DNA of 64,000 bases, from NCBI RefSeq assembly GCF_008727865.1, contig NZ_VTWU01000001.1, forward strand, positions 1 to 64,000, given 5' to 3'. Shown one piece after another: positions 1 to 64,000 of the stretch. Origin of the DNA: Hymenobacter busanensis. GTDB taxonomy: Bacteria; Bacteroidota; Bacteroidia; Cytophagales; Hymenobacteraceae. Both the position numbers and the translations under genes were made by a program. The notes beneath the pieces were generated by a model. It saw only the letters and a program-made list of their open reading frames with translations. It did no database searches and had not been told where the DNA came from. Each line of letters begins with the position of its first letter. Position 1 is the first letter of the stretch.

Positions 1-63
1 GTGGGCCAACATCACGCTTTGCTTAAATCGCATTACCTAATCCCCAACACGCTCTAAAGCTTC

Positions 64-915
64 ATGATTATGAAACTGTGGATTACTGTATTTGCTTTGT
101 TTCTTCTAACAATGCAGAATGCAGTTGGGCAATCAGCAAGAACAAGCGTTTATAAAAATCTTGTGACCAAGAAAGTATTTTTCGAAAGTGCATCAAAGAA
201 GCCCGATGGAATAGGATATAGCTACTTTATAGATGGCAAGCGTGTGGATAAGATAACCTACGATAGTTTTCAGTCCAACTGGCGGAATCTACAAAGCTGC
301 TGCCCTTGTATTTTGCAGACGTATAATTCTAGTGGTCAATTATTAAATGAAGGCGTGCGTTGTACCGATGCGCCCGTGGGCTGGTGGAAAGCATATCACC
401 CCAATGGGAAGTTGAAAGAGAGCGGGCAGTACAAAGAAAACGACAGCGGTAACTGGGATAATCTGTGCGAACGGGGGTACTGCAGTGTCAGAGTAGGACG
501 ATGGACGTACTTCGATGAGCAGGGGAAACAGCTTTACGTGGAGGATTGGAAGGATGGAGCCTTTGTCAAGCAGATTCCTGAGCAGCTACGAATGGAAATA
601 TGGAAAGTTGATTTCTTGTTACGGGGGAAAGAGGCGGAGAAAATTCCTTTGACATTGGATGAAATTTCGCAGATAAATATTCTTCCGAAATATAAAAATA
701 AAGCCCGGTCCGATATTACAATGAAGCTTCGGATTGAGGCCATAGGCTACCCACAATTTCGTGCAGAATGCAAACTCGATGAATTTAAAAATATCGATGC
801 GCAAAAGCTGTTGTTAGCTTCTGGAATACCGATGGATAAAAATCCTCAATTTATTTTAGAGGTGTTCAGTGGGAAAGAGAATATAGATAGAGCCTATCTG
901 CGCATTACCAAGTAG
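64..915 (+). CDS. Secreted YwqK/MORN-type repeat protein
   Basis: A 283-residue protein with an N-terminal hydrophobic signal peptide ending near residue 23. The middle carries MORN-2-like repeats of the toxin-antitoxin YwqK family: VGWWKAYHPNGKLKESG and VGRWTYFDEQGKQ. Such repeats are common in exported Bacteroidota proteins, but no reaction is known for them. The gene is clearly more A/T-rich than the GH92 gene that follows, which hints at recent acquisition. Translation could also start at the second methionine (position 70). Function is unassigned. Confidence 0.8.
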   Translation: MIMKLWITVFALFLLTMQNAVGQSARTSVYKNLVTKKVFFESASKKPDGIGYSYFIDGKRVDKITYDSFQSNWRNLQSCCPCILQTYNSSGQLLNEGVRCTDAPVGWWKAYHPNGKLKESGQYKENDSGNWDNLCERGYCSVRVGRWTYFDEQGKQLYVEDWKDGAFVKQIPEQLRMEIWKVDFLLRGKEAEKIPLTLDEISQINILPKYKNKARSDITMKLRIEAIGYPQFRAECKLDEFKNIDAQKLLLASGIPMDKNPQFILEVFSGKENIDRAYLRITK

Positions 916-981
916 CCGCTGTTAACGGTTAGGCTGATACTACCTTGTCAGCTTCAACGCCACCCGCCACGCCCGAAGCTG

Positions 982-3297
982 ATGCTCCGCCCGCTCCACC
1001 TCGCCGCCCTGCTCCTCGCCGCCGCCCCCACCTTCGCCCAGAAGAACCCGCCCCAACCCAAACCCGTCGAAAACCTCACCCAGTACGCCAAGCCCATCGT
1101 GGGCACGGCCAAGATGGGGCACACGTTTCCGGGCGCCACCGTGCCCTTCGGCATGGTGCAGCTCTCGCCCGATACCGATACGCTCAGCTACGAGCAGGAC
1201 GACAAGTACAACCCCGACGTGTACAAGTACTGCGCCGGCTACCAGTACCAGGACCCCACCATCGTCGGCTTCAGCCACACCCACTTCAGCGGCACCGGCC
1301 ACTCCGACCTCGGCGACTTCCTGCTGATGCCCACCACGGGCCCGCTGCAGCTCAACCCCGGCACCGCCACGCAGCCCGAGCGCGGCTACCGCTCCCGCTT
1401 CAACCACGCCACCGAAGTGGCCGAGCCCGGCTACTACCGCGTGCAGCTCGAAGACCACGACATCCTGGCCGAGCTGACGGCCACCAACCGCGTCGGGATG
1501 CACCAGTACACCTTCCCACAGGCCACCGACCAGGCCCACCTCATCCTGGACTTGATGCACGGCATCTACAACTACCCGGACAAGAACGTGTGGACCTTCG
1601 TGCGGGTGGAAAACGACACGCTCGTCACCGGCTACCGCCAAACCAACGGTTGGGCCCGCACCCGCACGGTGTACTTCGCCATGTCGTTTTCGCGGCCCTT
1701 CACCAACTACGGCAGCCGCAACTACGCCAAAAAACAGGCCTACCGCGGCTTCTGGGGCAAGTTCGACCAGACCAAGAACTGGCCCGACCTGGCCGGCGAG
1801 CAGCTCAGGATGTACTTCAACTTCAAGACCACCACGGCCGGGGAGAAGCTCAAAGTCAAATTCGCCCTCTCGCCCGTCAGCACCGCCGGCGCCCTGCAGA
1901 ACCTGCGCGCCGAAGCCCCCGGCTGGGACTTCGACCGGGTGCGCGCCCAAGCCCGGCAGCTCTGGCAGCAGGAGCTGAGCAAGGTGGTCATCGAGTCGCC
2001 GAAGCGGGAGGACAAGGAAAACTTCTACACAGCCCTCTACCACGCCTTCCTGAGCCCGACCACCTACATGGACGCCGACGGCCAGTACCGCGGCCTCGAC
2101 CAGAACAACCACCGCGCCGAGGGCTTCACCAACTACACCACCTTCTCGCTCTGGGACACCTACCGCGCCCTGCACCCGCTGCTGAACCTGGTGCAGCCCA
2201 AGCGCAACGCCGACATGGTGCAGTCGATGCTGGCCCATTTCGAGCAGAGCGCCGAGCACATGCTGCCCGTCTGGAGCCACTACGCCAACGAAAACTGGTG
2301 CATGATCGGCTACCACTCCGTGCCCGTCATTGCCGACGCCGTGCTCAAAGGCAACGCCCCCTTCGACGCCAACCGCGCCCTCGACGCCTGCGTGACCACC
2401 GCCCGCACCGCCCGCTACGACGGCCTGGGCTACTACATGCAGCTGGGCTACGTGCCCGAGGACAAAAGCGGCTCCAGCGTCTCCAAAACCCTGGAATACG
2501 CCTACGACGACTGGTGCATCGCCCAGATGGCCCGGAAGCTCAATCGGCCCGACATCTACCAGGAGTTCAGCAAGCGCGCCCAGAACTGGCAGAACGTGTA
2601 CGATGCGCGTATCGGCTTCATGCGCCCCCGCCTGACCGACGGCTCCTTCCGCCCGAACTTCGACGTGCTGAGCACCCACAACCAGGGCTTCATCGAGGGC
2701 AACGCCTGGAACTACAGCCTCTACGTGCCCCAGGACCCGGCCGCGCTCATCGCCAAGATGGGCGGCAACCGTCGCTTCACCGAGCACCTCGACTCGCTGT
2801 TCACCATGCACCTGCCCGATAAGTTCTTCGCCGAAACCGAGGACATCACCCGCGAGGGCATCATCGGCAACTACGTGCACGGCAACGAGCCCGCCCACCA
2901 CGCCGCCTACCTCTACAACTGGACCGACCAGCCCTACAAAACCCAGGCCCGCGTGCGCATGATCCTGCCCAAGATGTACCGCCCCACCCCCGACGGCCTC
3001 GGCGGCAACGACGACTGCGGGCAGATGTCGGCCTGGTACATCTTCTCCGCCCTGGGCTTCTACCCCGTCGCCCCCGGCTCCCCGGAATACGCCCTGGGCA
3101 GCCCCGCCGTCCACGGCGCCACGCTCAGCCTGGAAAACGGCAAAACCTTCCGCATCACGGTGCGCAACCAGAGCGACAAAAACGTCTACGTGAAGGAAGC
3201 CCGCCTCAACGGGCAGAAACTCACCCGGCCCTTCCTCACGCACGAGGCTATTATGAACGGCGGGGAACTGGTGTTTACGATGGCGGCGCGGCCTTGA
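982..3297 (+). CDS. GH92 family alpha-mannosidase, secreted
   Basis: A 771-residue exo-alpha-mannosidase of glycoside hydrolase family 92, a calcium-dependent inverting family that trims mannose from N-glycans and mannans. A signal peptide covers about the first 20 residues (LLLAAAPTFAQ). Family signatures are visible: the N-terminal GTAKMGHTFPGATVPFGMVQ block, GNEPAHHAAYLYNW and GGNDDCGQMSAWYIFSALGF. Length is normal for the family. It probably acts in the periplasm or at the cell surface. The gene stands alone with no SusC/D pair beside it, so it is not part of an obvious polysaccharide utilisation locus. Confidence 0.95.
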   Translation: MLRPLHLAALLLAAAPTFAQKNPPQPKPVENLTQYAKPIVGTAKMGHTFPGATVPFGMVQLSPDTDTLSYEQDDKYNPDVYKYCAGYQYQDPTIVGFSHTHFSGTGHSDLGDFLLMPTTGPLQLNPGTATQPERGYRSRFNHATEVAEPGYYRVQLEDHDILAELTATNRVGMHQYTFPQATDQAHLILDLMHGIYNYPDKNVWTFVRVENDTLVTGYRQTNGWARTRTVYFAMSFSRPFTNYGSRNYAKKQAYRGFWGKFDQTKNWPDLAGEQLRMYFNFKTTTAGEKLKVKFALSPVSTAGALQNLRAEAPGWDFDRVRAQARQLWQQELSKVVIESPKREDKENFYTALYHAFLSPTTYMDADGQYRGLDQNNHRAEGFTNYTTFSLWDTYRALHPLLNLVQPKRNADMVQSMLAHFEQSAEHMLPVWSHYANENWCMIGYHSVPVIADAVLKGNAPFDANRALDACVTTARTARYDGLGYYMQLGYVPEDKSGSSVSKTLEYAYDDWCIAQMARKLNRPDIYQEFSKRAQNWQNVYDARIGFMRPRLTDGSFRPNFDVLSTHNQGFIEGNAWNYSLYVPQDPAALIAKMGGNRRFTEHLDSLFTMHLPDKFFAETEDITREGIIGNYVHGNEPAHHAAYLYNWTDQPYKTQARVRMILPKMYRPTPDGLGGNDDCGQMSAWYIFSALGFYPVAPGSPEYALGSPAVHGATLSLENGKTFRITVRNQSDKNVYVKEARLNGQKLTRPFLTHEAIMNGGELVFTMAARP

Positions 3298-3309
3298 GAA
3301 GAGTGACAG

Positions 3310-3323
3310 TCATGTAAGTATAC
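3310..3323. repeat. Left copy of 14-bp direct repeat flanking an A/T-rich cassette
   Basis: The sequence TCATGTAAGTATAC lies 13 bp after the GH92 stop codon, exactly where base composition drops. A copy differing by one base (TCATGTAAGCATAC) sits at 4512-4525, on the other side of the two-gene cassette, where composition rises again. This resembles an attachment-site or target-site duplication. Confidence 0.6.
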
Positions 3324-3332
3324 AAGTCGTCT

Positions 3333-3683
3333 TTAGGTGTATTTGCCGAGCGGTCTATTCTCTGCATAATCCCAAGCTACTTCTCCTGACTCTCTTGTAA
3401 AGCCTCTCGCCCCTAACTCAACAAGTAAGCGGCTTAGCTCGTCATCGTTTGTACCTGTTACTAATTTTAACGTCTTGAATGATCTGCCTTTGCCAGGTGC
3501 AGCATTGTCTAGCATTTCCCTTATTAATCTTTTTCTAGGACCCCATAACCTCTCTTCTTCCCTTTTTTCTCTTCTTCTTTCTAATCTTAAGGGCGCCCAA
3601 TATGATGTTATATAGGAAGTGGCAGTACCTATGGCTGCTCCCAATGCGGTTCCTATGAGTCCAGCAATGTATTCGTCAGACAT
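3333..3683 (-). CDS. Small membrane protein with winged-helix-like C-terminal domain
   Basis: A 116-residue protein with one N-terminal glycine/alanine-rich transmembrane segment (about residues 5-27), a highly charged linker, then a compact domain beginning at LWGPRKRLIREML. That domain has the pattern (WGPRK..L..ML, LLxELGARG) of small domains found in membrane proteins of mobile or accessory DNA, and may be a winged helix; this is from memory of the family. It starts 4 bp after the upstream HNH gene ends, so the two are almost certainly co-transcribed. Both are A/T-rich compared with their neighbours. Function unknown. Confidence 0.75.
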   Translation of the reverse strand: MSDEYIAGLIGTALGAAIGTATSYITSYWAPLRLERRREKREEERLWGPRKRLIREMLDNAAPGKGRSFKTLKLVTGTNDDELSRLLVELGARGFTRESGEVAWDYAENRPLGKYT

Positions 3684-3687
3684 CGTA

Positions 3688-4377
3688 TTAGGGGTTATAG
3701 ATCTTTACTTGCTTGTTGTGATAATCAATGTATGCCTGGTCTATTGCATGCTTATTGAGTTTAAGGTGTTCTATAGATATTGGCATAGTAAAAAAGTCAA
3801 GCCTTGTGTGATGATCAGGACATACGCACAATAAATTACTTTTTACGTCTGGTCCGAAATGTGGTGAACCCAATCCTTTTATATGGTGGACTTCGCTATA
3901 ATATTTAGGTCCCTTTGTGCGTATCTTAAGTTGGGTACCGCAAATTTGGCAGGTATTTCTATATAGTTTTTTTATTTCTTCAACAAGTTTTTTGTTGCGA
4001 ATGTATATTTCAATTTCGCGTTTTTGTTTTAATGTTTCTTCGTTTGTTGGTTCATGCCTCTCTTTTATAGGCGTATTAATGGTGCTAATCAAATTGTGTT
4101 TTTTTAGAATAGTTTTCTGCGCGTCACTGAATGACGTATACGTGGGAAGACTAGAAATACCATTTGGTCTTATATGAACTTGATTTTCGGCAGGTCCAAA
4201 ATCTATTCCAGGATAATTTAGGTAATCTGCTCTTGTTTCAAAAACTATATATCCATTCGGGTCAATAAGAATGCCTGGGAAATCATTTAGTTCATGATAC
4301 CACGTGCCTTCTTTGTAATAGAGTGCATGTATAGCTCCTAGTTGTAGAAGCTCATTTATAGGTTCGCCTTTTAACAT
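3688..4377 (-). CDS. HNH endonuclease family protein
   Basis: A 229-residue protein. The C-terminal half is an HNH (beta-beta-alpha metal) nuclease: CxxC at C143/C146, the paired histidines H164-H165 in SEVHHIKGLG, N181, and CVCPDHH at 184-190. The N-terminal 100 residues (ALYYKEGTWYHELNDFPG, ILIDPNGYIVFETRADYL) form a separate domain that I do not recognise; it could read a DNA modification or target, as in McrA-like enzymes. It is first in a two-gene minus-strand operon inside an A/T-rich island. It may act in restriction or defence, or as a homing-type nuclease; the sequence does not decide. Confidence 0.85.
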   Translation of the reverse strand: MLKGEPINELLQLGAIHALYYKEGTWYHELNDFPGILIDPNGYIVFETRADYLNYPGIDFGPAENQVHIRPNGISSLPTYTSFSDAQKTILKKHNLISTINTPIKERHEPTNEETLKQKREIEIYIRNKKLVEEIKKLYRNTCQICGTQLKIRTKGPKYYSEVHHIKGLGSPHFGPDVKSNLLCVCPDHHTRLDFFTMPISIEHLKLNKHAIDQAYIDYHNKQVKIYNP

Positions 4378-4440
4378 GTTGTTAAAGAGTTGAAAGTGTT
4401 TTGCTTTTGAGTTGATGATTATGGAGTATGTTCAAAAGTG

Positions 4441-4459
4441 TTTTTAATTAAATTAAAAA
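4441..4459. promoter_or_regulatory. A/T-rich perfect dyad upstream of the HNH gene
   Basis: TTTTTAATT and AATTAAAAA form 9-bp arms around a single central base, 64 bp upstream of the HNH start codon. It could be an operator or promoter element of the cassette. An RNA hairpin of only A and T pairs would be weak, so a terminator is less likely. Confidence 0.4.
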
Positions 4460-4511
4460 GCAATAGTGGTAGAATGTAAATCGTGAACTTATAATTCTAA
4501 TCTATTTGAAA

Positions 4512-4525
4512 TCATGTAAGCATAC
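4512..4525. repeat. Right copy of 14-bp direct repeat flanking the cassette
   Basis: TCATGTAAGCATAC matches the copy at 3310-3323 in 13 of 14 positions and in the same orientation. The A/T-rich DNA ends within about 10 bp of it. Confidence 0.6.
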
Positions 4526-4543
4526 CTGGCACCGTGCCAAAAC

Positions 4544-4571
4544 CCGCCCGCTCCCAACCGGGAGCGGGCGG
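4544..4571 (-). terminator. Rho-independent terminator of the helical protein gene
   Basis: Perfect 12-bp arms (4544-4555 and 4560-4571) with an AACC loop. Read on the minus strand the stem is followed by TTTTGG. It lies 25 bp past the stop codon at 4596. Confidence 0.75.
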
Positions 4572-4595
4572 CTTCATTTCCAACCCCGCCGGGCC

Positions 4596-5279
4596 TTACC
4601 CCGCCGCCGGTTTCTGCTTGCCACCCCCGCCGCCGGACTCAATAATCTTGCGGGCCTGGGTGTAGCCGTCGAACAGCGGGCGGTTGAGCAGCTTGAAGGC
4701 TTTCATGTCCTCGTCGAGGGTGCGCAGCTCGTCCATCAGGTCGGCCAGCAGGTCCTCCAGGGCCGCGCCCGACACGGCCCGCTCGTTGATGGTTTTGCGC
4801 ACGGCCGGCTGGGCGGTGCGGAAGGTAGCCAGGGCATCGGTCAGCGGCTGCAGGGCCTTAGCCGTAAGGCCCTGCTTGGCCAGCTCGGGCGCCACGTCGG
4901 GGCGGGCGGCGCTGGCCATGATGGCGCCCACCACCGAGGCAAACGGCACGGGGCGCAGCTTGCGCAGCTGCTTGCCGCCCAGCGTCACGGCCGCTTGCAG
5001 GTCGGCGTCGCCGAGGCGCACCGCCACCCGGCCGAGGGGGCCGAGCAAGGCGGGCAGCAGGTCGTAGAGGGTTTGCTGCGCGGCCTGGGCGGCGGCCGTC
5101 AGGTCCTCGGTGCGGCGGGCGGTGCCGCTGCGGGCCTGGGCCACCTGCGCGTAGAGGGTTTGCACGTCGGCGGCCTGCTGCGCGGCTACCTCGCTGGCGG
5201 CCAGTTCGGCAGTGTGTCCGGCCAAGTAATCAGCCACCCGCCCACACATGGCGAGCTGGTCTTCTTTGTATTTCTCCAT
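4596..5279 (-). CDS. Conserved-looking alpha-helical protein of unknown function
   Basis: A 227-residue protein, starting at MEKYKEDQLAM; a longer frame reaches 5366 but its first 29 residues look non-coding. It has no signal peptide or membrane segment, is predicted mostly helical, and is rich in Ala, Leu and Gln. The tail is glycine-rich (GGGGGKQKPAAG). Long helices between residues 15 and 210 would suit a coiled-coil bundle. I do not recognise the family. It has its own terminator and a palindrome upstream, so it appears monocistronic. Confidence 0.75.
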   Translation of the reverse strand: MEKYKEDQLAMCGRVADYLAGHTAELAASEVAAQQAADVQTLYAQVAQARSGTARRTEDLTAAAQAAQQTLYDLLPALLGPLGRVAVRLGDADLQAAVTLGGKQLRKLRPVPFASVVGAIMASAARPDVAPELAKQGLTAKALQPLTDALATFRTAQPAVRKTINERAVSGAALEDLLADLMDELRTLDEDMKAFKLLNRPLFDGYTQARKIIESGGGGGKQKPAAG

Positions 5280-5307
5280 CGAACAACTAGTTGGTAGTGA
5301 TATAAAG

Positions 5308-5323
5308 CCGCTCCCGGGAGCGG
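5308..5323. promoter_or_regulatory. 16-bp perfect palindrome upstream of the helical protein gene
   Basis: CCGCTCCCGGGAGCGG is self-complementary and sits 29 bp upstream of the start codon at 5279. With no loop it is better read as a DNA-level operator than as a terminator. Confidence 0.35.
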
Positions 5324-5403
5324 CGCAAGTATTTCTTGCGGCCGCCAAGATAACTGGAACCGCCAAGCAAACAACCCCCTACAGTCCAGCCACCTTTCCC
5401 CGT

Positions 5404-5676
5404 CCCGGCCCCGGCACAACTGCCCCCGGCACCGGTTCCACCCGTCCCGGAATCGAGCCAACCACCCCCGGCCCCGCTGCAACCCTTCCCGGCATCGGTC
5501 CAACGGCTCCCGGTATCGATGGAACCATCCCCGGCCCCCATGCAACGCCCCACGACCTCGACGTAACTACTGCCGGCATCGATTCAACGGCTCCCGACAT
5601 CGATTCCACCACTCCGGGCAGTGGCCCAACGGCGTCCGGCATCGGCTAAACCACTCCCGGCATCAAGCCCACGGCC
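5404..5676. repeat. Thirteen-unit 21-bp tandem repeat (minisatellite)
   Basis: Thirteen consecutive, diverged 21-bp units with approximate consensus CCCGGCATCGATCCAACGGC plus T. In one plus-strand frame each unit reads PGxxxTx; the Thr codon is kept in all 13 units while using three different third bases, which looks like coding constraint. A TAA in unit 12 (5647-5649) interrupts that frame, and no convincing start codon precedes it. The other frames also give heptad repeats. It may be a decayed repeat-protein gene or a non-coding minisatellite. It fills most of the 5280-5835 gap between genes. Confidence 0.85.
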
Positions 5677-5778
5677 GCCGGCCGCGCCGCCGACGCGTAT
5701 GGCCCGGGGCGGGCGTACCCGGCTCCGTTGGCGTCTACAAGGCGTTTGAATGAGCAGCCGCTAAGTCCAGGTCACGCC

Positions 5779-5816
5779 AAAACGCCCTGCCGAGCAACCG
5801 CTCGACAGGGCGTTTT
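5779..5816 (-). terminator. Terminator downstream of the MBL-fold gene
   Basis: Eleven-base arms AAAACGCCCTG (5779-5789) and CAGGGCGTTTT (5806-5816), extended inside by CGAG/CTCG after one mismatch. It lies 20 bp past the stop at 5836 and ends in a T run on the minus strand. Confidence 0.85.
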
Positions 5817-5835
5817 CCTTGGGGTGTCGCCGAAG

Positions 5836-6615
5836 CTACTTGGCGCCGGCGTACCAGTTGCGCAGCCGCACGTCAATCTTCTTATTGGCCGCGTTGACGG
5901 TTTTCTGGAAGGCCGCCACGTCGCTCAGTCCGTTCTGGCCGCGGTAGTGGTAGGGGTACACGATGCCGGGCTTGAAGGCCAGTACACCCTGCGCCGCCTG
6001 CTGCACGTCCATGGTGTAGGGCAGGTTCATGCACACAAACGCCACGTCGATGTTCTTCAGGGCGCGCATTTCGGGCGTGTCCTCGGTGTCGCCGGAGAAG
6101 TACACGTTTTTGCCGCCCAGGCCCAGCACGTAGCCGTTGCCCCGGCCTTTGGTGTGCATGGCGTCGGGCGCTTCGGGCAGGTTGTACATCGGGATGGCCG
6201 CGATGCTCATCCCTAGCGTGTCGAGCTTCTGGCCGTTGCGCAGCACGCGCACCTGCTTTTTGTACTCGGCCGGCAGCTTCTCGGCCACGGCGGGCGGCAC
6301 CACCATCAGGGCCTTGCCCACCGACAGGCCGGCCAGCGTCTTCGGGTCCAGATGGTCGGGGTGGATGTCGGTGATGAGCACCACGTCGGGCGCGGACAGG
6401 CCGGCGTAGGCTTCGGAGCCGCCGTAGGGGTCCACGTAGATGGTCTTGCGGTTCCAGCTCAGCACCACGCTGCCGTGCGTGATGGGCTGCACCGTGAGCG
6501 GGCCGGTTTTGGTCGCAATCTGGTCGGGGGCTACGCGCGGGGCCGCCGGCGTCTGGGCGAGTACGGGCGTGGTCAGGGCCGTTAGCGCGGCCAGCAGCAG
6601 GGGGGTAAGCTTCAT
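5836..6615 (-). CDS. Secreted metallo-beta-lactamase-fold hydrolase (UlaG-like)
   Basis: A 259-residue protein with a signal peptide (about residues 1-20, ending PVLAQ), so it is periplasmic. The metallo-beta-lactamase fold of the UlaG/L-ascorbate-lactonase-like branch is shown by THGSVVLSW, DPYGG, DIHPDHLD, YFSGDTEDTPEM and YPYHYRGQNG. The metal motif HxHxDH here reads DIHPDH, with Asp in place of the first His, a variant I believe occurs in this branch. Substrate is unknown. It is monocistronic, with its own terminator. Confidence 0.88.
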   Translation of the reverse strand: MKLTPLLLAALTALTTPVLAQTPAAPRVAPDQIATKTGPLTVQPITHGSVVLSWNRKTIYVDPYGGSEAYAGLSAPDVVLITDIHPDHLDPKTLAGLSVGKALMVVPPAVAEKLPAEYKKQVRVLRNGQKLDTLGMSIAAIPMYNLPEAPDAMHTKGRGNGYVLGLGGKNVYFSGDTEDTPEMRALKNIDVAFVCMNLPYTMDVQQAAQGVLAFKPGIVYPYHYRGQNGLSDVAAFQKTVNAANKKIDVRLRNWYAGAK

Positions 6616-6827
6616 CGGGTTTGGTTAGTGGTGAGGTAGACGGGAAACGTGGACAGCGGGTAGCACGGTGATTTCCGCGCTGCCCCGAGCCTGACCATAA
6701 CCCGGTGGGCCGTGACAAGTTTTGCGCTTGAGTGGCGTCGGCGCGCGAGCATCCAGAAAAGGCGAGTGGTTGGGCAGTATTCCTTCGTTGGCGCAGGCTC
6801 AAGGGCGGCGCAATGAATGCTTGGATG

Positions 6828-9800
6828 TTAGCTAAACAGCTCCAGTAGTTCCTGCTGCGTCAGGGCCTTCACCAAATCGGCGTCGGTGCGAATGAGCTCG
6901 TGGGCCAGCTCCCGCTTGCCTTCCTGCAGCTTCATGATTTTGTCTTCGATGGTGTTGGGGCAGATGAGGCGCACGGCCACCACCTTCCGGGTTTGGCCGA
7001 TGCGGTGACTGCGGTCGATGGCCTGGTTTTCTACGGCGGGGTTCCACCACGGGTCCACGAGGTACACGTAGTCGGCGGCGGTCAAATTCAGGCCCGTTCC
7101 GCCCGCTTTCAGGCTCACCAGGAACACCCGCACATCGTCGCGCTCCTGAAACGCCGCCACAGCCGCGGCGCGGTTGCGCGTCTGGCCGGTGAGGTATTCG
7201 TGGGCAATGCCGCGCTGGCGCAGCTCGGCCCGAATGAGGTCGAGCATCTTCACGAACTGCGAGAAAACCAGGATCTTGTGCTGCGGGGCGCGGGTTTCAA
7301 TTTCCTCCAGCACTACCTCCAGCTTGGCCGAGGTGGGACCGAAGTCGGCTTCCTCGGGCAGCAGAGCCGGCGCGTTGCAGATCTGGCGCAGCCGGGTGAG
7401 GCCCTGCAGCAAATGCAGGCGGCTTTTGGTGGCCGTTTCCTCGCTTTGGCCCAGCAGCTTGGCCCGAAAATCCTGCCGACAGGCTTCGTACACGCGGCGC
7501 TGCTCGGCCCCCATTTCGCAGTAGAGCACCATTTCCGTCTTGTCGGGCAGCTCGCGGGCCACCTGGCCTTTGGTGCGGCGCAGCACAAACGGGCTGATTT
7601 TCTGTTGGAGCTGGCGGACCCGCTGCGTGTCCTTGAATTTGTCGATGGGCGCCGCGTACTGGTCGTGGAAGTGCTGGCGGCTGCCCAGCAGGCCGGGGCA
7701 GGCAAAGGAAAGCTGCCCGTACAGGTCGTAGGTGTTGTTTTCGACGGGCGTACCGGTGAGGACCACGCGGTTGCGGGCCTGCAGCAGCCGGGCCGCTTTG
7801 TAGCGCTGCGAGTCGGGGTTTTTGATGGCCTGGGCCTCGTCCAGAAACACGTAGTCGAAGGCGTAGTCCTTCAGCCAGCGGATATCGGCCAGCATCGTGT
7901 TGTAGGTCGTCAGCACAATGTCGGCCGAGGCAAAGGCCTGCGCATCGGGGCGGCGGGCAGCGCCGTGCAGCACGTGCACGCGCAGCGAGGGCGCAAACTT
8001 CTCCACCTCGGCCTGCCAGTTGAACACCAGCGAGGTGGGCACCACCACCAGGCTGGCGCCGGTGCGCCCTTGCCCGCGCAAATGCAGCAGGAAAGCCAGC
8101 ACCTGCACGGTTTTCCCCAGTCCCATGTCGTCGGCCAGGCAGCCGCCGAAGCCGAAGGTGTCGAGGAAGTTCAGCCAGTTCAGCCCCTGCCGCTGGTACT
8201 CGCGCAGCGTGGCCCGCAGCCCCGCAGGCACTGGCACGGCCTCGATGCCCGCGAAATCGGCCACGGCGGCTTGGTAGTGTGCCAGCTGGGCGCGCGTTTC
8301 GGGCGTGAGGGCCGTGGGGTCGTAAAGCTCGGCCAGGGTGGCAAAGCTGATGCTGGGCGTGCGAATCCGATCATCGACCACCTCACCGGCCGCGAAGTAA
8401 GCGGCGAATTTCTCCACCCATTCCTGGGGCAAAATGCCGCGGGTGCCGTCGTCGAGCTGCACGTAGCGGCTGCGGTTGCGAATGGCCCTGTGCAGGTGCC
8501 GCAAAGCCGCCTGCTGCTTGCCAAAGCGCACGGTTAGCTCGGTGTCGAACCAGTTGGTGTCGCCGCTCACGCGCACCGTTACCTGGGCGCGGTAGGGGTT
8601 GAGGGTGTTGCGCTTGAGCTGGTTGAAGCCTAGGATGGTAATGCCCAGGTTGCGCCAGTCATCGAAGGCGGCCAGAAACCAGTCTTCCTGCAAAAACAGC
8701 GTTTTGGGCACGTACAAGGCTTCTTCGCTGAGCTGCTCCTGGAAGGCGGGGTAATGCCGCAGCAGCGCGGCCAGAAAGCGGTTTTCGGCGTCGGCGTCGC
8801 GCTCCAGCACAAAGGCCCGGCCCAGCTCGTCGGTAACGTAGAGCTGCCGCCGCGAAAGAATGCTGATTTCCTTCGGCCCGTAGCGCATCACGGGCAGCAG
8901 CTCCACGTGGGCACCGGCATCGGAGAGGTAGAGCAGCAGCTCGGGCGGCGCCGCAAAACCCAGCTCCTGGCGCTGCGCGGGCGTGGCCGGGCGCAGGTAG
9001 CCGTAGTTGATGTGCAGGCGGTTTTCGAGGTGGGCCAGCACGTCGCGCTGAAACTCGGCGAACTTGCTCTGGTGAATGAGCAGCGTGTTGTTGCGCTTCT
9101 GGAAGAAGTCGATGACGCGCCACAGGTGCACGTTGTCGAGCAGGTAGAGCACCTCGCGCACAGCCACGAAATACTCGTAGCGAACGGCGAGGCTTTTCAG
9201 CTCCAGCGGCAAATCGTGGAGTAGCAGCTGGCCGCTCACCGCGTAGTACTCGCCCTGCTGCGTCACCTGCAGGCGCACGTCCAGCGGGGCATGGCGCAGC
9301 TCTACGGGCCGGATGGACTGGGCCGTAATCTTGTCCGACACCGCGGCGTCGTGGGCGTACACGGGCAACTGGGCGGGGTTGCGCACCACGGCCCGCAGGG
9401 CGTCGAGGGCGGCGGGCGTGCGGCCGTCGTCGTAGTGGTGCTGAAAACGCGCCACGCCGGTGTAGAACTTCACCTCGTCGGGCTGCTCCAGCTGCCAGAT
9501 GCCGTCGAGCGGGTTGCGCACCGACACCGGGTTCTTGACTTTGCCGGTGGCCGTTACGGCCGCCTCGGCCAGCTGCAGCGTGAGGTGGCCGTAGTAGCGG
9601 TGCCGCGCCAGTATTAGGAGCGTCCGGGTTTCGTCTACGGGCAGCTGCGGGGCGCGTTTGCCGGGCCGCAGCTGCTCCACCAAGGCGTGCTTGGTGGCAT
9701 CCGTCACGGGGTACAAATCGGCTTGCCGGGGCGCGGCGGTTACGGTGCCGGGCCGGGCGTAGGTCAGCGCGAAATGCGCGTCGAGGTCGGGGGCGTGTTC

Positions 9801-10304
9801 CAAGCCGTAGTCGCGGGCGGTGGCCTGCAAAAACGCCTGCCGCGCCGGCGCATCGAAGAACAACCGCAGCTCCTTGCGCTGCAGAATACTGAGCAGCACC
9901 AGCGCCTGATGCTCGCAGAGCGTGGTTTTGGGCGCGGCGCAGGCACAAGCCAGCAGCAGGCCCGGCTCCAGCTGCTGCACCACCACAGCCGGAAACGGCA
10001 GCTGACTGGCAGACGCGGCGGTGCTGGTGAACGTGCCCTCGTTCAGCTCCAGCGTTTCGGGCTGAATGGCGGCCAGGGTGCGAATATCCGCCGCGGGCAG
10101 CGCGCCGCCGCAATGCCGGGCCACGATGGTGCTCGTGAGCGTGGGCACCGCAGCGCCCGGCAGCAGGTACCGATGCGGGTGCGCCGGGGCGGCGTTTTGA
10201 GCAGACGAATCCGGTAGCGGCACTGGCAGAAGCGTGGGAAGCGCGCCGGGTCGGCCGCCCGGCAAAGATAACCGCTGCGGAAGCCGGGTTATGTGCCTGC
10301 CCAT
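6828..10304 (-). CDS. SNF2-family DNA helicase/translocase with SWIM zinc finger
   Basis: About 1158 residues. An N-terminal SWIM zinc finger (CxC-x7-CxH near residues 120-132) is followed by a long linker region and a C-terminal SNF2 ATPase core: DDMGLGKTVQ (Walker A), LDEAQAIKN (motif II, DEAQ), VLTGTPVENN (motif III) and DPWWNPAVENQAIDRSHRIGQ (motifs V-VI). These proteins translocate on double-stranded DNA and remodel bound proteins. The ATG at 10304 is the first in frame and the N-terminal 45 residues look poorly structured, so the true start is uncertain. It runs divergently from the small gene at 10390. Confidence 0.93.
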   Translation of the reverse strand: MGRHITRLPQRLSLPGGRPGALPTLLPVPLPDSSAQNAAPAHPHRYLLPGAAVPTLTSTIVARHCGGALPAADIRTLAAIQPETLELNEGTFTSTAASASQLPFPAVVVQQLEPGLLLACACAAPKTTLCEHQALVLLSILQRKELRLFFDAPARQAFLQATARDYGLEHAPDLDAHFALTYARPGTVTAAPRQADLYPVTDATKHALVEQLRPGKRAPQLPVDETRTLLILARHRYYGHLTLQLAEAAVTATGKVKNPVSVRNPLDGIWQLEQPDEVKFYTGVARFQHHYDDGRTPAALDALRAVVRNPAQLPVYAHDAAVSDKITAQSIRPVELRHAPLDVRLQVTQQGEYYAVSGQLLLHDLPLELKSLAVRYEYFVAVREVLYLLDNVHLWRVIDFFQKRNNTLLIHQSKFAEFQRDVLAHLENRLHINYGYLRPATPAQRQELGFAAPPELLLYLSDAGAHVELLPVMRYGPKEISILSRRQLYVTDELGRAFVLERDADAENRFLAALLRHYPAFQEQLSEEALYVPKTLFLQEDWFLAAFDDWRNLGITILGFNQLKRNTLNPYRAQVTVRVSGDTNWFDTELTVRFGKQQAALRHLHRAIRNRSRYVQLDDGTRGILPQEWVEKFAAYFAAGEVVDDRIRTPSISFATLAELYDPTALTPETRAQLAHYQAAVADFAGIEAVPVPAGLRATLREYQRQGLNWLNFLDTFGFGGCLADDMGLGKTVQVLAFLLHLRGQGRTGASLVVVPTSLVFNWQAEVEKFAPSLRVHVLHGAARRPDAQAFASADIVLTTYNTMLADIRWLKDYAFDYVFLDEAQAIKNPDSQRYKAARLLQARNRVVLTGTPVENNTYDLYGQLSFACPGLLGSRQHFHDQYAAPIDKFKDTQRVRQLQQKISPFVLRRTKGQVARELPDKTEMVLYCEMGAEQRRVYEACRQDFRAKLLGQSEETATKSRLHLLQGLTRLRQICNAPALLPEEADFGPTSAKLEVVLEEIETRAPQHKILVFSQFVKMLDLIRAELRQRGIAHEYLTGQTRNRAAAVAAFQERDDVRVFLVSLKAGGTGLNLTAADYVYLVDPWWNPAVENQAIDRSHRIGQTRKVVAVRLICPNTIEDKIMKLQEGKRELAHELIRTDADLVKALTQQELLELFS

Positions 10305-10389
10305 GGCCAAACAGACTCTTCCGTCGTACAGTCAGGTAGCAGCCGTCGTTGTTTCGCTGCTTTTGCCGCACCCATTCAGCCACACCGCC

Positions 10390-10686
10390 ATGGACCCCAA
10401 GCCCAAACCCAGCCAGCCGAACCCGGCCGAAACGACCTTGCCCACCAAAGGCACTTCCGATAGCCAGAGCGCCGACACGGTGACCAACCTGCCGCAACCC
10501 GACCGCACACCCAAGGCCGCTCCCCAACCAGCAGTAGCTGCTCCGCCGGCTACCGAAGCGCCCGCACCCGAAAGCACCGCCGCCGAGGAAACACCTACCG
10601 ACCCCTCGGCCGCCGATACCCAGCCCGACACCCACGGCGACACCGACCCCGGCGCCAGCCGCAACGACGATGCGCACCCCTTGTAG
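10390..10686 (+). CDS. Small Pro/Ala/Thr-rich low-complexity protein
   Basis: A 98-residue acidic, proline-rich protein starting MDPKPKPSQPNPAETTLP. It has no signal peptide, membrane segment or recognisable domain and is predicted disordered. An in-frame ATG at 10303 would overlap the SNF2 start. Low-complexity ORFs of this kind are frequent in GC-rich Hymenobacter-like genomes; whether it is expressed is uncertain. Function is unknown. Confidence 0.5.
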   Translation: MDPKPKPSQPNPAETTLPTKGTSDSQSADTVTNLPQPDRTPKAAPQPAVAAPPATEAPAPESTAAEETPTDPSAADTQPDTHGDTDPGASRNDDAHPL

Positions 10687-10753
10687 CTGGGTCTTTGGTA
10701 GCTAAGTATTATCGTAGTATCGGTAAGGCGTTAGTTTTACCATCGTTTCGATA

Positions 10754-11146
10754 ATGCATATGAAATACGCTCTGATAAGTCTTTTCACGCAAGCGTTTAC
10801 CATTCAGAATGCCCCGCAGATAGAAGGCACATACCAGTCTGTTGGCGACAGGTTTGAAAAGTACTCGATAATTACATTAATGCCGGGGAGGGTATTTGTC
10901 TATTGGGTAGGAGTAGGTGGTTGTCAGGTTGAGGTTACAGGGCAATGGCGACTGGATGGGAATAAGTTATATCTAATAAACGACAAGCAGTTTTTGAGTG
11001 AACCTGCCGATACGAGTCGTTGGAAACCCCTATACCCGGACATGAGCTTGACTGCGTGGAAAGTCAGACCGAATGCAATTAAACCACTACGCCCTGTTAA
11101 CAGTGGGTGTGTTGTGGAAAGCAATAAGCATGTCAGAGTAAAGTGA
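10754..11146 (+). CDS. Small hypothetical protein, A/T-rich
   Basis: A 130-residue protein (alternative start at 10760) with a short hydrophobic N-terminus that may be a weak signal. The body (IEGTYQSVGDRFEKYSIITL, VTGQWRLDGNKLYL) is beta-rich and has the look of a small lipocalin-like or META-like barrel, but I cannot place it in a family. Codon use is more A/T-rich than its neighbours, suggesting transfer or relaxed selection. It is followed by a very strong shared terminator. Confidence 0.65.
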   Translation: MHMKYALISLFTQAFTIQNAPQIEGTYQSVGDRFEKYSIITLMPGRVFVYWVGVGGCQVEVTGQWRLDGNKLYLINDKQFLSEPADTSRWKPLYPDMSLTAWKVRPNAIKPLRPVNSGCVVESNKHVRVK

Positions 11147-11190
11147 AGCGAACGGGGCATCAAAAAACTCCACAACAGTAAATGAGCAAC

Positions 11191-11233
11191 GCGAAACGCC
11201 CCGCCGGAACCAAGTTCCGGCGGGGCGTTTCGC
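11191..11233. terminator. Bidirectional terminator, 20-bp perfect stem
   Basis: Twenty-base arms (11191-11210 and 11214-11233) with a CAA loop. It sits between the convergent genes ending at 11146 (plus) and 11252 (minus) and can serve both. Confidence 0.85.
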
Positions 11234-11251
11234 GTAAAATCAACTCCTGGC

Positions 11252-12646
11252 TTACAGGTGAATCACCTCGCCGTAAGCAGCGGCGGCAGCTTCCATCACC
11301 GCCTCCGACATAGTCGGGTGGGGGTGGATGGCCTTGATGATTTCGTGGCCGGTGGTTTCGAGCTTGCGCGCCACCACGGCTTCGGCAATCATGTCGGTGA
11401 CGCCCGCGCCAATCATGTGGGCGCCCAGCCACTCGCCGTACTTCTTGTCGAAAATGACTTTCACGAAGCCGTCCTTGGCACCCGAAGCCGAGGCTTTGCC
11501 CGAGGCCGAGAAGGGGAATTTGCCCACCAGGATGTCGTAGCCCTGCTTTTTGGCTTCTTCCTCGGTGAGGCCCACCGAGGCAATTTCCGGCGAGCAGTAG
11601 GTGCAGCCGGGCACGTTGCCGTAGTTGATAGGCTCGGGGTGGTGGCCCGCAATGGCCTCCACGCAGGTAATGCCCTCGGCCGAAGCCACGTGGGCCAGCG
11701 CCGGGCCGGGCACGATGTCGCCGATGGCGTACACGCCCGGCACGTTGGTGCGGTAGTACTCGTCGACTTTGATGCGGCCCTTCTCCACCGTGATGCCCAG
11801 TTCCTCCAGGCCGATGTTTTCCAGGTTCGGCTGAATGCCCACCGCGCTCAGCACGATGTCGGCCTCCAACTGCTGCTCGCCCTTGGCGGTTTTGATGCTC
11901 ACCTTGCAGCCCGGGACGGCCGTGTCTACCTTGGTCACTTCAGCCGAGGTCAGGATGTCGATGCCGGCTTTCTTGAACGAGCGTTCCAGCTGCTTCGACA
12001 CTTCTTCGTCCTCCACCGGCACGATGCGCGGCAGGTACTCCACGATGGTCACTTTGGTGCCCATGGTAGCGTAGAAATAGGCAAACTCGACGCCGATGGC
12101 GCCGGAGCCCACCACCACCATCGACTTGGGCTGCTGGGGCAGCACCATAGCTTCGCGGTAACCGATGATTTTCTTGCCGTCGATGGGCAGGTTGGGCAGC
12201 TGCCGGGCGCGGGCGCCGGTAGCCAGGATGATGTGCTTGGCCTGAATGGTTTCCTTGCCGCCGTCGGCCTTGGTCACGTCTACTTCGCCGGCTTTCAGCA
12301 CCTTGGCCGTGCCCATGATGGCGTCAATCTTGTTCTTCTTGAAGAGGAAGTTAATGCCCTTGCTCATGCCCTCGGCCACGCCGCGGCTGCGCTTCACCAC
12401 GGCCCCGAAGTCGTAGCCCACGTTGTCGGCCGAGAGGCCGTAGTCCTGCGGGTGCTTCAGGTACTCAAATACCTGCGCCGATTTCAGCAGCGCCTTGGTG
12501 GGAATGCAGCCCCAGTTGAGGCAGATGCCGCCGAGCGACTCGCGTTCTACCACGCCCACTTTCAGACCGAGCTGGGAGGCGCGAATAGCGGCTACGTAGC
12601 CGCCCGGGCCCGAGCCAATCACGACCACGTCGTATTGCAATGCCAT
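11252..12646 (-). CDS. lpdA: Dihydrolipoyl dehydrogenase (E3)
   Basis: A 464-residue FAD flavoprotein that reoxidises dihydrolipoamide of 2-oxoacid dehydrogenase complexes and the glycine cleavage system with NAD+. Visible are the FAD Rossmann motif (GSGPGG, residues 11-16), the redox disulfide C42/C47 in GGICLNWGCIPTK, the NAD site (VVGSGAIGVEFA) and the C-terminal active-site HPHPTMSE. The ATG at 12646 gives the canonical N-terminus MALQYDVVVIG; the open frame upstream is non-coding. No other subunits are adjacent. Confidence 0.97.
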   Translation of the reverse strand: MALQYDVVVIGSGPGGYVAAIRASQLGLKVGVVERESLGGICLNWGCIPTKALLKSAQVFEYLKHPQDYGLSADNVGYDFGAVVKRSRGVAEGMSKGINFLFKKNKIDAIMGTAKVLKAGEVDVTKADGGKETIQAKHIILATGARARQLPNLPIDGKKIIGYREAMVLPQQPKSMVVVGSGAIGVEFAYFYATMGTKVTIVEYLPRIVPVEDEEVSKQLERSFKKAGIDILTSAEVTKVDTAVPGCKVSIKTAKGEQQLEADIVLSAVGIQPNLENIGLEELGITVEKGRIKVDEYYRTNVPGVYAIGDIVPGPALAHVASAEGITCVEAIAGHHPEPINYGNVPGCTYCSPEIASVGLTEEEAKKQGYDILVGKFPFSASGKASASGAKDGFVKVIFDKKYGEWLGAHMIGAGVTDMIAEAVVARKLETTGHEIIKAIHPHPTMSEAVMEAAAAAYGEVIHL

Positions 12647-12833
12647 AGGAAATTGTCTTGGGAAAAGAATGTCGGATGAGGGAGCGGGGCGACCCGGCGG
12701 CCGCGGCCCAGCGGACAAAGATAGCCACCGGGGCGAACCGACCAATTACCGTCACCTAACTAGCGCGGCCCCGTATACACGCGCGGGCCGTATTGGCCTT
12801 TGCCGCTTTCACTTGCTTTTTCCACCACTCCTC

Positions 12834-13610
12834 ATGAAACGTTTTGTACGCCTCCTGCTGCCCGCTACGGGGCTCTTTACTATACTACTGACCGCGCAGT
12901 GCTCCATGACGCGCGAACAGGAGGCGCCGGGCATGGCCGCCCGCGCCCGCCTGACCGAAGCTCAAACCGCCGCCGCCGCCGACCCCAACCAGCCCGCCAC
13001 CACCGCCGACGCCGCGCCCGTATCTGCCGAAGCCACGGCTTCGGTAGCCACTCCCACGCCGGCCCCGGCTGCCCCCGTGGCCGCAGCCGCGCCCATGCGC
13101 CGCACCAACGCCGACTACAAAGCCGATATCCGCTCGGCCGATGCGCTGCTGAAAACCAACCCGCGCAACGCCGACGCCCTCGTGACGCGCGGCCGGGCCA
13201 AGGCCCAACTCAAGGATTACAAGGAAGCCATTGCCGACTTCAACCTGGCCCTGCGCGTGAAGCCGACCAACGCCGATGCCTACTACAACCGCGGCCTGTC
13301 GCGCATTCAAACGCGGGAGTTCAACGCGGCCATCAGCGACTTTGGCAAGTCCCTGCGCTACCGGCCCGAAGACAAAGAGGCCTATTTCGGCCGCGGCGTA
13401 GCCAAAATGTCGCTCGACAACTTCAAGGGCGCCCTGCCCGATTTCAACAAGGCCCTTTCGCTCGACGAAAACTACGCCGACGCCTACGAGTACCGCGGCA
13501 TCTGCTACTCGTCGCTCAACAAGCCCGAGGACGCCCGTCGGGACCTGGAAAAAGCTGCCAAGCTCAACCCGGAAGCGGCCAAAAGCCTGCGCAAGTACGC
13601 CAAGCAATAA
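12834..13610 (+). CDS. Exported TPR-repeat protein
   Basis: A 258-residue protein. The start at 12834 gives a good signal peptide (MKRFVRLLLPATGLF), ending near TAQC; a cysteine is present but the -1 residue is Gln, so a lipoprotein is possible rather than clear. A disordered Ala/Pro/Thr segment (about 35-85) leads into four tandem 34-residue TPR units (from NADALVTRGRAKAQL to KAAKLNPE). TPRs mediate protein contacts; the partner is unknown. It runs divergently from lpdA and has its own terminator. Confidence 0.85.
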   Translation: MKRFVRLLLPATGLFTILLTAQCSMTREQEAPGMAARARLTEAQTAAAADPNQPATTADAAPVSAEATASVATPTPAPAAPVAAAAPMRRTNADYKADIRSADALLKTNPRNADALVTRGRAKAQLKDYKEAIADFNLALRVKPTNADAYYNRGLSRIQTREFNAAISDFGKSLRYRPEDKEAYFGRGVAKMSLDNFKGALPDFNKALSLDENYADAYEYRGICYSSLNKPEDARRDLEKAAKLNPEAAKSLRKYAKQ

Positions 13611-13630
13611 CGGGCCCGGGGCCAAGCAAA

Positions 13631-13660
13631 AAAGCCGTTCACGGGTTCGTGAACGGCTTT
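13631..13660 (+). terminator. Terminator after the TPR protein gene
   Basis: Thirteen-base perfect arms AAAGCCGTTCACG and its complement with a GGTT loop, 20 bp past the stop codon. Confidence 0.85.
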
Positions 13661-13707
13661 ATTGTTAACTGACTGGTAAGCCGACGTACAGGTTCAGGCG
13701 GCTGGTC

Positions 13708-14025
13708 CTACGAAGTTTGCTGGGTGTAGCCCGCCACCACTTGGTTGAGCTGATGCTCGGGCACCACGCCCGACTGCCGCCACACGGGCTGGCCCTGGTG
13801 AAACAAAATGAGCGTGGGAATGCCCTGCACGCGGTATTGCTGGGCAGCGGCCGGGTTGCGGTCCACGTCTACCTTAATGACTTTGAGCTTGCCCTGGTGC
13901 CGGGCCGCCACTTGCTGCAGAATGGGGGCCATGGTGCGGCACGGCCCGCACCAGTCGGCGTAGAAGTCCACCAGCACGGGCATGCCGGGGCTGCTGATGA
14001 GTTCGGTGAAGGATTTCTTGGCCAT
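13708..14025 (-). CDS. trxA: Thioredoxin
   Basis: A 105-residue thioredoxin with the active site WCGPC (residues 25-29) and the cis-proline loop GIPTLILF. It reduces protein disulfides in the cytoplasm; there is no signal peptide. Length and motif order are standard. It follows the gene at 14149 on the same strand, but a strong hairpin lies between, so it probably has its own promoter. Confidence 0.95.
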   Translation of the reverse strand: MAKKSFTELISSPGMPVLVDFYADWCGPCRTMAPILQQVAARHQGKLKVIKVDVDRNPAAAQQYRVQGIPTLILFHQGQPVWRQSGVVPEHQLNQVVAGYTQQTS

Positions 14026-14086
14026 GGCAGAAACAGGTGAGGTGTATGCCCCGCATACGCAGCTCCGGGCGTCTCCGATTAAATGC

Positions 14087-14122
14087 CAAGACCGTTTGCG
14101 GCCGGGGCTGCAAACGGTCTTG
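14087..14122 (-). terminator. Terminator between the exported-protein gene and trxA
   Basis: Thirteen-base perfect arms CAAGACCGTTTGC (14087-14099) and complement (14110-14122), placed 27 bp past the stop at 14149. Confidence 0.7.
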
Positions 14123-14148
14123 AAACAAGCCGGGGGTGAAATCGGCGC

Positions 14149-14592
14149 TTAGCGGGGTTTCTCGATGACGGTTACGTCGTTGGCCACGTTCGGAATTTCG
14201 AACCGGCCGCCTACTACTTTTTTGCCGGCTACCTGGCACTGCCACACGTAGCGGCCCGGCTGGGCCCGGCCAGCCTCGCCCGATTCGGTTTTGAAATACT
14301 CGGCTTCCGTGGCCGGGGTCGGGAATATTACATCCACGCCGTTTTGGCCTTTCTCTACCTCTTTCACGAGAGAGTATTCCTTGCCCGTGTTCTGGTTGGT
14401 CACCACAAATTTGGCGGTGTAGGCCCCGAGTTGACCGAATTTATCCATCACCCCGAGCTTCACGTAAGGGTCGGTGGAAACGAGCCAAGTTTGGGCGCGC
14501 GACTGGGTGGGCGCCAGCACCAGCAGCACGAACAGAAAGCCAGCCACATGCAGGAGGCGTTTCAAGTGAGCTTGTGGAGTAGAAAGGAGCAT
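14149..14592 (-). CDS. Exported small beta-rich protein of unknown function
   Basis: A 147-residue protein starting MLLSTPQAHLKRLLHVAG, with a signal peptide ending near SRAQ. A start 48 bp upstream would add a second hydrophobic stretch and is less likely. The mature part (TDPYVKLGVMDKFGQLGAY, RPGRYVWQCQVAGKKVVGG-like strands) is beta-rich and ends in VTVIEKPR. I do not recognise the family. Its terminator hairpin separates it from trxA. Confidence 0.75.
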   Translation of the reverse strand: MLLSTPQAHLKRLLHVAGFLFVLLVLAPTQSRAQTWLVSTDPYVKLGVMDKFGQLGAYTAKFVVTNQNTGKEYSLVKEVEKGQNGVDVIFPTPATEAEYFKTESGEAGRAQPGRYVWQCQVAGKKVVGGRFEIPNVANDVTVIEKPR

Positions 14593-14863
14593 AAGAAGGA
14601 GGTGAAGGTGGAGGACTATTGCGAGAAGTGAAGAGTACAACTTGGGCTGCCAGCAGCGGCCTGCAGTTGGGGAAAAGCAGCTCCTGAGAAGCTGTCAACG
14701 GGAGAAAAGAGCGGCGGTGTGGCGAAGCTGCAACTTCGCCACAATCAAATATAGCAGATAGCAAAACGCAAGCGACGCAGGATACGGCTTTTTTTCGTGA
14801 TATGACGCGGGGTGAATACCACCGCCAACGCCCTGAGTGCTACGCCCTCCGTATAAATTGCCC

Positions 14864-15181
14864 GTGTCTCGTCGTCGCCCACTCCCGCCTGCCCCGGCCC
14901 CCACGCCCGCCGAGCCGCTGTGCGAACTGTGCCAGCGGCAGGTGCTGGAGGTGTCGCGCCACCACTTGGTGCCGCGCGAGGAAGGCGGGCGCTACGGGCC
15001 CACGGTGGCGTTGTGCCAGCCTTGCCACAGCACCGTGCACCTGCTGTTGTCGAACAAGGAGCTGGCCCGCCGTTACCATTCGGTGGAGGCACTGCGCACG
15101 GCCGAGGAGCTGCAAAAGTACCTGCACTGGATTCGGCGCAGCCGCGTGGAGCGCATCCGCAACCGCCGCCGTCGGGGCTGA
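14864..15181 (+). CDS. Small HNH nuclease domain protein
   Basis: A 105-residue protein made almost entirely of an HNH domain: CELC (C20/C23), the His pair in SRHHLVPREE (H33-H34), CQPCH (C51/C54/H55) and H59. The tail is strongly basic. The frame has only GTG and TTG starts; GTG at 14864 is preferred because it begins just before the Pro-rich linker, while GTG at 14837 is possible. Small stand-alone HNH proteins of this type occur widely in Bacteroidota with no proven role. The next gene starts 42 bp downstream on the same strand. Confidence 0.82.
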   Translation: MSRRRPLPPAPAPTPAEPLCELCQRQVLEVSRHHLVPREEGGRYGPTVALCQPCHSTVHLLLSNKELARRYHSVEALRTAEELQKYLHWIRRSRVERIRNRRRRG

Positions 15182-15222
15182 GTGGCTGCCGGGCTGTTAC
15201 TTTGCTGCTCTGTGTTCCAGCC

Positions 15223-16308
15223 ATGCCCGCACTGACGTTTTTGCCCTTCGCCCAAGCCCGCCGCGCGGCCGCCTCCACGGTGGTGGTCGACAGCCTGCTG
15301 CCCGGCGCGGCCCTCACGCTGGCCCATTGGCGCGGTGCCCCCACGCCCGCGCCGTGGCAGGACGACACCAGCGCCGGCTCGGTGCTGCGCGCTTTACTGG
15401 CAGATGCCATTCCCAAATCGGCGCGCTACGTTACGGCCAACCACTTCGACATCGACGGCTTTGTGGGCGTGTGGAGCCTGCTGAACCCGCGGCAGGCCCG
15501 GCAGCACGAGCCGTTGCTGCGCCTCGTGGCCACGCTCGGCGACTTCCGGGAACTGGACTGGCAGCACCCGCTGGCCGATACGGCGCTGCAGCTGGTGTGC
15601 TGGTTCAATGCCCAGGAACAGGCGCTGTTCTATCCGCCCTTCGGCGCCCCGGCCCTGCGCCGCCGCGAAGACGAAGCTTCGGCCGAGAAGTTTAACTGGT
15701 TTCTGCCCGCATTTGGCTCCGTGCTCGAAAATCCCGCCCGCGCCCGCGCCGTCTGGGAGCCGGAATACGAGCGGGTGCGGCAGGCGGCGGCCGTTATGCA
15801 AAGTGCCGCAACCGAGGTGCGCCGCTACCCCGAAATCGGCCTTGTGGTGGTGCACACGCCCGAACCGCTGCCGTACTACGCCTTGTTCGGCCCTACCGCC
15901 GGCTACGACATGGTGCTGAGCTGCTACCGCGGCCAGCGCTACGAGTTCGAGTACAAATACACCACCTGGATTGACCTCGAAATTCGCTCCACGCGGCCCC
16001 GCCTGCCGCTCGACGACCTGGTGACGATGCTCAATGCGCAGGAAACCACCGCGCGCCGCTGGACCGCCGAGCCCGTGACCGATACCGGCCCGCTGTTGCG
16101 CCTCGCAGGCAAAGGCCTAAGCAAGGTTCAGCGCTACGCCGACCCCGATCAGCGGCCCATCTACGCCTCGTCTATCGCGCCTGAAGTAGTGGAGCGGGAA
16201 ATCGTGCGCTTTTTTCAGCAGCGCTACGCCCATATCACGCCCCGCCGCAACTGGACGTGGGAACAGATTCGAGCCGCAGGGAAGATGGAATTGCCTTCTG
16301 TGACTTAA
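15223..16308 (+). CDS. Uncharacterised protein with DHH-like NHFDIDG motif
   Basis: A 361-residue cytoplasmic protein with no signal peptide or membrane segment. At residues 73-79 it has NHFDIDG, resembling the first metal motif of DHH/DHHA1 phosphoesterases, preceded by a hydrophobic strand (SARYVTA) as in that fold. Further conserved-looking stretches are LATLGDFREL and YKYTTWIDLEIRSTRPRL. No DHH triad proper is visible, so an enzyme role is only a suggestion. The start at 15223 places the gene 42 bp after the HNH gene; an operon is likely. Confidence 0.75.
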   Translation: MPALTFLPFAQARRAAASTVVVDSLLPGAALTLAHWRGAPTPAPWQDDTSAGSVLRALLADAIPKSARYVTANHFDIDGFVGVWSLLNPRQARQHEPLLRLVATLGDFRELDWQHPLADTALQLVCWFNAQEQALFYPPFGAPALRRREDEASAEKFNWFLPAFGSVLENPARARAVWEPEYERVRQAAAVMQSAATEVRRYPEIGLVVVHTPEPLPYYALFGPTAGYDMVLSCYRGQRYEFEYKYTTWIDLEIRSTRPRLPLDDLVTMLNAQETTARRWTAEPVTDTGPLLRLAGKGLSKVQRYADPDQRPIYASSIAPEVVEREIVRFFQQRYAHITPRRNWTWEQIRAAGKMELPSVT

Positions 16309-16391
16309 TAAAGCGTTCAACCTCAGCACCGACAGCAGTAGCTCCACTTAGCTTCGCTGACCTTCGGTTGGAGCCGTACTACCACGCCGGG

Positions 16392-19300
16392 CTATTCCGT
16401 ACCAAAGCCGACGACCCGCAGCGTGCTGATGCCGCCGGCGCCGCGCCGCACGTGAATCTGGGTGCTCACGCGCTCCTTCAGGGCTTCCACGTGCGAGATG
16501 ATGCCAATCATTTTGCCGGAGCCCTGCAGCGTTTCCAGCGCCGACAGCGCCACGTCGAGCGTGTCGGGGTCGAGCGTGCCGAAGCCTTCGTCGATGAAAA
16601 GCGTGTCGATTTGGGTTTTGCGGCCCGCCAGCTCCGAAAGGCCCAGCGCCAGGGCCAGACTCACCAGAAAACTCTCGCCCCCCGACAGGGAATTCATCGA
16701 CCGCGACGCCCCGCCCTGGTATTCATCCACGATGAGCAAGTCGAGGTGCTCGTCGGGGTTGCGCAGGATGCGGTACCGGTCGTTGAGGCGCACGAGGTGA
16801 CGGTTGGCCAACTCCACCAGGCGGGCCAATGTGAGGCCTTGGGCAAACTCGCTGAACTTCTTGCCGTCGGCCGAGCCGATAAGCTCAGCCAGGCGGCGCC
16901 AGCGGCGGGCTTCCTGCTGCTGACGCTCCAAATCGAGGGCCAACTGGGCGTGGCGCTCCTGGCCGGCGCGGTGGTCGTGCAGGCGCTGCTGCCGCTGCCC
17001 CAGCTGCTGGTTGAGACGGGCCAAGTGCTCGTTGGCCATTGTCAGTTGCTCATTGACGACCTCTGCCGGCTCGGTGGTGAGGGCGCGGGCCTGCTCGGTT
17101 TGGTGCTGCTGGCTAAGCTCGGTGAGGGCGTGCTGGGCCGAGGCCACGGCGCGCTCGTGGGCCTGCAGCTGCTCGGCCAGGCGGTGCACTTCGTGGTCGG
17201 GCAGCAGGCGCGCGGCCAGGGCGGTGGCGTCGGCGGGGAGGCCGGCGGCTTGCAGGTCGGCTACCAGGGCGGCGTGGCTCAGGTCGCGCTGCTGCTGCTG
17301 GCGGGTGGCTTCTTCGGTTTTGGCTTGCAGCTGGGCGTCAAGCGTAGCCAGGGCGGCTTCCTGCTCGCACACGGCTTTATCCTGCTGCTCGTGCGCATCG
17401 GCGGCGCGGCGCGCGGCGGCGGCCAATTGCAGGCGGGCTTGGGCCACGTCGTCGCCGGCGAAAAATGCCTGCCGCTGCTGCCGCTGCTCGTCGATGGTCG
17501 CTTTGTGGTCAATCAGCCCTTGCCGGCGCTCCGACAGCCACTGCTGGCTTTCCGCACGCTTGGCTTCCAGGCCCTTTATGTGCGCCTCGGCGCCGCTGAG
17601 CTGCTTTTCGAGGTCGGCGCGGGCTTGCTTTTTCTGCTCGAACTCGGCCCCGAGGCGCTTGAGTTGCGCCACTAGCGCCGGGCCATTTTCGCCCGTGAAA
17701 GCGAGGCCAAACGAGCCAAGCACGCTGCTGATCATCTCGCGTACGAGCGGGGCGCGCTCCTGAGCATCCTTCAGCCGGGCTTGCAGCTCTGCCAGGTCAT
17801 GCGCAAGTGTTTGCTGCTGGGCGGCGGCTTGCTGGTGCTGGCTTTGGGCGCGGGTGAGCTGCACGTCCAACTCGTGGCGCTGCTGCTCCAGCTCGCGCAA
17901 GTGCTGGCCCACGGCGCGCACCAGCTTGGGCGCGGCTTCTTCGTCGGCTTCCGTTAGCAGCGGCAGCACCGGGTTCGTATCGGCGGCAGCGTGGCCGCCG
18001 GCGTGTTCGAGCAGGCCGGTGAGGCTTTGCAGGCGGTTGAGGCGGGCATCGAAGGCACGTACCTGCTGCGCCAGCGCTTCTTCGCGCTCCTGGTCGCGGC
18101 GCAGCGACTCGTGGCTGACGCCCAGCACGCCGGCCGCGTAGGGGTGCTCGGTGGCGCCGCACAGCGGGCAGGGCTGGCCGTCGGTGAGGTGCTGACGGGT
18201 CTCCTCGTGCGTGAGAATGAGTTGGTGGGCCTGCGTGAGGCGGCGCAAATCGTCCCAGCGCTGGGCTTCGGAGGCTTTGTCGCGCTGCAACACCGCTACG
18301 TGGTGCAGCAGGCGGCGCAGCCACTGGTCGCGCTCGGCGGCGGCGGCGGTGTGCTGTTGGCGCACGGTGGTCAGGCGCTGCTCGGTGGCTTCGGCTTCGG
18401 TTTGGCCGCGGCGGGCGGCGTCGCTCACCTGCGCCATGCGCTGCTTAAGGTCGGTTTCGGCCTTCAGCAGCTGGCCCAGCTCGCTTTGTACATGGTCCCA
18501 ATCCTGCAGGTGGCCAGCCAGGTGCGGCAGGGCGTCGGCCAGCTCGGTGAGGCGGCCGTGCTGCAGCAGCCACTCGGTCAGCTCTTCCAGCTGCTGCGCG
18601 GCAAGGCGCAACTGGCCAGCCGCCGTTTCCAGCTCGGCCTGGTGCTGCTTGTGCTGCGCGAGACGGGCGTCGTACTCGGTGCGTTCCTTGCGCAGCTGCT
18701 CTTCGGCCTGGCCAATGAGGGCGTCGCGCTTTTCGGCCTCGATGAGCCGGGGCTCCTGCTCCTGCTGGAGGCGCAGGGCCTCGTCGTGCTGCTTCTTGGC
18801 CTGGGTGCGGGCGCTGCGGCCGGTTTCCACGGCGGTGTGCAGGCCGGGGCGGCGCTGCTGCAGCTGCTCGGTTTCGTGGCGCAGGCTGCGCAGCTGCTCA
18901 TCGGTTTGCTGCACCAGAGCCCAGGGCGTGCGAAAGGGCAGGGCCTCGTGGTGGGCGCTCAAGCGCTGCCGCACCGGCGAGAGGGTTTCGGTGTGGGCCG
19001 TGAGGTGCGCCAGGGTGCTGACGGCGCGCTGCCGCCGCTGGCTCAGCTCGTCGAGCTGCCGCAGCCAGGTGTGGGCGTCGTGCAGGCGCTGGCGCTGGGC
19101 GCTGGCTTCGGCGGCTTGCTGGCCCAGGGCTTCGGCTTCGGCGGTGAGGGTGGTTACTTCCGCTTCCGAGAGCAGGGCCACGCCGGCCAGCCCGGCCCGC
19201 AAGGCCTCGGTTTTCTTGTCTTCCTCCTTGGCCTTTTCGAAGGCGAAGCGCGAAATATCGGAGTACTTGCGCGTGTCGGTAATCTTCTCCAGCAGCTGGG

Positions 19301-19811
19301 CCCGCTCGCCGGGGCTCGACTTCAGGAACTTGGTAAACTCGCCTTGGGCCAGCAGCACCGAACGCAGAAACTGGCGGTATTCGAGCCCGCTCAGCTCGGC
19401 CACCCGCGCCGGTACCTTCGATTTGTAGCCTTCGATGATGACGCCTTCGCCGCCGGCTTCCTGCAGCTCGCTCAAACTCATCGACGAATCCTGCAGCGCG
19501 CCCTCGGCCTTGCGGCGGGCGCGGTGCTGGCCCCAGCGCGAGCGGTACAGCTTGCCGTTGACGCCGAATTCCACCTCGGCCCAACTCTCGCCCGTGCCCT
19601 GGCTCATCACTTGGGCTACCTCGCCGTCGTGGCGCGGCACCTGGCCGTAGAGGGCGAGGGTGATGGCGTCGAGAATGGTGGTTTTGCCCGCGCCGGTGGG
19701 GCCGGTAATGGCAAACAGCCCCGCGTCGGAGAGCGGGGCGTTGCTGAAGTCAATCTCGTGCTGCCCGCGCAGCGAGTTGAGGTTGAAGAACCGGACGCGA
19801 AGAATTTTCAT
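16392..19811 (-). CDS. sbcC: Exonuclease SbcC, Rad50-like SMC ATPase subunit
   Basis: A 1139-residue ATPase that partners SbcD to cleave hairpins, palindromes and protein-blocked DNA ends. The N-terminal Walker A is GPTGAGKTTILDAI; long coiled coils flank the zinc-hook CPLC near residue 547; the C-terminal lobe has the ABC signature NSLSGGESFLVSLAL and Walker B DTLFIDEGFGTLD. Length is typical. It lies 57 bp downstream of sbcD, in the same operon. Confidence 0.96.
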   Translation of the reverse strand: MKILRVRFFNLNSLRGQHEIDFSNAPLSDAGLFAITGPTGAGKTTILDAITLALYGQVPRHDGEVAQVMSQGTGESWAEVEFGVNGKLYRSRWGQHRARRKAEGALQDSSMSLSELQEAGGEGVIIEGYKSKVPARVAELSGLEYRQFLRSVLLAQGEFTKFLKSSPGERAQLLEKITDTRKYSDISRFAFEKAKEEDKKTEALRAGLAGVALLSEAEVTTLTAEAEALGQQAAEASAQRQRLHDAHTWLRQLDELSQRRQRAVSTLAHLTAHTETLSPVRQRLSAHHEALPFRTPWALVQQTDEQLRSLRHETEQLQQRRPGLHTAVETGRSARTQAKKQHDEALRLQQEQEPRLIEAEKRDALIGQAEEQLRKERTEYDARLAQHKQHQAELETAAGQLRLAAQQLEELTEWLLQHGRLTELADALPHLAGHLQDWDHVQSELGQLLKAETDLKQRMAQVSDAARRGQTEAEATEQRLTTVRQQHTAAAAERDQWLRRLLHHVAVLQRDKASEAQRWDDLRRLTQAHQLILTHEETRQHLTDGQPCPLCGATEHPYAAGVLGVSHESLRRDQEREEALAQQVRAFDARLNRLQSLTGLLEHAGGHAAADTNPVLPLLTEADEEAAPKLVRAVGQHLRELEQQRHELDVQLTRAQSQHQQAAAQQQTLAHDLAELQARLKDAQERAPLVREMISSVLGSFGLAFTGENGPALVAQLKRLGAEFEQKKQARADLEKQLSGAEAHIKGLEAKRAESQQWLSERRQGLIDHKATIDEQRQQRQAFFAGDDVAQARLQLAAAARRAADAHEQQDKAVCEQEAALATLDAQLQAKTEEATRQQQQRDLSHAALVADLQAAGLPADATALAARLLPDHEVHRLAEQLQAHERAVASAQHALTELSQQHQTEQARALTTEPAEVVNEQLTMANEHLARLNQQLGQRQQRLHDHRAGQERHAQLALDLERQQQEARRWRRLAELIGSADGKKFSEFAQGLTLARLVELANRHLVRLNDRYRILRNPDEHLDLLIVDEYQGGASRSMNSLSGGESFLVSLALALGLSELAGRKTQIDTLFIDEGFGTLDPDTLDVALSALETLQGSGKMIGIISHVEALKERVSTQIHVRRGAGGISTLRVVGFGTE

Positions 19812-19868
19812 TAACGGAAATCGGCTGGGGCGGTGCTGTTAGCGGGAATACTTAAAGTTACGGCCGGG

Positions 19869-21095
19869 TTATTTCTGGTGCATCAACTCCGTTAGCTCGT
19901 CAAACGTGCGCAGCAGCTCGGGGCGGGCGTCTTCGGGCTCTACTTCGAGGCGGCGCTCAAACACTTCGCGCTCCGTGAAATCGTGCAGGCTGCGCGTGAG
20001 CGGCTCGGCTTCGTCGCCCAGCGGCCGCAGCGTAACGAGGCGGAAGTGCCGCCGCGAAAGAACTTCCAGCTGCTTGCGGTCCAACTGCTCGATGACTTTC
20101 AGCAACTGCTCGGCCACTTCCAGTTGCGAGAGTTCCGAGCGTACTTCCACGTCCACCCAGGCCGGCAGGGGCAGGCCCACGTTGTCGTAGGCCAGCAAAT
20201 CGGCCGATACTTCTTCCAACGAGCCGTGGAAACGGACCAGCCGCCGCGCCGTGGGCACTTCAATGGGCTCGATGGCCACGGCGCCGCCCTCGAAATCGAG
20301 CAGCAGCACCTGCTTGGTGTCCTGCACCTCCGAAAACGAAAGCGGGATGGGCGAGCCGCTGTAGCGGATATGCTCACGGCCGCCCACGCGCTGCGGGCGG
20401 TGCAGGTGGCCCAGCGCCACGTAGTCGAAGCAGGGCGGGAAGTGGTCGGCGGTGACCTGGCCGAGGTTGCCCACGTGAATCGTGCGCTCCGACTCGGAGG
20501 CGGTGCCGCCGGCGGCGTAGAGGTGGCCAGTGGCCAGCACGGGGCGGCCGGCGGCTTTGTGCTGCCACACCGGCTCGGCTTCGGCCACGCGGGCGTAGTG
20601 GTCGGCAATGCCCTGGCGGATGCGCTGCTCACGCTCCTCGGCCGTTTCGCCGGGCACCGAGAGGCGCACGTCCCGGTCGCGCAGGAAGGGCACGGCACAC
20701 ACCAGCAGGCCGGGCTGGCCGTGGGCATCGTCGAGCAGCAGAATCTGGTCTTCGAAGCATTCGGGCACGCAGCCCACCACGTGCACGCGCAAGTGGCGCA
20801 GCAGGCGGGCCGGGGCGTTGAGCGTGGCCGGCGAGTCGTGGTTGCCGCCCACGATGACCACGTCGCGGCACGCTGTCTGGCGCAGGCTCACCAGAAACGA
20901 GTAATACAGCTCCAGCGCGGTGCTGCTGGGCGAACCGGTGTCGAACACGTCGCCGGCCACCACCAGCACTTCCACCTGCCGCTCGCGCACGGTCGTCACC
21001 AGCCAGTCGAGGAACAGGCGGTGCTCGTCGGTGCGCTCGTGCCCGCTGATGAAGCGTTGGCCCAAGTGCCAGTCGGCGGTGTGCAGAACTCTCAT
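19869..21095 (-). CDS. sbcD: Exonuclease SbcD, Mre11-like nuclease subunit
   Basis: A 408-residue calcineurin-like phosphoesterase that forms the nuclease of the SbcCD complex. The metal-binding motifs are intact: LHTADWHLGQ (D8, H10), VVAGDVFDTG, GGNHDSPATL and YVALGHLHRPQ. The ATG at 21095 gives the family N-terminus MRVLHTADWHLG; the upstream frame is not coding. It is first in the sbcD-sbcC operon. Confidence 0.96.
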   Translation of the reverse strand: MRVLHTADWHLGQRFISGHERTDEHRLFLDWLVTTVRERQVEVLVVAGDVFDTGSPSSTALELYYSFLVSLRQTACRDVVIVGGNHDSPATLNAPARLLRHLRVHVVGCVPECFEDQILLLDDAHGQPGLLVCAVPFLRDRDVRLSVPGETAEEREQRIRQGIADHYARVAEAEPVWQHKAAGRPVLATGHLYAAGGTASESERTIHVGNLGQVTADHFPPCFDYVALGHLHRPQRVGGREHIRYSGSPIPLSFSEVQDTKQVLLLDFEGGAVAIEPIEVPTARRLVRFHGSLEEVSADLLAYDNVGLPLPAWVDVEVRSELSQLEVAEQLLKVIEQLDRKQLEVLSRRHFRLVTLRPLGDEAEPLTRSLHDFTEREVFERRLEVEPEDARPELLRTFDELTELMHQK

Positions 21096-21334
21096 GCGGT
21101 AGGGTAGTGGCAAAGCGAATCTCAAAATTAACGCTTGCCGCGTCGATTTTCTCCGCAAATTGGCGGCGAAAAGAAGTTACTTATGGTGGTAAATACAATT
21201 ACTAATCTACTTCGGTAAACCAAGTTACTTATTTCCGAGCCAGCCAATAGTCATGCAAAAGCATTCGGCCAGCTACAAAGCCGAAGAGAAAGGATTTGGC
21301 TGATAATCAGCAGCGCGGCGTGAGGTCCGGCGGG

Positions 21335-21880
21335 CTATTTCAGCGCGTTGAGCACGTTTTTCTTCCGAATGTCGATGGTGTCGGTGAAGTTGATGGGCTC
21401 GATTTCGGAATGAATGACCCAGGTAAACGGGCCTAGCTTCCGGCCGGAAACGCGGCTGCCCGCCCCTAAGCGTAGGGCCTTGTTGGCGTAGACATCGGTG
21501 ATGCACGGGCAGAAGTTAGTCAGCAAGCCGTTGTGCCGGCGGAACTCCTGCTCCCGAATTTGAAACGCAGTGGCAGTATCGGGAACTTCGAACACGGCAG
21601 TATAGCCCGATGGCTCATCGTGGTAGGTAGGGGTACTGTCTCCTTCGATATAACCCAGCGCAAACACCAGCTTATTGCCCGGCTTGATGGCGTAATTGTA
21701 GTAGGTGAAGATGAAAGCGCCGCTGCTGTCTTTGCGCGGAGTTAAGACAAGCTGCGCGTGCGGCTTGGCGACGGAGTAGAAATAGTCATGGTGGTTGCCA
21801 GGAATGGGCGGCTTGCTTTGGCAGGAGCAAGCCAGCCCCGCAAGCAGCGAAGGAAACACGGCGGCCGGAAATGGCTTCAT
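21335..21880 (-). CDS. Predicted lipoprotein of unknown function
   Basis: A 181-residue protein with a lipoprotein signal (LLAGLACSC near residues 14-22), so probably anchored to the inner or outer membrane. The mature part has AFIFTYYNYAIKPGNKLVFA and GSRVSGRKLGPFTWVIHS, mostly beta in character. The end of the protein (DTIDIRKKNVLNALK) is basic. I do not recognise the family. It stands alone, downstream of a terminator-bearing gap. Confidence 0.75.
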   Translation of the reverse strand: MKPFPAAVFPSLLAGLACSCQSKPPIPGNHHDYFYSVAKPHAQLVLTPRKDSSGAFIFTYYNYAIKPGNKLVFALGYIEGDSTPTYHDEPSGYTAVFEVPDTATAFQIREQEFRRHNGLLTNFCPCITDVYANKALRLGAGSRVSGRKLGPFTWVIHSEIEPINFTDTIDIRKKNVLNALK

Positions 21881-21900
21881 ATGCAAAACTCGCTATAAAA

Positions 21901-21942
21901 ACAGCGGGCCACCTGCTGCTTATCGAGCAAGTGGCCCGCTGT
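21901..21942 (-). terminator. Terminator of the MBL-rhodanese gene
   Basis: Twelve-base perfect arms ACAGCGGGCCAC (21901-21912) and complement (21931-21942), with a further TGCT/AGCA pairing inside. It lies 22 bp past the stop at 21964. Confidence 0.8.
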
Positions 21943-21963
21943 GAAACGAGCAGCAACTGGCGG

Positions 21964-23337
21964 CTAGTGTACCGCCTGCTTCTGAAACTCGGTAATGGCC
22001 TCGCCGAGGTCGTATACGGGCACACCGGGCAGGGCGGCTTGCAGAATGCTGCTGCCGGCCGCCGAGCGGTAGCCGCCGGCGCAGTGCACCAGCACGGGCT
22101 TGTCGGCGGGCACTTCGTGGGCCCGCTCACGCAGTTCGGGCAAGGGAATCAGCAGGGCGTTGTCGAACACGGGCTGCCGGGCCTCGGCGCGGTTGCGGAT
22201 GTCGACGATGGTGAATTGCTCGGGGTGCTGGCGCACTTGCTCCACGTCCACGGCGGGGCTGGTGGCGGGCAACTCGCTCGGGGTGAGCATGGCGCCCTGG
22301 ATGTTGGTTTCGTAACCGATTTTGGCGGCCTTGCGAATGACCGTGTCGAGGGCAATCTGCGAATCGGCCACGAGGTAGAAGGGCTCCTGCGGGCCTACCA
22401 CCGAGCCGAGCCAGGTTTCGAACTTGCCGCCGTCCATCAGGTTGATGGCGCCGGGCAAATGGCCTTGGCGGAACTGCGCGGCCGGCCGGGTGTCGATAAC
22501 GAGCGTGCCGGGCGCGGGCTCTACGCCCACCAAAAGGCGCGGCACAGCGCGGATGGAGTCTTCGAACGCCGGAGCACCTTGCTTGTTCAGCTGCACGTCG
22601 CGACCGAAGTACTTGGGCACGAAAGGCTGGTCTTCGAGCAGCACGCGCACGAACTCATCGCGGTCCATGGGCTGCAGGGCGTAGTTGGTTTTCAGTTCCT
22701 TGCCAATGGTGCTGTCAAGGTCGGTGGAGGTGGTTTTGCCGCACAACGAGCCGGGGCCGTGCGCCGGATACACCTTGGTATTGGGCGGCAGCGTCATGAG
22801 CCGGCTGCGGGTGCTGTCGTACATGAGGCCAGCCAGTTCCTCGCGTTTGTGGCCGCCCACAGCCTCTTCCTCGCGCAAATCGGGCCGGCCGACGTCGCCC
22901 ACAAACAGCGTGTCGCCGGTGAAAATGGCGCGGGTATTGGCAAACTCGTCGATGAGCAGGATGCAGATGGAGTCGGGCGAGTGGCCGGGCGTGTTGAGGG
23001 CGTGCAACTCGATGTTGCCGAGCACGATGCGGTTGCCGTCGTCGAAGGGCTGGTGCGGGTAAGCGGCGCGCACCAGTTTGCTCACGTAGATGGTGGCCCC
23101 GGTTTCCTGCGCAATTTCCAGGTGCGACGACACGAAATCGGCGTGCGGGTGCGTCTCGATGACGGCCACGATGCGCACCTCGTTTTCGTCAGCAAAGTCG
23201 TAGTACGGCTGCGGGTCGCGGGCCGGGTCGATGATGGCCATTTGCCGGTCGCTGAGCACGGCGTAGCTGGCATGGGCCAAGCCTTTGTCGTAGAACTGGT
23301 GTATTCGATAGGGTTGTGAAGAGGGCAGAGGACTCAT
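21964..23337 (-). CDS. Persulfide dioxygenase-like MBL protein with two rhodanese domains
   Basis: A 457-residue protein of the ETHE1-like metallo-beta-lactamase plus rhodanese type, implicated in oxidation of glutathione persulfide or sulfane sulfur. The MBL domain (about 1-230) has ETHPHADFVSSH, TPGHSPDSI and FTGDTLFVGDVGRPD. The first rhodanese domain (about 265-355) lacks the active-site Cys: that loop reads LVADSQIALDT. The second (about 370-457) keeps it in LVHCAGGYRSAAG. The start at 23337 gives MSPLPSSQPYRIHQFYDKGL, the usual N-terminus. It acts in the cytoplasm. Confidence 0.92.
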   Translation of the reverse strand: MSPLPSSQPYRIHQFYDKGLAHASYAVLSDRQMAIIDPARDPQPYYDFADENEVRIVAVIETHPHADFVSSHLEIAQETGATIYVSKLVRAAYPHQPFDDGNRIVLGNIELHALNTPGHSPDSICILLIDEFANTRAIFTGDTLFVGDVGRPDLREEEAVGGHKREELAGLMYDSTRSRLMTLPPNTKVYPAHGPGSLCGKTTSTDLDSTIGKELKTNYALQPMDRDEFVRVLLEDQPFVPKYFGRDVQLNKQGAPAFEDSIRAVPRLLVGVEPAPGTLVIDTRPAAQFRQGHLPGAINLMDGGKFETWLGSVVGPQEPFYLVADSQIALDTVIRKAAKIGYETNIQGAMLTPSELPATSPAVDVEQVRQHPEQFTIVDIRNRAEARQPVFDNALLIPLPELRERAHEVPADKPVLVHCAGGYRSAAGSSILQAALPGVPVYDLGEAITEFQKQAVH

Positions 23338-23740
23338 GAGAGTACGATAAGGTGACAAATGCCGGCGCGGTACAATGCGCCGGGGTGGCCAGCGCGGCGG
23401 GCCCGTTGCAAGCACCGCGCCGGTTGGGCCGGGGCTGACAGCATGGCTGCCTGGCCGCTCAGGGCGCTGACAATTTCAAATATAGCAATCCGGTCAGGCT
23501 ACGGTTCGGCGGCGACATTAATTTATGGTCCTGGAGCGGGCCGCCGAGGCCATTCGGCGGAGCACCAAACAGGCGTTTGCCTTGCCGTGTACAATGCCTC
23601 GCAAATTCGATTAAGCATGGTGGGGCAGTGAAGACGGGGCCGAAACAGATGGCGCGGCACCCGTGGAGAACAGCAGCCAATTGCATGTTCCGCCAAAATA
23701 TCTTAACTCATCAATATTCTAACTTTGACCCCAATCAACC
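23338..23740. other. Intergenic region without a supported gene
   Basis: About 400 bp between divergent genes. Short open frames on both strands (at most 90 codons) have no plausible start context or protein-like composition. The only element I can point to is a -7 promoter motif at its right end. Confidence 0.6.
23720..23727 (+). promoter_or_regulatory. Bacteroidota -7 promoter element
   Basis: TAACTTTG matches the TAnnTTTG consensus of the primary sigma factor of this phylum, 13 bp before the start codon at 23741. No clear -33 TTTG is present at the usual distance, so the assignment is tentative. Confidence 0.4.
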
Positions 23741-24400
23741 ATGAAGATCGGAATTTTAGGCACCGGCACTGTCGGGCAGACACTGGGTGCCAAATTGCTG
23801 GAACTGGGCCACGGCGTGCTGCTGGGCGGGCGGTCGGCCACCAACGAAAAAGCCCAGGCATGGGCCGCGCAGCAGGGCGGCCTAGCGCGGGCCGGTTCGT
23901 TTGAAGACGCCGCCGTATTCGGCGAACTGGTCATTGTGGCCACGCTCGGTAGCGGCACCATCGACGCCGTGCAGCAAGCCGGCCCCGAACGTCTGGCCGG
24001 TAAAACCGTCATTGACCTGACCAACCCGTTGGACTTTTCGCGGGGCATGCCGCCCACCCTCTTCGTCGGCCACACCGATTCCCTCGGTGAGCAAATACAG
24101 CGGGCTTTGCCAGCGGCGCACGTAGTCAAAACGCTCAACATCGTTAGCGTCAACCAGATGATAAACCCGGCCTCGACGGGCGGCGAGCCGGACATGCTGC
24201 TGGCAGGCAACGACGCCGGCGCCAAGCAGCGCGTGACGGAGCTGCTGCAGCAACTGGGCTGGAAGCGCATCACCGATTTGGGCGGCATTGAAGAAGCGCG
24301 GGTGCTGGAGCCGCTGGTGCTGCTGTGGGTGCGTTACGGCCTCAAGCACAACACCTGGGGCCACGCGCTGCAGTACATGTATAGCCCGGCCGGCGCTTAA
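23741..24400 (+). CDS. NADPH-dependent F420 reductase-like oxidoreductase
   Basis: A 219-residue Rossmann-fold protein of the NADP oxidoreductase, coenzyme F420-dependent-like family. It has the nucleotide motif GILGTGTVGQTLGAKL, an arginine-serine pair after strand 2 (LGGRSATNEKA) that fits NADPH, and KTVIDLTNPLDFSRG. Bacteroidota do not usually make F420, so the electron partner is probably another substrate; this is an inference. The gene is monocistronic with a strong terminator. Confidence 0.85.
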   Translation: MKIGILGTGTVGQTLGAKLLELGHGVLLGGRSATNEKAQAWAAQQGGLARAGSFEDAAVFGELVIVATLGSGTIDAVQQAGPERLAGKTVIDLTNPLDFSRGMPPTLFVGHTDSLGEQIQRALPAAHVVKTLNIVSVNQMINPASTGGEPDMLLAGNDAGAKQRVTELLQQLGWKRITDLGGIEEARVLEPLVLLWVRYGLKHNTWGHALQYMYSPAGA

Positions 24401-24410
24401 ACAACTGGAT

Positions 24411-24460
24411 GAAAAACGAAAAAGCCGCTTCCCAGACAGGAAGCGGCTTTTTCGTTTTTC
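24411..24460. terminator. Bidirectional terminator, 22-bp perfect stem
   Basis: Arms at 24411-24432 and 24439-24460 with a CAGACA loop, flanked by A and T runs, between convergent genes ending at 24400 and 24472. Confidence 0.9.
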
Positions 24461-24471
24461 AAGCCGGCCGA

Positions 24472-24957
24472 TTAGCTGGCTTTTACTTTGGTCTTGCTCT
24501 TGGTGGCCTTCGGTTTCTGCTTTTCCGATTTGATATCGGCCTTTTTCTCTTCGCGGTGCTCCATGCGGTCTTCGCGCAACTGGGCATACTTGGTGTATTG
24601 CTCGGCGGTGAAAACGGCTTTCAACTGCTCGTCGTAGCGGGCTTGGGCTTCGCGCATTTTCTGGCCCATGGCCTGACGACCGGCATCATCGGTGGGGCGC
24701 TGCCCGCGCATGGCTTCCATTTCGTTGGCCTGAGCCAGGGCAATGGTGCGCACTTGGTTTTGCTGTTCGGCCGAGAGGGCCAGCTGTTTGGTCAGGCGCT
24801 GGGTTTGCATGTCGGCGCGTTGCTCGGGGGTGCGGTCCATGTGGCCCATCTGGCCGTGGCCGCCGCGGCGGTTCATGGCATTGGCGTTTTGGTCCTGGGC
24901 GTGGGCGGCGGTGAGGCTGAGGGTAGCTACCGTCAGCAGCAAAAGCATCTTTTTCAT
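24472..24957 (-). CDS. Periplasmic Spy/CpxP-like (LTxxQ) protein
   Basis: A 161-residue exported protein with a clear signal peptide (MKKMLLLLTVATLSLTAAHA). The mature part is a helical, Met/Gln/Arg-rich domain with LTKQLALSAEQQNQVRTIA and AVFTAEQYTKYAQL, the LTxxQ pattern seen in Spy/CpxP periplasmic chaperone-like proteins. The last 30 residues are very Lys-rich. The His/Met-rich stretch (RRGGHGQMGHMDR) might bind metal. Role by analogy: periplasmic stress or metal response. Confidence 0.8.
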   Translation of the reverse strand: MKKMLLLLTVATLSLTAAHAQDQNANAMNRRGGHGQMGHMDRTPEQRADMQTQRLTKQLALSAEQQNQVRTIALAQANEMEAMRGQRPTDDAGRQAMGQKMREAQARYDEQLKAVFTAEQYTKYAQLREDRMEHREEKKADIKSEKQKPKATKSKTKVKAS

Positions 24958-25163
24958 GATAGGGGAGTCTGTGGAATGATTTGCTGGCTTGGATGGCCGG
25001 CTGTCAGCAAAGTTTAATGGCCGATGCGTGGCCGGGAGGCAAACAGCGGGCCAAACCGTCGGAAATGCCCTCCTGCCGGATTCTGCCTATATTCGGCCCC
25101 GGCGTACTGCGTCATCCAACCAACGGCACCTTTTCCGGCTTACTTCTCTCCCTTTATTCCCCT

Positions 25164-26747
25164 ATGGCAAACATTTTCGCCAAAAAACCGCTCGCCCAAC
25201 TTTTGGGTGAAGCAAATTCCTCCGGTCACGGTACGCTCAAACGCACCTTGGGCGCCGCCAACCTCGTCGCCTTGGGCGTCGGGGCCATTATTGGGGCGGG
25301 CTTGTTTGTGCGCACCGCAGCGGCGGCCGCGCAGGCCTCGGGCCCCGGCGTCACGCTGGCCTTTATCGTGGCCGCCATCGGCTGCGCCTTTGCCGGCTTG
25401 TGCTACGCCGAGTTTGCGGCCATGATTCCCATTGCCGGCTCGGCCTACACCTACGCCTACACCACCATGGGCGAGTTTGTGGCCTGGGTTATCGGCTGGG
25501 CCCTGATTATGGAATACGCCCTGGGCGCGGCCACCGTGAGCATTGCCTGGAGCGAATACCTGAACAAGCTTTTGCAGGTCTTTGGCGTCAGTATACCCTA
25601 CGAGTGGTGCCACTCGCCCTTCGAAAGCGCCGCCGTCAACGGCGTGATGCACTCGGGTATTCTCAACCTGCCGGCCCTGTTCATCATCGTCATGCTCAGC
25701 CTGCTGCTCATCAAGGGCACGCAGGAGTCGGCTACCTTCAACGCCATTATCGTGGTGGTGAAAGTGGCTATTGTGCTGGTGTTCATTGCCGTGGGTTGGC
25801 AGTTCATCAACCCCGCCAACCACACGCCTTACCTGATTCCCGAAAACGCTGAGCCTGTGAAAAACGCCGCCGGCGACATCGTGCGTGAGTACTCGGCCTG
25901 GAACAAGCACGGCTGGGGCGGCATCCTCGGCGGCGCAGCCATCGTGTTCTTCGCCTTCATCGGTTTCGACGCCGTGTCGACGGCCGCGCAGGAAGCCAAA
26001 AACCCCAAGCGCGACATGCCCATCGGTATTCTCGGCTCGTTGGCCGTGTGCACCGTGCTCTACATCCTGTTCGGCCACGTGCTGACGGGCGTGGCCTCGT
26101 GGCGCGAATTTGCCGACCCCGCCAAGGGCGGCGAAGCCTCGGTAGCCTACGCCATTAAGGAACACATGCCCGGTTTTGAGTGGCTGAGCACGGCCGTAAC
26201 GGTGGCCATCCTGGCCGGCTTCTCGTCGGTTATCCTGGTGATGTTGATGGGCCAGAGCCGCGTGTTCTTCTCGATGGCCAACGACGGCCTGATGCCGAAA
26301 GCCTTTTCGGAATTGCACCCCAAGTTTCACACGCCCTACAAGTCGAACCTGGCGCTGCTGGTGTTCGTGGGTGGTTTTGCCGCCTTCGTGCCCGGCTCCC
26401 TGGCCGGCGACCTGACCTCGTTTGGTACCCTGTTGGCTTTCGTGCTGGTATCGGCCGGGGTCTGGATCATGCGCCGCTCCGACCCCGACCAGCCGCGGCC
26501 GTTCCGCTCGCCGCTGTCGTCGCCGTCGTTCCCCTTCGTGCCCATCATGGGCATGGTGGTGTGCTTGGGCATGATTGCCGCCCTCGATGCCTTCACCCTG
26601 CAAGTGGCCGTGGCCTGGATGGTGTTGGGCTTCATCGTATACTTCCTCTACGGCAAGCGCAACAGCAAGCTGCAGCAAGGCATTGTGGTGGTGCCCACCG
26701 AAATGGAAGAGCAGGCATTCATCGAGCCCGACGTACATAACCGCTAA
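25164..26747 (+). CDS. APC-family cationic amino acid permease
   Basis: A 527-residue inner-membrane transporter of the amino acid-polyamine-organocation superfamily, cationic amino acid transporter branch. The first helix has the substrate motif GVGAIIGAGLFV; about 12-14 transmembrane segments follow, with GFDAVSTAAQEAKNPKRDMP as the characteristic cytoplasmic loop and MGQSRVFFSMANDGLMPK. The start at 25164 (MANIFAKKPLAQLLGEA) agrees with related permeases; the frame upstream is non-coding. It is followed by a terminator. Confidence 0.93.
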   Translation: MANIFAKKPLAQLLGEANSSGHGTLKRTLGAANLVALGVGAIIGAGLFVRTAAAAAQASGPGVTLAFIVAAIGCAFAGLCYAEFAAMIPIAGSAYTYAYTTMGEFVAWVIGWALIMEYALGAATVSIAWSEYLNKLLQVFGVSIPYEWCHSPFESAAVNGVMHSGILNLPALFIIVMLSLLLIKGTQESATFNAIIVVVKVAIVLVFIAVGWQFINPANHTPYLIPENAEPVKNAAGDIVREYSAWNKHGWGGILGGAAIVFFAFIGFDAVSTAAQEAKNPKRDMPIGILGSLAVCTVLYILFGHVLTGVASWREFADPAKGGEASVAYAIKEHMPGFEWLSTAVTVAILAGFSSVILVMLMGQSRVFFSMANDGLMPKAFSELHPKFHTPYKSNLALLVFVGGFAAFVPGSLAGDLTSFGTLLAFVLVSAGVWIMRRSDPDQPRPFRSPLSSPSFPFVPIMGMVVCLGMIAALDAFTLQVAVAWMVLGFIVYFLYGKRNSKLQQGIVVVPTEMEEQAFIEPDVHNR

Positions 26748-26770
26748 GCGTCGCCCTCCAACTTCTTTCC

Positions 26771-26806
26771 AAAGCGCCCCGCCGACGGCAGTCGGCGGGG
26801 CGCTTT
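26771..26806 (+). terminator. Terminator of the permease gene
   Basis: Sixteen-base perfect arms AAAGCGCCCCGCCGAC and complement with a GGCA loop, followed by TGTTTTTA. Confidence 0.9.
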
Positions 26807-26895
26807 GTTTTTATACCGGCCGAAAGAAAATGCACCCTAGGCCTCGTAGCGCTTGTATTACGTGTCTTAGTATTGTAAAATAAAATGCTGCTAAC

Positions 26896-26914
26896 ACAAT
26901 ATATTGAATATTGT
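26896..26914. promoter_or_regulatory. Dyad ACAATAT-N5-ATATTGT
   Basis: A perfect 7-bp inverted repeat around five bases in an A/T-rich stretch 126 bp upstream of the response regulator gene. It has the form of a dimer-binding operator and could be an autoregulatory site. No other support is visible. Confidence 0.35.
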
Positions 26915-27039
26915 CAGGCCGAATGCTACCTTTCCTCATACATAAGTATTCGGGCTTAGAATAGGCCTTTTTCTCGCTGCTGATTGTGTCCTGTTGCCGT
27001 TGGGACGGATGGCAACGTACCCAAACCGACCACCAAGCT

Positions 27040-27717
27040 ATGAGCGAACCTGTACCCGGCACCATTCACGTTGTGCTGGTTGACGACCGGCCGATGATAG
27101 TTGAGGGCATTAAGTCGCTGTTGCAAGGCGTGCCCGACATTCAGGTAGTGGCGCAGTTCGCTACAGCCGCCGAGGCGCTGCGCCGCTTTCCCAAACTGGC
27201 CGACGTGCAGGCAGCTATTGTCGATCTGAACATGGCTGGCACCGGCGGCTCCGGGGTCGATTTGATCCGCAACTTGCACCAGAAAGCCCCCGCCATCCGC
27301 TTGCTGGCGTTGTCGGTCATGCACGACCACCATACCGTGGCGGAGGTGCTGGAAGCTGGCGGCGCGGGATTCCTGCTTAAGAATACCAGTCGCGCTGGAC
27401 TCATCGAGGCTATCCGGGAAGTGGCGGAAGGGCACACGTACTTCAGCCACGAAGTAGGAGTGACCTTGCTGCAAAACATGAGGTTTCCGCTCAGCGGCAC
27501 CGACAACCGTGAGAACGGCACCGTTGAGCTGACCTCGCGCGAGCGGGAAATCCTGCAGCTTATTGCGCAGGAGTACTCCAATTCGCACATCGCCGAAGCA
27601 CTGTTTATCAGTGAACGAACGGTGGAGTCGCACCGCAAGAACATCCTCACCAAGACCAACTCAAAATCGGTGGTGGGGCTCATTCAATATGCCCTGCGCC
27701 ACAAGCTTATTTCCTGA
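27040..27717 (+). CDS. NarL/LuxR-type response regulator
   Basis: A 225-residue two-component regulator. The receiver domain has the acidic pair D15/D16, the phospho-acceptor D62 in AIVDLNMAG, the Ser/Thr switch region (LALSVMHDHH) and the conserved Lys in GFLLKNTS. The C-terminal LuxR helix-turn-helix (LTSREREILQLIAQEYSNSH, then ISERTVESHRKNI) binds DNA. No histidine kinase is adjacent, so it is an orphan. The start at 27040 removes 18 unlikely leader residues. Confidence 0.93.
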   Translation: MSEPVPGTIHVVLVDDRPMIVEGIKSLLQGVPDIQVVAQFATAAEALRRFPKLADVQAAIVDLNMAGTGGSGVDLIRNLHQKAPAIRLLALSVMHDHHTVAEVLEAGGAGFLLKNTSRAGLIEAIREVAEGHTYFSHEVGVTLLQNMRFPLSGTDNRENGTVELTSREREILQLIAQEYSNSHIAEALFISERTVESHRKNILTKTNSKSVVGLIQYALRHKLIS

Positions 27718-28024
27718 AACGGCTTGCAGCAAAGCGCTTATCTCTACTTAGGGCCAGCGGAGCGGAAGCAGACTGACCCAGTGAAAAGGCGCTTTCCAAG
27801 CAATACAGCGGCTGAAAGTACGGGGAAGCACGGAGTTGGTATCCGTGCTGGCACGGGTAAGTAAATTACGGGACAGTACGGATATCTAAACTATCAGATA
27901 TTATTTTAACTTAGCATCGTTCAAGAAAATAATAATAAGTTCACATAAAGCTTGATGGGTCGGTCATCAGGTACTTTGCTTTCAAATGTCCCCTTTTCCA
28001 CCAACCTCTTCACCGAAAACTGCT
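27718..28024. other. Intergenic region, partly A/T-rich
   Basis: Around 300 bp without a supported gene. The first part is GC-rich and featureless; 27850-27960 is A/T-rich and probably holds the promoter of the next transcript, but I cannot identify a clean -7/-33 pair. Confidence 0.5.
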
Positions 28025-28234
28025 ATGGCTTCCAAAATTCTCTCCTTCATTTGCCATGTGCCAGGTGTAATTCCTGGGTCATACCCCTCTGTGCCTACCA
28101 CCAGTTCTTCGGGTGTTCAGCCCCGCACCACCACTGCTGACCGCCACTCGGACGGGAGCAAAGGGCATTTTACCGCCATTTACGAAAACGAGAAGTTTGT
28201 CCGCTTCAAGTATATTGCCAACGCGGTCAGCTAA
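28025..28234 (+). CDS. Possible small protein, 69 residues
   Basis: The frame from ATG 28025 encodes MASKILSFICHVPGVIPGSY and ends in FVRFKYIANAVS. It has no recognisable domain; the N-terminus is hydrophobic and the middle Ser/Thr-rich. Support is indirect: it follows an A/T-rich presumptive promoter zone and is followed by a hairpin at 28271-28308. It could be a secreted or signalling peptide, or not a gene at all. Confidence 0.4.
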   Translation: MASKILSFICHVPGVIPGSYPSVPTTSSSGVQPRTTTADRHSDGSKGHFTAIYENEKFVRFKYIANAVS

Positions 28235-28270
28235 ACCGAAACCCGCCCACACCTTGACTACCAACACCGT

Positions 28271-28308
28271 GTAGTGCCGCTTTCCACCGACCCGGGAAGC
28301 GGCACTAC
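28271..28308 (+). terminator. Hairpin, probable terminator
   Basis: GTAGTGCCGCTT pairs with AAGCGGCACTAC, continued by a G-T wobble and one more pair. The T run after it is weak. Confidence 0.5.
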
Positions 28309-28372
28309 TGCGTTTGGGCCGCATGGCCGGAGTTTCGGCTAACTTGCGCACCGGACTATTCGCGCCGCGTGC

Positions 28373-30406
28373 ATGGCAGTTTGTTTTGAATGGCGTTGGG
28401 CCTTGTTGATCCTGGTGAATTGGCTGGCTTGCCCGGCCGCAGTGTGGTCCCAGTCGCAGCCTGTGGTGCAGGAAGGGGTGTGGCACGGCGTGGTAGCCCG
28501 CAGCAGCGGCCGGGCGCTCGATATCCTGGGGGCATCGGCTGACGCCGGGGCCGCGGCCGTGCAGTGGGAGTTCACCCAAGCCGCCAGCCAGCAGTGGAAG
28601 TTTGTGCGCGTCAGCGCCGGCAGCGACTGGTTCCGCATTGAGGTGCGCCAAAGCGGCAAGTGCCTGACCGTGGACAAGCCCGTGGACAGCGCCCCGGTGG
28701 TGCAGCGACCCTACAGCGGCGGGGTGTACCAGCAGTGGAAGCTGGTGGCCGCGGGGCCGGCGGGCAGCATGCAGGTGGTAAACCGGGGCAACGAGTTCTG
28801 CCTAGCCGTAGCCGCCCCCGACAAAAACAACGGCGTGGCCGTGGTGGCGCAGCGCTACCTGGGTCGCGCCACCCAGCAGTGGCGGGTGTTTCCCTTGCAG
28901 CTTCATCTGGCCGACAACGTGGAGGCATACGGAAAGCCTATGCCCCTTGGCCCTGGCGTAAATACCGCCGCCAACGAACTGCACCCGGTACTCAGTGCCG
29001 ATAGCAAAACCCTGTATTTCGTGCGTACCCGCTTCGCCGGCAACACCGAAGGCGTTGCCGAATCGGGCGACATTTGGGTAAGCCAAACGACCGACAACGG
29101 CCAAACCTGGAGCCCGGCCACTCGGCTCGACGCCCTGAACACCCCGCAGCACAACGGCGTGCAGGCCGTGCTGGCGGGCGGCGACGCGCTGCTGGTGCGC
29201 GGCCAATACCAGCCCCGCGACGGTACCTCGCGCGACGAAGGAGTGTCCCGTGCCGGGCGTACCAGCCGCGGGTGGAGCAAGCCCGTGGCCCAAACCATCG
29301 AGAACTACTACTCCACCGGCACCAGCACCACCTTCTTCGAAACCGCCGACGAAAAAGCCCTGCTGATGAGCCTGGAGCGGGCCGACGGGCAAGGCGGCAA
29401 CGATATATACGTGAGCCTGCCCAACGGCAATGGCAGCTGGGGCGAGCCGCGCAGCTTGGGGCCGCAAATCAACTCGCCGGGCTTCGAGTTTGCGCCCTGG
29501 CTCACGCCCGACGGCAAAACGCTCTATTTCGCTTCCTACGGCCACGCCGGCTACGGCGGGGCCGACATCTTCGTCAGTCAGCGCCTCGACGACTCGTGGA
29601 ACCAGTGGAGTGCGCCGCGCAACCTAGGGCCCAACATCAACGGCCCGGGTTTCGATGCTTACCTGCAGCTGAGCGCCGATGGCAAGCAAGCGTATTTTGC
29701 TACCGCCCGCACCCTCAACGGTCCTGCTGATATTGTGCGCGCCGCCACCGACGTGGTGCCCGACTCTGCCAAGCCGGTAGCGGCGGTACCGGCCGCGCCA
29801 AGCCGTGGCATTGTGCGCGGCCGCGTGCTCGACGCCAGCAACCGCAAGCCCATAGCGGCCGAGGTGAAGGCCAATCGGCTGGGCGGCGACATTGTGTTCA
29901 ACGCCACCGGCCGCAGCGAGGCGGCGGGCGGCAGCTTTCAGTTTACGCTCGTGCCGGGGCGCTACCGCGTGGTGGCCACGGCGCCCGGCTTCCTCACCGC
30001 TACCGATACCGTCGGCGTAAGCGGCTCGCTGACGTACGACGTGCTGCTGGTGCCGGCCGCCGTGGGGGCCAAGCTGGAATTGCCCACGCTGATTTTTGCC
30101 CAGGGCAAGTCGAACCTGCTCCCTGCTTCCTATGCCGAGCTGAACCGCCTGGCCCGCACCCTGTCCGATAACCCCGCGGTGCGCATTCGGCTGGAGGGCC
30201 ACACCGACAACGTGGGACCGGCCGACAAAAACCAGCAGCTCTCGGAAGAGCGCGTGGCGGAAGTGCGCCGTTACCTGGTAAGCCGCGGCGTGGCCGAAGA
30301 ACGCATAGCCACAGTAGGGTACGGCGGGTCGCGGCCGCGGGCCAGCAACGAGCAGGAAGAAACCCGCAAGCTCAACCGCCGGGTTGAGTTTACCATCACC
30401 AAGTAG
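28373..30406 (+). CDS. Ricin-lectin / PD40 / OmpA-domain envelope protein
   Basis: A 677-residue exported protein with four parts. After a signal peptide (ending VWSQ), residues about 30-180 form a ricin-type beta-trefoil with QxW motifs (QQWKF, QQWKL, QQWRV). Residues about 195-460 hold PD40/TolB-like propeller repeats (LSADSKTLYFVRTR, LTPDGKTLYFASYG, LSADGKQAYFATAR). A carboxypeptidase-regulatory-like domain follows (GIVRGRVLDASNRKPIAAEV). The C-terminal OmpA domain (about 565-677: LEGHTDNVGPADKNQQLSEE) binds peptidoglycan. PD40-CarboxypepD-OmpA is common in Bacteroidota; the N-terminal lectin is unusual. Confidence 0.92.
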   Translation: MAVCFEWRWALLILVNWLACPAAVWSQSQPVVQEGVWHGVVARSSGRALDILGASADAGAAAVQWEFTQAASQQWKFVRVSAGSDWFRIEVRQSGKCLTVDKPVDSAPVVQRPYSGGVYQQWKLVAAGPAGSMQVVNRGNEFCLAVAAPDKNNGVAVVAQRYLGRATQQWRVFPLQLHLADNVEAYGKPMPLGPGVNTAANELHPVLSADSKTLYFVRTRFAGNTEGVAESGDIWVSQTTDNGQTWSPATRLDALNTPQHNGVQAVLAGGDALLVRGQYQPRDGTSRDEGVSRAGRTSRGWSKPVAQTIENYYSTGTSTTFFETADEKALLMSLERADGQGGNDIYVSLPNGNGSWGEPRSLGPQINSPGFEFAPWLTPDGKTLYFASYGHAGYGGADIFVSQRLDDSWNQWSAPRNLGPNINGPGFDAYLQLSADGKQAYFATARTLNGPADIVRAATDVVPDSAKPVAAVPAAPSRGIVRGRVLDASNRKPIAAEVKANRLGGDIVFNATGRSEAAGGSFQFTLVPGRYRVVATAPGFLTATDTVGVSGSLTYDVLLVPAAVGAKLELPTLIFAQGKSNLLPASYAELNRLARTLSDNPAVRIRLEGHTDNVGPADKNQQLSEERVAEVRRYLVSRGVAEERIATVGYGGSRPRASNEQEETRKLNRRVEFTITK

Positions 30407-30473
30407 ATTCGGGTCAGTTGCACCGGGGCCTGCAGGGTCGTAAGTTGGGCGTCCAAACCAAGCGAAACGGGGC

Positions 30474-31391
30474 ATGAAAGCTACCATTGTGCGGCAGCTC
30501 ACGTTGCCCAACCTTCCTTCGGCCTCGGGTATCGAAGTGCTCGACGAAGTAGCCTACATCATCGGCGACGATTCCCCGCTGCTCTACCGCTTGGATGCGG
30601 CCACCTTGCAGCCCATGGCGCCCATTGTGCTGTTTGAAACCGACCAGTTTGCCACCGGGCGCATTCCCAAGCATCTAAAGCCCGATCTGGAATGCCTCAC
30701 GGCAGCCGCTGACGCGGACGGCGCGCAAGGGCTCTTGATACTGGGCTCGGGCGCCACTACAGCGCGCGAAATCGGGTTTTGGGTTGACTTGCCGGCCGCC
30801 GGCAACCAAGTGCCGGAAGTACATCCTCTGTCGCTGACGGTGGTGTACGAGGCCCTGCGCGGGGCTATGAAGCCCGGGCTGGTGCTTAACCTGGAAGCTG
30901 CCGCTGCTACTGCAACCGAGTTGCTGCTGTTGCAACGCAGCGTGGGAACAGAGGCAGGCAATGTTTTGTATTTGTGTGACTTGTACGGTGCGCTGGACCT
31001 GCTGCGCCACCGCACCCATGTGGTGCCCTCGTTTCGGGCGCTAGAGTACACTCTACCCGCTATCGACGGCATCCCGGCCGGTTTTTCCGGGGCTACTACG
31101 TTCGAGAATTCGTTGTTTCTGACGGCCTCGGTAGAGAATACGCCCGATGCGGTGGCCGATGGTGTGGTGCTCGGCAGCTTTGTAGGCGTCATCGACTTCA
31201 GCAAAGGCCAACTGGGCCCAACCGCCCGCTTTGCCCAACTGGCCCTGGCCAATGGGCAAGCCTATTGGGGCAAGGTGGAGAGCGTGGCCGTGCGCCGCCG
31301 CCTGGGCACGCACCGCTACGAATTGCTGCTCGTAACCGACGACGATGCGGGCGGCTCTACGGCCTTGTTGGTTGAGTTGAGCCTGAACTGA
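30474..31391 (+). CDS. Conserved Bacteroidota protein, possible beta-propeller
   Basis: A 305-residue soluble protein with no signal peptide. The pattern of short strands with LLILGSGATTAREIGFWVDL, KPDLECLTAAADADGAQGL and LLLVTDDDAGGSTALLVEL resembles propeller proteins that monitor or display ligand values. I cannot assign it to a named family with certainty. It starts 67 bp after the OmpA protein gene on the same strand. Confidence 0.72.
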   Translation: MKATIVRQLTLPNLPSASGIEVLDEVAYIIGDDSPLLYRLDAATLQPMAPIVLFETDQFATGRIPKHLKPDLECLTAAADADGAQGLLILGSGATTAREIGFWVDLPAAGNQVPEVHPLSLTVVYEALRGAMKPGLVLNLEAAAATATELLLLQRSVGTEAGNVLYLCDLYGALDLLRHRTHVVPSFRALEYTLPAIDGIPAGFSGATTFENSLFLTASVENTPDAVADGVVLGSFVGVIDFSKGQLGPTARFAQLALANGQAYWGKVESVAVRRRLGTHRYELLLVTDDDAGGSTALLVELSLN

Positions 31392-31536
31392 GGCGCTTTG
31401 GCAGCAACCGGTTCGTTGTGAGGCAAGGACGTAAGCGCGGCGGCTGAAACGATTTTGCAGGACCAAAACCTATAGGCGAGCGAAGCAGTTGAAAGAGCCG
31501 GCCCCAGCGTTTGTGGCCGATTTCATCTTTTGATTG

Positions 31537-32379
31537 ATGTCTACTTCTCCCAAAAACTGGTTTATCACCGGCGTCAGCACCGGTTTCGGGGCCGCGCTGG
31601 CCGAGTTGCTGCTGCGCAACGGCGACCATGTGGCAGCTACTTTCCGCCAGCAACAGCAAGCCGAGGAATTCACCCAAAAAGCCGGCGCACAGGGCCGCGG
31701 ACTGGTGTGCGACGTGACCAACGAAGCCCAGGTAAAGCAGGCCGTAGCCGACGCCATCCACACCCTGGGGCATATCGATGTGGTGGTCAACAACGCGGGG
31801 TACGGCTCCTTGGGCAGCATCGAAGAAATTGATGCAGCTGAAGTGCAGCGCCAATTCGACGTGAACGTGTTTGGGCCCTTGCACGTGTTGCGGGCTGTGC
31901 TGCCGCATCTGCGCCAGCGGCGCAGCGGGCATGTGCTCAACATTACCAGCATCGGCGGCCTGAAGACTTTCCCCGGCGTGGGGGTGTACAACGCCAGCAA
32001 ATTTGCCCTGGAGGCCATCGGCGAGAGTTTGGCCCAGCAGGTTGGGCCGCTCGGTATCAAGGTCACCAACATCGAGCCCAGCGGCTTCCGAACCGATTGG
32101 GCTGGTCGTTCGGCCAACATCGTGACGACGGGTATCGACGATTACCAAGCTACCGTGGGCGAGAACCTGAAGGGCATTCAGGGGTATAGCGGCCGCCAGC
32201 CCGGCGACCCGCAGCGCGCCGCCCAAATAATGTTTGACTTGGTGCGCCAGGAAAACCCGCCGTTGCACCTGCCGCTGGGCAAAGCGGCCGTGAAGGGCGC
32301 CCGCGAGAAATTTGCGGGACTGGTGAAAGAACTGGAAAGCGTCGCCGAAATCGGCGACTCGGCCGATTTTTCGGAGTAG
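31537..32379 (+). CDS. Short-chain dehydrogenase/reductase (SDR)
   Basis: A 280-residue classical SDR. It has the cofactor motif TGVSTGFG near residue 12, NNAGYG, the catalytic Ser in NITSIGG and the YxxxK pair in YNASKFALE. A basic residue after strand 2 (TFRQQQ) suggests NADPH. Substrate unknown. The ATG at 31537 is preferred to the TTG one codon earlier. Confidence 0.92.
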   Translation: MSTSPKNWFITGVSTGFGAALAELLLRNGDHVAATFRQQQQAEEFTQKAGAQGRGLVCDVTNEAQVKQAVADAIHTLGHIDVVVNNAGYGSLGSIEEIDAAEVQRQFDVNVFGPLHVLRAVLPHLRQRRSGHVLNITSIGGLKTFPGVGVYNASKFALEAIGESLAQQVGPLGIKVTNIEPSGFRTDWAGRSANIVTTGIDDYQATVGENLKGIQGYSGRQPGDPQRAAQIMFDLVRQENPPLHLPLGKAAVKGAREKFAGLVKELESVAEIGDSADFSE

Positions 32380-32430
32380 GTGAACGTAGCTGTAGCAGTG
32401 TGCGCAGGTGCGGCATGGCGCCCGCGCACA

Positions 32431-34110
32431 CTACCGGCTTTTAAGGGCTTGATGCGGGCCGTAGCACCCCCAGTGCTGTTCGGCGGCGTTGGCGGGCACT
32501 ACCGGTATGCTAAAGGTGTCGGCTGAGGCGCGGGCCAGGCGGGCAGTATCGGAGAGGTCGTAGAGCTGCGCGTAGGGTGGCGGTAGGTAGTAGGGCCCCG
32601 GCATGCGCCGTCGACCCTCGAGGCGCGAACCTCGGCGGGTCCCGATGGCATCAAGGTACGCTTCCAGAGTAGGTACTTCTTGCCCGTGCCCATGGACGAA
32701 CACCACCCACACCCGTGCTCGTCCCCGGTATGCGTCCAGCTCCCGCAGGTAGGCCCGCATGCTCCCGCCGCCTCCGCGGTGGCAGCCGCTAAGCTGGTAC
32801 GTAGCCGGTTGCAAGCCCAGGCGCGGTCCGTACCATAGCAGCGACTGTCCGGCTCCGTAATACGCGTACACAGCGTCGCCGGGCCGCCGGGCTTGTGCCA
32901 GCGCAGAGTACAGGGGATGCACGTTTTGCTGCTGAAATGGGGGCAGACGTTCGGCGTTGATGCTGAGCAGCAGCGGCACAGCCGCCCCCAATGCTACCCC
33001 CGCAGCAAACAAGCGGCCCGCTCCGTCTTCCACGCGCACCAGCAAGCCCTCAACTCCGGCAAAAAAGCACAAGGTGAGCGAAGGCAGTAAGTAGTGCATG
33101 GTGCGCTGCTGCATTGGGTATTGCTGCAGGAGTGCCGCCCCAATGGCCACAAACCACGGCGCCAGCAGCACCAGCGCCACGGTATGGCGACGCCAGCTAA
33201 GTACACCGGCACCGAGTACCGTTGCCCACACCCACAGGTGCGGCCGCGGCCAGCCAAAGACTTTGTTGTATCGGTCGGTCAGCAAGTGCAGCAATTCGGC
33301 TGGCAAATGCGCATTGGGCGAGAGGAATCCTTCCTGCCAGAACCAACGTAAATAGCGTTGCGTATTGGGCGAAATGACCGCGTGAGCCCAAAGCAGTGCC
33401 ACCAGACTGCCGAAAGCCCAAACCGTTACGATTCCTGCGGTTTCCCGTCGGGCTACTGCGCTTTGGTGGCGCATGGCCAAGCCCAGCAACACGGCTCCGC
33501 AGCCGGTGAGTACCAATACCGCTGCAGGAGCGAACAGCGGAACTACAACGCCCGCCAGCGCAGCGCCGACTTTCCAGCGGAGACTCGTTTGTTCTTGCTG
33601 CAGACGGAGGCAGAGCCACGTAATGAAAAGAGCGGCGGCAACTTCCCCGGCATATTGCTTGGCCTGCCCGCCAAGGGCCACATATTCGTAGCTGATGGCT
33701 AGCGTGAGCACCGCTAGCGGCACCAAACGTGCATCGAGCACGCGGCGGGCTACGGCAAGCATCAGCGGGAGCAAGGCCAAAGAAGCCAACAGCGGCACCA
33801 CCCGCAATGCCCGGTCAGAGTCGCCAAAAAGCCACCAACAAACTTTTTGCAGAAATAGAAACAGCGGCGGAGCTACCTGGGCATAGTCTAGCGGCGCAAA
33901 CAACAGCTGGGGCAGGGGCCGGTCCGCAATGTTGCGCACTAGTGCAAGTTCATCAACCCAAAAAGAACCACCGGCCCACCATTGGTACAGCCGCAACACC
34001 GCGCCCAGCAGCATGGCTAGCCAGGCCAGCACGTTCCAGAGCGGAGAAACAGCGGAACCCGAGAAAAGTCCGTCGCGCGTAAGCGACGGAAAAGAACTAG
34101 TGAAATTCAT
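32431..34110 (-). CDS. GT39-like integral membrane glycosyltransferase
   Basis: A 559-residue protein with about ten or more transmembrane helices and an early loop FWVDELALVRNIADRPLP then APPLFLFLQKV, the arrangement of GT-C polyprenol-phosphate-dependent mannosyltransferase-like enzymes (DE motif in the first periplasmic loop). It probably transfers sugars from a lipid carrier to an envelope acceptor. The start at 34110 (MNFTSSFPSL) is chosen because the open frame further upstream is the translation of a tRNA gene and its terminator. Confidence 0.82.
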   Translation of the reverse strand: MNFTSSFPSLTRDGLFSGSAVSPLWNVLAWLAMLLGAVLRLYQWWAGGSFWVDELALVRNIADRPLPQLLFAPLDYAQVAPPLFLFLQKVCWWLFGDSDRALRVVPLLASLALLPLMLAVARRVLDARLVPLAVLTLAISYEYVALGGQAKQYAGEVAAALFITWLCLRLQQEQTSLRWKVGAALAGVVVPLFAPAAVLVLTGCGAVLLGLAMRHQSAVARRETAGIVTVWAFGSLVALLWAHAVISPNTQRYLRWFWQEGFLSPNAHLPAELLHLLTDRYNKVFGWPRPHLWVWATVLGAGVLSWRRHTVALVLLAPWFVAIGAALLQQYPMQQRTMHYLLPSLTLCFFAGVEGLLVRVEDGAGRLFAAGVALGAAVPLLLSINAERLPPFQQQNVHPLYSALAQARRPGDAVYAYYGAGQSLLWYGPRLGLQPATYQLSGCHRGGGGSMRAYLRELDAYRGRARVWVVFVHGHGQEVPTLEAYLDAIGTRRGSRLEGRRRMPGPYYLPPPYAQLYDLSDTARLARASADTFSIPVVPANAAEQHWGCYGPHQALKSR

Positions 34111-34154
34111 GGTTAAGCAAGTCCGGAAAGATACTCGGCTTGCGTATCGCCAAT

Positions 34155-34192
34155 AAAAAAGCCCTTCGGCAGCAGTGCCGAAGGGCTTTTTT
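34155..34192 (-). terminator. Terminator of tRNA-Leu
   Basis: Perfect 17-base arms AAAAAAGCCCTTCGGCA and complement with a GCAG loop, directly after the tRNA 3' end and ending in six T on the minus strand. Confidence 0.9.
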
Positions 34193-34193
34193 G

Positions 34194-34275
34194 TACCCAG
34201 AGCCGGGGTCGAACCGGCACACCTTGCGGTATTGGTGTTTGAGACCAACGCGTCTACCGATTCCGCCATCTGGGC
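34194..34275 (-). tRNA. tRNA-Leu (anticodon CAA)
   Basis: The minus strand folds as a type II tRNA of 82 nt: acceptor GCCCAGA/TCTGGGT, D-arm with GGAATCGGTAGAC, anticodon stem TTGGT/ACCAA with loop CTCAAAC (anticodon CAA, reading UUG), a long variable arm, and T-arm GCCGG-TTCGACC-CCGGC. The first pair is a G-U wobble. CCA is not encoded. A spurious protein frame (MAESVDALVSNTNTARCAG) runs through it, a known artefact of tRNA-Leu genes. Confidence 0.95.
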
Positions 34276-34299
34276 AAGAGGAACAACCCGGCAGGTTGT

Positions 34300-34836
34300 T
34301 CAGGATCGGGCTGCAAACTTAGACAGACTTTCGCGGATGCGCAAGAGGTAGCGACGCTTCAGGTAGTAGGTGCGCGCTTGCAGCAAGGCCGCGGGGCGCT
34401 GCTCGTTGGGCAGTGCGGTGTAGCCCGCCAGCACCGGCTGAACTTCCGTTTCCAACTCGTTCTCAAGGCGGTCGACCTCGGCTTGGACCTGCGCGGCTAC
34501 GGCCGGATCGGGCTCAAACTCCAACTCCATGAGCTGTTCGTTGAGCTCCATTACTTCCATTAAAAAATCGGCAGGCAGCTCCTGTTTGCCTTCCTCCAGT
34601 AAGCCGTGGCGCTGCAAAATGTACTGCAGGCGCAGGTCAAAGTCCGAAAGCGTGCGGTAGGCGTTGGTGTTCTGCGTCGAAAGGTCGAGCATGCGCTGCT
34701 GCTCCTCGGGCGCAGCCGTGGCGTGAAAATCGGGGTGATACTGGCGGCTGAGGGCGTAGTATTTGACTTTGAGGGCTTTTTCGTCGAGCAGAAAGCTTTC
34801 GGGCAACTCGTAGAACGCGAAATAATCGGGGGTCAT
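34300..34836 (-). CDS. hscB: Fe-S assembly co-chaperone HscB (J-domain)
   Basis: A 178-residue protein with an N-terminal J-domain (YFAFYELPESF, HPD in RQYHPDFH) and a C-terminal helical domain (ELPADFLMEVMELNEQLMEL) that binds the IscU scaffold. It stimulates the HscA ATPase during iron-sulfur cluster transfer. The ATG at 34836 gives the normal family length; the frame upstream lacks protein character. No other isc genes are adjacent. Confidence 0.92.
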   Translation of the reverse strand: MTPDYFAFYELPESFLLDEKALKVKYYALSRQYHPDFHATAAPEEQQRMLDLSTQNTNAYRTLSDFDLRLQYILQRHGLLEEGKQELPADFLMEVMELNEQLMELEFEPDPAVAAQVQAEVDRLENELETEVQPVLAGYTALPNEQRPAALLQARTYYLKRRYLLRIRESLSKFAARS

Positions 34837-34977
34837 GGCAGGGGCACGGCAAAACGGGGCCGCGTGAGGGTGAAAGCGGCTGCGCGCAGCGGCGCGGGCA
34901 AACCAACGGAGTTGTACGGCGCTGCGACTGGCTGGGTAGGGCACAGTCAAACTGACTTCAGCCCGTCCGTCGTTCGG

Positions 34978-35304
34978 CTACAAAACCGACTCGGGCGGCG
35001 GCAGTTGCGCGGTGGCGGCCGTAACAGGGTTAACCGAAAAAGCCAACGGAGGTTCGGCAAACAGCCGTTTGGTAGCGGGCCACACTTCGCCAAACAGCGC
35101 GGAGCGGCGGTACGCATCGAGGTCGGCGGCGGAATTCCAGTGGCTGTGGGTGCAGAACACATGCGGCAGGGCGGCATCCTGCCACAACTCCATGTGGCGG
35201 CAGCCGGGCTGCTGCCGAATCCGGTCTTCGGAGGCCTGAAACACGCGCAGAAACTCGGGCACGGCCTCGGGCCGGAACGTCATGCGCACGATGCGGATTA
35301 GCAT
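34978..35304 (-). CDS. Antibiotic biosynthesis monooxygenase (ABM) domain protein
   Basis: A 108-residue dimeric alpha-beta barrel protein: MLIRIVRMTFRPEAVPEFL, QQPGCRHMELWQD and FCTHSHWNSAADLDAYRRS are typical of the ABM/quinol monooxygenase fold. Members include heme-degrading and quinone-modifying enzymes, and many have no known role; nothing here identifies a substrate. It is cytoplasmic and lies 141 bp upstream of hscB on the same strand. Confidence 0.85.
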   Translation of the reverse strand: MLIRIVRMTFRPEAVPEFLRVFQASEDRIRQQPGCRHMELWQDAALPHVFCTHSHWNSAADLDAYRRSALFGEVWPATKRLFAEPPLAFSVNPVTAATAQLPPPESVL

Positions 35305-35393
35305 GATTGTTAAATTGTTTGGATTGCTAACTGGCTGTTTGCTCTGATGCTGATCGAACGGCTAGCCATTTGATAATGGAGCCATTTAGCAAT

Positions 35394-36167
35394 TTACTCC
35401 GAAGGAAACCGCACGTCTACCTGGGAGTCGAAGTGCAACCCCAGCAGCTCCGAGGCGTGGCCCTGGTTCACGCCAATGCAGAGCATGCCCTGGCTGTTGT
35501 AAATGCCTACGGCGTCGCCGGGGTCGGCGGCCTGGTAGTGCGTAGCCAGCCCGCGCACCACTTCGCGGGCGAAGTGCACCGTGAACGGCCGGCCGTGGCC
35601 CACGGCCTCGATGGCGGTGCGCGAAATGTTGGTGACAAGGTTGCCGTAGTGGTCGATGTGCACCACGTGGCCCGTAATGCGGTGGTCCTGCAGGCGCAGC
35701 TGGCGGTTGAGGAGCTGGTAGAGCTCGGTGCTGAGCGGGCCGAGGTCGGTGAGGGGCTTGCCCTGGGCGAGGTGCGCGGCGGCGGGCGCCAGCACGTCGC
35801 GGGTGGGAGAGGCAGGCCAGGCGGCAGGCATGGGCAGGCGCACGAGGTCGTCGGGACGGCCGTCGGTGAGCAAAGTCAGAATGCCGTTGTCGGCGGCCAC
35901 AAAGTAGTGCCCGCGCCATGCGGCCGCCACCCAGCCGCGCTTGGCCCCGCCGTGGTCGTCGACGCCGATGAGGTGTGTGGTACCCTCCGGGAAATCACTG
36001 AACACGGCGCAGAGCACGTGCACGGCGTGGGGCACGTTGTAGGGCTCGATGGCGTGCGTGATGTCGAGCACCGGCACGGCGGGGGCCAGGTGCAGCAGGC
36101 GGGCCTTCACGGCGGCCACGTAATGGTCGCGGTAGCCGAAGTCCGAGAGGAACGTAATCAGGCCCAT
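35394..36167 (-). CDS. SAM hydroxide adenosyltransferase (DUF62 family)
   Basis: A 257-residue protein related to fluorinase and chlorinase that hydrolyses S-adenosylmethionine to adenosine and methionine. The N-terminus MGLITFLSDFGYRDHYVAAV, DITHAIEPYNV, the loop VVADNG-like FVAADNGILTLL and IDHYGNLVTNI are family hallmarks. Start at 36167 is fixed by this N-terminus. It is divergent from the phoH gene. Confidence 0.93.
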   Translation of the reverse strand: MGLITFLSDFGYRDHYVAAVKARLLHLAPAVPVLDITHAIEPYNVPHAVHVLCAVFSDFPEGTTHLIGVDDHGGAKRGWVAAAWRGHYFVAADNGILTLLTDGRPDDLVRLPMPAAWPASPTRDVLAPAAAHLAQGKPLTDLGPLSTELYQLLNRQLRLQDHRITGHVVHIDHYGNLVTNISRTAIEAVGHGRPFTVHFAREVVRGLATHYQAADPGDAVGIYNSQGMLCIGVNQGHASELLGLHFDSQVDVRFPSE

Positions 36168-36314
36168 TGACCGTTTCAGAGAAGATTGCGTACTATTGGT
36201 TTGAAGCCCTTGCGGAGGCGGCAAAAGTAGGCAATCGGCCCGGACTGACCGCTCAGCAGGTGGGCCGCTTTTCTCTCTTCACTGCGCTTTTTGCGCTTTT
36301 TTCTCCCCACTAGC

Positions 36315-37385
36315 TTGGTCGAAAAAGTCATCACGCTCGAGAACGTCTCGCTCATCGACTTCCTGGGCCCCGATAATCAGAATATCCGCCAGCTGGCGGC
36401 CGCCTTTCCGGGCAGCAAAATCATTTCGCGCGGCAACGAAATAAAGATTCAGGGCCAGACCCCCGTTATCCAGCGCATCAACGACATCCTGTCCTCGCTC
36501 ATCGAGCACTACCACCAGTTTGGGCAGGTGACCGACAAAACCGTTTCGCAGTTTATCGGCTCGTCGGACGACGAGTTGGAGGACGCCCGCATGGCCGCCG
36601 CGCCCGATGTTATTCTGTTCGGCGCCAAGGGCGGCATCATCAAGGCCCGCACCGCCAACCAGCAACGACTGGTGGATGCGGTCCTGAAAAACGACCTCGT
36701 GTTTGCCCTCGGGCCGGCCGGTACCGGCAAAACCTACATTTCGGTGGCCCTGGCCGTGCGCGCGCTCAAAAACAAAGAGGTCAAAAAAATCATCATTTCG
36801 CGCCCCGTGGTGGAAGCCGGCGAAAGCCTCGGCTTTTTGCCCGGCGACATGAAGGAGAAAGTCGACCCCTACCTGCGCCCGATTTACGACGCGCTGGAGG
36901 ACATGCTGCCGCCCGAGAAGTTCAAGTTCTACCTGGAGAACAAAACCATCGAAATTGCGCCGCTGGCCTACATGCGCGGCCGCACGCTCAACCACGCCTT
37001 CGTGCTGCTCGACGAGGCCCAGAACACCACGCCCTCGCAGCTGAAGATGTTTCTGACCCGCATGGGCCCGAACGCCAAAGTGATGGTGAACGGCGACCAA
37101 AGCCAGGTGGATTTGCCCACCAAGCAGAAGTCGGGCCTGGGTGAGGCACTAGATATTCTGCGCGACGTGAAGGGCATCGGCTTCGTGGAAATGACTGCCG
37201 AAGACGTGGTGCGTCACCGGTTGGTGAAGGAAATCGTGTACGCCTACGACAAATTCGACGCCGACCAGAAGCGCGCCCAGGCCGAGCGCCCGGTGCGCCC
37301 CGCCCGCTACTACCAGCCCGGCCAGCGCCCCGAAAGCGAAGATTTGCCGACCGAGCAATTGCCCGTGAACCACGAGCAGAGCTAG
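36315..37385 (+). CDS. phoH: PhoH family ATPase
   Basis: A protein of about 356 residues with an N-terminal KH-like region (ENVSLIDFLG, FPGSKIISRGNEIKIQG) and the PhoH ATPase domain: Walker A GPAGTGKTYISVALAV, RPVVEAGESLGFLPGD and Walker B AFVLLDEAQNTTPSQ. PhoH proteins are cytoplasmic, RNA-related ATPases, implicated in ribosome or RNA metabolism. No ATG is available; TTG at 36315 gives the usual N-terminus VEKVITLENVSL, and TTG at 36291 is the alternative. Confidence 0.92.
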   Translation: MVEKVITLENVSLIDFLGPDNQNIRQLAAAFPGSKIISRGNEIKIQGQTPVIQRINDILSSLIEHYHQFGQVTDKTVSQFIGSSDDELEDARMAAAPDVILFGAKGGIIKARTANQQRLVDAVLKNDLVFALGPAGTGKTYISVALAVRALKNKEVKKIIISRPVVEAGESLGFLPGDMKEKVDPYLRPIYDALEDMLPPEKFKFYLENKTIEIAPLAYMRGRTLNHAFVLLDEAQNTTPSQLKMFLTRMGPNAKVMVNGDQSQVDLPTKQKSGLGEALDILRDVKGIGFVEMTAEDVVRHRLVKEIVYAYDKFDADQKRAQAERPVRPARYYQPGQRPESEDLPTEQLPVNHEQS

Positions 37386-37480
37386 AACACCGGCTTTACG
37401 AGCTGCGGTTTTTGCCGGCGCGGTAGCTTTGCTGCCGCGCCGGTTTGCTTTGTCCTTGCGTTGCTTCGTTTCTACTTGCC

Positions 37481-37930
37481 ATGACCACCGCCCTCCGCAT
37501 CACCTCGCCAGCCGATTTGGAAGCCGCTTTTGCCATCCGCCACAAGGTGTTCGTGGAAGGACAAGGCGTGCCGCCCGAAAAGGAGCACGACCAGTTTGAC
37601 CAAGCCGGTGCCACCCACTACCTGGCCCGTGCTGCCGACGGCACGCCCTGCGGTGCCGCCCGCTGGCGCCCTACCGAAAACGGGGTGAAGCTGGAGCGCT
37701 TTGCCGTGCTGGAAGCTTACCGCAACCAGCAAGTAGGGGCGGCCTTGTTGCACGCCGTGTTGCGCGATGTAGCCGCCGAGCACCCCGGCGCCGAAGTCTA
37801 CCTGCACGCCCAACTGGGCGCCGTGCGCTTTTACCTGCGCCACGGTTTCGAGACGGCGGGGGAGCAGTTTACCGAGGCAGGCATCGAGCACTACAAAATG
37901 CGCTGGCAGCGGCCCCAAGTGCCTAAGTAG
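37481..37930 (+). CDS. GNAT family N-acetyltransferase (ElaA-like)
   Basis: A 149-residue acetyltransferase. It has the N-terminal AIRHKVFVEGQGVPPEKEHD segment, acetyl-CoA loop region LEAYRNQQVGAALLHAVL and C-terminal AVRFYLRHGFETAGEQFTEA, like the ElaA/YjdJ-type group. It transfers an acetyl group from acetyl-CoA to an unknown amine. The start at 37481 (MTTALRIT) is the first ATG. Confidence 0.92.
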   Translation: MTTALRITSPADLEAAFAIRHKVFVEGQGVPPEKEHDQFDQAGATHYLARAADGTPCGAARWRPTENGVKLERFAVLEAYRNQQVGAALLHAVLRDVAAEHPGAEVYLHAQLGAVRFYLRHGFETAGEQFTEAGIEHYKMRWQRPQVPK

Positions 37931-37960
37931 CCAAGCCGCGGCGGTTTGCGCGGCCCGCAA

Positions 37961-38015
37961 AAATTCCCTAACTCGTAAGCGCCTGCTTCGGCTGGAATTA
38001 CGGGTTAGGGAATTT
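37961..38015. terminator. Long-loop hairpin after the GNAT gene
   Basis: AAATTCCCTAACTCGTAA (37961-37978) pairs with TTACGGGTTAGGGAATTT (37998-38015) with a single G-T wobble; it is followed by CTTTTC. Probably the terminator of the GNAT gene. Confidence 0.7.
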
Positions 38016-38034
38016 CTTTTCGGATTGCTTAAGC

Positions 38035-40317
38035 ATGGGTATTCATTCGACTACCATTCCGTGGGCCACGCACCCCGCCGTGCGCCTGGTTATGGCTCTG
38101 CTGGCGGGCATTATCGGTTGGTTTTACTGGGGTGCGCAACTGCCCGAACTGCTGCCGGGGCTGGCTGTGGCCGTGGCGCTGTACCTGGCCGTGCACATCG
38201 GCGCAGCCCGCCACAACCGGCCGTGGCTTAACGATGTGGTAGGTATTCTGGCTTTGCTCACGGTGATGCTGGCCGGCACCACGGCCGCACAGCACGCTAC
38301 CGAAAGCCGCCAGCCCGACCACCTCTACCAGCAAGGCAGCATCGAGTTCTACCGGGCCGTGGTCGACGATTACACCGTGGAGCGTCCCAATACCTATGCC
38401 ACCACGCTGCGTGTTTCGGCGGTGCGGGTGGCAGGCCAGTGGCGGCCGGCTTGCGGCGGCATTCGTATTTCCGTGCCGCGCTACGAGGCCGGGGCTCAGG
38501 CGCCCCGTTACGGCCAGGTGTGGCTGGTGCGCGGCGCGCCCGCCCCGGCCAAAGCCCCGCTTAACCCCGGCGAATTCGACTACCGCCGCTACCTTGCCTA
38601 CCACCAGATTTACCACCAGCAGTTCATTCACCCCGACCAATACCGCGTGGTGGCGCTGGCGCCGCCCAGTTGGCTGCGCTATTACAGCATGCAGGCCGCC
38701 CGCCACCTCGACGGCGTCTTTCGGCGCTACGTGAAGGGCAAGCGCGAATTTGCCATTGCCGATGCCCTGGTGCTGGGCCTGAAGGACGACGTGGACGACG
38801 AAACCAAAAAGGCGTATTCCAGCACCGGCACCACGCACATTATGGCCGTGTCGGGTTTGCAGGTGGGGTTGTTGTTTGTGGTGCTGCAGTGGCTGCTCCA
38901 GCGGTTTTTCGGCCGCACACGCGGGTTTCGGTACTGGTCGGCGGCGGTGGGGCTGCTAGTCATTTGGGCCTACGCGTTTCTGACGGGGCTCTCGGCCTCG
39001 GTGCTGCGGGCGGCGGTCATGTTCACCTTTGTGGTGGTGGCCAAAGCCGCCGGCCGGCAGAGCAACATGTACAACACGCTGTCGGTGGCCGCTTTCTGCC
39101 TGCTGCTCTACGACCCATACCTGATTGTGGACGTGGGCTTTCAGCTCTCGTTCCTGGCCGTGCTCAGCATCGTGTACCTGCAGCCGCGCATTTCGGCCTG
39201 GCTCGATATCCAGGAATGGGCCGCCGCCCAGCGCCGCCCGTGGCACCCGCGCTGGCGGCAGCGGCTGATGCGCTGGTCGGCGTGGTCGGCCGATAAAGTG
39301 TGGGAAGCGGTGGCCCTGTCGTTGGCGGCACAAGTAGCCACGTTCCCGCTGGGGCTGTTCTACTTTCACCAGTTTCCGCTCAACTTCCTGCTGTCGAACC
39401 TCATAGCCGTACCCATTTCATCGATTGCGCTGTACGTGGGTCTGTTCCTGCAAGCCGTGGCCTTGCCCATCGAATGGGTGGCCGCTCAGGTGGATGCCGA
39501 CTGGCTGTTGTGGGTGCCGCGCGGCATCGGGTGGGTGTTCGAGAAGCTCATCTGGTGCTTCAACGAGTACATCGTGTTTGTCGGCAACTCACTGCCGGGC
39601 GCCTTGGTGCAGGGTATTCACCTCACGCCCGGCCAAGCGTGGTTATTGTACCTGCTGATTGCCTTGGTTTTAGCCTTTGCCGCGTGGCGCAAACTGGCTT
39701 GGCTCGGCGCCGTTGTGGCCGGAGCACTCATCTTCTCCGCCAGCCGGGTAGTGGAAGCCCGGCAGGTAGCCGCCGACCGGCGCCTCGTCGTCTACAGCAT
39801 TCCGCGCCGCTCGGCCCTGGGCCTGCACGACGGCGCCGCGGCCCTGGTCATCACCCCCGATTCGTTGCCACTCAACGAAACCGAGCGCACCTACCGCGTG
39901 CTGCCCGGCCTGATTGAGCGCGACAACCGCCACGTGCGCTACGCTGCTGGCTGGCCCGCTGCCGAGGTGGCCGTGCGCCAAATCGGCCCTGGTGGCCCGG
40001 TGCTGCTCACTTGGCACGGCCGGCGCGTGGCCTGGGTCAGCGGCAAGCTGTGGAAAGGGCAGCGCCCGGTGTCTGTAGAGGCCGTGGTGCTGCGCCGCAA
40101 CGCCCGCGTGTGGCCCGATCAACTGGCGGCCACGTTCGGCACCAATGCCTTGGTCATTTTCGATTCGTCGTGCCGCACGTGGTACGTAGAGAAAATGACG
40201 CCCCAACTGCGGGCGGCAGGCCTGCGCGTGCACGACGTAACCATGCAGGGTGCCTGGGTGCAACCCATCAAAAATGCCGAAAGCAACCCCCGAGCGACGT
40301 TAGCGCGAGTAGATTAG
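38035..40317 (+). CDS. comEC: ComEC/Rec2 family DNA-uptake channel protein
   Basis: A 760-residue polytopic membrane protein. Two or three N-terminal helices and an OB-like periplasmic domain (about 95-210) precede the competence domain (ALVLGLKDDVDDETKKAYSS, GTTHIMAVSGLQVGLLF, FQLSFLAVLSIVYLQPR), which forms the single-stranded DNA channel during transformation. The C-terminal region (about 580-755) sits where a metallo-beta-lactamase-like nuclease is found in full-length ComEC but shows no HxHxDH motif, so it appears catalytically dead. No other competence genes are adjacent. Confidence 0.9.
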   Translation: MGIHSTTIPWATHPAVRLVMALLAGIIGWFYWGAQLPELLPGLAVAVALYLAVHIGAARHNRPWLNDVVGILALLTVMLAGTTAAQHATESRQPDHLYQQGSIEFYRAVVDDYTVERPNTYATTLRVSAVRVAGQWRPACGGIRISVPRYEAGAQAPRYGQVWLVRGAPAPAKAPLNPGEFDYRRYLAYHQIYHQQFIHPDQYRVVALAPPSWLRYYSMQAARHLDGVFRRYVKGKREFAIADALVLGLKDDVDDETKKAYSSTGTTHIMAVSGLQVGLLFVVLQWLLQRFFGRTRGFRYWSAAVGLLVIWAYAFLTGLSASVLRAAVMFTFVVVAKAAGRQSNMYNTLSVAAFCLLLYDPYLIVDVGFQLSFLAVLSIVYLQPRISAWLDIQEWAAAQRRPWHPRWRQRLMRWSAWSADKVWEAVALSLAAQVATFPLGLFYFHQFPLNFLLSNLIAVPISSIALYVGLFLQAVALPIEWVAAQVDADWLLWVPRGIGWVFEKLIWCFNEYIVFVGNSLPGALVQGIHLTPGQAWLLYLLIALVLAFAAWRKLAWLGAVVAGALIFSASRVVEARQVAADRRLVVYSIPRRSALGLHDGAAALVITPDSLPLNETERTYRVLPGLIERDNRHVRYAAGWPAAEVAVRQIGPGGPVLLTWHGRRVAWVSGKLWKGQRPVSVEAVVLRRNARVWPDQLAATFGTNALVIFDSSCRTWYVEKMTPQLRAAGLRVHDVTMQGAWVQPIKNAESNPRATLARVD

Positions 40318-40531
40318 CGCCCGAGTGCACCAAAGCGCTGCGGATTTCGTAACTAGACCACAACCCGACTCCGCACGCGGGCCGTGCATATTGTCGCATC
40401 ATTTTTGTTAGGTTTGACCTGAGCCCGCATTCGGGCCGCTGCCGCGCTTTGGGCCGTTTCGGCCCCGCTTCTTCCTGATGAAGAACATGGCGCCCCGAGC
40501 GGCCTGCCCACACCCCACCACGCAACAACTC

Positions 40532-41341
40532 ATGGAAGATATGGCTACCCAAGAGCTGGAAGCGCTGCAGTACATTCGCTACGAAGCGCACGAGGCCATC
40601 GGCTACATCACGCTCAACCGCCCCGAAAAACGCAACGCCCTGAGTTCCGAGCTGGTTTCGGAGCTCAAGCAGGCCTTTGAATTTGCCGAAAACGACCCGG
40701 CTTGCAAAGTCGTGGTGCTGCGCGCCGAGGGCCCGGCCTTCTGCGCCGGCGCCGATCTGGCCTACATTCAGGAGCTGCAGAGCTTCGGCTACACCGATAA
40801 CCTGGCCGATTCGACGCACCTGATGCAGCTGTTTCACCAGATCTACACGCTCAAGAAAGTGGTCATTGCCCAGGTGCAGGGCCACGCCTTGGCCGGCGGC
40901 TGCGGCCTGGCCACGCTCTGCGACTTTTCGTTTGCCGTGCCCGAGGCCAAGTTTGGCTACACCGAGGTAAAAATCGGTTTCCTGCCGGCCATCGTAAGCG
41001 TATTCCTGCTCCGCAAAATCGGCGAGGCCCGCACCAAACAGCTGCTGCTCACGGGCGACGTCATTTCGGCCGAGAAAGCCGCCGCCTTCAACCTGATCAA
41101 CGAGATTGTGCCCGCCGACCAATTGGCCGAGCACGTGTACCGCTTTGCCCGGCGCCTGTGCGTCGAAAACTCGGGGCAGAGCATGGAAATTACCAAGGAG
41201 ATGATCGGGCGCATTCCCGAACTGCCCCTGGAAGAAAGTCTGCGCTACGCCGCCCGGCTGAACGCCGAAGCCCGCGGCTCGGAAGACTGCCGCCGCGGCA
41301 TCGAGGCGTTCCTGAGCAAGGAGAAGATTACCTGGAACTGA
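40532..41341 (+). CDS. Enoyl-CoA hydratase/isomerase family protein
   Basis: About 269 residues in the crotonase fold: ITLNRPEKRNALSS, oxyanion-hole segments PAFCAGADLAYIQEL and GHALAGGCGLATLCDF, and YTEVKIGFLPAIVS. Methylglutaconyl-CoA hydratase-like and generic enoyl-CoA hydratases share these features; the substrate cannot be told. Starts at 40478, 40532 and 40541 are all in frame; 40532 or 40541 fits family length best. It is followed by a terminator hairpin. Confidence 0.9.
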   Translation: MEDMATQELEALQYIRYEAHEAIGYITLNRPEKRNALSSELVSELKQAFEFAENDPACKVVVLRAEGPAFCAGADLAYIQELQSFGYTDNLADSTHLMQLFHQIYTLKKVVIAQVQGHALAGGCGLATLCDFSFAVPEAKFGYTEVKIGFLPAIVSVFLLRKIGEARTKQLLLTGDVISAEKAAAFNLINEIVPADQLAEHVYRFARRLCVENSGQSMEITKEMIGRIPELPLEESLRYAARLNAEARGSEDCRRGIEAFLSKEKITWN

Positions 41342-41422
41342 TTGGCCGGCTGGGTGTCGGCAACCGCGGCTGAGCGAAATACCAGGCCAGCGGTATATAG
41401 CAAGCGTCTGAAACGAGCGTAA

Positions 41423-41455
41423 CAAAGTGCCACAGCATAACGCTGTGGCACTTTG
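41423..41455 (+). terminator. Terminator of the enoyl-CoA hydratase gene
   Basis: Perfect 14-base arms CAAAGTGCCACAGC and complement around ATAAC, 81 bp after the stop. Confidence 0.75.
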
Positions 41456-41577
41456 CTGTTTAGAGGAGCAAGTAACCGAACCCATTCCCGGCTGCGTATC
41501 TTCCGTATTTCGCACCATTTCAGGTGGTGCGGCCCCGCGTTATTTAAACAACCCGGCTTGGTACCGGTTAGCACCCC

Positions 41578-42096
41578 ATGAACCTCATAGCTGGCGCGGC
41601 CCTCACGGCTGCTACTTTTCTGGGTATGGAATTCGTGGCGTGGTTCATGCACAAATACGTGCTGCACGGCCCGCTGTGGTTTTTGCACCGTTCGCACCAC
41701 GTGCGGCATCCGCACCGTTTCGAGCGCAACGACTTTTTCTTCCTGTTCTACGGTGGCCTTTCCATGTTGCTGATGGTGTACGGCGGCCCCGAAAAAGACT
41801 GGCGCTACTGGGTAGGGCTGGGCGTGGCCGTGTACGGCACGCTCTACTTTTTTGTGCACGACGTGCTCATTCACCGTCGGTTGCCGTTCTGGCGCCGCAC
41901 GCAGAGTGCGTATCTGCGGGCATTGAACATGGCCCACAAAATGCACCACAAAACCTCCGGGCGCGACGGAAGCCAGGAGTTCGGCTTGCTGTGGGTGTCG
42001 CCGAAGTATTTCACATTGGCTGCCCGCCCCCGAGCGGCTGCGTCGTCGGGGCGGCCAACGACAACTGCTGCGCAAGAAGTATCCAAATCGTATTAG
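41578..42096 (+). CDS. crtZ: Beta-carotene hydroxylase
   Basis: A 172-residue membrane di-iron hydroxylase of the fatty-acid-hydroxylase superfamily that adds 3-hydroxyl groups to carotenoid rings. All His clusters are present: HKYVLH, HRSHH, HDVLIHRR and HKMHHK. Three or four membrane helices surround them. It starts the carotenoid region and is followed after 12 bp by the CarH-like regulator, so the two are co-transcribed. The C-terminal 25 residues (AARPRAAASSGRPTTTAAQE) are low complexity. Confidence 0.93.
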   Translation: MNLIAGAALTAATFLGMEFVAWFMHKYVLHGPLWFLHRSHHVRHPHRFERNDFFFLFYGGLSMLLMVYGGPEKDWRYWVGLGVAVYGTLYFFVHDVLIHRRLPFWRRTQSAYLRALNMAHKMHHKTSGRDGSQEFGLLWVSPKYFTLAARPRAAASSGRPTTTAAQEVSKSY

Positions 42097-42108
42097 CCAG
42101 CCAACATC

Positions 42109-43008
42109 GTGGGGCATTTCTCTATTAAAGACCTCGAAAGCCTGTCCGGCATTAAGGCCCACACCATTCGGATGTGGGAGCAGCGCTACGGCGTGCTGCG
42201 CCCAGTGCGGACTGCCACCAACATCCGCACCTATTGCGACTCGGATCTGCGGCGCTTGCTGAACGTGGCCACGTTGTGTGAACGGGGGCAGCGCATTTCG
42301 CAGGTTGCCAGCCTCTCGGAGCAGGAGTTGTGCAGCGCCGTAGCCGCCTGCTGCGACGACCCGCACCAGCACAACCCGCAAATTACGGCCCTGCTCATGG
42401 CCACGCTCGACATGGACGAGCGGCGTTTTAGCTGTACCCTGACCCAAGCCGCGCAGGAGTTGGGTTTTGAAGCGACGGTACTCAATATTATCTACCCGTT
42501 CCTGTACCGTGTCGGTGTGCTTTGGCAAACCGGTAGCCTGAACCCCGCCCAGGAACACATGGCCTCGCACCTGCTGCGGCAGAAGCTGCTGGCCGCCTCC
42601 GACGCGCTGGGCCCATCGGACGAGGACGAGGCGCCGCGCTGGGTGTTGTTTTTGCCTGCCGGCGAGCTGCACGAACTGGCGTTGCTGTTCATGAACTACC
42701 TGCTGCGCGCCCGCGGCCACCACGTGCTCTACCTCGGCCAGAACCTGCCGGTAGAAGAGCTGGCCAGCATTTGCCAGTGCTACCAGCCCCAGCACATTGC
42801 TACGGTACTAACTACCGTTCCCGAGCGCGACCGGCTGCAAACCTTTGTCGACGAGCTAGCCCGGTTGTGCCCCGCCATCGACTTTGTGCTCTACGGCCCG
42901 TTGGTACACCAGCCCGAGTTGCAGCTGCCTACTCGATTCGTGCGCCTACAGCGCATGACCGATTTTATCCAGCTTGCTGAGCAACTGCGCGTTGCAGTCG
43001 TGCGCTAG
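42109..43008 (+). CDS. MerR/B12-binding regulator, CarH-like
   Basis: A 299-residue regulator starting at GTG 42109. Residues 3-70 are a MerR helix-turn-helix (SIKDLESLSGIKAHTIRMWE, QRYGVLRP). The middle and C-terminal parts match the cobalamin-binding modules of CarH: W139-x9-E149-H150 supplies the upper axial His and E186-L-H188 the lower axial His. The later SxL and GG motifs are altered (TVL, YG). CarH is a light receptor that uses adenosylcobalamin and represses carotenoid genes in the dark. Position next to crtZ supports that role here. Confidence 0.88.
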   Translation: MGHFSIKDLESLSGIKAHTIRMWEQRYGVLRPVRTATNIRTYCDSDLRRLLNVATLCERGQRISQVASLSEQELCSAVAACCDDPHQHNPQITALLMATLDMDERRFSCTLTQAAQELGFEATVLNIIYPFLYRVGVLWQTGSLNPAQEHMASHLLRQKLLAASDALGPSDEDEAPRWVLFLPAGELHELALLFMNYLLRARGHHVLYLGQNLPVEELASICQCYQPQHIATVLTTVPERDRLQTFVDELARLCPAIDFVLYGPLVHQPELQLPTRFVRLQRMTDFIQLAEQLRVAVVR

Positions 43009-43231
43009 TGCACTGCAACACGGTTCTTGATGGTTCTGATAGATAAAGCGTTTCGCTATCAGCGTGTTAAGCGCGGCCATTATGTATTGTTCAGCTTATT
43101 CGATACACAGTTCAACTCCGCTGATTGTTATTTTATCGGCTAAGGCAGCGCATTCAACGACCGTTTGGCGGGATTGACCGAATCGGGTGAAAAAAATCTG
43201 GCCATCTACGTATGGTTAGGTAGCAGTTGCG

Positions 43232-43239
43232 TATGTTTG
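43232..43239 (+). promoter_or_regulatory. Possible -7 element before the ECF sigma gene
   Basis: TATGTTTG fits TAnnTTTG, 35 bp before the start codon at 43274, in a 265-bp gap between the regulator and the sigma gene. No clear -33 partner is seen. Confidence 0.3.
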
Positions 43240-43273
43240 TTTAACTTTTGGTCACTAAAAGCTAAACAGGCGT

Positions 43274-43789
43274 ATGACTTCCTTGGAATTCACCGACCAA
43301 GTACAAAAGATTTCCTACTCGCTCCGGCCCGTGGCAATGAACCTCACCCGCGACGCCGACGATGCCAAAGACTTGGTGCAAGAAACCCTGCTCAAGGCCC
43401 TGCTGAACAAAGACAAGTTCAAAGCGGGGACCAACCTGAAGGCATGGCTCTACACCATCATGCGCAACACGTTTATCAACAACTACAACAAGATAACGAA
43501 GCGCAACTCCAACATCGACACCACCGAGTACTTCCAGTACTTCAACACCGACGAAAACTACATCACCCACAACGGCGCGCAGTCCGACTTTGTGGTAACC
43601 GATATCAACGAGGCCATCGGGCACCTCGGCCACGAGTACCGCACGCCGTTTATGATGTACTACATCGGCTACAAATACCAGGAAATTGCGGAGAAGCTGC
43701 AGATTCCCATTGGCACGGTTAAAAACCGCATCCACATTGCCCGCAAGGACTTGAAAGATGCGCTGAAAGTATACGCACCCGGCGCATAG
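43274..43789 (+). CDS. ECF-type RNA polymerase sigma factor
   Basis: A 171-residue sigma factor with region 2 (RDADDAKDLVQETLLKALLN, LKAWLYTIMRNTFINNYNK) and region 4 (YKYQEIAEKLQIPIGTVKNR). It is close to the short Bacteroidota ECF factors often found in carotenoid and stress loci. No anti-sigma gene is adjacent. Position between the CarH-like regulator and the carotenoid enzymes suggests it drives those promoters. Its transcript ends at a strong terminator. Confidence 0.93.
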   Translation: MTSLEFTDQVQKISYSLRPVAMNLTRDADDAKDLVQETLLKALLNKDKFKAGTNLKAWLYTIMRNTFINNYNKITKRNSNIDTTEYFQYFNTDENYITHNGAQSDFVVTDINEAIGHLGHEYRTPFMMYYIGYKYQEIAEKLQIPIGTVKNRIHIARKDLKDALKVYAPGA

Positions 43790-43822
43790 GGGGAAGGAGT
43801 ATATGCTCCGGATGCGTGCACG

Positions 43823-43870
43823 GGCCGCAAGCTGCAACCACCTCGGTGGCGTGGCTTGCGGCCTTTTTTT
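43823..43870 (+). terminator. Terminator of the ECF sigma gene
   Basis: GGCCGCAAGC (43823-43832) pairs with its complement at 43854-43863, with an inner CCACC/GGTGG stem, followed by seven T. Confidence 0.88.
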
Positions 43871-43894
43871 GTTGCGGTTGGCTATGCAGTAACT

Positions 43895-43994
43895 GTCATC
43901 CTGAGCGCAGCGAAGGACCTCCTCACGCATAAGCGACAACCGTTGCTACGACTCGTTCAGCGGTGAAAAGGTCCTTCGCTCGGCTCAGGATGAC
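43895..43994. repeat. REP-like inverted repeat (GTCATCCTGAGC type)
   Basis: Arms GTCATCCTGAGCGCAGCGAA plus GGACCT (43895-43920) and their near-perfect complement (43969-43994; 24 of 26 bases) enclose about 48 bp. Sequences beginning GTCATCCTGAGCG are known as dispersed intergenic repeats in several bacterial phyla. It lies between the sigma gene and the convergent PaaK-like gene. Confidence 0.8.
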
Positions 43995-44018
43995 GTTCCT
44001 TTACTGGCAACTGGCAAC

Positions 44019-45527
44019 TTAAGCCGCCTGAATGTACCTGAGCTTGATGCGCAGGTCGCTGTCCTTAAACGGGCCGGTGTGGTAGGGGTAGAACTCGACT
44101 TGCGGGCGGTTTTCCACGGGTATCATGCGCCACGACTCGCGGAAATCCTGGTTGACGGCCTGCAGCTCGGCAAAAAACGCGGCGCTCAGGGCTGCTTTGT
44201 CGAGGGCAACGAAGCGTTGAGCGGCCAGCAGCTCAAAGCACACGCGCAACTGCTTGTTGGCCTGGGTATCCTCGGCGGTGAAGAGCGTGAAGGAGTGGAC
44301 GCGCTCGGCTAGGCCGGGCGTGCGCATAAGGGCTTCCTGCACGTCGGGCAGCGCAATTTTGCAGCCGAAGTAAGCCACGGTCATATCGGCGCGGCCGTAG
44401 TGCAGCAGCAGCGGCAGGTCGGTATGCTTGAGGCAGAGGTCTTCGGGGCGCAGGCCGCACTCGGCCAGAATGCGCTTGAGCTCGGGGTAGCGAATGACCT
44501 GGCCGCGGTCGTGAATGTTGTAGCGGATTTTGGGCGCCAAGTACGTGGGGCGGCACAGCGTAACCAGCAGTTCGCCGGCCGCGCTTTCTTCGATAACGAA
44601 ATCGGCGGGGTTGAACTGAAATGCCACGGGCAGCGCGCCGGGGTACTTCAGCAGCTTGGCGGCCAGTTGCGGGTTCGTCATCAGGGCTTTGCGCAGCGCG
44701 ATGCTAAAATCGGTTTCGGCGGCCAGGTTCAGCTCCAGATCGGAAGCGCCCAACGAACCGTACACGCGCCGGATGCCCTTGCGCAACAAGTAGTCGCGCA
44801 TCAGCTCGCTCATGCCTTCGCCGCCGTAAATCAAGGTCACGTCGTACTGCGCCCAGTCGAGGTCGGCGGTGTCGGCCAGCAGTTTCAGAAACGGCGGGTA
44901 CCCCATGATGACGTAGCGGTGCGCGGGGCCAAAGAACTGGAGCGTGTGTTCAATTTTCGGCACGTCGGGTCCGGTCGATTTCAGCATCGACACGTCGGTA
45001 AAGGCCATCGTCACGTTCACGCCCGTGGCCCAGGGGCCCATGGCAAACGCGTTGATAACAAAGCACGGCCCCGGACCAAGCAACTGGCGCAAACCAAATT
45101 CCAGCATCCGCTTGTTGGCCTGCCGCTCGGCGCGGCTGCGCACCCAGTGCGTGGCCTGCCCGCTGCTCCCCGACGACTCGTCGACGATAACGCCTTCGGC
45201 CGGCACCCGCCCACCGAAGCACCGCTCGGCAATGGAATACGGCTTCACGTAGTTGTCTTTGTCCATCACGGGCAGTGTGCTGAGGTCGGGCACGAGGCCG
45301 TGGAAGCGGGCCGGGGCGGCCGGATGCGCGTCCAAAAACGTGCGGTAGGCCGGGGCGGTGCGGCGGGCCCGGCGGTACACGGTCCAGGCTTTGAGGCGGC
45401 CGATGTTCCAGCGCGTGGCTTCCATGCCGGGCAAGAACAGCAGCTGCATGGTGGGGTCGCTCAGTTCGAGCAGTTTGCGCCACAACTGCAGGAACTGCAC
45501 GAGGGCAAAAATGGCGGCGGATTTCAT
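44019..45527 (-). CDS. PaaK-like adenylate-forming enzyme
   Basis: A 502-residue AMP-binding enzyme of the phenylacetate-CoA ligase/LuxE-like type. It has the phosphate loop SSGSSGQATHW, the central YGGEGMS and VYGSLGASDLEL segments and the ribose motif YNIHDRGQVI. It would activate a carboxylic acid as acyl-AMP, but the acid and acceptor are unknown. Its start codon lies 2 bp after the nitroreductase stop, so the two are one operon. Position in a carotenoid locus, divergent from crtI, suggests a role in pigment tailoring or light response, which is inference. Confidence 0.85.
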   Translation of the reverse strand: MKSAAIFALVQFLQLWRKLLELSDPTMQLLFLPGMEATRWNIGRLKAWTVYRRARRTAPAYRTFLDAHPAAPARFHGLVPDLSTLPVMDKDNYVKPYSIAERCFGGRVPAEGVIVDESSGSSGQATHWVRSRAERQANKRMLEFGLRQLLGPGPCFVINAFAMGPWATGVNVTMAFTDVSMLKSTGPDVPKIEHTLQFFGPAHRYVIMGYPPFLKLLADTADLDWAQYDVTLIYGGEGMSELMRDYLLRKGIRRVYGSLGASDLELNLAAETDFSIALRKALMTNPQLAAKLLKYPGALPVAFQFNPADFVIEESAAGELLVTLCRPTYLAPKIRYNIHDRGQVIRYPELKRILAECGLRPEDLCLKHTDLPLLLHYGRADMTVAYFGCKIALPDVQEALMRTPGLAERVHSFTLFTAEDTQANKQLRVCFELLAAQRFVALDKAALSAAFFAELQAVNQDFRESWRMIPVENRPQVEFYPYHTGPFKDSDLRIKLRYIQAA

Positions 45528-45529
45528 GG

Positions 45530-46639
45530 TTACTGGAGAATGTCGTGAACGTCGAGACGGAAGCTGCGGGGAGGTTCGGCGCTGTAGCCGGTGCGCACGA
45601 GCAGCCACAGCGGGCCGTCGGCGGGGTCGAGGTTGGTGTGCTGCACGAAGGCAGCATGAGCCTGCGCGTTGGTCACCACCGAGCCGAATGGGTGGAGGTA
45701 GGCGCCGTGGCGCGTCAGCTCCAGCCACAGGCGCTGGAGCATGGCCCCGGCCTGCAGCCAGTCGGTGCGGGTGTCGAAGCGGCCGGTGAGCCAGGCCACC
45801 TGGGCGGTGCCGTTGGTGGAGCTACGGTACACGCGGCCCAAAATCTTGCGCTTCCACGCGCTCTGAAACCTCTCGCTGTGGAAAAAGAAATTGTGCATCA
45901 GTCGGCCCGGAAAGCCGAAACACTGGTTCCAAAGGCCGTCTTTGCGTGTGGCGGCCTCGGCTGGGGTAGTGCGAATCCAGCGGGCGAGTTCCTGGCGGGT
46001 AGCCGGCTCGTCGAGGTCGGTGAAGAGCGTGGCGCGATTCAAATCGAGCACGAAATCGACCGTTTCGGACTCGGCGCTGAACTCAAGTCGGTGGCCGTAT
46101 TGGGCGGCGGTAGCGGCGAGTTGGGCTTGCAGGGCAGGGGCGAGGCTGCGGCCGTCGTAGTGCAGGCGCGAGGTGCGGCGCTGCTTGATCAGTTCCCGGT
46201 CGGCCACGCCGGTGGGCGCTTGCGGCGTGAGGCGCAGCGTGGCGAAGAACTGCGGCACGGTGGTCGAGTAGTTGAGCCGCGGCTCCGGCGCGTGGTCGGC
46301 GTGCAGCGCAAAGCCGAGCGGCCCGGCGGCAATGCGCAGGCACTCGATGAACATGCCCAGCCCGATGATGGTGAAGGCCGAAGTGGGGTCGGTGTGCACG
46401 AGCAGGCGCGTGGGGTCGTAGTACAGCGCGGCTTCGGTGGCCGACAGCACCTGCAGTTTCCAGGGCTGCACGTTGTGCGGCGACGGCGCCCAGCGCGCGT
46501 AGTCGAGCAGCTGCGCCCAGCGCTGGGTAGGGGCGGCTTCGGCGGCTGGCTGCCTGGAGCCTGCGAAGACACGGCCAGGCAGCAGCGCGGCCGTAGCGCC
46601 GCCGAGCAGCAAATGGCGCAAGAAGATTCGTCGGTTCAT
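45530..46639 (-). CDS. Tat-exported nitroreductase-like (Acg-type) flavoprotein
   Basis: A 369-residue protein with a twin-arginine-like signal (MNRRIFLRHLLLGGATAAL), followed by a nitroreductase-fold domain (DYARWAPSPHNVQPWKLQVL, KQRRTSRLHYDGRSL). The N-terminal APSPHNxQPW pattern and length agree with Acg-type FMN oxidoreductases, in which the FMN site is covered by a lid. Export suggests a periplasmic, cofactor-loaded enzyme. Start at 46639 is chosen because it begins the Tat signal; ATG 46666 is possible. It is first in an operon with the PaaK-like gene. Confidence 0.82.
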   Translation of the reverse strand: MNRRIFLRHLLLGGATAALLPGRVFAGSRQPAAEAAPTQRWAQLLDYARWAPSPHNVQPWKLQVLSATEAALYYDPTRLLVHTDPTSAFTIIGLGMFIECLRIAAGPLGFALHADHAPEPRLNYSTTVPQFFATLRLTPQAPTGVADRELIKQRRTSRLHYDGRSLAPALQAQLAATAAQYGHRLEFSAESETVDFVLDLNRATLFTDLDEPATRQELARWIRTTPAEAATRKDGLWNQCFGFPGRLMHNFFFHSERFQSAWKRKILGRVYRSSTNGTAQVAWLTGRFDTRTDWLQAGAMLQRLWLELTRHGAYLHPFGSVVTNAQAHAAFVQHTNLDPADGPLWLLVRTGYSAEPPRSFRLDVHDILQ

Positions 46640-46962
46640 GGGGCAGCCGGGCGGTGATTTTTGCATCGAGTGGCCACGGCGTTGTAGTGCGCTGTGGAAA
46701 TCGATGGACAAAAGGTAGCGGGCCGCGTCAGCCAAGTCGAAACGAATCGGAACAGATTGCTGACTTTAAAAAGATGTTGGTTGTATGTGTAAATACCTGA
46801 CTAATAGATATAAATACTAAATCATTAATGACTTTTGATTCGAGCAAATGAAGCCGAAGGCGGTAATGCCCGAGCTTCTCTTGAGGTATAAGGTCGCCGC
46901 CGACTCCAAAACAAAGCCCGCCGCCCGGTTGTAGCTTGCCGCTACCTCATCCGTTTCCTCGC
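46640..46962. promoter_or_regulatory. Divergent promoter region between the Acg-like gene and crtI
   Basis: A 323-bp gap with an A/T-rich core (46755-46850) in otherwise GC-rich DNA, which should hold promoters for both operons. I see no clean TAnnTTTG match. Candidate binding sequence for the CarH-like protein or the ECF sigma factor includes the TTGTATGTGTAAATACC stretch near 46780, but no consensus is known to me for this phylum. Confidence 0.5.
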
Positions 46963-48468
46963 TTGTCGTCTACCTCCACTTCCTCCGCTTCCCAGGTTCT
47001 TGTCATTGGCGCCGGTTTTGCCGGCATTTCGGCCGCCACGGCGCTGGCCCAGCGCGGCTACCGCGTCACGGTGCTCGAAAAGCACGACGGCCCCGGCGGC
47101 CGCGCCCGCGTGTTCCGGGCCCAGGGCTTCACCTTCGACATGGGCCCGAGCTGGTACTGGATGCCCGACGTATTTGAGGAGTACTTTGCCCGCTACGGCC
47201 ACACGCCCGCCGATTTCTACGACCTCGTGCGCCTCGACCCGTCGTACCGCGTGGTGTTCGGCGAGCAGGATTTTCTGGACGTGCCCGCCACCATGGGCGA
47301 ACTGCGCCAGATGTTTGAGCAGCTGGAGCCTGGCGCGGCCGCCCGCCTCGATGAGTTTCTGCGCCAGGCGGCCTACAAATACAAGGTGGGCATGGGCAAG
47401 TTCGTGCGCAAGCCCGGCCGCTCGCTCTTGGAATTTGCCGACCCCACGCTCGTCGTCGATGCCCTGCGGCTGGACCTGCTGCAGAGCATGCACACCCACG
47501 TGCGCAAGTTTTTCAAGCACCCCAAGCTCATCGAACTGATGGAGTTTCCGGTGCTGTTCCTCGGCGCCACGCCCCAAAACACGCCCGCGCTGTATTCCAT
47601 GATGAACTACGCCGACCTAGCGCTGGGCACCTGGTACCCGCGCGGCGGTATGCACGAAATCGTGCGGGGCATGGTGCGCGTGGCCGAAGAGCAGGGCGTG
47701 CAATTCCGCTACAACCAGGAAGTCGAGCAGATTCGGGTAGAGCAGGGGAGGGCCACCGGCGTAGTCACGGCCGACGGCTTCCACACCGCCGACATTGTGG
47801 TAGCCGGGGCCGATTACCACCATGTAGAGCAGGTGCTGTTGGCGCCCGAGCACCGGCACTACTCGCCCAAGTACTGGGACACGCGCACCATGGCGCCCTC
47901 GTCGCTACTGTTCTATGTGGGGCTGAACAAACGCCTGCAGAACGTGCGCCACCACAACCTGTTCTTTGATGAAGACTTCGGCCGCCACGCCCAGGAGATT
48001 TACGAAACACCGCAGTGGCCTACGCGGCCGTTGTTCTACGCCTCGGTGCCCAGCCAAACCGACCCCACGGTGGCGCCCGACGGCCACGAAAACTTGTTCC
48101 TGCTCATTCCCACCGCTCCCGGCCTCGGCGGCGACGATGAGGCCACCCGCCAACGCTACTTCGATATGATTATGGCGCGGCTGGAGCGCCACACCGGCCA
48201 ATCGGTGCGCGACGCCGTGGTATACTGCCGCAGCTATGCCCACGCCGATTTCGTGGCCGATTACCACGCTTTCAAAGGCAATGCCTACGGGCTGGCCAAC
48301 ACGCTGCGTCAAACGGCCAACCTCAAACCCACGCTCAAAAGCCCCAAAGTCAGCAACCTGTATTTCACAGGGCAGCTCACGGTGCCGGGGCCGGGCGTGC
48401 CGCCTTCGCTCATTTCGGGGCAGGTGGTGGCGGTGGAAGTCGAAAAAGAATACCCGCTGGCGAAGTAA
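46963..48468 (+). CDS. crtI: Phytoene desaturase (CrtI-type)
   Basis: A 501-residue FAD enzyme that desaturates phytoene toward lycopene. The dinucleotide-binding motif is VIGAGFAGISAATALAQRGY with the following EKHDGPGGRA; further family signatures are FDMGPSWYWMPDVFE and the C-terminal TVPGPGVPPSLISGQVVA. Start codons in frame are TTG (46963 preferred; 46936 alternative). It is transcribed with crtB, which starts about 140 bp downstream. Confidence 0.95.
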   Translation: MSSTSTSSASQVLVIGAGFAGISAATALAQRGYRVTVLEKHDGPGGRARVFRAQGFTFDMGPSWYWMPDVFEEYFARYGHTPADFYDLVRLDPSYRVVFGEQDFLDVPATMGELRQMFEQLEPGAAARLDEFLRQAAYKYKVGMGKFVRKPGRSLLEFADPTLVVDALRLDLLQSMHTHVRKFFKHPKLIELMEFPVLFLGATPQNTPALYSMMNYADLALGTWYPRGGMHEIVRGMVRVAEEQGVQFRYNQEVEQIRVEQGRATGVVTADGFHTADIVVAGADYHHVEQVLLAPEHRHYSPKYWDTRTMAPSSLLFYVGLNKRLQNVRHHNLFFDEDFGRHAQEIYETPQWPTRPLFYASVPSQTDPTVAPDGHENLFLLIPTAPGLGGDDEATRQRYFDMIMARLERHTGQSVRDAVVYCRSYAHADFVADYHAFKGNAYGLANTLRQTANLKPTLKSPKVSNLYFTGQLTVPGPGVPPSLISGQVVAVEVEKEYPLAK

Positions 48469-48609
48469 CATCTTCCGTAGAAGCGGAAGGCATCGACCTC
48501 TCAATCATTCAACACCGGCCCATTATCTTGCAAATTGATGCGCCGGGCAAACAACCGGGACGCTTTGCGGCTTTCCAGTTACCGAACCGCAACCAACCAC
48601 ACCACGCAC

Positions 48610-49497
48610 ATGGCTGCTCTTCCACCCGTCGTCTCCTCCATGCCGCCCCCGGTGGTCGACCACGTGGCCCTGTTCAACCAGACGAGCCTGGCCTGCAGCA
48701 AGCTCATCACGCAGCGCTACAGCACCTCGTTCACGCTCGGCATTCGCACGCTCGACGAGCGGTTTCACCCCGCCATCTACGCCGTGTATGGCTTTGTGCG
48801 CTGGGCCGATGAAATTGTGGACACCTTCCACGACCGGGACCGGGCCACGCTGCTGCGCGAGTTTCGCGACGAAACCTACCGCGCCCTAGATGAGCAGTTC
48901 AGCATGAACCCGGTGCTGCATGCGTTTCAGCTGGCCGTGCACCGCTACGGCATCGACCGGGAGTTCATCGAGGCCTTTCTGCACAGCATGGCCATGGACC
49001 TGGAAGACATCGAATACGACCAGCAACTCTACAACGAGTACATCTACGGCTCGGCCGAAGTGGTGGGCCTGATGTGCCTGCGCGTGTTTTGCGAGGGCGA
49101 CGAGCAGCAGTTTGAGCAGCTGCGCGAGCCGGCGCGGCGCCTGGGCGCGGCCTTCCAGAAAATCAACTTCCTGCGCGATTTGCGCTCCGACTACGAGGAG
49201 CGCGGCCGCGTGTATTTCCCCGGTCTGAGCTACGCGCAGTTCGACGACGCGGCCAAACGCCGCATCGAAGACGACATTCGAGCCGATTTTCAGGCCGGCT
49301 ACGAAGGTATTTGCCAACTGCCGCGCACGGCCAAGCTGGGCGTGTACCTCGCCTACGTGTACTACCTCAAGCTCTTCGATACCATTCGGCAGCTGCCGGC
49401 CAGCCGCATTCTGGCCGGCCGCGTGCGCGTGCCCGACAACACCAAGCTTTTGCTGCTCGTAGGCTCGTATTTCCGCTACCGCCTACGCACCATTTGA
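48610..49497 (+). CDS. crtB: Phytoene synthase
   Basis: A 295-residue squalene/phytoene synthase that condenses two geranylgeranyl diphosphates. The two Asp-rich motifs are DEIVDTF (67-73) and NFLRDLRSDYEERGR. The product feeds CrtI. The ATG at 48610 gives MAALPPVV; ATG 48643 is possible. It follows crtI in the same operon. Confidence 0.95.
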   Translation: MAALPPVVSSMPPPVVDHVALFNQTSLACSKLITQRYSTSFTLGIRTLDERFHPAIYAVYGFVRWADEIVDTFHDRDRATLLREFRDETYRALDEQFSMNPVLHAFQLAVHRYGIDREFIEAFLHSMAMDLEDIEYDQQLYNEYIYGSAEVVGLMCLRVFCEGDEQQFEQLREPARRLGAAFQKINFLRDLRSDYEERGRVYFPGLSYAQFDDAAKRRIEDDIRADFQAGYEGICQLPRTAKLGVYLAYVYYLKLFDTIRQLPASRILAGRVRVPDNTKLLLLVGSYFRYRLRTI

Positions 49498-49580
49498 GTT
49501 GCCGATTTTCCGTTGCGCATTACCCGTTGCTCGTTCGGTTGGGAATAGCCGCACAACGGGTAACGCGCAACGGGCAACTC
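49496..49580. repeat. Long imperfect hairpin built of GTTGC/GCAAC motifs
   Basis: GAGTTGC and CCGTTGCGCATTACCCGTTG pair with CAACGGGTAACGCGCAACGG and GCAACTC, with one mismatch in the long stem and a one-sided 7-base bulge. It begins at the crtB stop codon and ends before the next gene. It could terminate or attenuate the crtI-crtB transcript, or be a dispersed repeat. Confidence 0.7.
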
Positions 49581-49597
49581 GCAACTGACCCCTGACC

Positions 49598-50128
49598 GTG
49601 AAGCTGCTGTTTCTCCTGCTCACTTTTTTCGCCGCCTTGTTTACACCGCCCGCTTCCCACCAGCCCTACGCCGTGCCGGCCCTGCGCCGCCAGTTCCACG
49701 AAGCCGCCACCGACGAAACCGCCGGCCGCCGTTTCCATCAGCTCATGAGCCAGTATACCGAGCGCGACGCCGTAGTGCTGGCCTACAAAGCTGCTTCCGA
49801 GGCCATCATGGCCAAGCACACCGGGGGCTTGTTCGACAAGATGGACCGCGTGAAAGCCGCCAGCCGGCAGTTCGACGAAGCCGTGAGCTTGGCGCCGCAG
49901 CAGCCGGAAGTGCGCTTTCTGCGCTTTTCCATCGAAAGCAACCTGCCCGGCTTCCTCGGCGCCAGCAAGCACGTGGACGAAGACCGCGCCTTTCTGGTGA
50001 AAACGGCCCTGCAACACCCCAAGTCGGGACTCGATGCCGAAGCCTTCGACGTGATGCGCGACTTTCTGATTGCCCGCAACCACGTCAGCCCCGACGAAGC
50101 CCAACTGCTCCGGCGTATTGCTCAATAA
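49598..50128 (+). CDS. Exported helical protein of unknown function in the carotenoid locus
   Basis: A 176-residue protein starting at GTG 49598, with a signal peptide (KLLFLLLTFFAALFTPPAS). The mature region is helical with a TPR-like character (KMDRVKAASRQFDEAVSLAP, EVRFLRFSIESNL). It sits between crtB and ispH on the same strand. I do not recognise the family; a link to pigment synthesis is positional only. Confidence 0.75.
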   Translation: MKLLFLLLTFFAALFTPPASHQPYAVPALRRQFHEAATDETAGRRFHQLMSQYTERDAVVLAYKAASEAIMAKHTGGLFDKMDRVKAASRQFDEAVSLAPQQPEVRFLRFSIESNLPGFLGASKHVDEDRAFLVKTALQHPKSGLDAEAFDVMRDFLIARNHVSPDEAQLLRRIAQ

Positions 50129-50327
50129 ACGGCCGCAAGCCCTGACCAACTTCGGCGCGAAGCGGCACCCGAAAGGGCGCCGCTTTGTTGTAAAGGGGTT
50201 GTCTGTCAGTAGTCAATAGGTAGGCGGCGAGGCTACTCAAACCGCTTGCCGAACCGATTGCGTACTTTCTGCCCACAGAAACTGCAGTTGCAACATTCCG
50301 CAGTGTTTCGCGGTTACCCTGCTACTT

Positions 50328-51176
50328 ATGCTGCTCAACCTCAGTGTCCGCATCGACCCACACTCCGGTTTCTGCTTTGGAGTAATCTACGCCATTCAAA
50401 TGGCCGAAGACATTCTCGACGAGCAGGGGTACCTGTATTGCCTCGGCGACATCGTGCATAACGATGAGGAAGTGGAGCGCCTCGAAAAGCGCGGGCTGCG
50501 CATCATCTGCCACGAGCGGCTGAGCCAGCTGCGCGGCGAGAAGGTGCTCATTCGGGCCCACGGCGAGCCGCCAAGCACCTACCAGATGGCGCTGGAAAAC
50601 AACCTGACGCTCATCGATGCTTCGTGCCCGGTGGTGCTCAAGCTGCAAAACCGCATCAAAACCAGCTACGACAAGCAGGAGCGCATTTTCATCTACGGCA
50701 AGCACGGCCACGCCGAGGTGCAGGGCCTGCTCGGTCAGACCCGCGGCGACGCCGTGGTGTTCGAAAACCTCGACGAGCTGCTGCGCCACGAATTGCCAGC
50801 CAACATTACGCTCTACAGCCAAACCACCAAAAGCACCGACTCGTTCTACCGCATCAAGGGCGAGCTGGAAGGCCGCGGCTACCAAGTATCGGCCAACGAT
50901 ACCATTTGCCGGCAGGTATCGAACCGCGACCAGGACCTGCGCCGCTTTGCCACCGAGTACGACCAGGTGGTGTTTGTGTCGGGCACCAAAAGCTCAAACG
51001 GCAAGGTGCTGTACCAAGCCTGCAAAGAAACCAACCCACAGACGCACTTCATTTCCAAGGTTGAGGAAATTCAGCCCGAGTGGTTTCAGGCGGGCCAGTC
51101 GGTGGGCATTTGCGGGGCCACCAGCACGCCCATGTGGCTGATGGAAAAGGTGCGCGACGCGCTCATGAGCCTGTAA
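50328..51176 (+). CDS. ispH: 4-hydroxy-3-methylbut-2-enyl diphosphate reductase
   Basis: A 282-residue iron-sulfur enzyme that completes the MEP pathway by making IPP and DMAPP. The three cluster ligands are visible: C16 (SGFCFGV), C100 (DASCPVV) and C194 (DTICRQV), with the substrate His/Glu region LIRAHGEPP. Length is standard. Placement between crtB and crtW links isoprenoid supply to pigment synthesis. Confidence 0.97.
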   Translation: MLLNLSVRIDPHSGFCFGVIYAIQMAEDILDEQGYLYCLGDIVHNDEEVERLEKRGLRIICHERLSQLRGEKVLIRAHGEPPSTYQMALENNLTLIDASCPVVLKLQNRIKTSYDKQERIFIYGKHGHAEVQGLLGQTRGDAVVFENLDELLRHELPANITLYSQTTKSTDSFYRIKGELEGRGYQVSANDTICRQVSNRDQDLRRFATEYDQVVFVSGTKSSNGKVLYQACKETNPQTHFISKVEEIQPEWFQAGQSVGICGATSTPMWLMEKVRDALMSL

Positions 51177-51268
51177 ATTTCTCCGCGACTGGCGCAACTG
51201 AAATCGTGGAAGGCCCAAGAGCCAGCCGCTACAGAGTCGTCCGTAAGGCCCAGCGCCGCTTCAGTAAC

Positions 51269-52009
51269 ATGCAGCAAATCAGTACCGCAACCGTTAGCTC
51301 TAAAGTGCGCCCCGAGCCGCTCGGCTACAAAGGCGTGGCCGTGGCTGTGGCAATTGTGGTGTGCTGGGCGGGCCTACTGACATGGCTGTTGGCTGCCTAC
51401 CGCCCCGACTGGCGCACCCCCTGGCCCTACCTGCTGGCGCTGCTGCAAACGCACCTCTACACGGGCCTGTTCATCACGGCTCACGACGCCATGCACGGCG
51501 TGGTTAGCCCCAACAAGCGGCTCAACAACGCCTTGGGTACCGTAGCTGCCGGGCTCTTTGCCTACAACTGGTTTCCGCGCCTCTTGCCGCGCCACCACGC
51601 CCACCACCGCCACGTGGCCACGCCGCATGACCCCGATTTTCACGACGGGCAGCACCCCAATTTTCTGCTGTGGCTGTTGCGCTTCGCCCGCAACTACATT
51701 ACCATCGGTCAGGTGGTGCTGATGGCCCTTACCTTCAACGTGCTCAAGCTGTTTTTTCCGACGGCTAATGTGGTGGCGTTCTGGATGCTGCCAGCCGTTT
51801 TGGCCACCATCCAGCTGTTTTATTTCGGTACCTACCTGCCGCACCGCGGCGAGCATGACGCGGCCAACCAGCACAAGTCGCGCAGCCAGGGCAAGCAGCA
51901 CTTGTGGGCTTTTGTGAGCTGCTATTTCTTCGGCTATCATTACGAGCACCACGACCAGCCCTACCTGCCGTGGTGGCGCCTGTGGCGGGCCAAAGCCGAC
52001 GGCAAGTAA
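51269..52009 (+). CDS. crtW: Beta-carotene ketolase
   Basis: A 246-residue membrane di-iron oxygenase that adds 4-keto groups to carotenoid rings. His clusters are HDAMHG, RHHAHHRHVATPHDPD and HYEHHDQPYLPWWRLW, the last being a CrtW signature. Three to four helices are predicted. With crtZ it would give hydroxylated keto-carotenoids (astaxanthin- or flexixanthin-like). The start at 51269 follows ispH by 92 bp. Confidence 0.93.
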   Translation: MQQISTATVSSKVRPEPLGYKGVAVAVAIVVCWAGLLTWLLAAYRPDWRTPWPYLLALLQTHLYTGLFITAHDAMHGVVSPNKRLNNALGTVAAGLFAYNWFPRLLPRHHAHHRHVATPHDPDFHDGQHPNFLLWLLRFARNYITIGQVVLMALTFNVLKLFFPTANVVAFWMLPAVLATIQLFYFGTYLPHRGEHDAANQHKSRSQGKQHLWAFVSCYFFGYHYEHHDQPYLPWWRLWRAKADGK

Positions 52010-52134
52010 GGCGAATGAACCTGGGCCGGGGGCCTGCAAGGGCGGTGGCAGTTGCATTCTTGCTATTTTGCTGAGCCACTCTCGGTGCAGCTTGCTGCTA
52101 ACCGCGGAGAGGCAAATCACGCCATCCGCTACCC

Positions 52135-54240
52135 ATGAAAATGCTGCGTCGGTGTGCTGCTTGCTCTTTGGCCCTGCTGGGGCTGATGCAAACGCTGTGC
52201 AGTACCCCAGCGCAGGGTGCCGATCCGTCAAGCGCCTCTTCCGGCTCGGCTTTCAGGCAGGCCTGGCGCCACCGGGCCCGGCCCATGACCTCGCCTGACC
52301 CGGCCGAATCGTTGCGGGTCGCGCAGTATGTGTTACGGCGGGTACCCGCTGCCGAGCCTGCGCAAGCGGCAGCAGCGCACACGCGGCTGGCCACGGCGTT
52401 GCTCGACCTGCAGCGGTTTGAAGAAGCGAGCCAGCATTGCCGGCAGGCCCTGCGCAGCTACCGGGGCAGGGAAGCAACAGCCGCCTACGCCCAGGTTCTG
52501 CAACTGTTGGGCCGCATTCAGTTTGCGCAGGGCGACACCGGCCAGGCCCGCCAGACGTTTCTGCGCACGATGCAACTGCCCGCAAACCGCACCAGCCTTG
52601 CCGGGCAAGCCCGCCTGCACGAGCATTTGGGCGACCTGTATGCCAGCCAGGCCGCGTGGGCCCAGGCCTTACGAAGCTACGCGCAGGCCTATGCCGCGTG
52701 GCGCCGTGTGGGCAATGCCCGCAGCGCGGCGGTGGCGCTGCACGCCATTGGGCGCATGCATTACGAGCAACGGCACTTCAGCCAGGCGCTGTATTACCTG
52801 CGGCTGAGCACCCAGCAGGCGCAAGCCCTCGGCGACAGCGCCGGTACCAGCCACCTGCTGTTAAGCATGGGCGACGTGTACCTGGCCGTGAACAACGATG
52901 AGCTGGCCCATGGGTACTATTCCCGGGCACTCAAGCAGTTGCCCCGGCACCATACGCCGCCGCAACTCCTGGCTACGGTGTACCAGGCATTGGCCGCCGC
53001 CAGCGACTCGCAAGGCAACTCCGCTGCGGCGCAACGCTATCTGCTGCGGGCGCTGCCCCTTGTGCGGCAAGGCGGAAGCGCAGTGCAGTTGGGCGAGCTG
53101 TACCGGACGCTCACGCGCCTGTACCGCCGGCAGGGCAACGACGCGGCTGCATTCACGGTGCTGAGCCGCTACGTGGCGTTGCAGGACAGTATAGCAGCCG
53201 AAGAACGGGCTGTGCAGGTAGAAGAGTTGCGTGCCCGCTACGAAGCCGAGAAAAAGGAGCGCGAAATTGTGCTGCTAACCAAGGACCGCGTAATTCAGGC
53301 CGCCACTTTGCGCCGCCAGGCGTTGATTCGCAACGGCTTGATTGCGGGTACGGTGCTGTTGCTGATGGCCGTGGTTGCGTTGGTGCGTAGCCGGGCCGGG
53401 CACCGGCGCATCAACCGCCTGCTGGAGCGCAAGAACGCCTCTATCAACCGGCAGAAACAGGAGCTCGACCGCCTTAACCGGACGAAAGACACGCTGTTTT
53501 CCGTGATTTCTCACGATCTGCGCAGCCCGTTAAGCTCGTTGTACTCCTTGCTGTCGTTGCTAAACCTGGGTAAGCTGCCGGCCGAACGGCTGGCGGCCCA
53601 CTCCGAGCGCCTCACCCGCACCCTCGAAACCACGCTGCGCCTGCTCGATAACCTGCTCAACTGGGCCGCCAGCCAAATGCAGGGAACCACCGTGCGGCCC
53701 GAGCCCCTGCGCCTCGATGCCGTTGTGGAGGAATGCCGCTGCTTGCTGCTCGGCGACGCCGAACGCAAGCATATCGAGCTGAGCAACCTGCTAACCGAAC
53801 CCACCTACGCCCGCGCCGACCTCAACATGACGCGCCTGGTGTTGCGCAACCTGCTCAGCAACGCCATTAAGTTTACGCCCTCGGGAGGCACCATTTCGGT
53901 GGGGGTGGTGCGGCAAGGGGATATGTGGTGCGTGCGTGTGTGCGACTCTGGCGTGGGCATTGCGTCCGAAGACCAGTTCAGAATTTTTGGGGACCTAGAG
54001 CCGCATTCGACGCTGGGCACGGCCAACGAGAAAGGCATTGGGCTGGGGCTGCGCCTGTGCAAAGACTTCGTGCAGCGAAACGGGGGCCGGCTTACGTTCG
54101 AAAGCGTGCCCGGGCAGGGCAGCACCTTTTGCTTCACCTTGGCCGCCTTGCAGCCCGGGCCGGCGGCCGAAGCACTGGCTGCCGAGCCCTTCCGGCCGCG
54201 CCGCCGCGCCGGCCAATGGCCTCAGAATGCGCCGCGCTAG
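52135..54240 (+). CDS. TPR-domain sensor histidine kinase
   Basis: A 701-residue kinase. A signal peptide (ending PAQGA) leads to a periplasmic TPR array (about 50-350) and a coiled-coil; one transmembrane helix lies near 399-418. The cytoplasmic part has the HisKA box with H460 (FSVISHDLRSPLSSL) and a HATPase domain (NLLSNAIKFTPSGG, DSGVGIASEDQF, GIGLGLRLCKDFV). It probably signals through the LytTR regulator encoded convergently; their ends overlap by 4 bp. Signal unknown. Confidence 0.93.
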   Translation: MKMLRRCAACSLALLGLMQTLCSTPAQGADPSSASSGSAFRQAWRHRARPMTSPDPAESLRVAQYVLRRVPAAEPAQAAAAHTRLATALLDLQRFEEASQHCRQALRSYRGREATAAYAQVLQLLGRIQFAQGDTGQARQTFLRTMQLPANRTSLAGQARLHEHLGDLYASQAAWAQALRSYAQAYAAWRRVGNARSAAVALHAIGRMHYEQRHFSQALYYLRLSTQQAQALGDSAGTSHLLLSMGDVYLAVNNDELAHGYYSRALKQLPRHHTPPQLLATVYQALAAASDSQGNSAAAQRYLLRALPLVRQGGSAVQLGELYRTLTRLYRRQGNDAAAFTVLSRYVALQDSIAAEERAVQVEELRARYEAEKKEREIVLLTKDRVIQAATLRRQALIRNGLIAGTVLLLMAVVALVRSRAGHRRINRLLERKNASINRQKQELDRLNRTKDTLFSVISHDLRSPLSSLYSLLSLLNLGKLPAERLAAHSERLTRTLETTLRLLDNLLNWAASQMQGTTVRPEPLRLDAVVEECRCLLLGDAERKHIELSNLLTEPTYARADLNMTRLVLRNLLSNAIKFTPSGGTISVGVVRQGDMWCVRVCDSGVGIASEDQFRIFGDLEPHSTLGTANEKGIGLGLRLCKDFVQRNGGRLTFESVPGQGSTFCFTLAALQPGPAAEALAAEPFRPRRRAGQWPQNAPR

Positions 54241-54968
54241 TGCTGCTGGCGCCGAATCAGCGAATGGTTGACGATGCGTTCGGTCACCTGTTCGCGGTAG
54301 GTCTGGCCTAGCGGCAGGGCCCGCCCACCCACGCGCACTTCCTGGTTGCTCACCGATTCTATCTGGGAAGCATTAACCAAGTAGGAGCGGTGCGTGCGCA
54401 CAAACATGCGGGGCGGCAGCTGCTCCTCCAGGTTTTTCAGGTTCACCAAGGTCAGGTGGGCCCGCCCGTCGGTGGTATTGATTTTGGTAAAGTCCTTTAG
54501 GGCTTCGATGTAGAGCACCTCGCGGTACATCAGGCGTACAAACTGGGCATCGGTGCGGATGAAGAACGAGCCGGAACTAGCCGATTGGTCGGCCGGCTCG
54601 GGCGGGGCGGGGCGCAGCATGCTGGCCACCTTGTTCACCGCTTTCAGAAACCGCTCCAGCGAAATGGGCTTGAGCAAAAAGTCGATGACGTCGAGGTTGA
54701 AACCCTCCATAGCATACTGCGGGTGGGCCGTCATGAGCACCACCAAAGGAGGCTGCTGCAACGAACGCACCAAGTCCAGGCCCGACAGGTGCGGCATGGT
54801 AACGTCGGAGAACAGTACCTGCACTTCGTGCTCCAGCAGGTAGCTGTGGGCTTCCAGTGGATCATTGAATACGGCTTTCACATCCAGTACATCCGTCATG
54901 GCTACATAGGCCTGCAACAGATCCAGTACCAGCGGATCATCGTCAAGAAGCAAACACGAAATCTTCAT
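54237..54968 (-). CDS. LytTR-family response regulator
   Basis: A 243-residue regulator with an N-terminal receiver domain (acidic DDD at 9-11, phospho-acceptor D55 in LFSDVTMPH, KPISLERFLKAV) and a C-terminal LytTR DNA-binding domain (FVRLMYREVLYIEALKDFTK, RTHRSYLVNASQIESV). The ATG at 54968 has no strong ribosome-binding sequence, as usual for the phylum. It converges on the TPR kinase gene, its likely partner. Confidence 0.93.
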   Translation of the reverse strand: MKISCLLLDDDPLVLDLLQAYVAMTDVLDVKAVFNDPLEAHSYLLEHEVQVLFSDVTMPHLSGLDLVRSLQQPPLVVLMTAHPQYAMEGFNLDVIDFLLKPISLERFLKAVNKVASMLRPAPPEPADQSASSGSFFIRTDAQFVRLMYREVLYIEALKDFTKINTTDGRAHLTLVNLKNLEEQLPPRMFVRTHRSYLVNASQIESVSNQEVRVGGRALPLGQTYREQVTERIVNHSLIRRQQH

Positions 54969-55232
54969 AATAAACTGCTTTCAGCACAAGTGGGGTGAAT
55001 ATATAGGTAATATCTATTCAAAACGTCAATTCTCGAAAAAAGAAATTGCTGCTGGACGACCCGAGCCGGTAGTCTGTCTACCCTTGGGCCGTGTTGCTCT
55101 ACTTATTATGTACATAGTTAAAACCTTATGTTAGATTATATGCACTGTGCTGATACTGCTGTTTGCTACTCTACAAGCAGCTTGCCCGGCACAGTTCGCT
55201 CCCAGTGCCCCGCTCACAACAAACTTACTGCC
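54969..55232. other. A/T-rich divergent intergenic region
   Basis: A 264-bp region between the LytTR regulator and the next gene, probably containing both promoters. I see no repeat, RNA gene or clean promoter consensus. Confidence 0.5.
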
Positions 55233-55793
55233 ATGTCTCGCCTTGCCTCTGCCATTCTTGGTACGCCGCTTATTTTGGGGGTGGCCCTAACAATTGCCCG
55301 GCACGAATCCCGGCGGCAGCGTCGCCCCGGCGTGGGTTCCAGCACCCGAACCGTGTCGCTGCGCATCGACCCTAGCGTGGATCTGGTGTACCTGGCCGAA
55401 GCCACGTTGCCTTGTTCGCTACCCTGCCTCGATGCCCTGACGCGCGCTACGGTGATTGGCGTGAAGCTGCTCGGGGTGCGCCTAGAACTGATGGAAGATG
55501 CACCGTGCACCAGCGCGCGTCAGCATCCCACGCTCACGGTGCTGGAAAGCGGCAACTGTTTCGTAACGGCTTTCGACCGCAAAATCCAGGTGGCCTCCTT
55601 TGGGGCCCAGCACGTGCATCCCAGGCACATTGATATGGAAGTGCTGCACCGGGGCAATCTGCTGGAATTCCTGCGGGCCGATTGGTTTACGGTGGAGTTG
55701 TCGGGCACGCACCGGCGGCGCCTTACCAAAGCCTTGCCGCTGAGCATGCAGCTGGAGTTTGAAGTGCACGAAACCACTACTGCTACGGCGTAG
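55233..55793 (+). CDS. Protein of unknown function, possible membrane anchor
   Basis: A 186-residue protein starting MSRLASAILGTPLILGVALT, a hydrophobic N-terminus that could be a membrane anchor, followed by basic residues (RHESRRQRRPG) and a soluble part (VSLRIDPSVDLVYLAEATLP, VLESGNCFVTAFDRKIQVAS). Several cysteines occur. I do not recognise the family. It has its own strong terminator and stands alone. Confidence 0.65.
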   Translation: MSRLASAILGTPLILGVALTIARHESRRQRRPGVGSSTRTVSLRIDPSVDLVYLAEATLPCSLPCLDALTRATVIGVKLLGVRLELMEDAPCTSARQHPTLTVLESGNCFVTAFDRKIQVASFGAQHVHPRHIDMEVLHRGNLLEFLRADWFTVELSGTHRRRLTKALPLSMQLEFEVHETTTATA

Positions 55794-55809
55794 ATCAGGG
55801 CCTTGCCGA

Positions 55810-55850
55810 AACGCCTGCGCCGCTGTGCATTGCACAGCGGCGCAGGCGTT
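55810..55850. terminator. Bidirectional terminator, 20-bp perfect arms
   Basis: Arms 55810-55829 and 55831-55850 with almost no spacer, between convergent genes ending at 55793 and 55870. Confidence 0.85.
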
Positions 55851-55869
55851 TGTGAGCTACAAAATCAGA

Positions 55870-56247
55870 TTACTCACCGGTGTGTACGGCGTTGGTTTTC
55901 TTGCAGCACTCGGGCAGCCGGTCGTAGGCCTTGTCGTTGGCAGTCAGCTTATCGGCGTCATAGCCAGTGGCCGCTACGGCAGCCCGCAAGGCGTCGGGCG
56001 AGGTTTTGTCGGCGCGGTACTGCACCGTGAGTACCTGCGTGGGCACATCGAGCACGGCGGCCTGCACGCCCTTCTCGTAGGCCATTGCCTTTTCGAGGCG
56101 CGCCTTGCACATGTCGCACACGGCGGAGGTTTTGATCTGAACCTGCTCGGTGCCGGCCTTTGGCTTGGTTTTGCCGGTTTGGGCCTGCGCAAACGAGGCA
56201 ACAAACAACAGACTCAGGCTGAAAAGCAGGGTGCGGAAAATCTTCAT
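55870..56247 (-). CDS. Exported heavy-metal-associated (HMA) domain protein
   Basis: A 125-residue periplasmic protein: signal peptide (MKIFRTLLFSLSLLFVASF...AQAQ), then an HMA domain with CDMCKARLEKAMAYEKGV carrying the copper-type CxxC, ending VAATGYDADKLTANDKAYDRL and a C-terminal ECCKK. It probably binds copper(I) or a similar metal. It lies 53 bp downstream of the TonB receptor gene, as third gene of an operon. Confidence 0.9.
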   Translation of the reverse strand: MKIFRTLLFSLSLLFVASFAQAQTGKTKPKAGTEQVQIKTSAVCDMCKARLEKAMAYEKGVQAAVLDVPTQVLTVQYRADKTSPDALRAAVAATGYDADKLTANDKAYDRLPECCKKTNAVHTGE

Positions 56248-56300
56248 GGAAAGGAAAAAAAGTCGGGAAGAGGAAAGGGGCAACTGGCAATTGCGCCAGG

Positions 56301-58649
56301 TTATTCGAGGCGGAACCGTACGCCCACATAAGTCAGACGTCCGTAGATGGGTCCCCAGTTCATGGCTGCATCAAAATTAGGGCCGAACGGCTCGGTGGCA
56401 CCGTCGATGGGGTTGCTCTGGCGGTAGTTGGTCAGGTTTTCGGCGCCCGCATACACGTCGATGCGCTTGAAGGCCCGCGTCAGCTGCGCATTCAGCAAGG
56501 CAAAGCGCGAGGAGTAATGCAGCGCCGAAGCGCTGCCGTGCGCATCGTGGCCCATGCCGTGAGCTACCGGCCGGCGGCCAAAACCCTGCACCGTAAGGTC
56601 AGCGCGCCATTTGTCGAAGGGGGTGGCGTAGCTCACGTTGCCAAACAGCCGGTGCTTGGGCACCAGCGGCTTGGGCAGCAGGCCGGCCTCGTAGGTCGTG
56701 CGCACATCGAGCCACTTGTAGGCGGCTTTGGCTTGCAGGCCCTTCACCGGCTCTACCTGCACCTCTGCTTGGAAGCTGCGCGAAAACGAGCGGCCACCGT
56801 AGGTGCTCAGATTGCTGAACAGCAGTAAGGTATTGGACGTGTAGGCATCGGCTACCACCTGGTTCTGGAACTCGGTATGGTAGTAGTCGGCCACAAACGT
56901 AGCCTGCCGGCCCGCCACGGTGAAATACTGCGTGAGGCTGCCACCGGCGTTCCAGGCGCGCTCGGGCCGCAGGTCGGCATCAAACAAAAACAGGCGGCTG
57001 CTGACCAACATGCCTACGTTGTCGGCAATGGGGTTGGCCACGCGGAAGCCCCGGCCGGCCGCCACGCGCAAAATCGTGTTGGCCGTGGCGTCGTACTTCA
57101 CGTTCAGGCGCGGCGTAAACACCCAGCCGTAGAGGTTGTGGCGGTCGAGGCGCACGCCGCCCACCAAAGTCAGGTTTTTCGAGTTCTGATAGGTGTACTC
57201 GGCAAAGGCGCCGGGCACGCGCTCGGTGCGGGCGCGGTGTTCGCGCTGGCGCTGCTGTTCGGGCGTGTCGAGCAGGTAACGGCCGGTGCGCAAGTCTTCC
57301 TGGTAATCATCATATAGGTAGCTGGCGCCCACGCGGTACACGTGCGCGGTGTTGCCGATGGCGCTTTGGAAGAGCAACGTGGCCAAACCGGTGCGTTGGA
57401 TGCCGTCGTACTGGCGTTGGGGCCGGAGGGTGTTGTGGTGGGTCGTTACGGCCTCGAACGGCGCGCCGTACTCCGCCCCGCCGTACTGCGAGTTGAAGGC
57501 GTGGCTGGTGCCCGAGAGCAGCACGCCCAAACTCTGGTAGGGCCGCGTTGGCCAGGTGTAGGACGTTTTGCCGTAGGCCGTGTAGCGGTTGGTTTCCTGC
57601 GTGATGCCGTAGTACGGGTTGCCTTCTTCAGGCCGGAAACCCACTTGCCCGCCCTGCCGGGTTTCGCGCAGTGCGCCCACGCCCAACTCGCTCACCACGG
57701 CCTTGCCCGAAAGGTACTTCCACTTGTTCATCACGTTGTACTGCGTGGCCAGCGGCAAATCCAGAAACCCGTCGTCGTTGCGGTCCACGCGGTTGCCGAG
57801 GTGGTCGGCATGCAGCAGCAGGGCCGTGCTCAGCTTCTTGCTGATGCGTGCCGAGGTGTTCACGTTCACGTCGAATTTGCCGAAGTCGTTCACGTAGGCG
57901 TTCAGCAGCAGCTGATCGGTTTTGTCGGGCTCCTTGAGGCGCACGTTCACCTGCCCCGACACCGACTCGTAGCCGTTGACCACCGAGCCCATGCCCTTGA
58001 TGATGTCGATGCTCTCGATCCAGGGACCGGCCAGGTAGTTCAGGCGGTAGGGCGTGCTCAGGCCGCGCAGGGCTGGTAGGTTGTCCACCGTCAGCAGCGA
58101 GTAAGCCCCGTCGAGGCCTAGTAACTGAATCTGCTTGGCGCCGGAAGCCGCGTCGGAGGTCGATACTTCCACCGAGGCGTTGGTTTCGAAGCTCTCGGCC
58201 AGGTTGCAGCAGGCCGATTTGGTGAGGTCCTTGCTGCTGATGACCTGCGTGTGGGCCGGCGTGAGGGCCGAGTAGCTCAGGGCCCGGCCTTCTACCTTTA
58301 CTTCCTGCAACTCGTTGGTCGAGCGCAGCGCCACCCGCACATATGCGGCCGGGGCAACGGTATCGGCCCCGTAGCCGAGGGCGTTGACGATCAGCCGGCC
58401 ATCGGTGGCGGCGGTGGAGCGGGGGAGGGCGAAACGGCCCTTGGCATCGGTGGTGGCAGCCGCGTCGGTGCCCAGCCAGCGCACGATGGCGCCGGGCAGC
58501 GGGGTCCGCGAAGCCGCATCGGTGACTTCGCCGTGCACGTGCTGCACCGAAGTCGATTGGGCCACCGCAGCCGGGCTGCCGCCCAGCAGCAGGCCCGCGA
58601 GCAGCACGAGCCGCCCGTCGGAACGGTGGCTGTGAAAAGAAAATAGCAT
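56301..58649 (-). CDS. TonB-dependent outer-membrane receptor, probable metal-related
   Basis: A 782-residue outer-membrane transporter: signal peptide, a carboxypeptidase-regulatory-like domain (about 35-115: GEVTDAASRTPLPGAIVRW), plug domain (VISSKDLTKSACCNLAESFE, IDIIKGMGSVVNGYESVSGQ) and a beta-barrel ending GRLTYVGVRFRLE. The SACCNLAESFETN plug motif, together with the HMA protein downstream and the Cys-rich protein upstream, suggests copper or another metal chelate as ligand. Length is typical. Confidence 0.92.
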   Translation of the reverse strand: MLFSFHSHRSDGRLVLLAGLLLGGSPAAVAQSTSVQHVHGEVTDAASRTPLPGAIVRWLGTDAAATTDAKGRFALPRSTAATDGRLIVNALGYGADTVAPAAYVRVALRSTNELQEVKVEGRALSYSALTPAHTQVISSKDLTKSACCNLAESFETNASVEVSTSDAASGAKQIQLLGLDGAYSLLTVDNLPALRGLSTPYRLNYLAGPWIESIDIIKGMGSVVNGYESVSGQVNVRLKEPDKTDQLLLNAYVNDFGKFDVNVNTSARISKKLSTALLLHADHLGNRVDRNDDGFLDLPLATQYNVMNKWKYLSGKAVVSELGVGALRETRQGGQVGFRPEEGNPYYGITQETNRYTAYGKTSYTWPTRPYQSLGVLLSGTSHAFNSQYGGAEYGAPFEAVTTHHNTLRPQRQYDGIQRTGLATLLFQSAIGNTAHVYRVGASYLYDDYQEDLRTGRYLLDTPEQQRQREHRARTERVPGAFAEYTYQNSKNLTLVGGVRLDRHNLYGWVFTPRLNVKYDATANTILRVAAGRGFRVANPIADNVGMLVSSRLFLFDADLRPERAWNAGGSLTQYFTVAGRQATFVADYYHTEFQNQVVADAYTSNTLLLFSNLSTYGGRSFSRSFQAEVQVEPVKGLQAKAAYKWLDVRTTYEAGLLPKPLVPKHRLFGNVSYATPFDKWRADLTVQGFGRRPVAHGMGHDAHGSASALHYSSRFALLNAQLTRAFKRIDVYAGAENLTNYRQSNPIDGATEPFGPNFDAAMNWGPIYGRLTYVGVRFRLE

Positions 58650-58753
58650 GAGGTCAGTGAGTTAAAATGCTTTCAGCACATTCCGGCGAGCCACAAGGTC
58701 GCCCGCTCAGTGGTCAGCGAATCTGAAAACCGAGCTGCAGAAAGAATTTTAAC

Positions 58754-59212
58754 CTAGACGACGAGGGTGCACACAAACGCCAGCAAGGCCCGCCCGGCAA
58801 GCGGCGGAGGCGACGCATCGGTAGCGTAAAAAACGGCCTGCGGCGAACCGCAAACGGCCGCGGTAGCCACCGGTGCCCAAGCGGCCTTGGGCAGTACGGC
58901 CACCAGCGCGGGTACCGGGACTTTGGCCAGCAGAACGCTGCCGAAAGCATCCATTTTGTGCTGCTGCACGCTGAACGCGCAGCACCCGTCCTGCACCGCA
59001 GTGCTACGGGCCGCCACTGCGGCCGGCTTGCACCCAGGAGCGGCAGCTTTGGGTGGGGCGCAGCTGTGGCGCGGGGTGAGCACCACAGCCCGCTGGGTTT
59101 GGCCGCTGATGTGACAGGTATGCTGCTGCACCGTGAGGCCCACCGAAGAGGTGAGTACCAACAGCGCCAGCCACAAGCTGAACAGACGGAAAACCAACGA
59201 GTGCTTTTTCAC
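58754..59212 (-). CDS. Cys-rich membrane-associated protein (HYC_CC_PP-like)
   Basis: A 152-residue protein starting at GTG 59212 (KKHSLVFRLFSLWLALLVLT), with an N-terminal signal or anchor. It carries QQHTCHISGQ, GCCAFSVQQ and SPPPLAG, which matches the HYC...CC...PP pattern I remember for a small Bacteroidota family found beside metal-related TonB receptors (here HTC instead of HYC). It is first in a three-gene operon. The metal link is inference. Confidence 0.7.
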   Translation of the reverse strand: MKKHSLVFRLFSLWLALLVLTSSVGLTVQQHTCHISGQTQRAVVLTPRHSCAPPKAAAPGCKPAAVAARSTAVQDGCCAFSVQQHKMDAFGSVLLAKVPVPALVAVLPKAAWAPVATAAVCGSPQAVFYATDASPPPLAGRALLAFVCTLVV

Positions 59213-59411
59213 AACCCAAAGATACGCTATCGGGCGCAGGTAGCACGGTACAGAATTGGGGCCGTCCTCGTGCAGGTAATGGCTGCAACTCCCCTGGAAT
59301 AAGCCGACTGCCATTTTGGCAAAACAGATGAGGCTGCTACCACCTGTTGCCCGCGTTGTTAGCCAAATGCTAATAAAACCGCCTTCACGTATTCAAAAAC
59401 GGCATTTTTAT

Positions 59412-59438
59412 TGGTGGTAGAAAATGGTAAAAGGTGGT
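59412..59438 (+). promoter_or_regulatory. MraZ-box-like direct repeats
   Basis: TGGT occurs at 59415, 59425 and 59435 in exact 10-bp phase, preceded by a fourth at 59412. MraZ binds tandem GTGG/TGGG-type repeats spaced by 5 bp, that is with 10-bp periodicity, in front of its own gene. The spacing and position fit autoregulation of the division cluster. Confidence 0.7.
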
Positions 59439-59459
59439 GACCTTTTGCAACGGGTTGCG

Positions 59460-59467
59460 TACTTTTG
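59460..59467 (+). promoter_or_regulatory. -7 promoter element of the mraZ operon
   Basis: TACTTTTG matches TAnnTTTG, 44 bp before the mraZ start codon and just downstream of the MraZ boxes. Confidence 0.55.
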
Positions 59468-59511
59468 CTTACCGACCCTGTGCCCTTCCCCCTCGGCTGA
59501 CCCTTTTGACC

Positions 59512-59988
59512 ATGCACCTGCTCTCCGGCGAATACGACTGCAAGCTCGACCCGAAAGGGCGGCTTGTGCTGCCGGCCAAGGTCAAAGGTAACCTGCCGGA
59601 GGGCTCCGGCAATCAGCTGATTTTGGTACGCGGCTTCGAGCCGTGTCTGGTGCTGTACCCGCGTGCCGCCTGGGCCGTCATCCACGACAAGGTGATGGCG
59701 CTGGACGAGTTCAACGAAGAGTACCGCCAGTTTCAGCGCAACTTTTTCCGGGGCATGACGGAGGTCGAATTCGATTCCATCGGCCGCTTCGGGCTGCCGG
59801 GCTCCATGCGCCGCTACGCCGGCATCGAGAAGGAAGCCATCATCGTGGGCCTGGGCAACCGCTGCGAAATATGGGACCCCGCGCGCTACGACGAATACCT
59901 CATCAAAGACCAGCAGAGCTTTTCGAAGCTGGCCCAGAAATTCCTGACTACCGAAACGCCGTCCGCCGGGGCGGGCCTGGCCGCATGA
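59512..59988 (+). CDS. mraZ: Division/cell wall cluster regulator MraZ
   Basis: A 158-residue DNA-binding protein with two SpoVT/AbrB-like halves: MHLLSGEYDCKLDPKGRLVL and SIGRFGLPGSMRRYAGI, each ending in a DxxGR-type turn. It binds the repeats upstream and regulates the division operon. Start at 59512 gives the normal N-terminus. Its stop codon overlaps the rsmH start (ATGA). Confidence 0.96.
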   Translation: MHLLSGEYDCKLDPKGRLVLPAKVKGNLPEGSGNQLILVRGFEPCLVLYPRAAWAVIHDKVMALDEFNEEYRQFQRNFFRGMTEVEFDSIGRFGLPGSMRRYAGIEKEAIIVGLGNRCEIWDPARYDEYLIKDQQSFSKLAQKFLTTETPSAGAGLAA

Positions 59989-60947
59989 GCACCACGCCCG
60001 ACACCACCTACCACCGGCCCGTGATGCTGGCCGAATGCCTAGAGGCGCTGCAGCTGCGCCCCGACGGCCGCTACGTGGACGTCACCTTCGGCGGCGGCGG
60101 CCACTCGGCGGCTATTCTGGAGCAGCTCGGTCCTCAGGGGCACCTTTACGCCTTCGACCAGGATGCCGATGCCGAGCAGCAGGCCCAGAAGCTGATTCAG
60201 GGGCCCTACGGGAACCGGTTTACGTTTATCCGAGCCAACTTCAGCCAGCTATACGACGAGCTGGCCCGGCGCAACGCTTTGGGTATCGACGGGCTGCTGG
60301 CCGATCTGGGCGTATCGTCGCACCAGTTCGACACGCCGGAACGCGGGTTTTCCACGCGCTTCGACGGACCGCTGGACATGCGCATGAACTCCGAAGAAGG
60401 CCCCTCGGCCGCCGATGTGGTGGCGGAGTATTCGGAGGCCGAACTGCACCGCATCTTCGGAATGTACGGCGAGGTGACCAACGCCCGCACCCTGGCCAAG
60501 GCGCTGGTGCAGGCCCGCAACGCCCAAGCCATTCAGTCGATTGCCGACCTGAAAAAGGCCATTCAGAGCTGCGTGCCCCGCGGCAAAGAGAACAAGTACC
60601 TGGCGCAGGTGTTTCAGGCCCTGCGGCTGGAAGTGAACGACGAAATGGGCGTACTGCAGGCCATGCTGACGCAAACCGCGCAGGTGCTGCGGCCCGGCGG
60701 CCGGCTGGTGGTCATGTCGTACCACTCGCTCGAAGACCGGCTGGTGAAAAACTACATCGGGCAGGGCAAATTCTTTGGCGACGCCGAGAAGGATTTGTTC
60801 GGCAACGTGCAGCGGCCGTTTGAGGCGGTAACGCGCAAGCCGGTGACGGCCTCGGAAGAAGAATTGAAAGAAAACAACCGGTCCCGCTCGGCGAAGCTGC
60901 GCGTGGCCGAGCGCAATACCCTAGTCGCAAAACCCGATGGCCGTTAA
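59985..60947 (+). CDS. rsmH: 16S rRNA (cytosine-1402 N4) methyltransferase
   Basis: A 320-residue SAM-dependent enzyme (MraW) that methylates C1402 of 16S rRNA. Family signatures: YHRPVMLAECLEAL, VDVTFGGGGHSAAIL, LADLGVSSHQFDTPERGFS, and MSYHSLEDRLVKNYI. It overlaps mraZ by 4 bp and ftsL by 11 bp, indicating translational coupling. Confidence 0.97.
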   Translation: MSTTPDTTYHRPVMLAECLEALQLRPDGRYVDVTFGGGGHSAAILEQLGPQGHLYAFDQDADAEQQAQKLIQGPYGNRFTFIRANFSQLYDELARRNALGIDGLLADLGVSSHQFDTPERGFSTRFDGPLDMRMNSEEGPSAADVVAEYSEAELHRIFGMYGEVTNARTLAKALVQARNAQAIQSIADLKKAIQSCVPRGKENKYLAQVFQALRLEVNDEMGVLQAMLTQTAQVLRPGGRLVVMSYHSLEDRLVKNYIGQGKFFGDAEKDLFGNVQRPFEAVTRKPVTASEEELKENNRSRSAKLRVAERNTLVAKPDGR

Positions 60948-61716
60948 CACCCTCCGTCCGACTGCGGGGGCGCCGCGCCAGAACACGCCCCGCGAAGTAG
61001 CCCCGCTGCCCGCGCCGGAGCCGCCGAAGCGCGCCCCCGAGCCGCAGGCTGAACCGGAGCCGGAAGCGCCTCGCAAGCCGCGCAAGCAGTCGTCGTGGAG
61101 CATTTTCTCGCTGCTCGAAAGCGTGATGCGCATGGACGGGCTGTTTCGCGACGGGGTGCCGGTGCGCTTCCTGCCGCACACGCTGTTCGTGATGTTTCTG
61201 ATTCTGCTCTACATCGGCAACACGCACTACGCGACCCGCATGAACCGCAACATTCAGAAGCTGAAAACCGAAACCGAGGACTTGCGGGCCGACTACACCA
61301 CGCTGTCGTCGGACTACATGGAGGCCAGCAAACAGAGCGAAGTAGCCCGCAAAGTGGCCGCCTACGGACTGGTGGAAAGCTCGTCGCCGCCGTTCCACAT
61401 TACGGTGCCGGCCGGCGAGCTGAACGAAGACGAACTGGCCCGCATGCCGCTGCAGTCCAACGACTCGTTGGCCGTGGCCCGCGCCGCTTCCATCGATTCG
61501 GCCTCCACCGCGTTTGCCCGGGCCGATTCGGTAGCCGATGTGGCCGAACACGCGGCGGCCAACGCCGCGCTGCGGGCCGCCCGCAACAAGAGCGGTGTCG
61601 GAGCAAAATCGAGCAAGCCTGCCAAAACCAACACGGGCAAGACCAAGCCGGCCGCCAAGGCCGGCGCCAAGAAAAAAAACACGTCTCCAACTTCTTCCAC
61701 CCAGCGCAGCAAGTAG
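60937..61716 (+). CDS. ftsL: FtsL-like division protein
   Basis: A 259-residue bitopic protein. A long Pro/Glu-rich cytoplasmic N-terminus (1-50) precedes a single transmembrane helix (about 80-98, LFVMFLILLYIGNTHYATR) and a coiled coil (NIQKLKTETEDLRADYTTLS); the tail is Lys/Ala-rich and disordered. This is the extended Bacteroidota FtsL arrangement between rsmH and the transpeptidase gene. It would link FtsQ/FtsB-like proteins to FtsI at the septum. Confidence 0.9.
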   Translation: MAVNTLRPTAGAPRQNTPREVAPLPAPEPPKRAPEPQAEPEPEAPRKPRKQSSWSIFSLLESVMRMDGLFRDGVPVRFLPHTLFVMFLILLYIGNTHYATRMNRNIQKLKTETEDLRADYTTLSSDYMEASKQSEVARKVAAYGLVESSSPPFHITVPAGELNEDELARMPLQSNDSLAVARAASIDSASTAFARADSVADVAEHAAANAALRAARNKSGVGAKSSKPAKTNTGKTKPAAKAGAKKKNTSPTSSTQRSK

Positions 61717-61725
61717 CCGAAGGAT

Positions 61726-64000
61726 ATGTCGAAGCAGGGCAGCGTAAAGAAATCCATTGTCACGCGGGTGCGCCTCGCCTTCCTGGGCGTGCTGATTTTT
61801 TCGGGCGCCATCGTCTGGAAAATCCAGCGTATTCAGTACGTGGAAGGGGAGAAGTGGCGCGCCCTGGAGCAGGAGCGCCGCATTGTGTACCAGCCGGTGC
61901 TGGCCACGCGCGGCAACATCTTCGCCGCCGACGGCCGCAGCATCATGGCCACCTCGCTGCCGTTTTTTCGCGTCGCCTGGGACCCGTCGGTAGTCAGCAA
62001 GGAGCTGTTCGACAGCCACGTCGATTCGCTGGCGCTGTCGTTGTCGCGGTTTTTCGGCGACCGATCGGTGCAGGAATACCGGCGCAAGCTGGTGAATGCC
62101 TACCACGCCAAGCCCCAAGTGCGCTACCTGCGGCTGAACTCGCGGCAAATCAACTTCCAGGAGAAAAAGCTGCTGGCTACCTGGCCCATCTTCCGCTCGG
62201 GCAAAAACAAGGGCGGCGTCATTTTCGAGAAAGTCGACAAGCGGTTCCGGCCCTTTGGCGGGCTGGCGCAGCGCACCATCGGCTTCGTGAACGAAGAAGC
62301 CCACGGCGCGGGCCTGGAGTTCACCTTCAACAAAGAGCTGGCCGGCAAAAACGGCGAGGCCCTGTTTGAGCGCCTGCCCGGCGGCCTGAAACCGGTGTAC
62401 GACGGCTCGGAGGTAAAGCCCCTGGCCGGCTACGACGTGCAAACCACGCTCGACATCAACCTGCAGGACGTGGCCGAAAACGCCCTGCTGCGCAGCCTCG
62501 TGGACAACAACGCGCAGTACGGCACCGTGATTTTGATGGAGGTGAAAACCGGCGAAATCAAGGCCGTGGCCAACCTGGGCAAAGTAGCCGACGGCGAGTA
62601 CCGCGAAGATTACAACTACGCCATTGCCGACCAGGGCCGCACCGAGCCGGGCTCCACCTTTAAGCTGGCTTCGATGATGGCGTTGTTTGAGGACAACCCC
62701 GAACTCGACCTGACCGACACCGTGAATACCGGCCGCTCGGGCTCGATGAAGATTGCCGGCGCCGTGAAAACCGACTCGCACCCCTACGGCCGCATCACGG
62801 TGCAGCAGGTGTTCGAGAAGTCGTCGAACATCGGCGTGGCCAAGCTCGTGAACGACCATTTCAACGCTGAGCCCTCCAAATACACCGACTACCTCAAGAA
62901 GTTTGGCCTGCACCAGCCGCTGGGTTTCCAGATGACCGGTGAGGCCAAGCCCTACGTGAAAGACCCCCAGGACCGCTCGTGGAGCCGCACCTCGCTCAGC
63001 ACCATGAGCATCGGCTACGAGCTGAAGCTGGCCCCGCTGCAGACGCTGGCGTTCTACAACGCCGTGGCCAACGGCGGCGTGAAGGTGCAGCCGATGATTG
63101 TGAAGGAAATCAAGCAGGCCGACCAAGTGCTGGAGCGCTTCGAAACCAAGGTGCTCAACCCTAAAATCTGCTCCGACGCGACGCTGGCCAAGGTGCGCGC
63201 CATGATGGAAGGCGTGGTGGAGCACGGTACCGCCCGCGGCATCCGCACGCCCGACTACTCCATTGCAGGCAAAACCGGCACGGCCTGGAAGTTCAAAAAC
63301 GGCCGCTACACCAAAACCTACTCGACCTCGTTCTGCGGCTATTTCCCCGCCGACAAGCCCAAGTACTCGTGCATCGTAGTTGTCGACTCGCCCCGCAGCG
63401 GCCGCATCTACGGCGCCGACGTGGCCGCGCCGGTGTTCCGCGAGGTGGCCGACAAAGCCATGGCCCGCGACCAGGCCAGCCAGCGGCCCTTGCTGGCCCG
63501 TGCCCCCAAGCGCAAGGCCCTGGTGCCCGCTGCCCACGCCGGTTTGCAGGATGAACTGCTGCTGGTGTGCAGCCGCCTGGGCGTGAGCAACCACCCCGCC
63601 AGCGTCGGTTCCGAAGACTGGGTGCGCGCCGACACCCAAGGCCAGTCGGTGAAGTGGCAGCCCGTGGCCGACCGTCGCGGCCGCATGCCCAACGTGGCTG
63701 GCCTCACCCGCCGCGACGCCCTGTTTCTGCTCGAAAACCGCGGGTTGCGCGTGCGCACCATCGGCACGGGGCGCGTGAGCCGGCAGTCGGTGCCCACGGG
63801 CATGCCCTTGCAACGCGGCGCCGTGGTCATGCTCGAACTCACCGACCCGACCATCGTGGCCAAGGCGCCGGTGCCGGTGCTGCCCTACGCGCCGCCCAAA
63901 CCCACCGTGGCACCCGAGCCGACGGTAATTCCCGAGCCGGTGTCGCCGACGGGCCAGCCCATTGCGCGGCCCGAGGATGCTCAGCTGTTTCCGGGCCAGA
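61726..64000 (+). CDS. ftsI: Septal penicillin-binding protein (class B transpeptidase), partial
   Basis: At least 758 residues; the frame has no stop before the window ends. An N-terminal membrane helix (about 17-35) is followed by a pedestal domain and a transpeptidase domain with the three active-site motifs: STFK (S310), SSN (366-368) and KTG (516-518, in SIAGKTGTAW). A PASTA domain begins near residue 653 (MPNVAGLTRRDALFLLE). The C-terminus becomes Pro-rich. It cross-links septal peptidoglycan. It starts 9 bp after ftsL. Confidence 0.95.
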   Translation, partial: MSKQGSVKKSIVTRVRLAFLGVLIFSGAIVWKIQRIQYVEGEKWRALEQERRIVYQPVLATRGNIFAADGRSIMATSLPFFRVAWDPSVVSKELFDSHVDSLALSLSRFFGDRSVQEYRRKLVNAYHAKPQVRYLRLNSRQINFQEKKLLATWPIFRSGKNKGGVIFEKVDKRFRPFGGLAQRTIGFVNEEAHGAGLEFTFNKELAGKNGEALFERLPGGLKPVYDGSEVKPLAGYDVQTTLDINLQDVAENALLRSLVDNNAQYGTVILMEVKTGEIKAVANLGKVADGEYREDYNYAIADQGRTEPGSTFKLASMMALFEDNPELDLTDTVNTGRSGSMKIAGAVKTDSHPYGRITVQQVFEKSSNIGVAKLVNDHFNAEPSKYTDYLKKFGLHQPLGFQMTGEAKPYVKDPQDRSWSRTSLSTMSIGYELKLAPLQTLAFYNAVANGGVKVQPMIVKEIKQADQVLERFETKVLNPKICSDATLAKVRAMMEGVVEHGTARGIRTPDYSIAGKTGTAWKFKNGRYTKTYSTSFCGYFPADKPKYSCIVVVDSPRSGRIYGADVAAPVFREVADKAMARDQASQRPLLARAPKRKALVPAAHAGLQDELLLVCSRLGVSNHPASVGSEDWVRADTQGQSVKWQPVADRRGRMPNVAGLTRRDALFLLENRGLRVRTIGTGRVSRQSVPTGMPLQRGAVVMLELTDPTIVAKAPVPVLPYAPPKPTVAPEPTVIPEPVSPTGQPIARPEDAQLFPGQ

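Follow-up and report, generated by a model that had tools for sequence, protein, structure and literature searches.

A small A/T-rich unit in a variable chromosomal slot of Hymenobacter encodes a candidate modification-dependent HNH endonuclease with a rare N-terminal domain

Several described systems resemble, in part, the locus reported here. TagI-type SRA-HNH enzymes sense DNA with an N-terminal domain and cut it with a C-terminal HNH domain (PMC6212794), and the TagI residues H229, D241, N245, H254 and D258 have been described as catalytic, structural or metal-binding. The 229-aa HNH protein of our locus shares with them the aligned HNH residues H, D, N, H and D, the cysteines and the order of a putative sensing and a putative cutting part. 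Unlike them, it contains no SRA domain that could be found, and its N-terminal domain (N-domain) is unlike any family searched. With the wH-HNH N6-methyladenine-dependent endonucleases (PMC11037411) it shares its size (224-283 aa in that class), the HNH layout and the lack of a methyltransferase neighbour, but it has no winged helix. Because the defining reader domain of each class was looked for in the protein and not found, we do not assign it to the SRA-HNH or the wH-HNH enzymes. PD-Lambda-5 (PMC9519451; PADLOC models) is related through the N-domain: two operons of this type, in Mesorhizobium and Devosia, encode it in an overlapping third gene. The unit itself was rejected as a PD-Lambda-5 member since no A (ParB-like) or B (D12 methyltransferase) gene lies beside it. 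The chromosomal site recalls the defence hotspots of E. coli, P. aeruginosa and P2/P4 phages (PMC10121019, PMC10250203, PMC9122126), in which conserved flanks enclose exchanged cargo that includes defence genes. In contrast to those hotspots, the cargo here is 0.7-2.3 kb of A/T-rich DNA that follows the hairpin of genes of one family, at several sites on the chromosome, and our unit has no recombinase. In the open-licence literature searched, neither the N-domain nor the slot was found described; subscription literature lay outside that scope. From sequence comparison, we consider it somewhat probable that 3688-4377 encodes a small type IV-like (modification-dependent) restriction endonuclease, an HNH cutter joined to a specificity or sensing module, in a turnover slot.

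The window, by which we mean the whole 64-kb stretch of DNA analysed, has the following features around the unit.

982-3297, + strand: GH92 glycosidase, the left flank common to the nearest relative (Pfam Glyco_hydro_92, 1e-184; 94% DNA identity to genome G001 over 940-3297)
3298-4539, no strand: variable segment; G001 has no DNA match between the same flanks
3310-3323, + strand: direct repeat copy 1, TCATGTAAGTATAC (repeat search, genome pattern count, shuffles)
3333-3683, - strand: 116-aa partner protein, with a marginal hydrophobic N-terminal stretch and no significant family match
3688-4377, - strand: predicted 229-aa HNH endonuclease (sequence-profile matches)
3790-3951, - strand: predicted HNH_2 nuclease core, aa 143-196 (catalytic residues aligned with TagI)
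4099-4377, - strand: N-terminal domain, aa 1-93, undescribed in the libraries searched and common to 10 other loci
4512-4525, + strand: direct repeat copy 2, TCATGTAAGCATAC (repeat search, genome pattern count, shuffles)
4544-4571, no strand: 12-bp G+C-rich hairpin 3' of the helical-protein gene, taken as the terminator of that gene
4596-5279, - strand: 227-aa helical-protein gene (helical by eye only); the variable slot is its 3' side

The preliminary description of two closely coupled low-GC genes between GC-rich neighbours was borne out. Both ORFs lie on the - strand with a gap of 4 bases. The G+C content is 0.37 over 3298-4533 as compared to 0.62 across the window, and the third-position values of the two ORFs are 0.28 and 0.35 as compared to 0.94 in the GH92 gene and 0.89 in the helical-protein gene. 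The two A/T-rich genes are probably foreign. A second low-GC gene (64-915) stands at the contig end, left of GH92; its MORN_2 match is below the cut-off, and it has no DNA match in the G001 stretch. A degenerate repeat array (5399-5615; 21-base period, also read as 42 and 63) lies a short way upstream of the helical-protein gene and is in part common to G001.

G001 is the nearest relative with both flanks. Besides GH92, it shares the hairpin, the helical-protein gene and the next gene (91% identity over 4540-6726). Between these flanks it has a 137-aa ORF, lipoprotein-like by eye and with no Pfam match better than E 0.1, together with a G+C-rich repeat. The two genes as such are absent from the seven other genomes of the genus; in three of these the HNH half alone finds matches, and the partner is found in none. 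The presence of both genes at this place in all close relatives, which had been named, together with a lack of empty sites, as the observation that would speak against an inserted unit, was not seen (0/7 genus genomes, and G001 differs). No empty site with a single 14-mer was found, G001 being the only relative seen with both flanks. Thus the pattern is one of presence and absence with replacement, not of an empty site, and it does not tell gain from loss. The earlier proposal of a recombined or site-specifically inserted unit, with its suggested comparison of the GH92/helical-gene junction among relatives, is supported as to exchange, as another gene occupies the site in G001 and the unit is absent from the genus genomes; mobility through the 14-mer is unproven, given that no empty site was found and given the result with other cargo units described below.

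The 14-base direct repeat itself is real. Its copies at 3310-3323 and 4512-4525 are identical at 13 of 14 positions, and the pattern TCATGTAAGYATAC occurs exactly twice in the 4.9-Mb genome (the same pattern written backwards, as a control, gave 0 occurrences). A 13/14 repeat anywhere inside a segment of this kind is ordinary, with a mean of 0.7 pairs in 30 shuffles. With a copy at most 50 bases from each segment edge, it appeared in 2 of 4000 first-order Markov shuffles, and with copies at most 100 bases from both edges in 13 of 4000; the length, mismatch and edge limits of this test were picked after the fact. Placement of the copies at the edges by chance is unlikely. However, the repeats are not the exact edges of the unit, because identity to G001 stops at 3297 (the GH92 stop) and resumes at 4540 (the hairpin), 12 and 14 bases outside the repeats. 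A short palindrome is found at this slot junction (4527-4539).

Movement of the unit as a cassette, through site-specific recombination at the two repeats, or duplication of a 14-base target upon insertion, would account for the rarity of the pattern in the genome and for its position near both edges. We regard either event as decidedly improbable, since the unit contains no recombinase gene by ORF list and Pfam (as had been noted from the start), no empty site was seen, the G001 breaks fall outside the repeats, and a comparable repeat is present in none of the nine other cargo units in the zones searched. The small HNH protein, its presence/absence pattern and PHROGs matches that include phage HNH families could also suggest a homing-endonuclease cassette spread by its own cleavage. 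That reading, which is very hard to credit, was rejected because the unit is intergenic between two intact genes and interrupts nothing; no intron, intein or interrupted target gene was seen, and the nearest solved relatives are restriction enzymes. Of the earlier suggestion of a small defence module or homing cassette, the defence-type part is the one supported, as the HNH half resembles modification-dependent enzymes.

The HNH half was compared with known enzymes. Residues 119-201 match TagI (6GHS) with E 4.1e-14, and residues 114-196 match EcoKMcrA (6GHC) with E 2.7e-4. The protein scores above the cut-off of Pfam HNH_2, matches a PADLOC type IV enzyme model (E 5.9e-5) and reaches E 2.3e-7 and 30 bits against NCBIfam PT-DNA_restrict, for which the cut-off is 180. 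H165, D177, N181, H190 and D194 align with the five TagI residues named above, and C143, C146 and C186 align with the TagI zinc-site cysteines. The HNH half is thus predicted to be a canonical nuclease with intact catalytic residues that resembles modification-dependent restriction enzymes, and by analogy the whole protein probably works like a modification-dependent HNH enzyme. A full-length structure model was poor in the HNH half. Zorya ZorE2 was considered and rejected, as the match (E 1.2e-4 over aa 81-195) covers mainly the HNH half and none of the five window proteins searched has a ZorA/B-like Pfam match. There is no methyltransferase gene beside the HNH gene; its neighbours, the 116-aa ORF, GH92 and the helical-protein gene, match no methyltransferase model.

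Full-length relatives of the HNH protein were not found in plasmids, phages, family genomes or viral_contigs. In the family, 75 of 204 genomes match at E<=0.001, and among the matches listed all start at residue 76 or later, except the window's own and that of genome G113. L002 and L038, the family proteins that match the HNH half best, combine an HNH domain of this kind with a different N-terminus, winged-helix-like by eye, and by eye both proteins are of the wH-HNH kind. L038 adjoins an MmeI-type gene, which resembles the wH-HNH/type IIG pairing in PMC11037411. The plasmid scan gave 11 records, all with less than 60% identity and none over more than 80% of the length; tblastn against phages gave no match.

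The N-terminal 93 residues are a separate, rare domain. The earlier remark that this part is unrecognised was upheld, with no significant match in Pfam (10 of 11 carriers searched) or NCBIfam (8 of 11) and no PDB fold. The recognised modification-reading domains (SRA, SBD, NEco, wH) gave no library or fold match to it. The domain had been suggested for modelling; AlphaFold2 with 11 sequences gave a mean pLDDT of 90.8 and a pTM of 0.83, and a Foldseek search with this model had its best matches at E 1.3 in PDB and 0.29 in BFVD, neither of which reaches E<=0.001. The RAMA domain (PF18755) was also rejected, with no match up to E 10 in nine N-domain proteins and an hhalign probability of 0.2 percent against a 3-sequence RAMA alignment. 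Thirteen positions (N8, A15, H17, Y20, G24, T25, F33, P34, L37, D39, G42, N65 and Y80) are invariant in all 11 aligned N-domains.

Two short peptide patterns were run against 84,980 species genomes and gave 38 stretches, of which 10 were confirmed as other loci, in several phyla; this count is a lower bound because only two patterns were used. Within the family, the domain occurs in one other genome, G113 (Hymenobacter sp.; locus L039, whose contig is, by length and sequence, that of L070). In an even sample of the phylum, a single-sequence query found it in 1 of 395 genomes, the window's own. Profile searches gave 2 of 398 genomes in the phylum of the Pseudoxanthomonas locus L071 and 2 of 397 in the order of the Mesorhizobium locus L072, each time the centre genome and one match taken as chance. 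These two weak matches were rejected as carriers: L088, a 509-aa protein that is DUF1254-like by eye, and L133, 36 residues within a 407-aa ORF. Scans of viral_contigs with the partner, the N-domain and the HNH domain gave nothing useful, with two loci matching a SeqA_N-like segment only.

Four of the 10 other loci (L070, L072, L073 and L077) have defence-type or methyltransferase settings. In L070 (310-2201) the domain is fused to GmrSD_N (5e-31; PADLOC NsnA 3e-66, PD-T4-2_A 1e-52), and the fusion gene is overlapped by a HEPN_RiboL-PSP gene without PADLOC match; the two may form a nuclease pair. In Mesorhizobium (L072, 4669-7237) and Devosia (L073, 201-2937) the N-domain gene comes third, after a PD-Lambda-5-type pair, and overlaps the D12-type methyltransferase gene of that pair at the end of the latter, a call based on scans of the A gene at both loci and of B at L072, the L073 B gene being judged by its likeness to that of L072. 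A transposase-like ORF (by eye) converges behind this three-gene variant at both loci. In L077 (4516-7246) HATPase_c_3, Methyltransf_35 and N-domain genes follow in a row. At the other six loci (L071, L074, L075, L076, L078 and L079) the neighbour genes appear ordinary by eye, the 140-aa ORF of L078 alone having been scanned. The N-domain of L074, L075, L076 and L079 stands behind a SeqA_N-like segment, which is weak and below cut-offs (Pfam E 5e-4 for L074 and 0.056 for L075, none for L076 and L079; NCBIfam SepA-family 1e-5 to 2e-4 for L074-L076; L079 by eye only). L071 and L078 have the N-domain alone, in L078 after the 140-aa ORF, which has no match.

SeqA binds hemimethylated GATC and is both a multimeriser and a methyl-DNA binder. 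N6-methyladenine is our first guess for the target of the N-domain, because PD-Lambda-5 B matches D12 (N6-adenine) methyltransferases and because of this SeqA activity. The domain (85-95 residues) could be a new interchangeable reader of DNA modification, most likely of N6-methyladenine, swapped into an HNH restriction enzyme, a GmrSD-type system and PD-Lambda-5-type systems, and joined to SeqA_N-like multimerising segments as an independent counterpart of SeqA; we put this forward tentatively, as a proposal that is on the whole unlikely. Alternatively, the N-domain may bind a protein partner or a fixed DNA sequence without reading any modification, and the HNH domain would be an effector triggered in another way. 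The N-domain is acidic in both fusion proteins (charge -4 in the window, -7 in L070) and basic (+2 to +8) in eight of the nine remaining carriers (L079, -1), so the case for direct DNA binding by the window protein is weakened and this alternative gains. The domain also exists as a free protein with about 90 residues, whose gene in two cases directly follows that of a methyltransferase, where it could be a subunit, and no reader fold was found in PDB or BFVD. Against this, the SeqA_N-like fusions would mirror the layout of SeqA. TagI, the nearest solved relative, and the wH-HNH class moreover have DNA-reading N-termini (PMC6212794, PMC11037411). We consider partner or fixed-sequence binding somewhat unlikely, if worth keeping in mind.

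The 116-aa partner is probably co-transcribed with the HNH gene. Regulation and membrane tethering are conceivable roles; the hydrophobic stretch is marginal, and the searches gave no relatives of the protein. It had been described as a membrane helix with a winged-helix-like domain; the helix is marginal (best 19-residue Kyte-Doolittle mean 1.28), and the winged helix was not confirmed, as no Pfam, PADLOC or NCBIfam model matched. Four weak PHROGs matches (E 0.09-0.42) include a holin and no winged helix. The partner has no match in the 203 other family genomes, none in plasmids at E<=0.01 and none in the viral_contigs scan; further matches are weak (E 6-8), one of them antisense to a chaperone-like ORF (by eye). 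With no match to the partner and no full-length HNH relative in these searches, the two genes are at most a putative module, and co-occurrence of the two proteins has no comparison set since the partner lacks relatives.

The 3' side of the helical-protein gene was then compared within the family. This gene has matches in 42 of 204 genomes. The analysis used 21 of 30 loci (L008-L037) with a full or nearly full-length gene, read up to 1.5 kb past it; the loci L029-L037, which are partial or distant, were excluded along with every match that had no locus, and the window's own locus, which prompted the search, is among the 21. A G+C-rich hairpin follows the gene in 18 of 21 loci by a simple finder and in L010, L019 and L022 by eye. 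That of the window folds well (z -2.85) and presumably ends the transcript of the helical-protein gene; in a T-run scan it was terminator-like on the + strand only (1 found, 1.7 expected). In 11 of 21 loci (10 of 20 without the window), the stretch 100-600 bases past the gene has a G+C content below 0.45, as compared to 0 of 21 on the upstream side, 59 of 3900 overlapping windows from 20 arbitrary 20-kb stretches of 18 of the 21 genomes, and 1 of 119 control hairpins. Binomial values overstate the certainty of this difference because the control windows overlap. Besides the window, nine units have an A/T-rich block of about 0.7-2.3 kb; L015 was omitted from the cargo-length and repeat tests on account of its short contig.

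Upstream DNA is common over at least 700 bases in groups such as L008/L009, L013/L018, L023/L025 and L016 with L017, L019, L021, L026 and L027. Beyond the hairpin, members of these groups have no match reaching 150 bases, except in L016/L027, both with a transposase-like gene (by eye), and on the far side of L008/L009 and L023/L025. L024/L028 have the downstream gene in common too. In four aligned locus pairs, identity ends about 1-22 bases past the hairpin. Because A/T-rich and mostly differing DNA follows the hairpin despite common upstream DNA, the unit is placed in a recurrent turnover slot. By eye, a palindromic repeat some 30 bases long, of the GGCACGAGTTACG...CTCGCGCC type, recurs at slot junctions in L009, L019 and L023, either beyond the hairpin or at the far end. 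The 3' end of the helical-protein gene is duplicated in 2 of 17 extended loci. These partial copies with hairpin, 78-80% identical, lie 3.5 kb (L119, 4190-4297 of the reverse-complemented locus) and 8.3 kb (L116, 9055-9186) downstream of full copies, and that of L119 is followed by a gene with GC 0.40. They could be remains of older slots or the end of a mobile unit; the duplicated end is at best a possible attachment site. None of the nine other cargo units has a repeat like the 14-mer pair beyond the shuffle range, and repeat-driven mobility was rejected as the general mechanism of the slot. The search for repeats covered the bases 40-140 past the gene and 150 bases on each side of the GC-estimated cargo end, so other cargo repeats could be missed.

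The cargo includes AAA_13/PDC-S06 (L011), DUF4276 with AAA/HEC-01 (L017), Mrr_cat with Peptidase_M78 (L021), PIN_8 without PADLOC match (L010), and HTH_3 and a D12 methyltransferase with an unrecognised ORF between them (L018); L012, L013, L015, L022, L023 and L025 gave weak or no matches. PADLOC matched the cargo of three of the eight loci scanned among the 20 others (L010, L011, L012, L013, L015, L017, L018 and L021), a count to be read beside slot controls that cover A/T-richness only, not defence frequency. The slot is thus a turnover site with A/T-rich cargo, some of it candidate defence genes, that differs from genome to genome in the family. Neutral, short-lived A/T-rich passengers at a safe intergenic site, without present function, would explain why much other cargo lacks a defence-type match (PADLOC in 3/8 loci; weak or no Pfam matches in six) and why the partner has no relatives. 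Intact, closely coupled ORFs and the conserved HNH catalytic residues make this quite unlikely for the unit described here.

The preferred reading, a small modification-dependent restriction endonuclease, draws on the HNH resemblance with intact catalytic residues, the fact that other proteins also contain the N-domain, and the difference between close relatives in whether they have the unit. The C-terminal HNH domain would cut DNA, and the N-domain would be the specificity or sensing module, in the position that an SRA or a different N-terminal domain has in relatives. If the protein acts as TagI, EcoKMcrA and the wH-HNH enzymes do, its N-domain would recognise some trait of foreign DNA, close to which the HNH domain would cut. 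The trait may be a DNA modification, and N6-methyladenine would agree with both the PD-Lambda-5-type methyltransferases and the SeqA_N-like fusions. The enzyme would then destroy incoming modified DNA, and the unit would have been gained here rather than lost elsewhere.

The repertoire of reader domains for modified adenine in DNA has been called surprisingly limited (PMC11037411). The N-domain is small and accompanies several defence systems in distant phyla, which makes it a compact candidate reader of modified adenine. For the family, the slot is a place to seek small unclassified defence genes, as its unknown cargo lies at the same address as known candidates.
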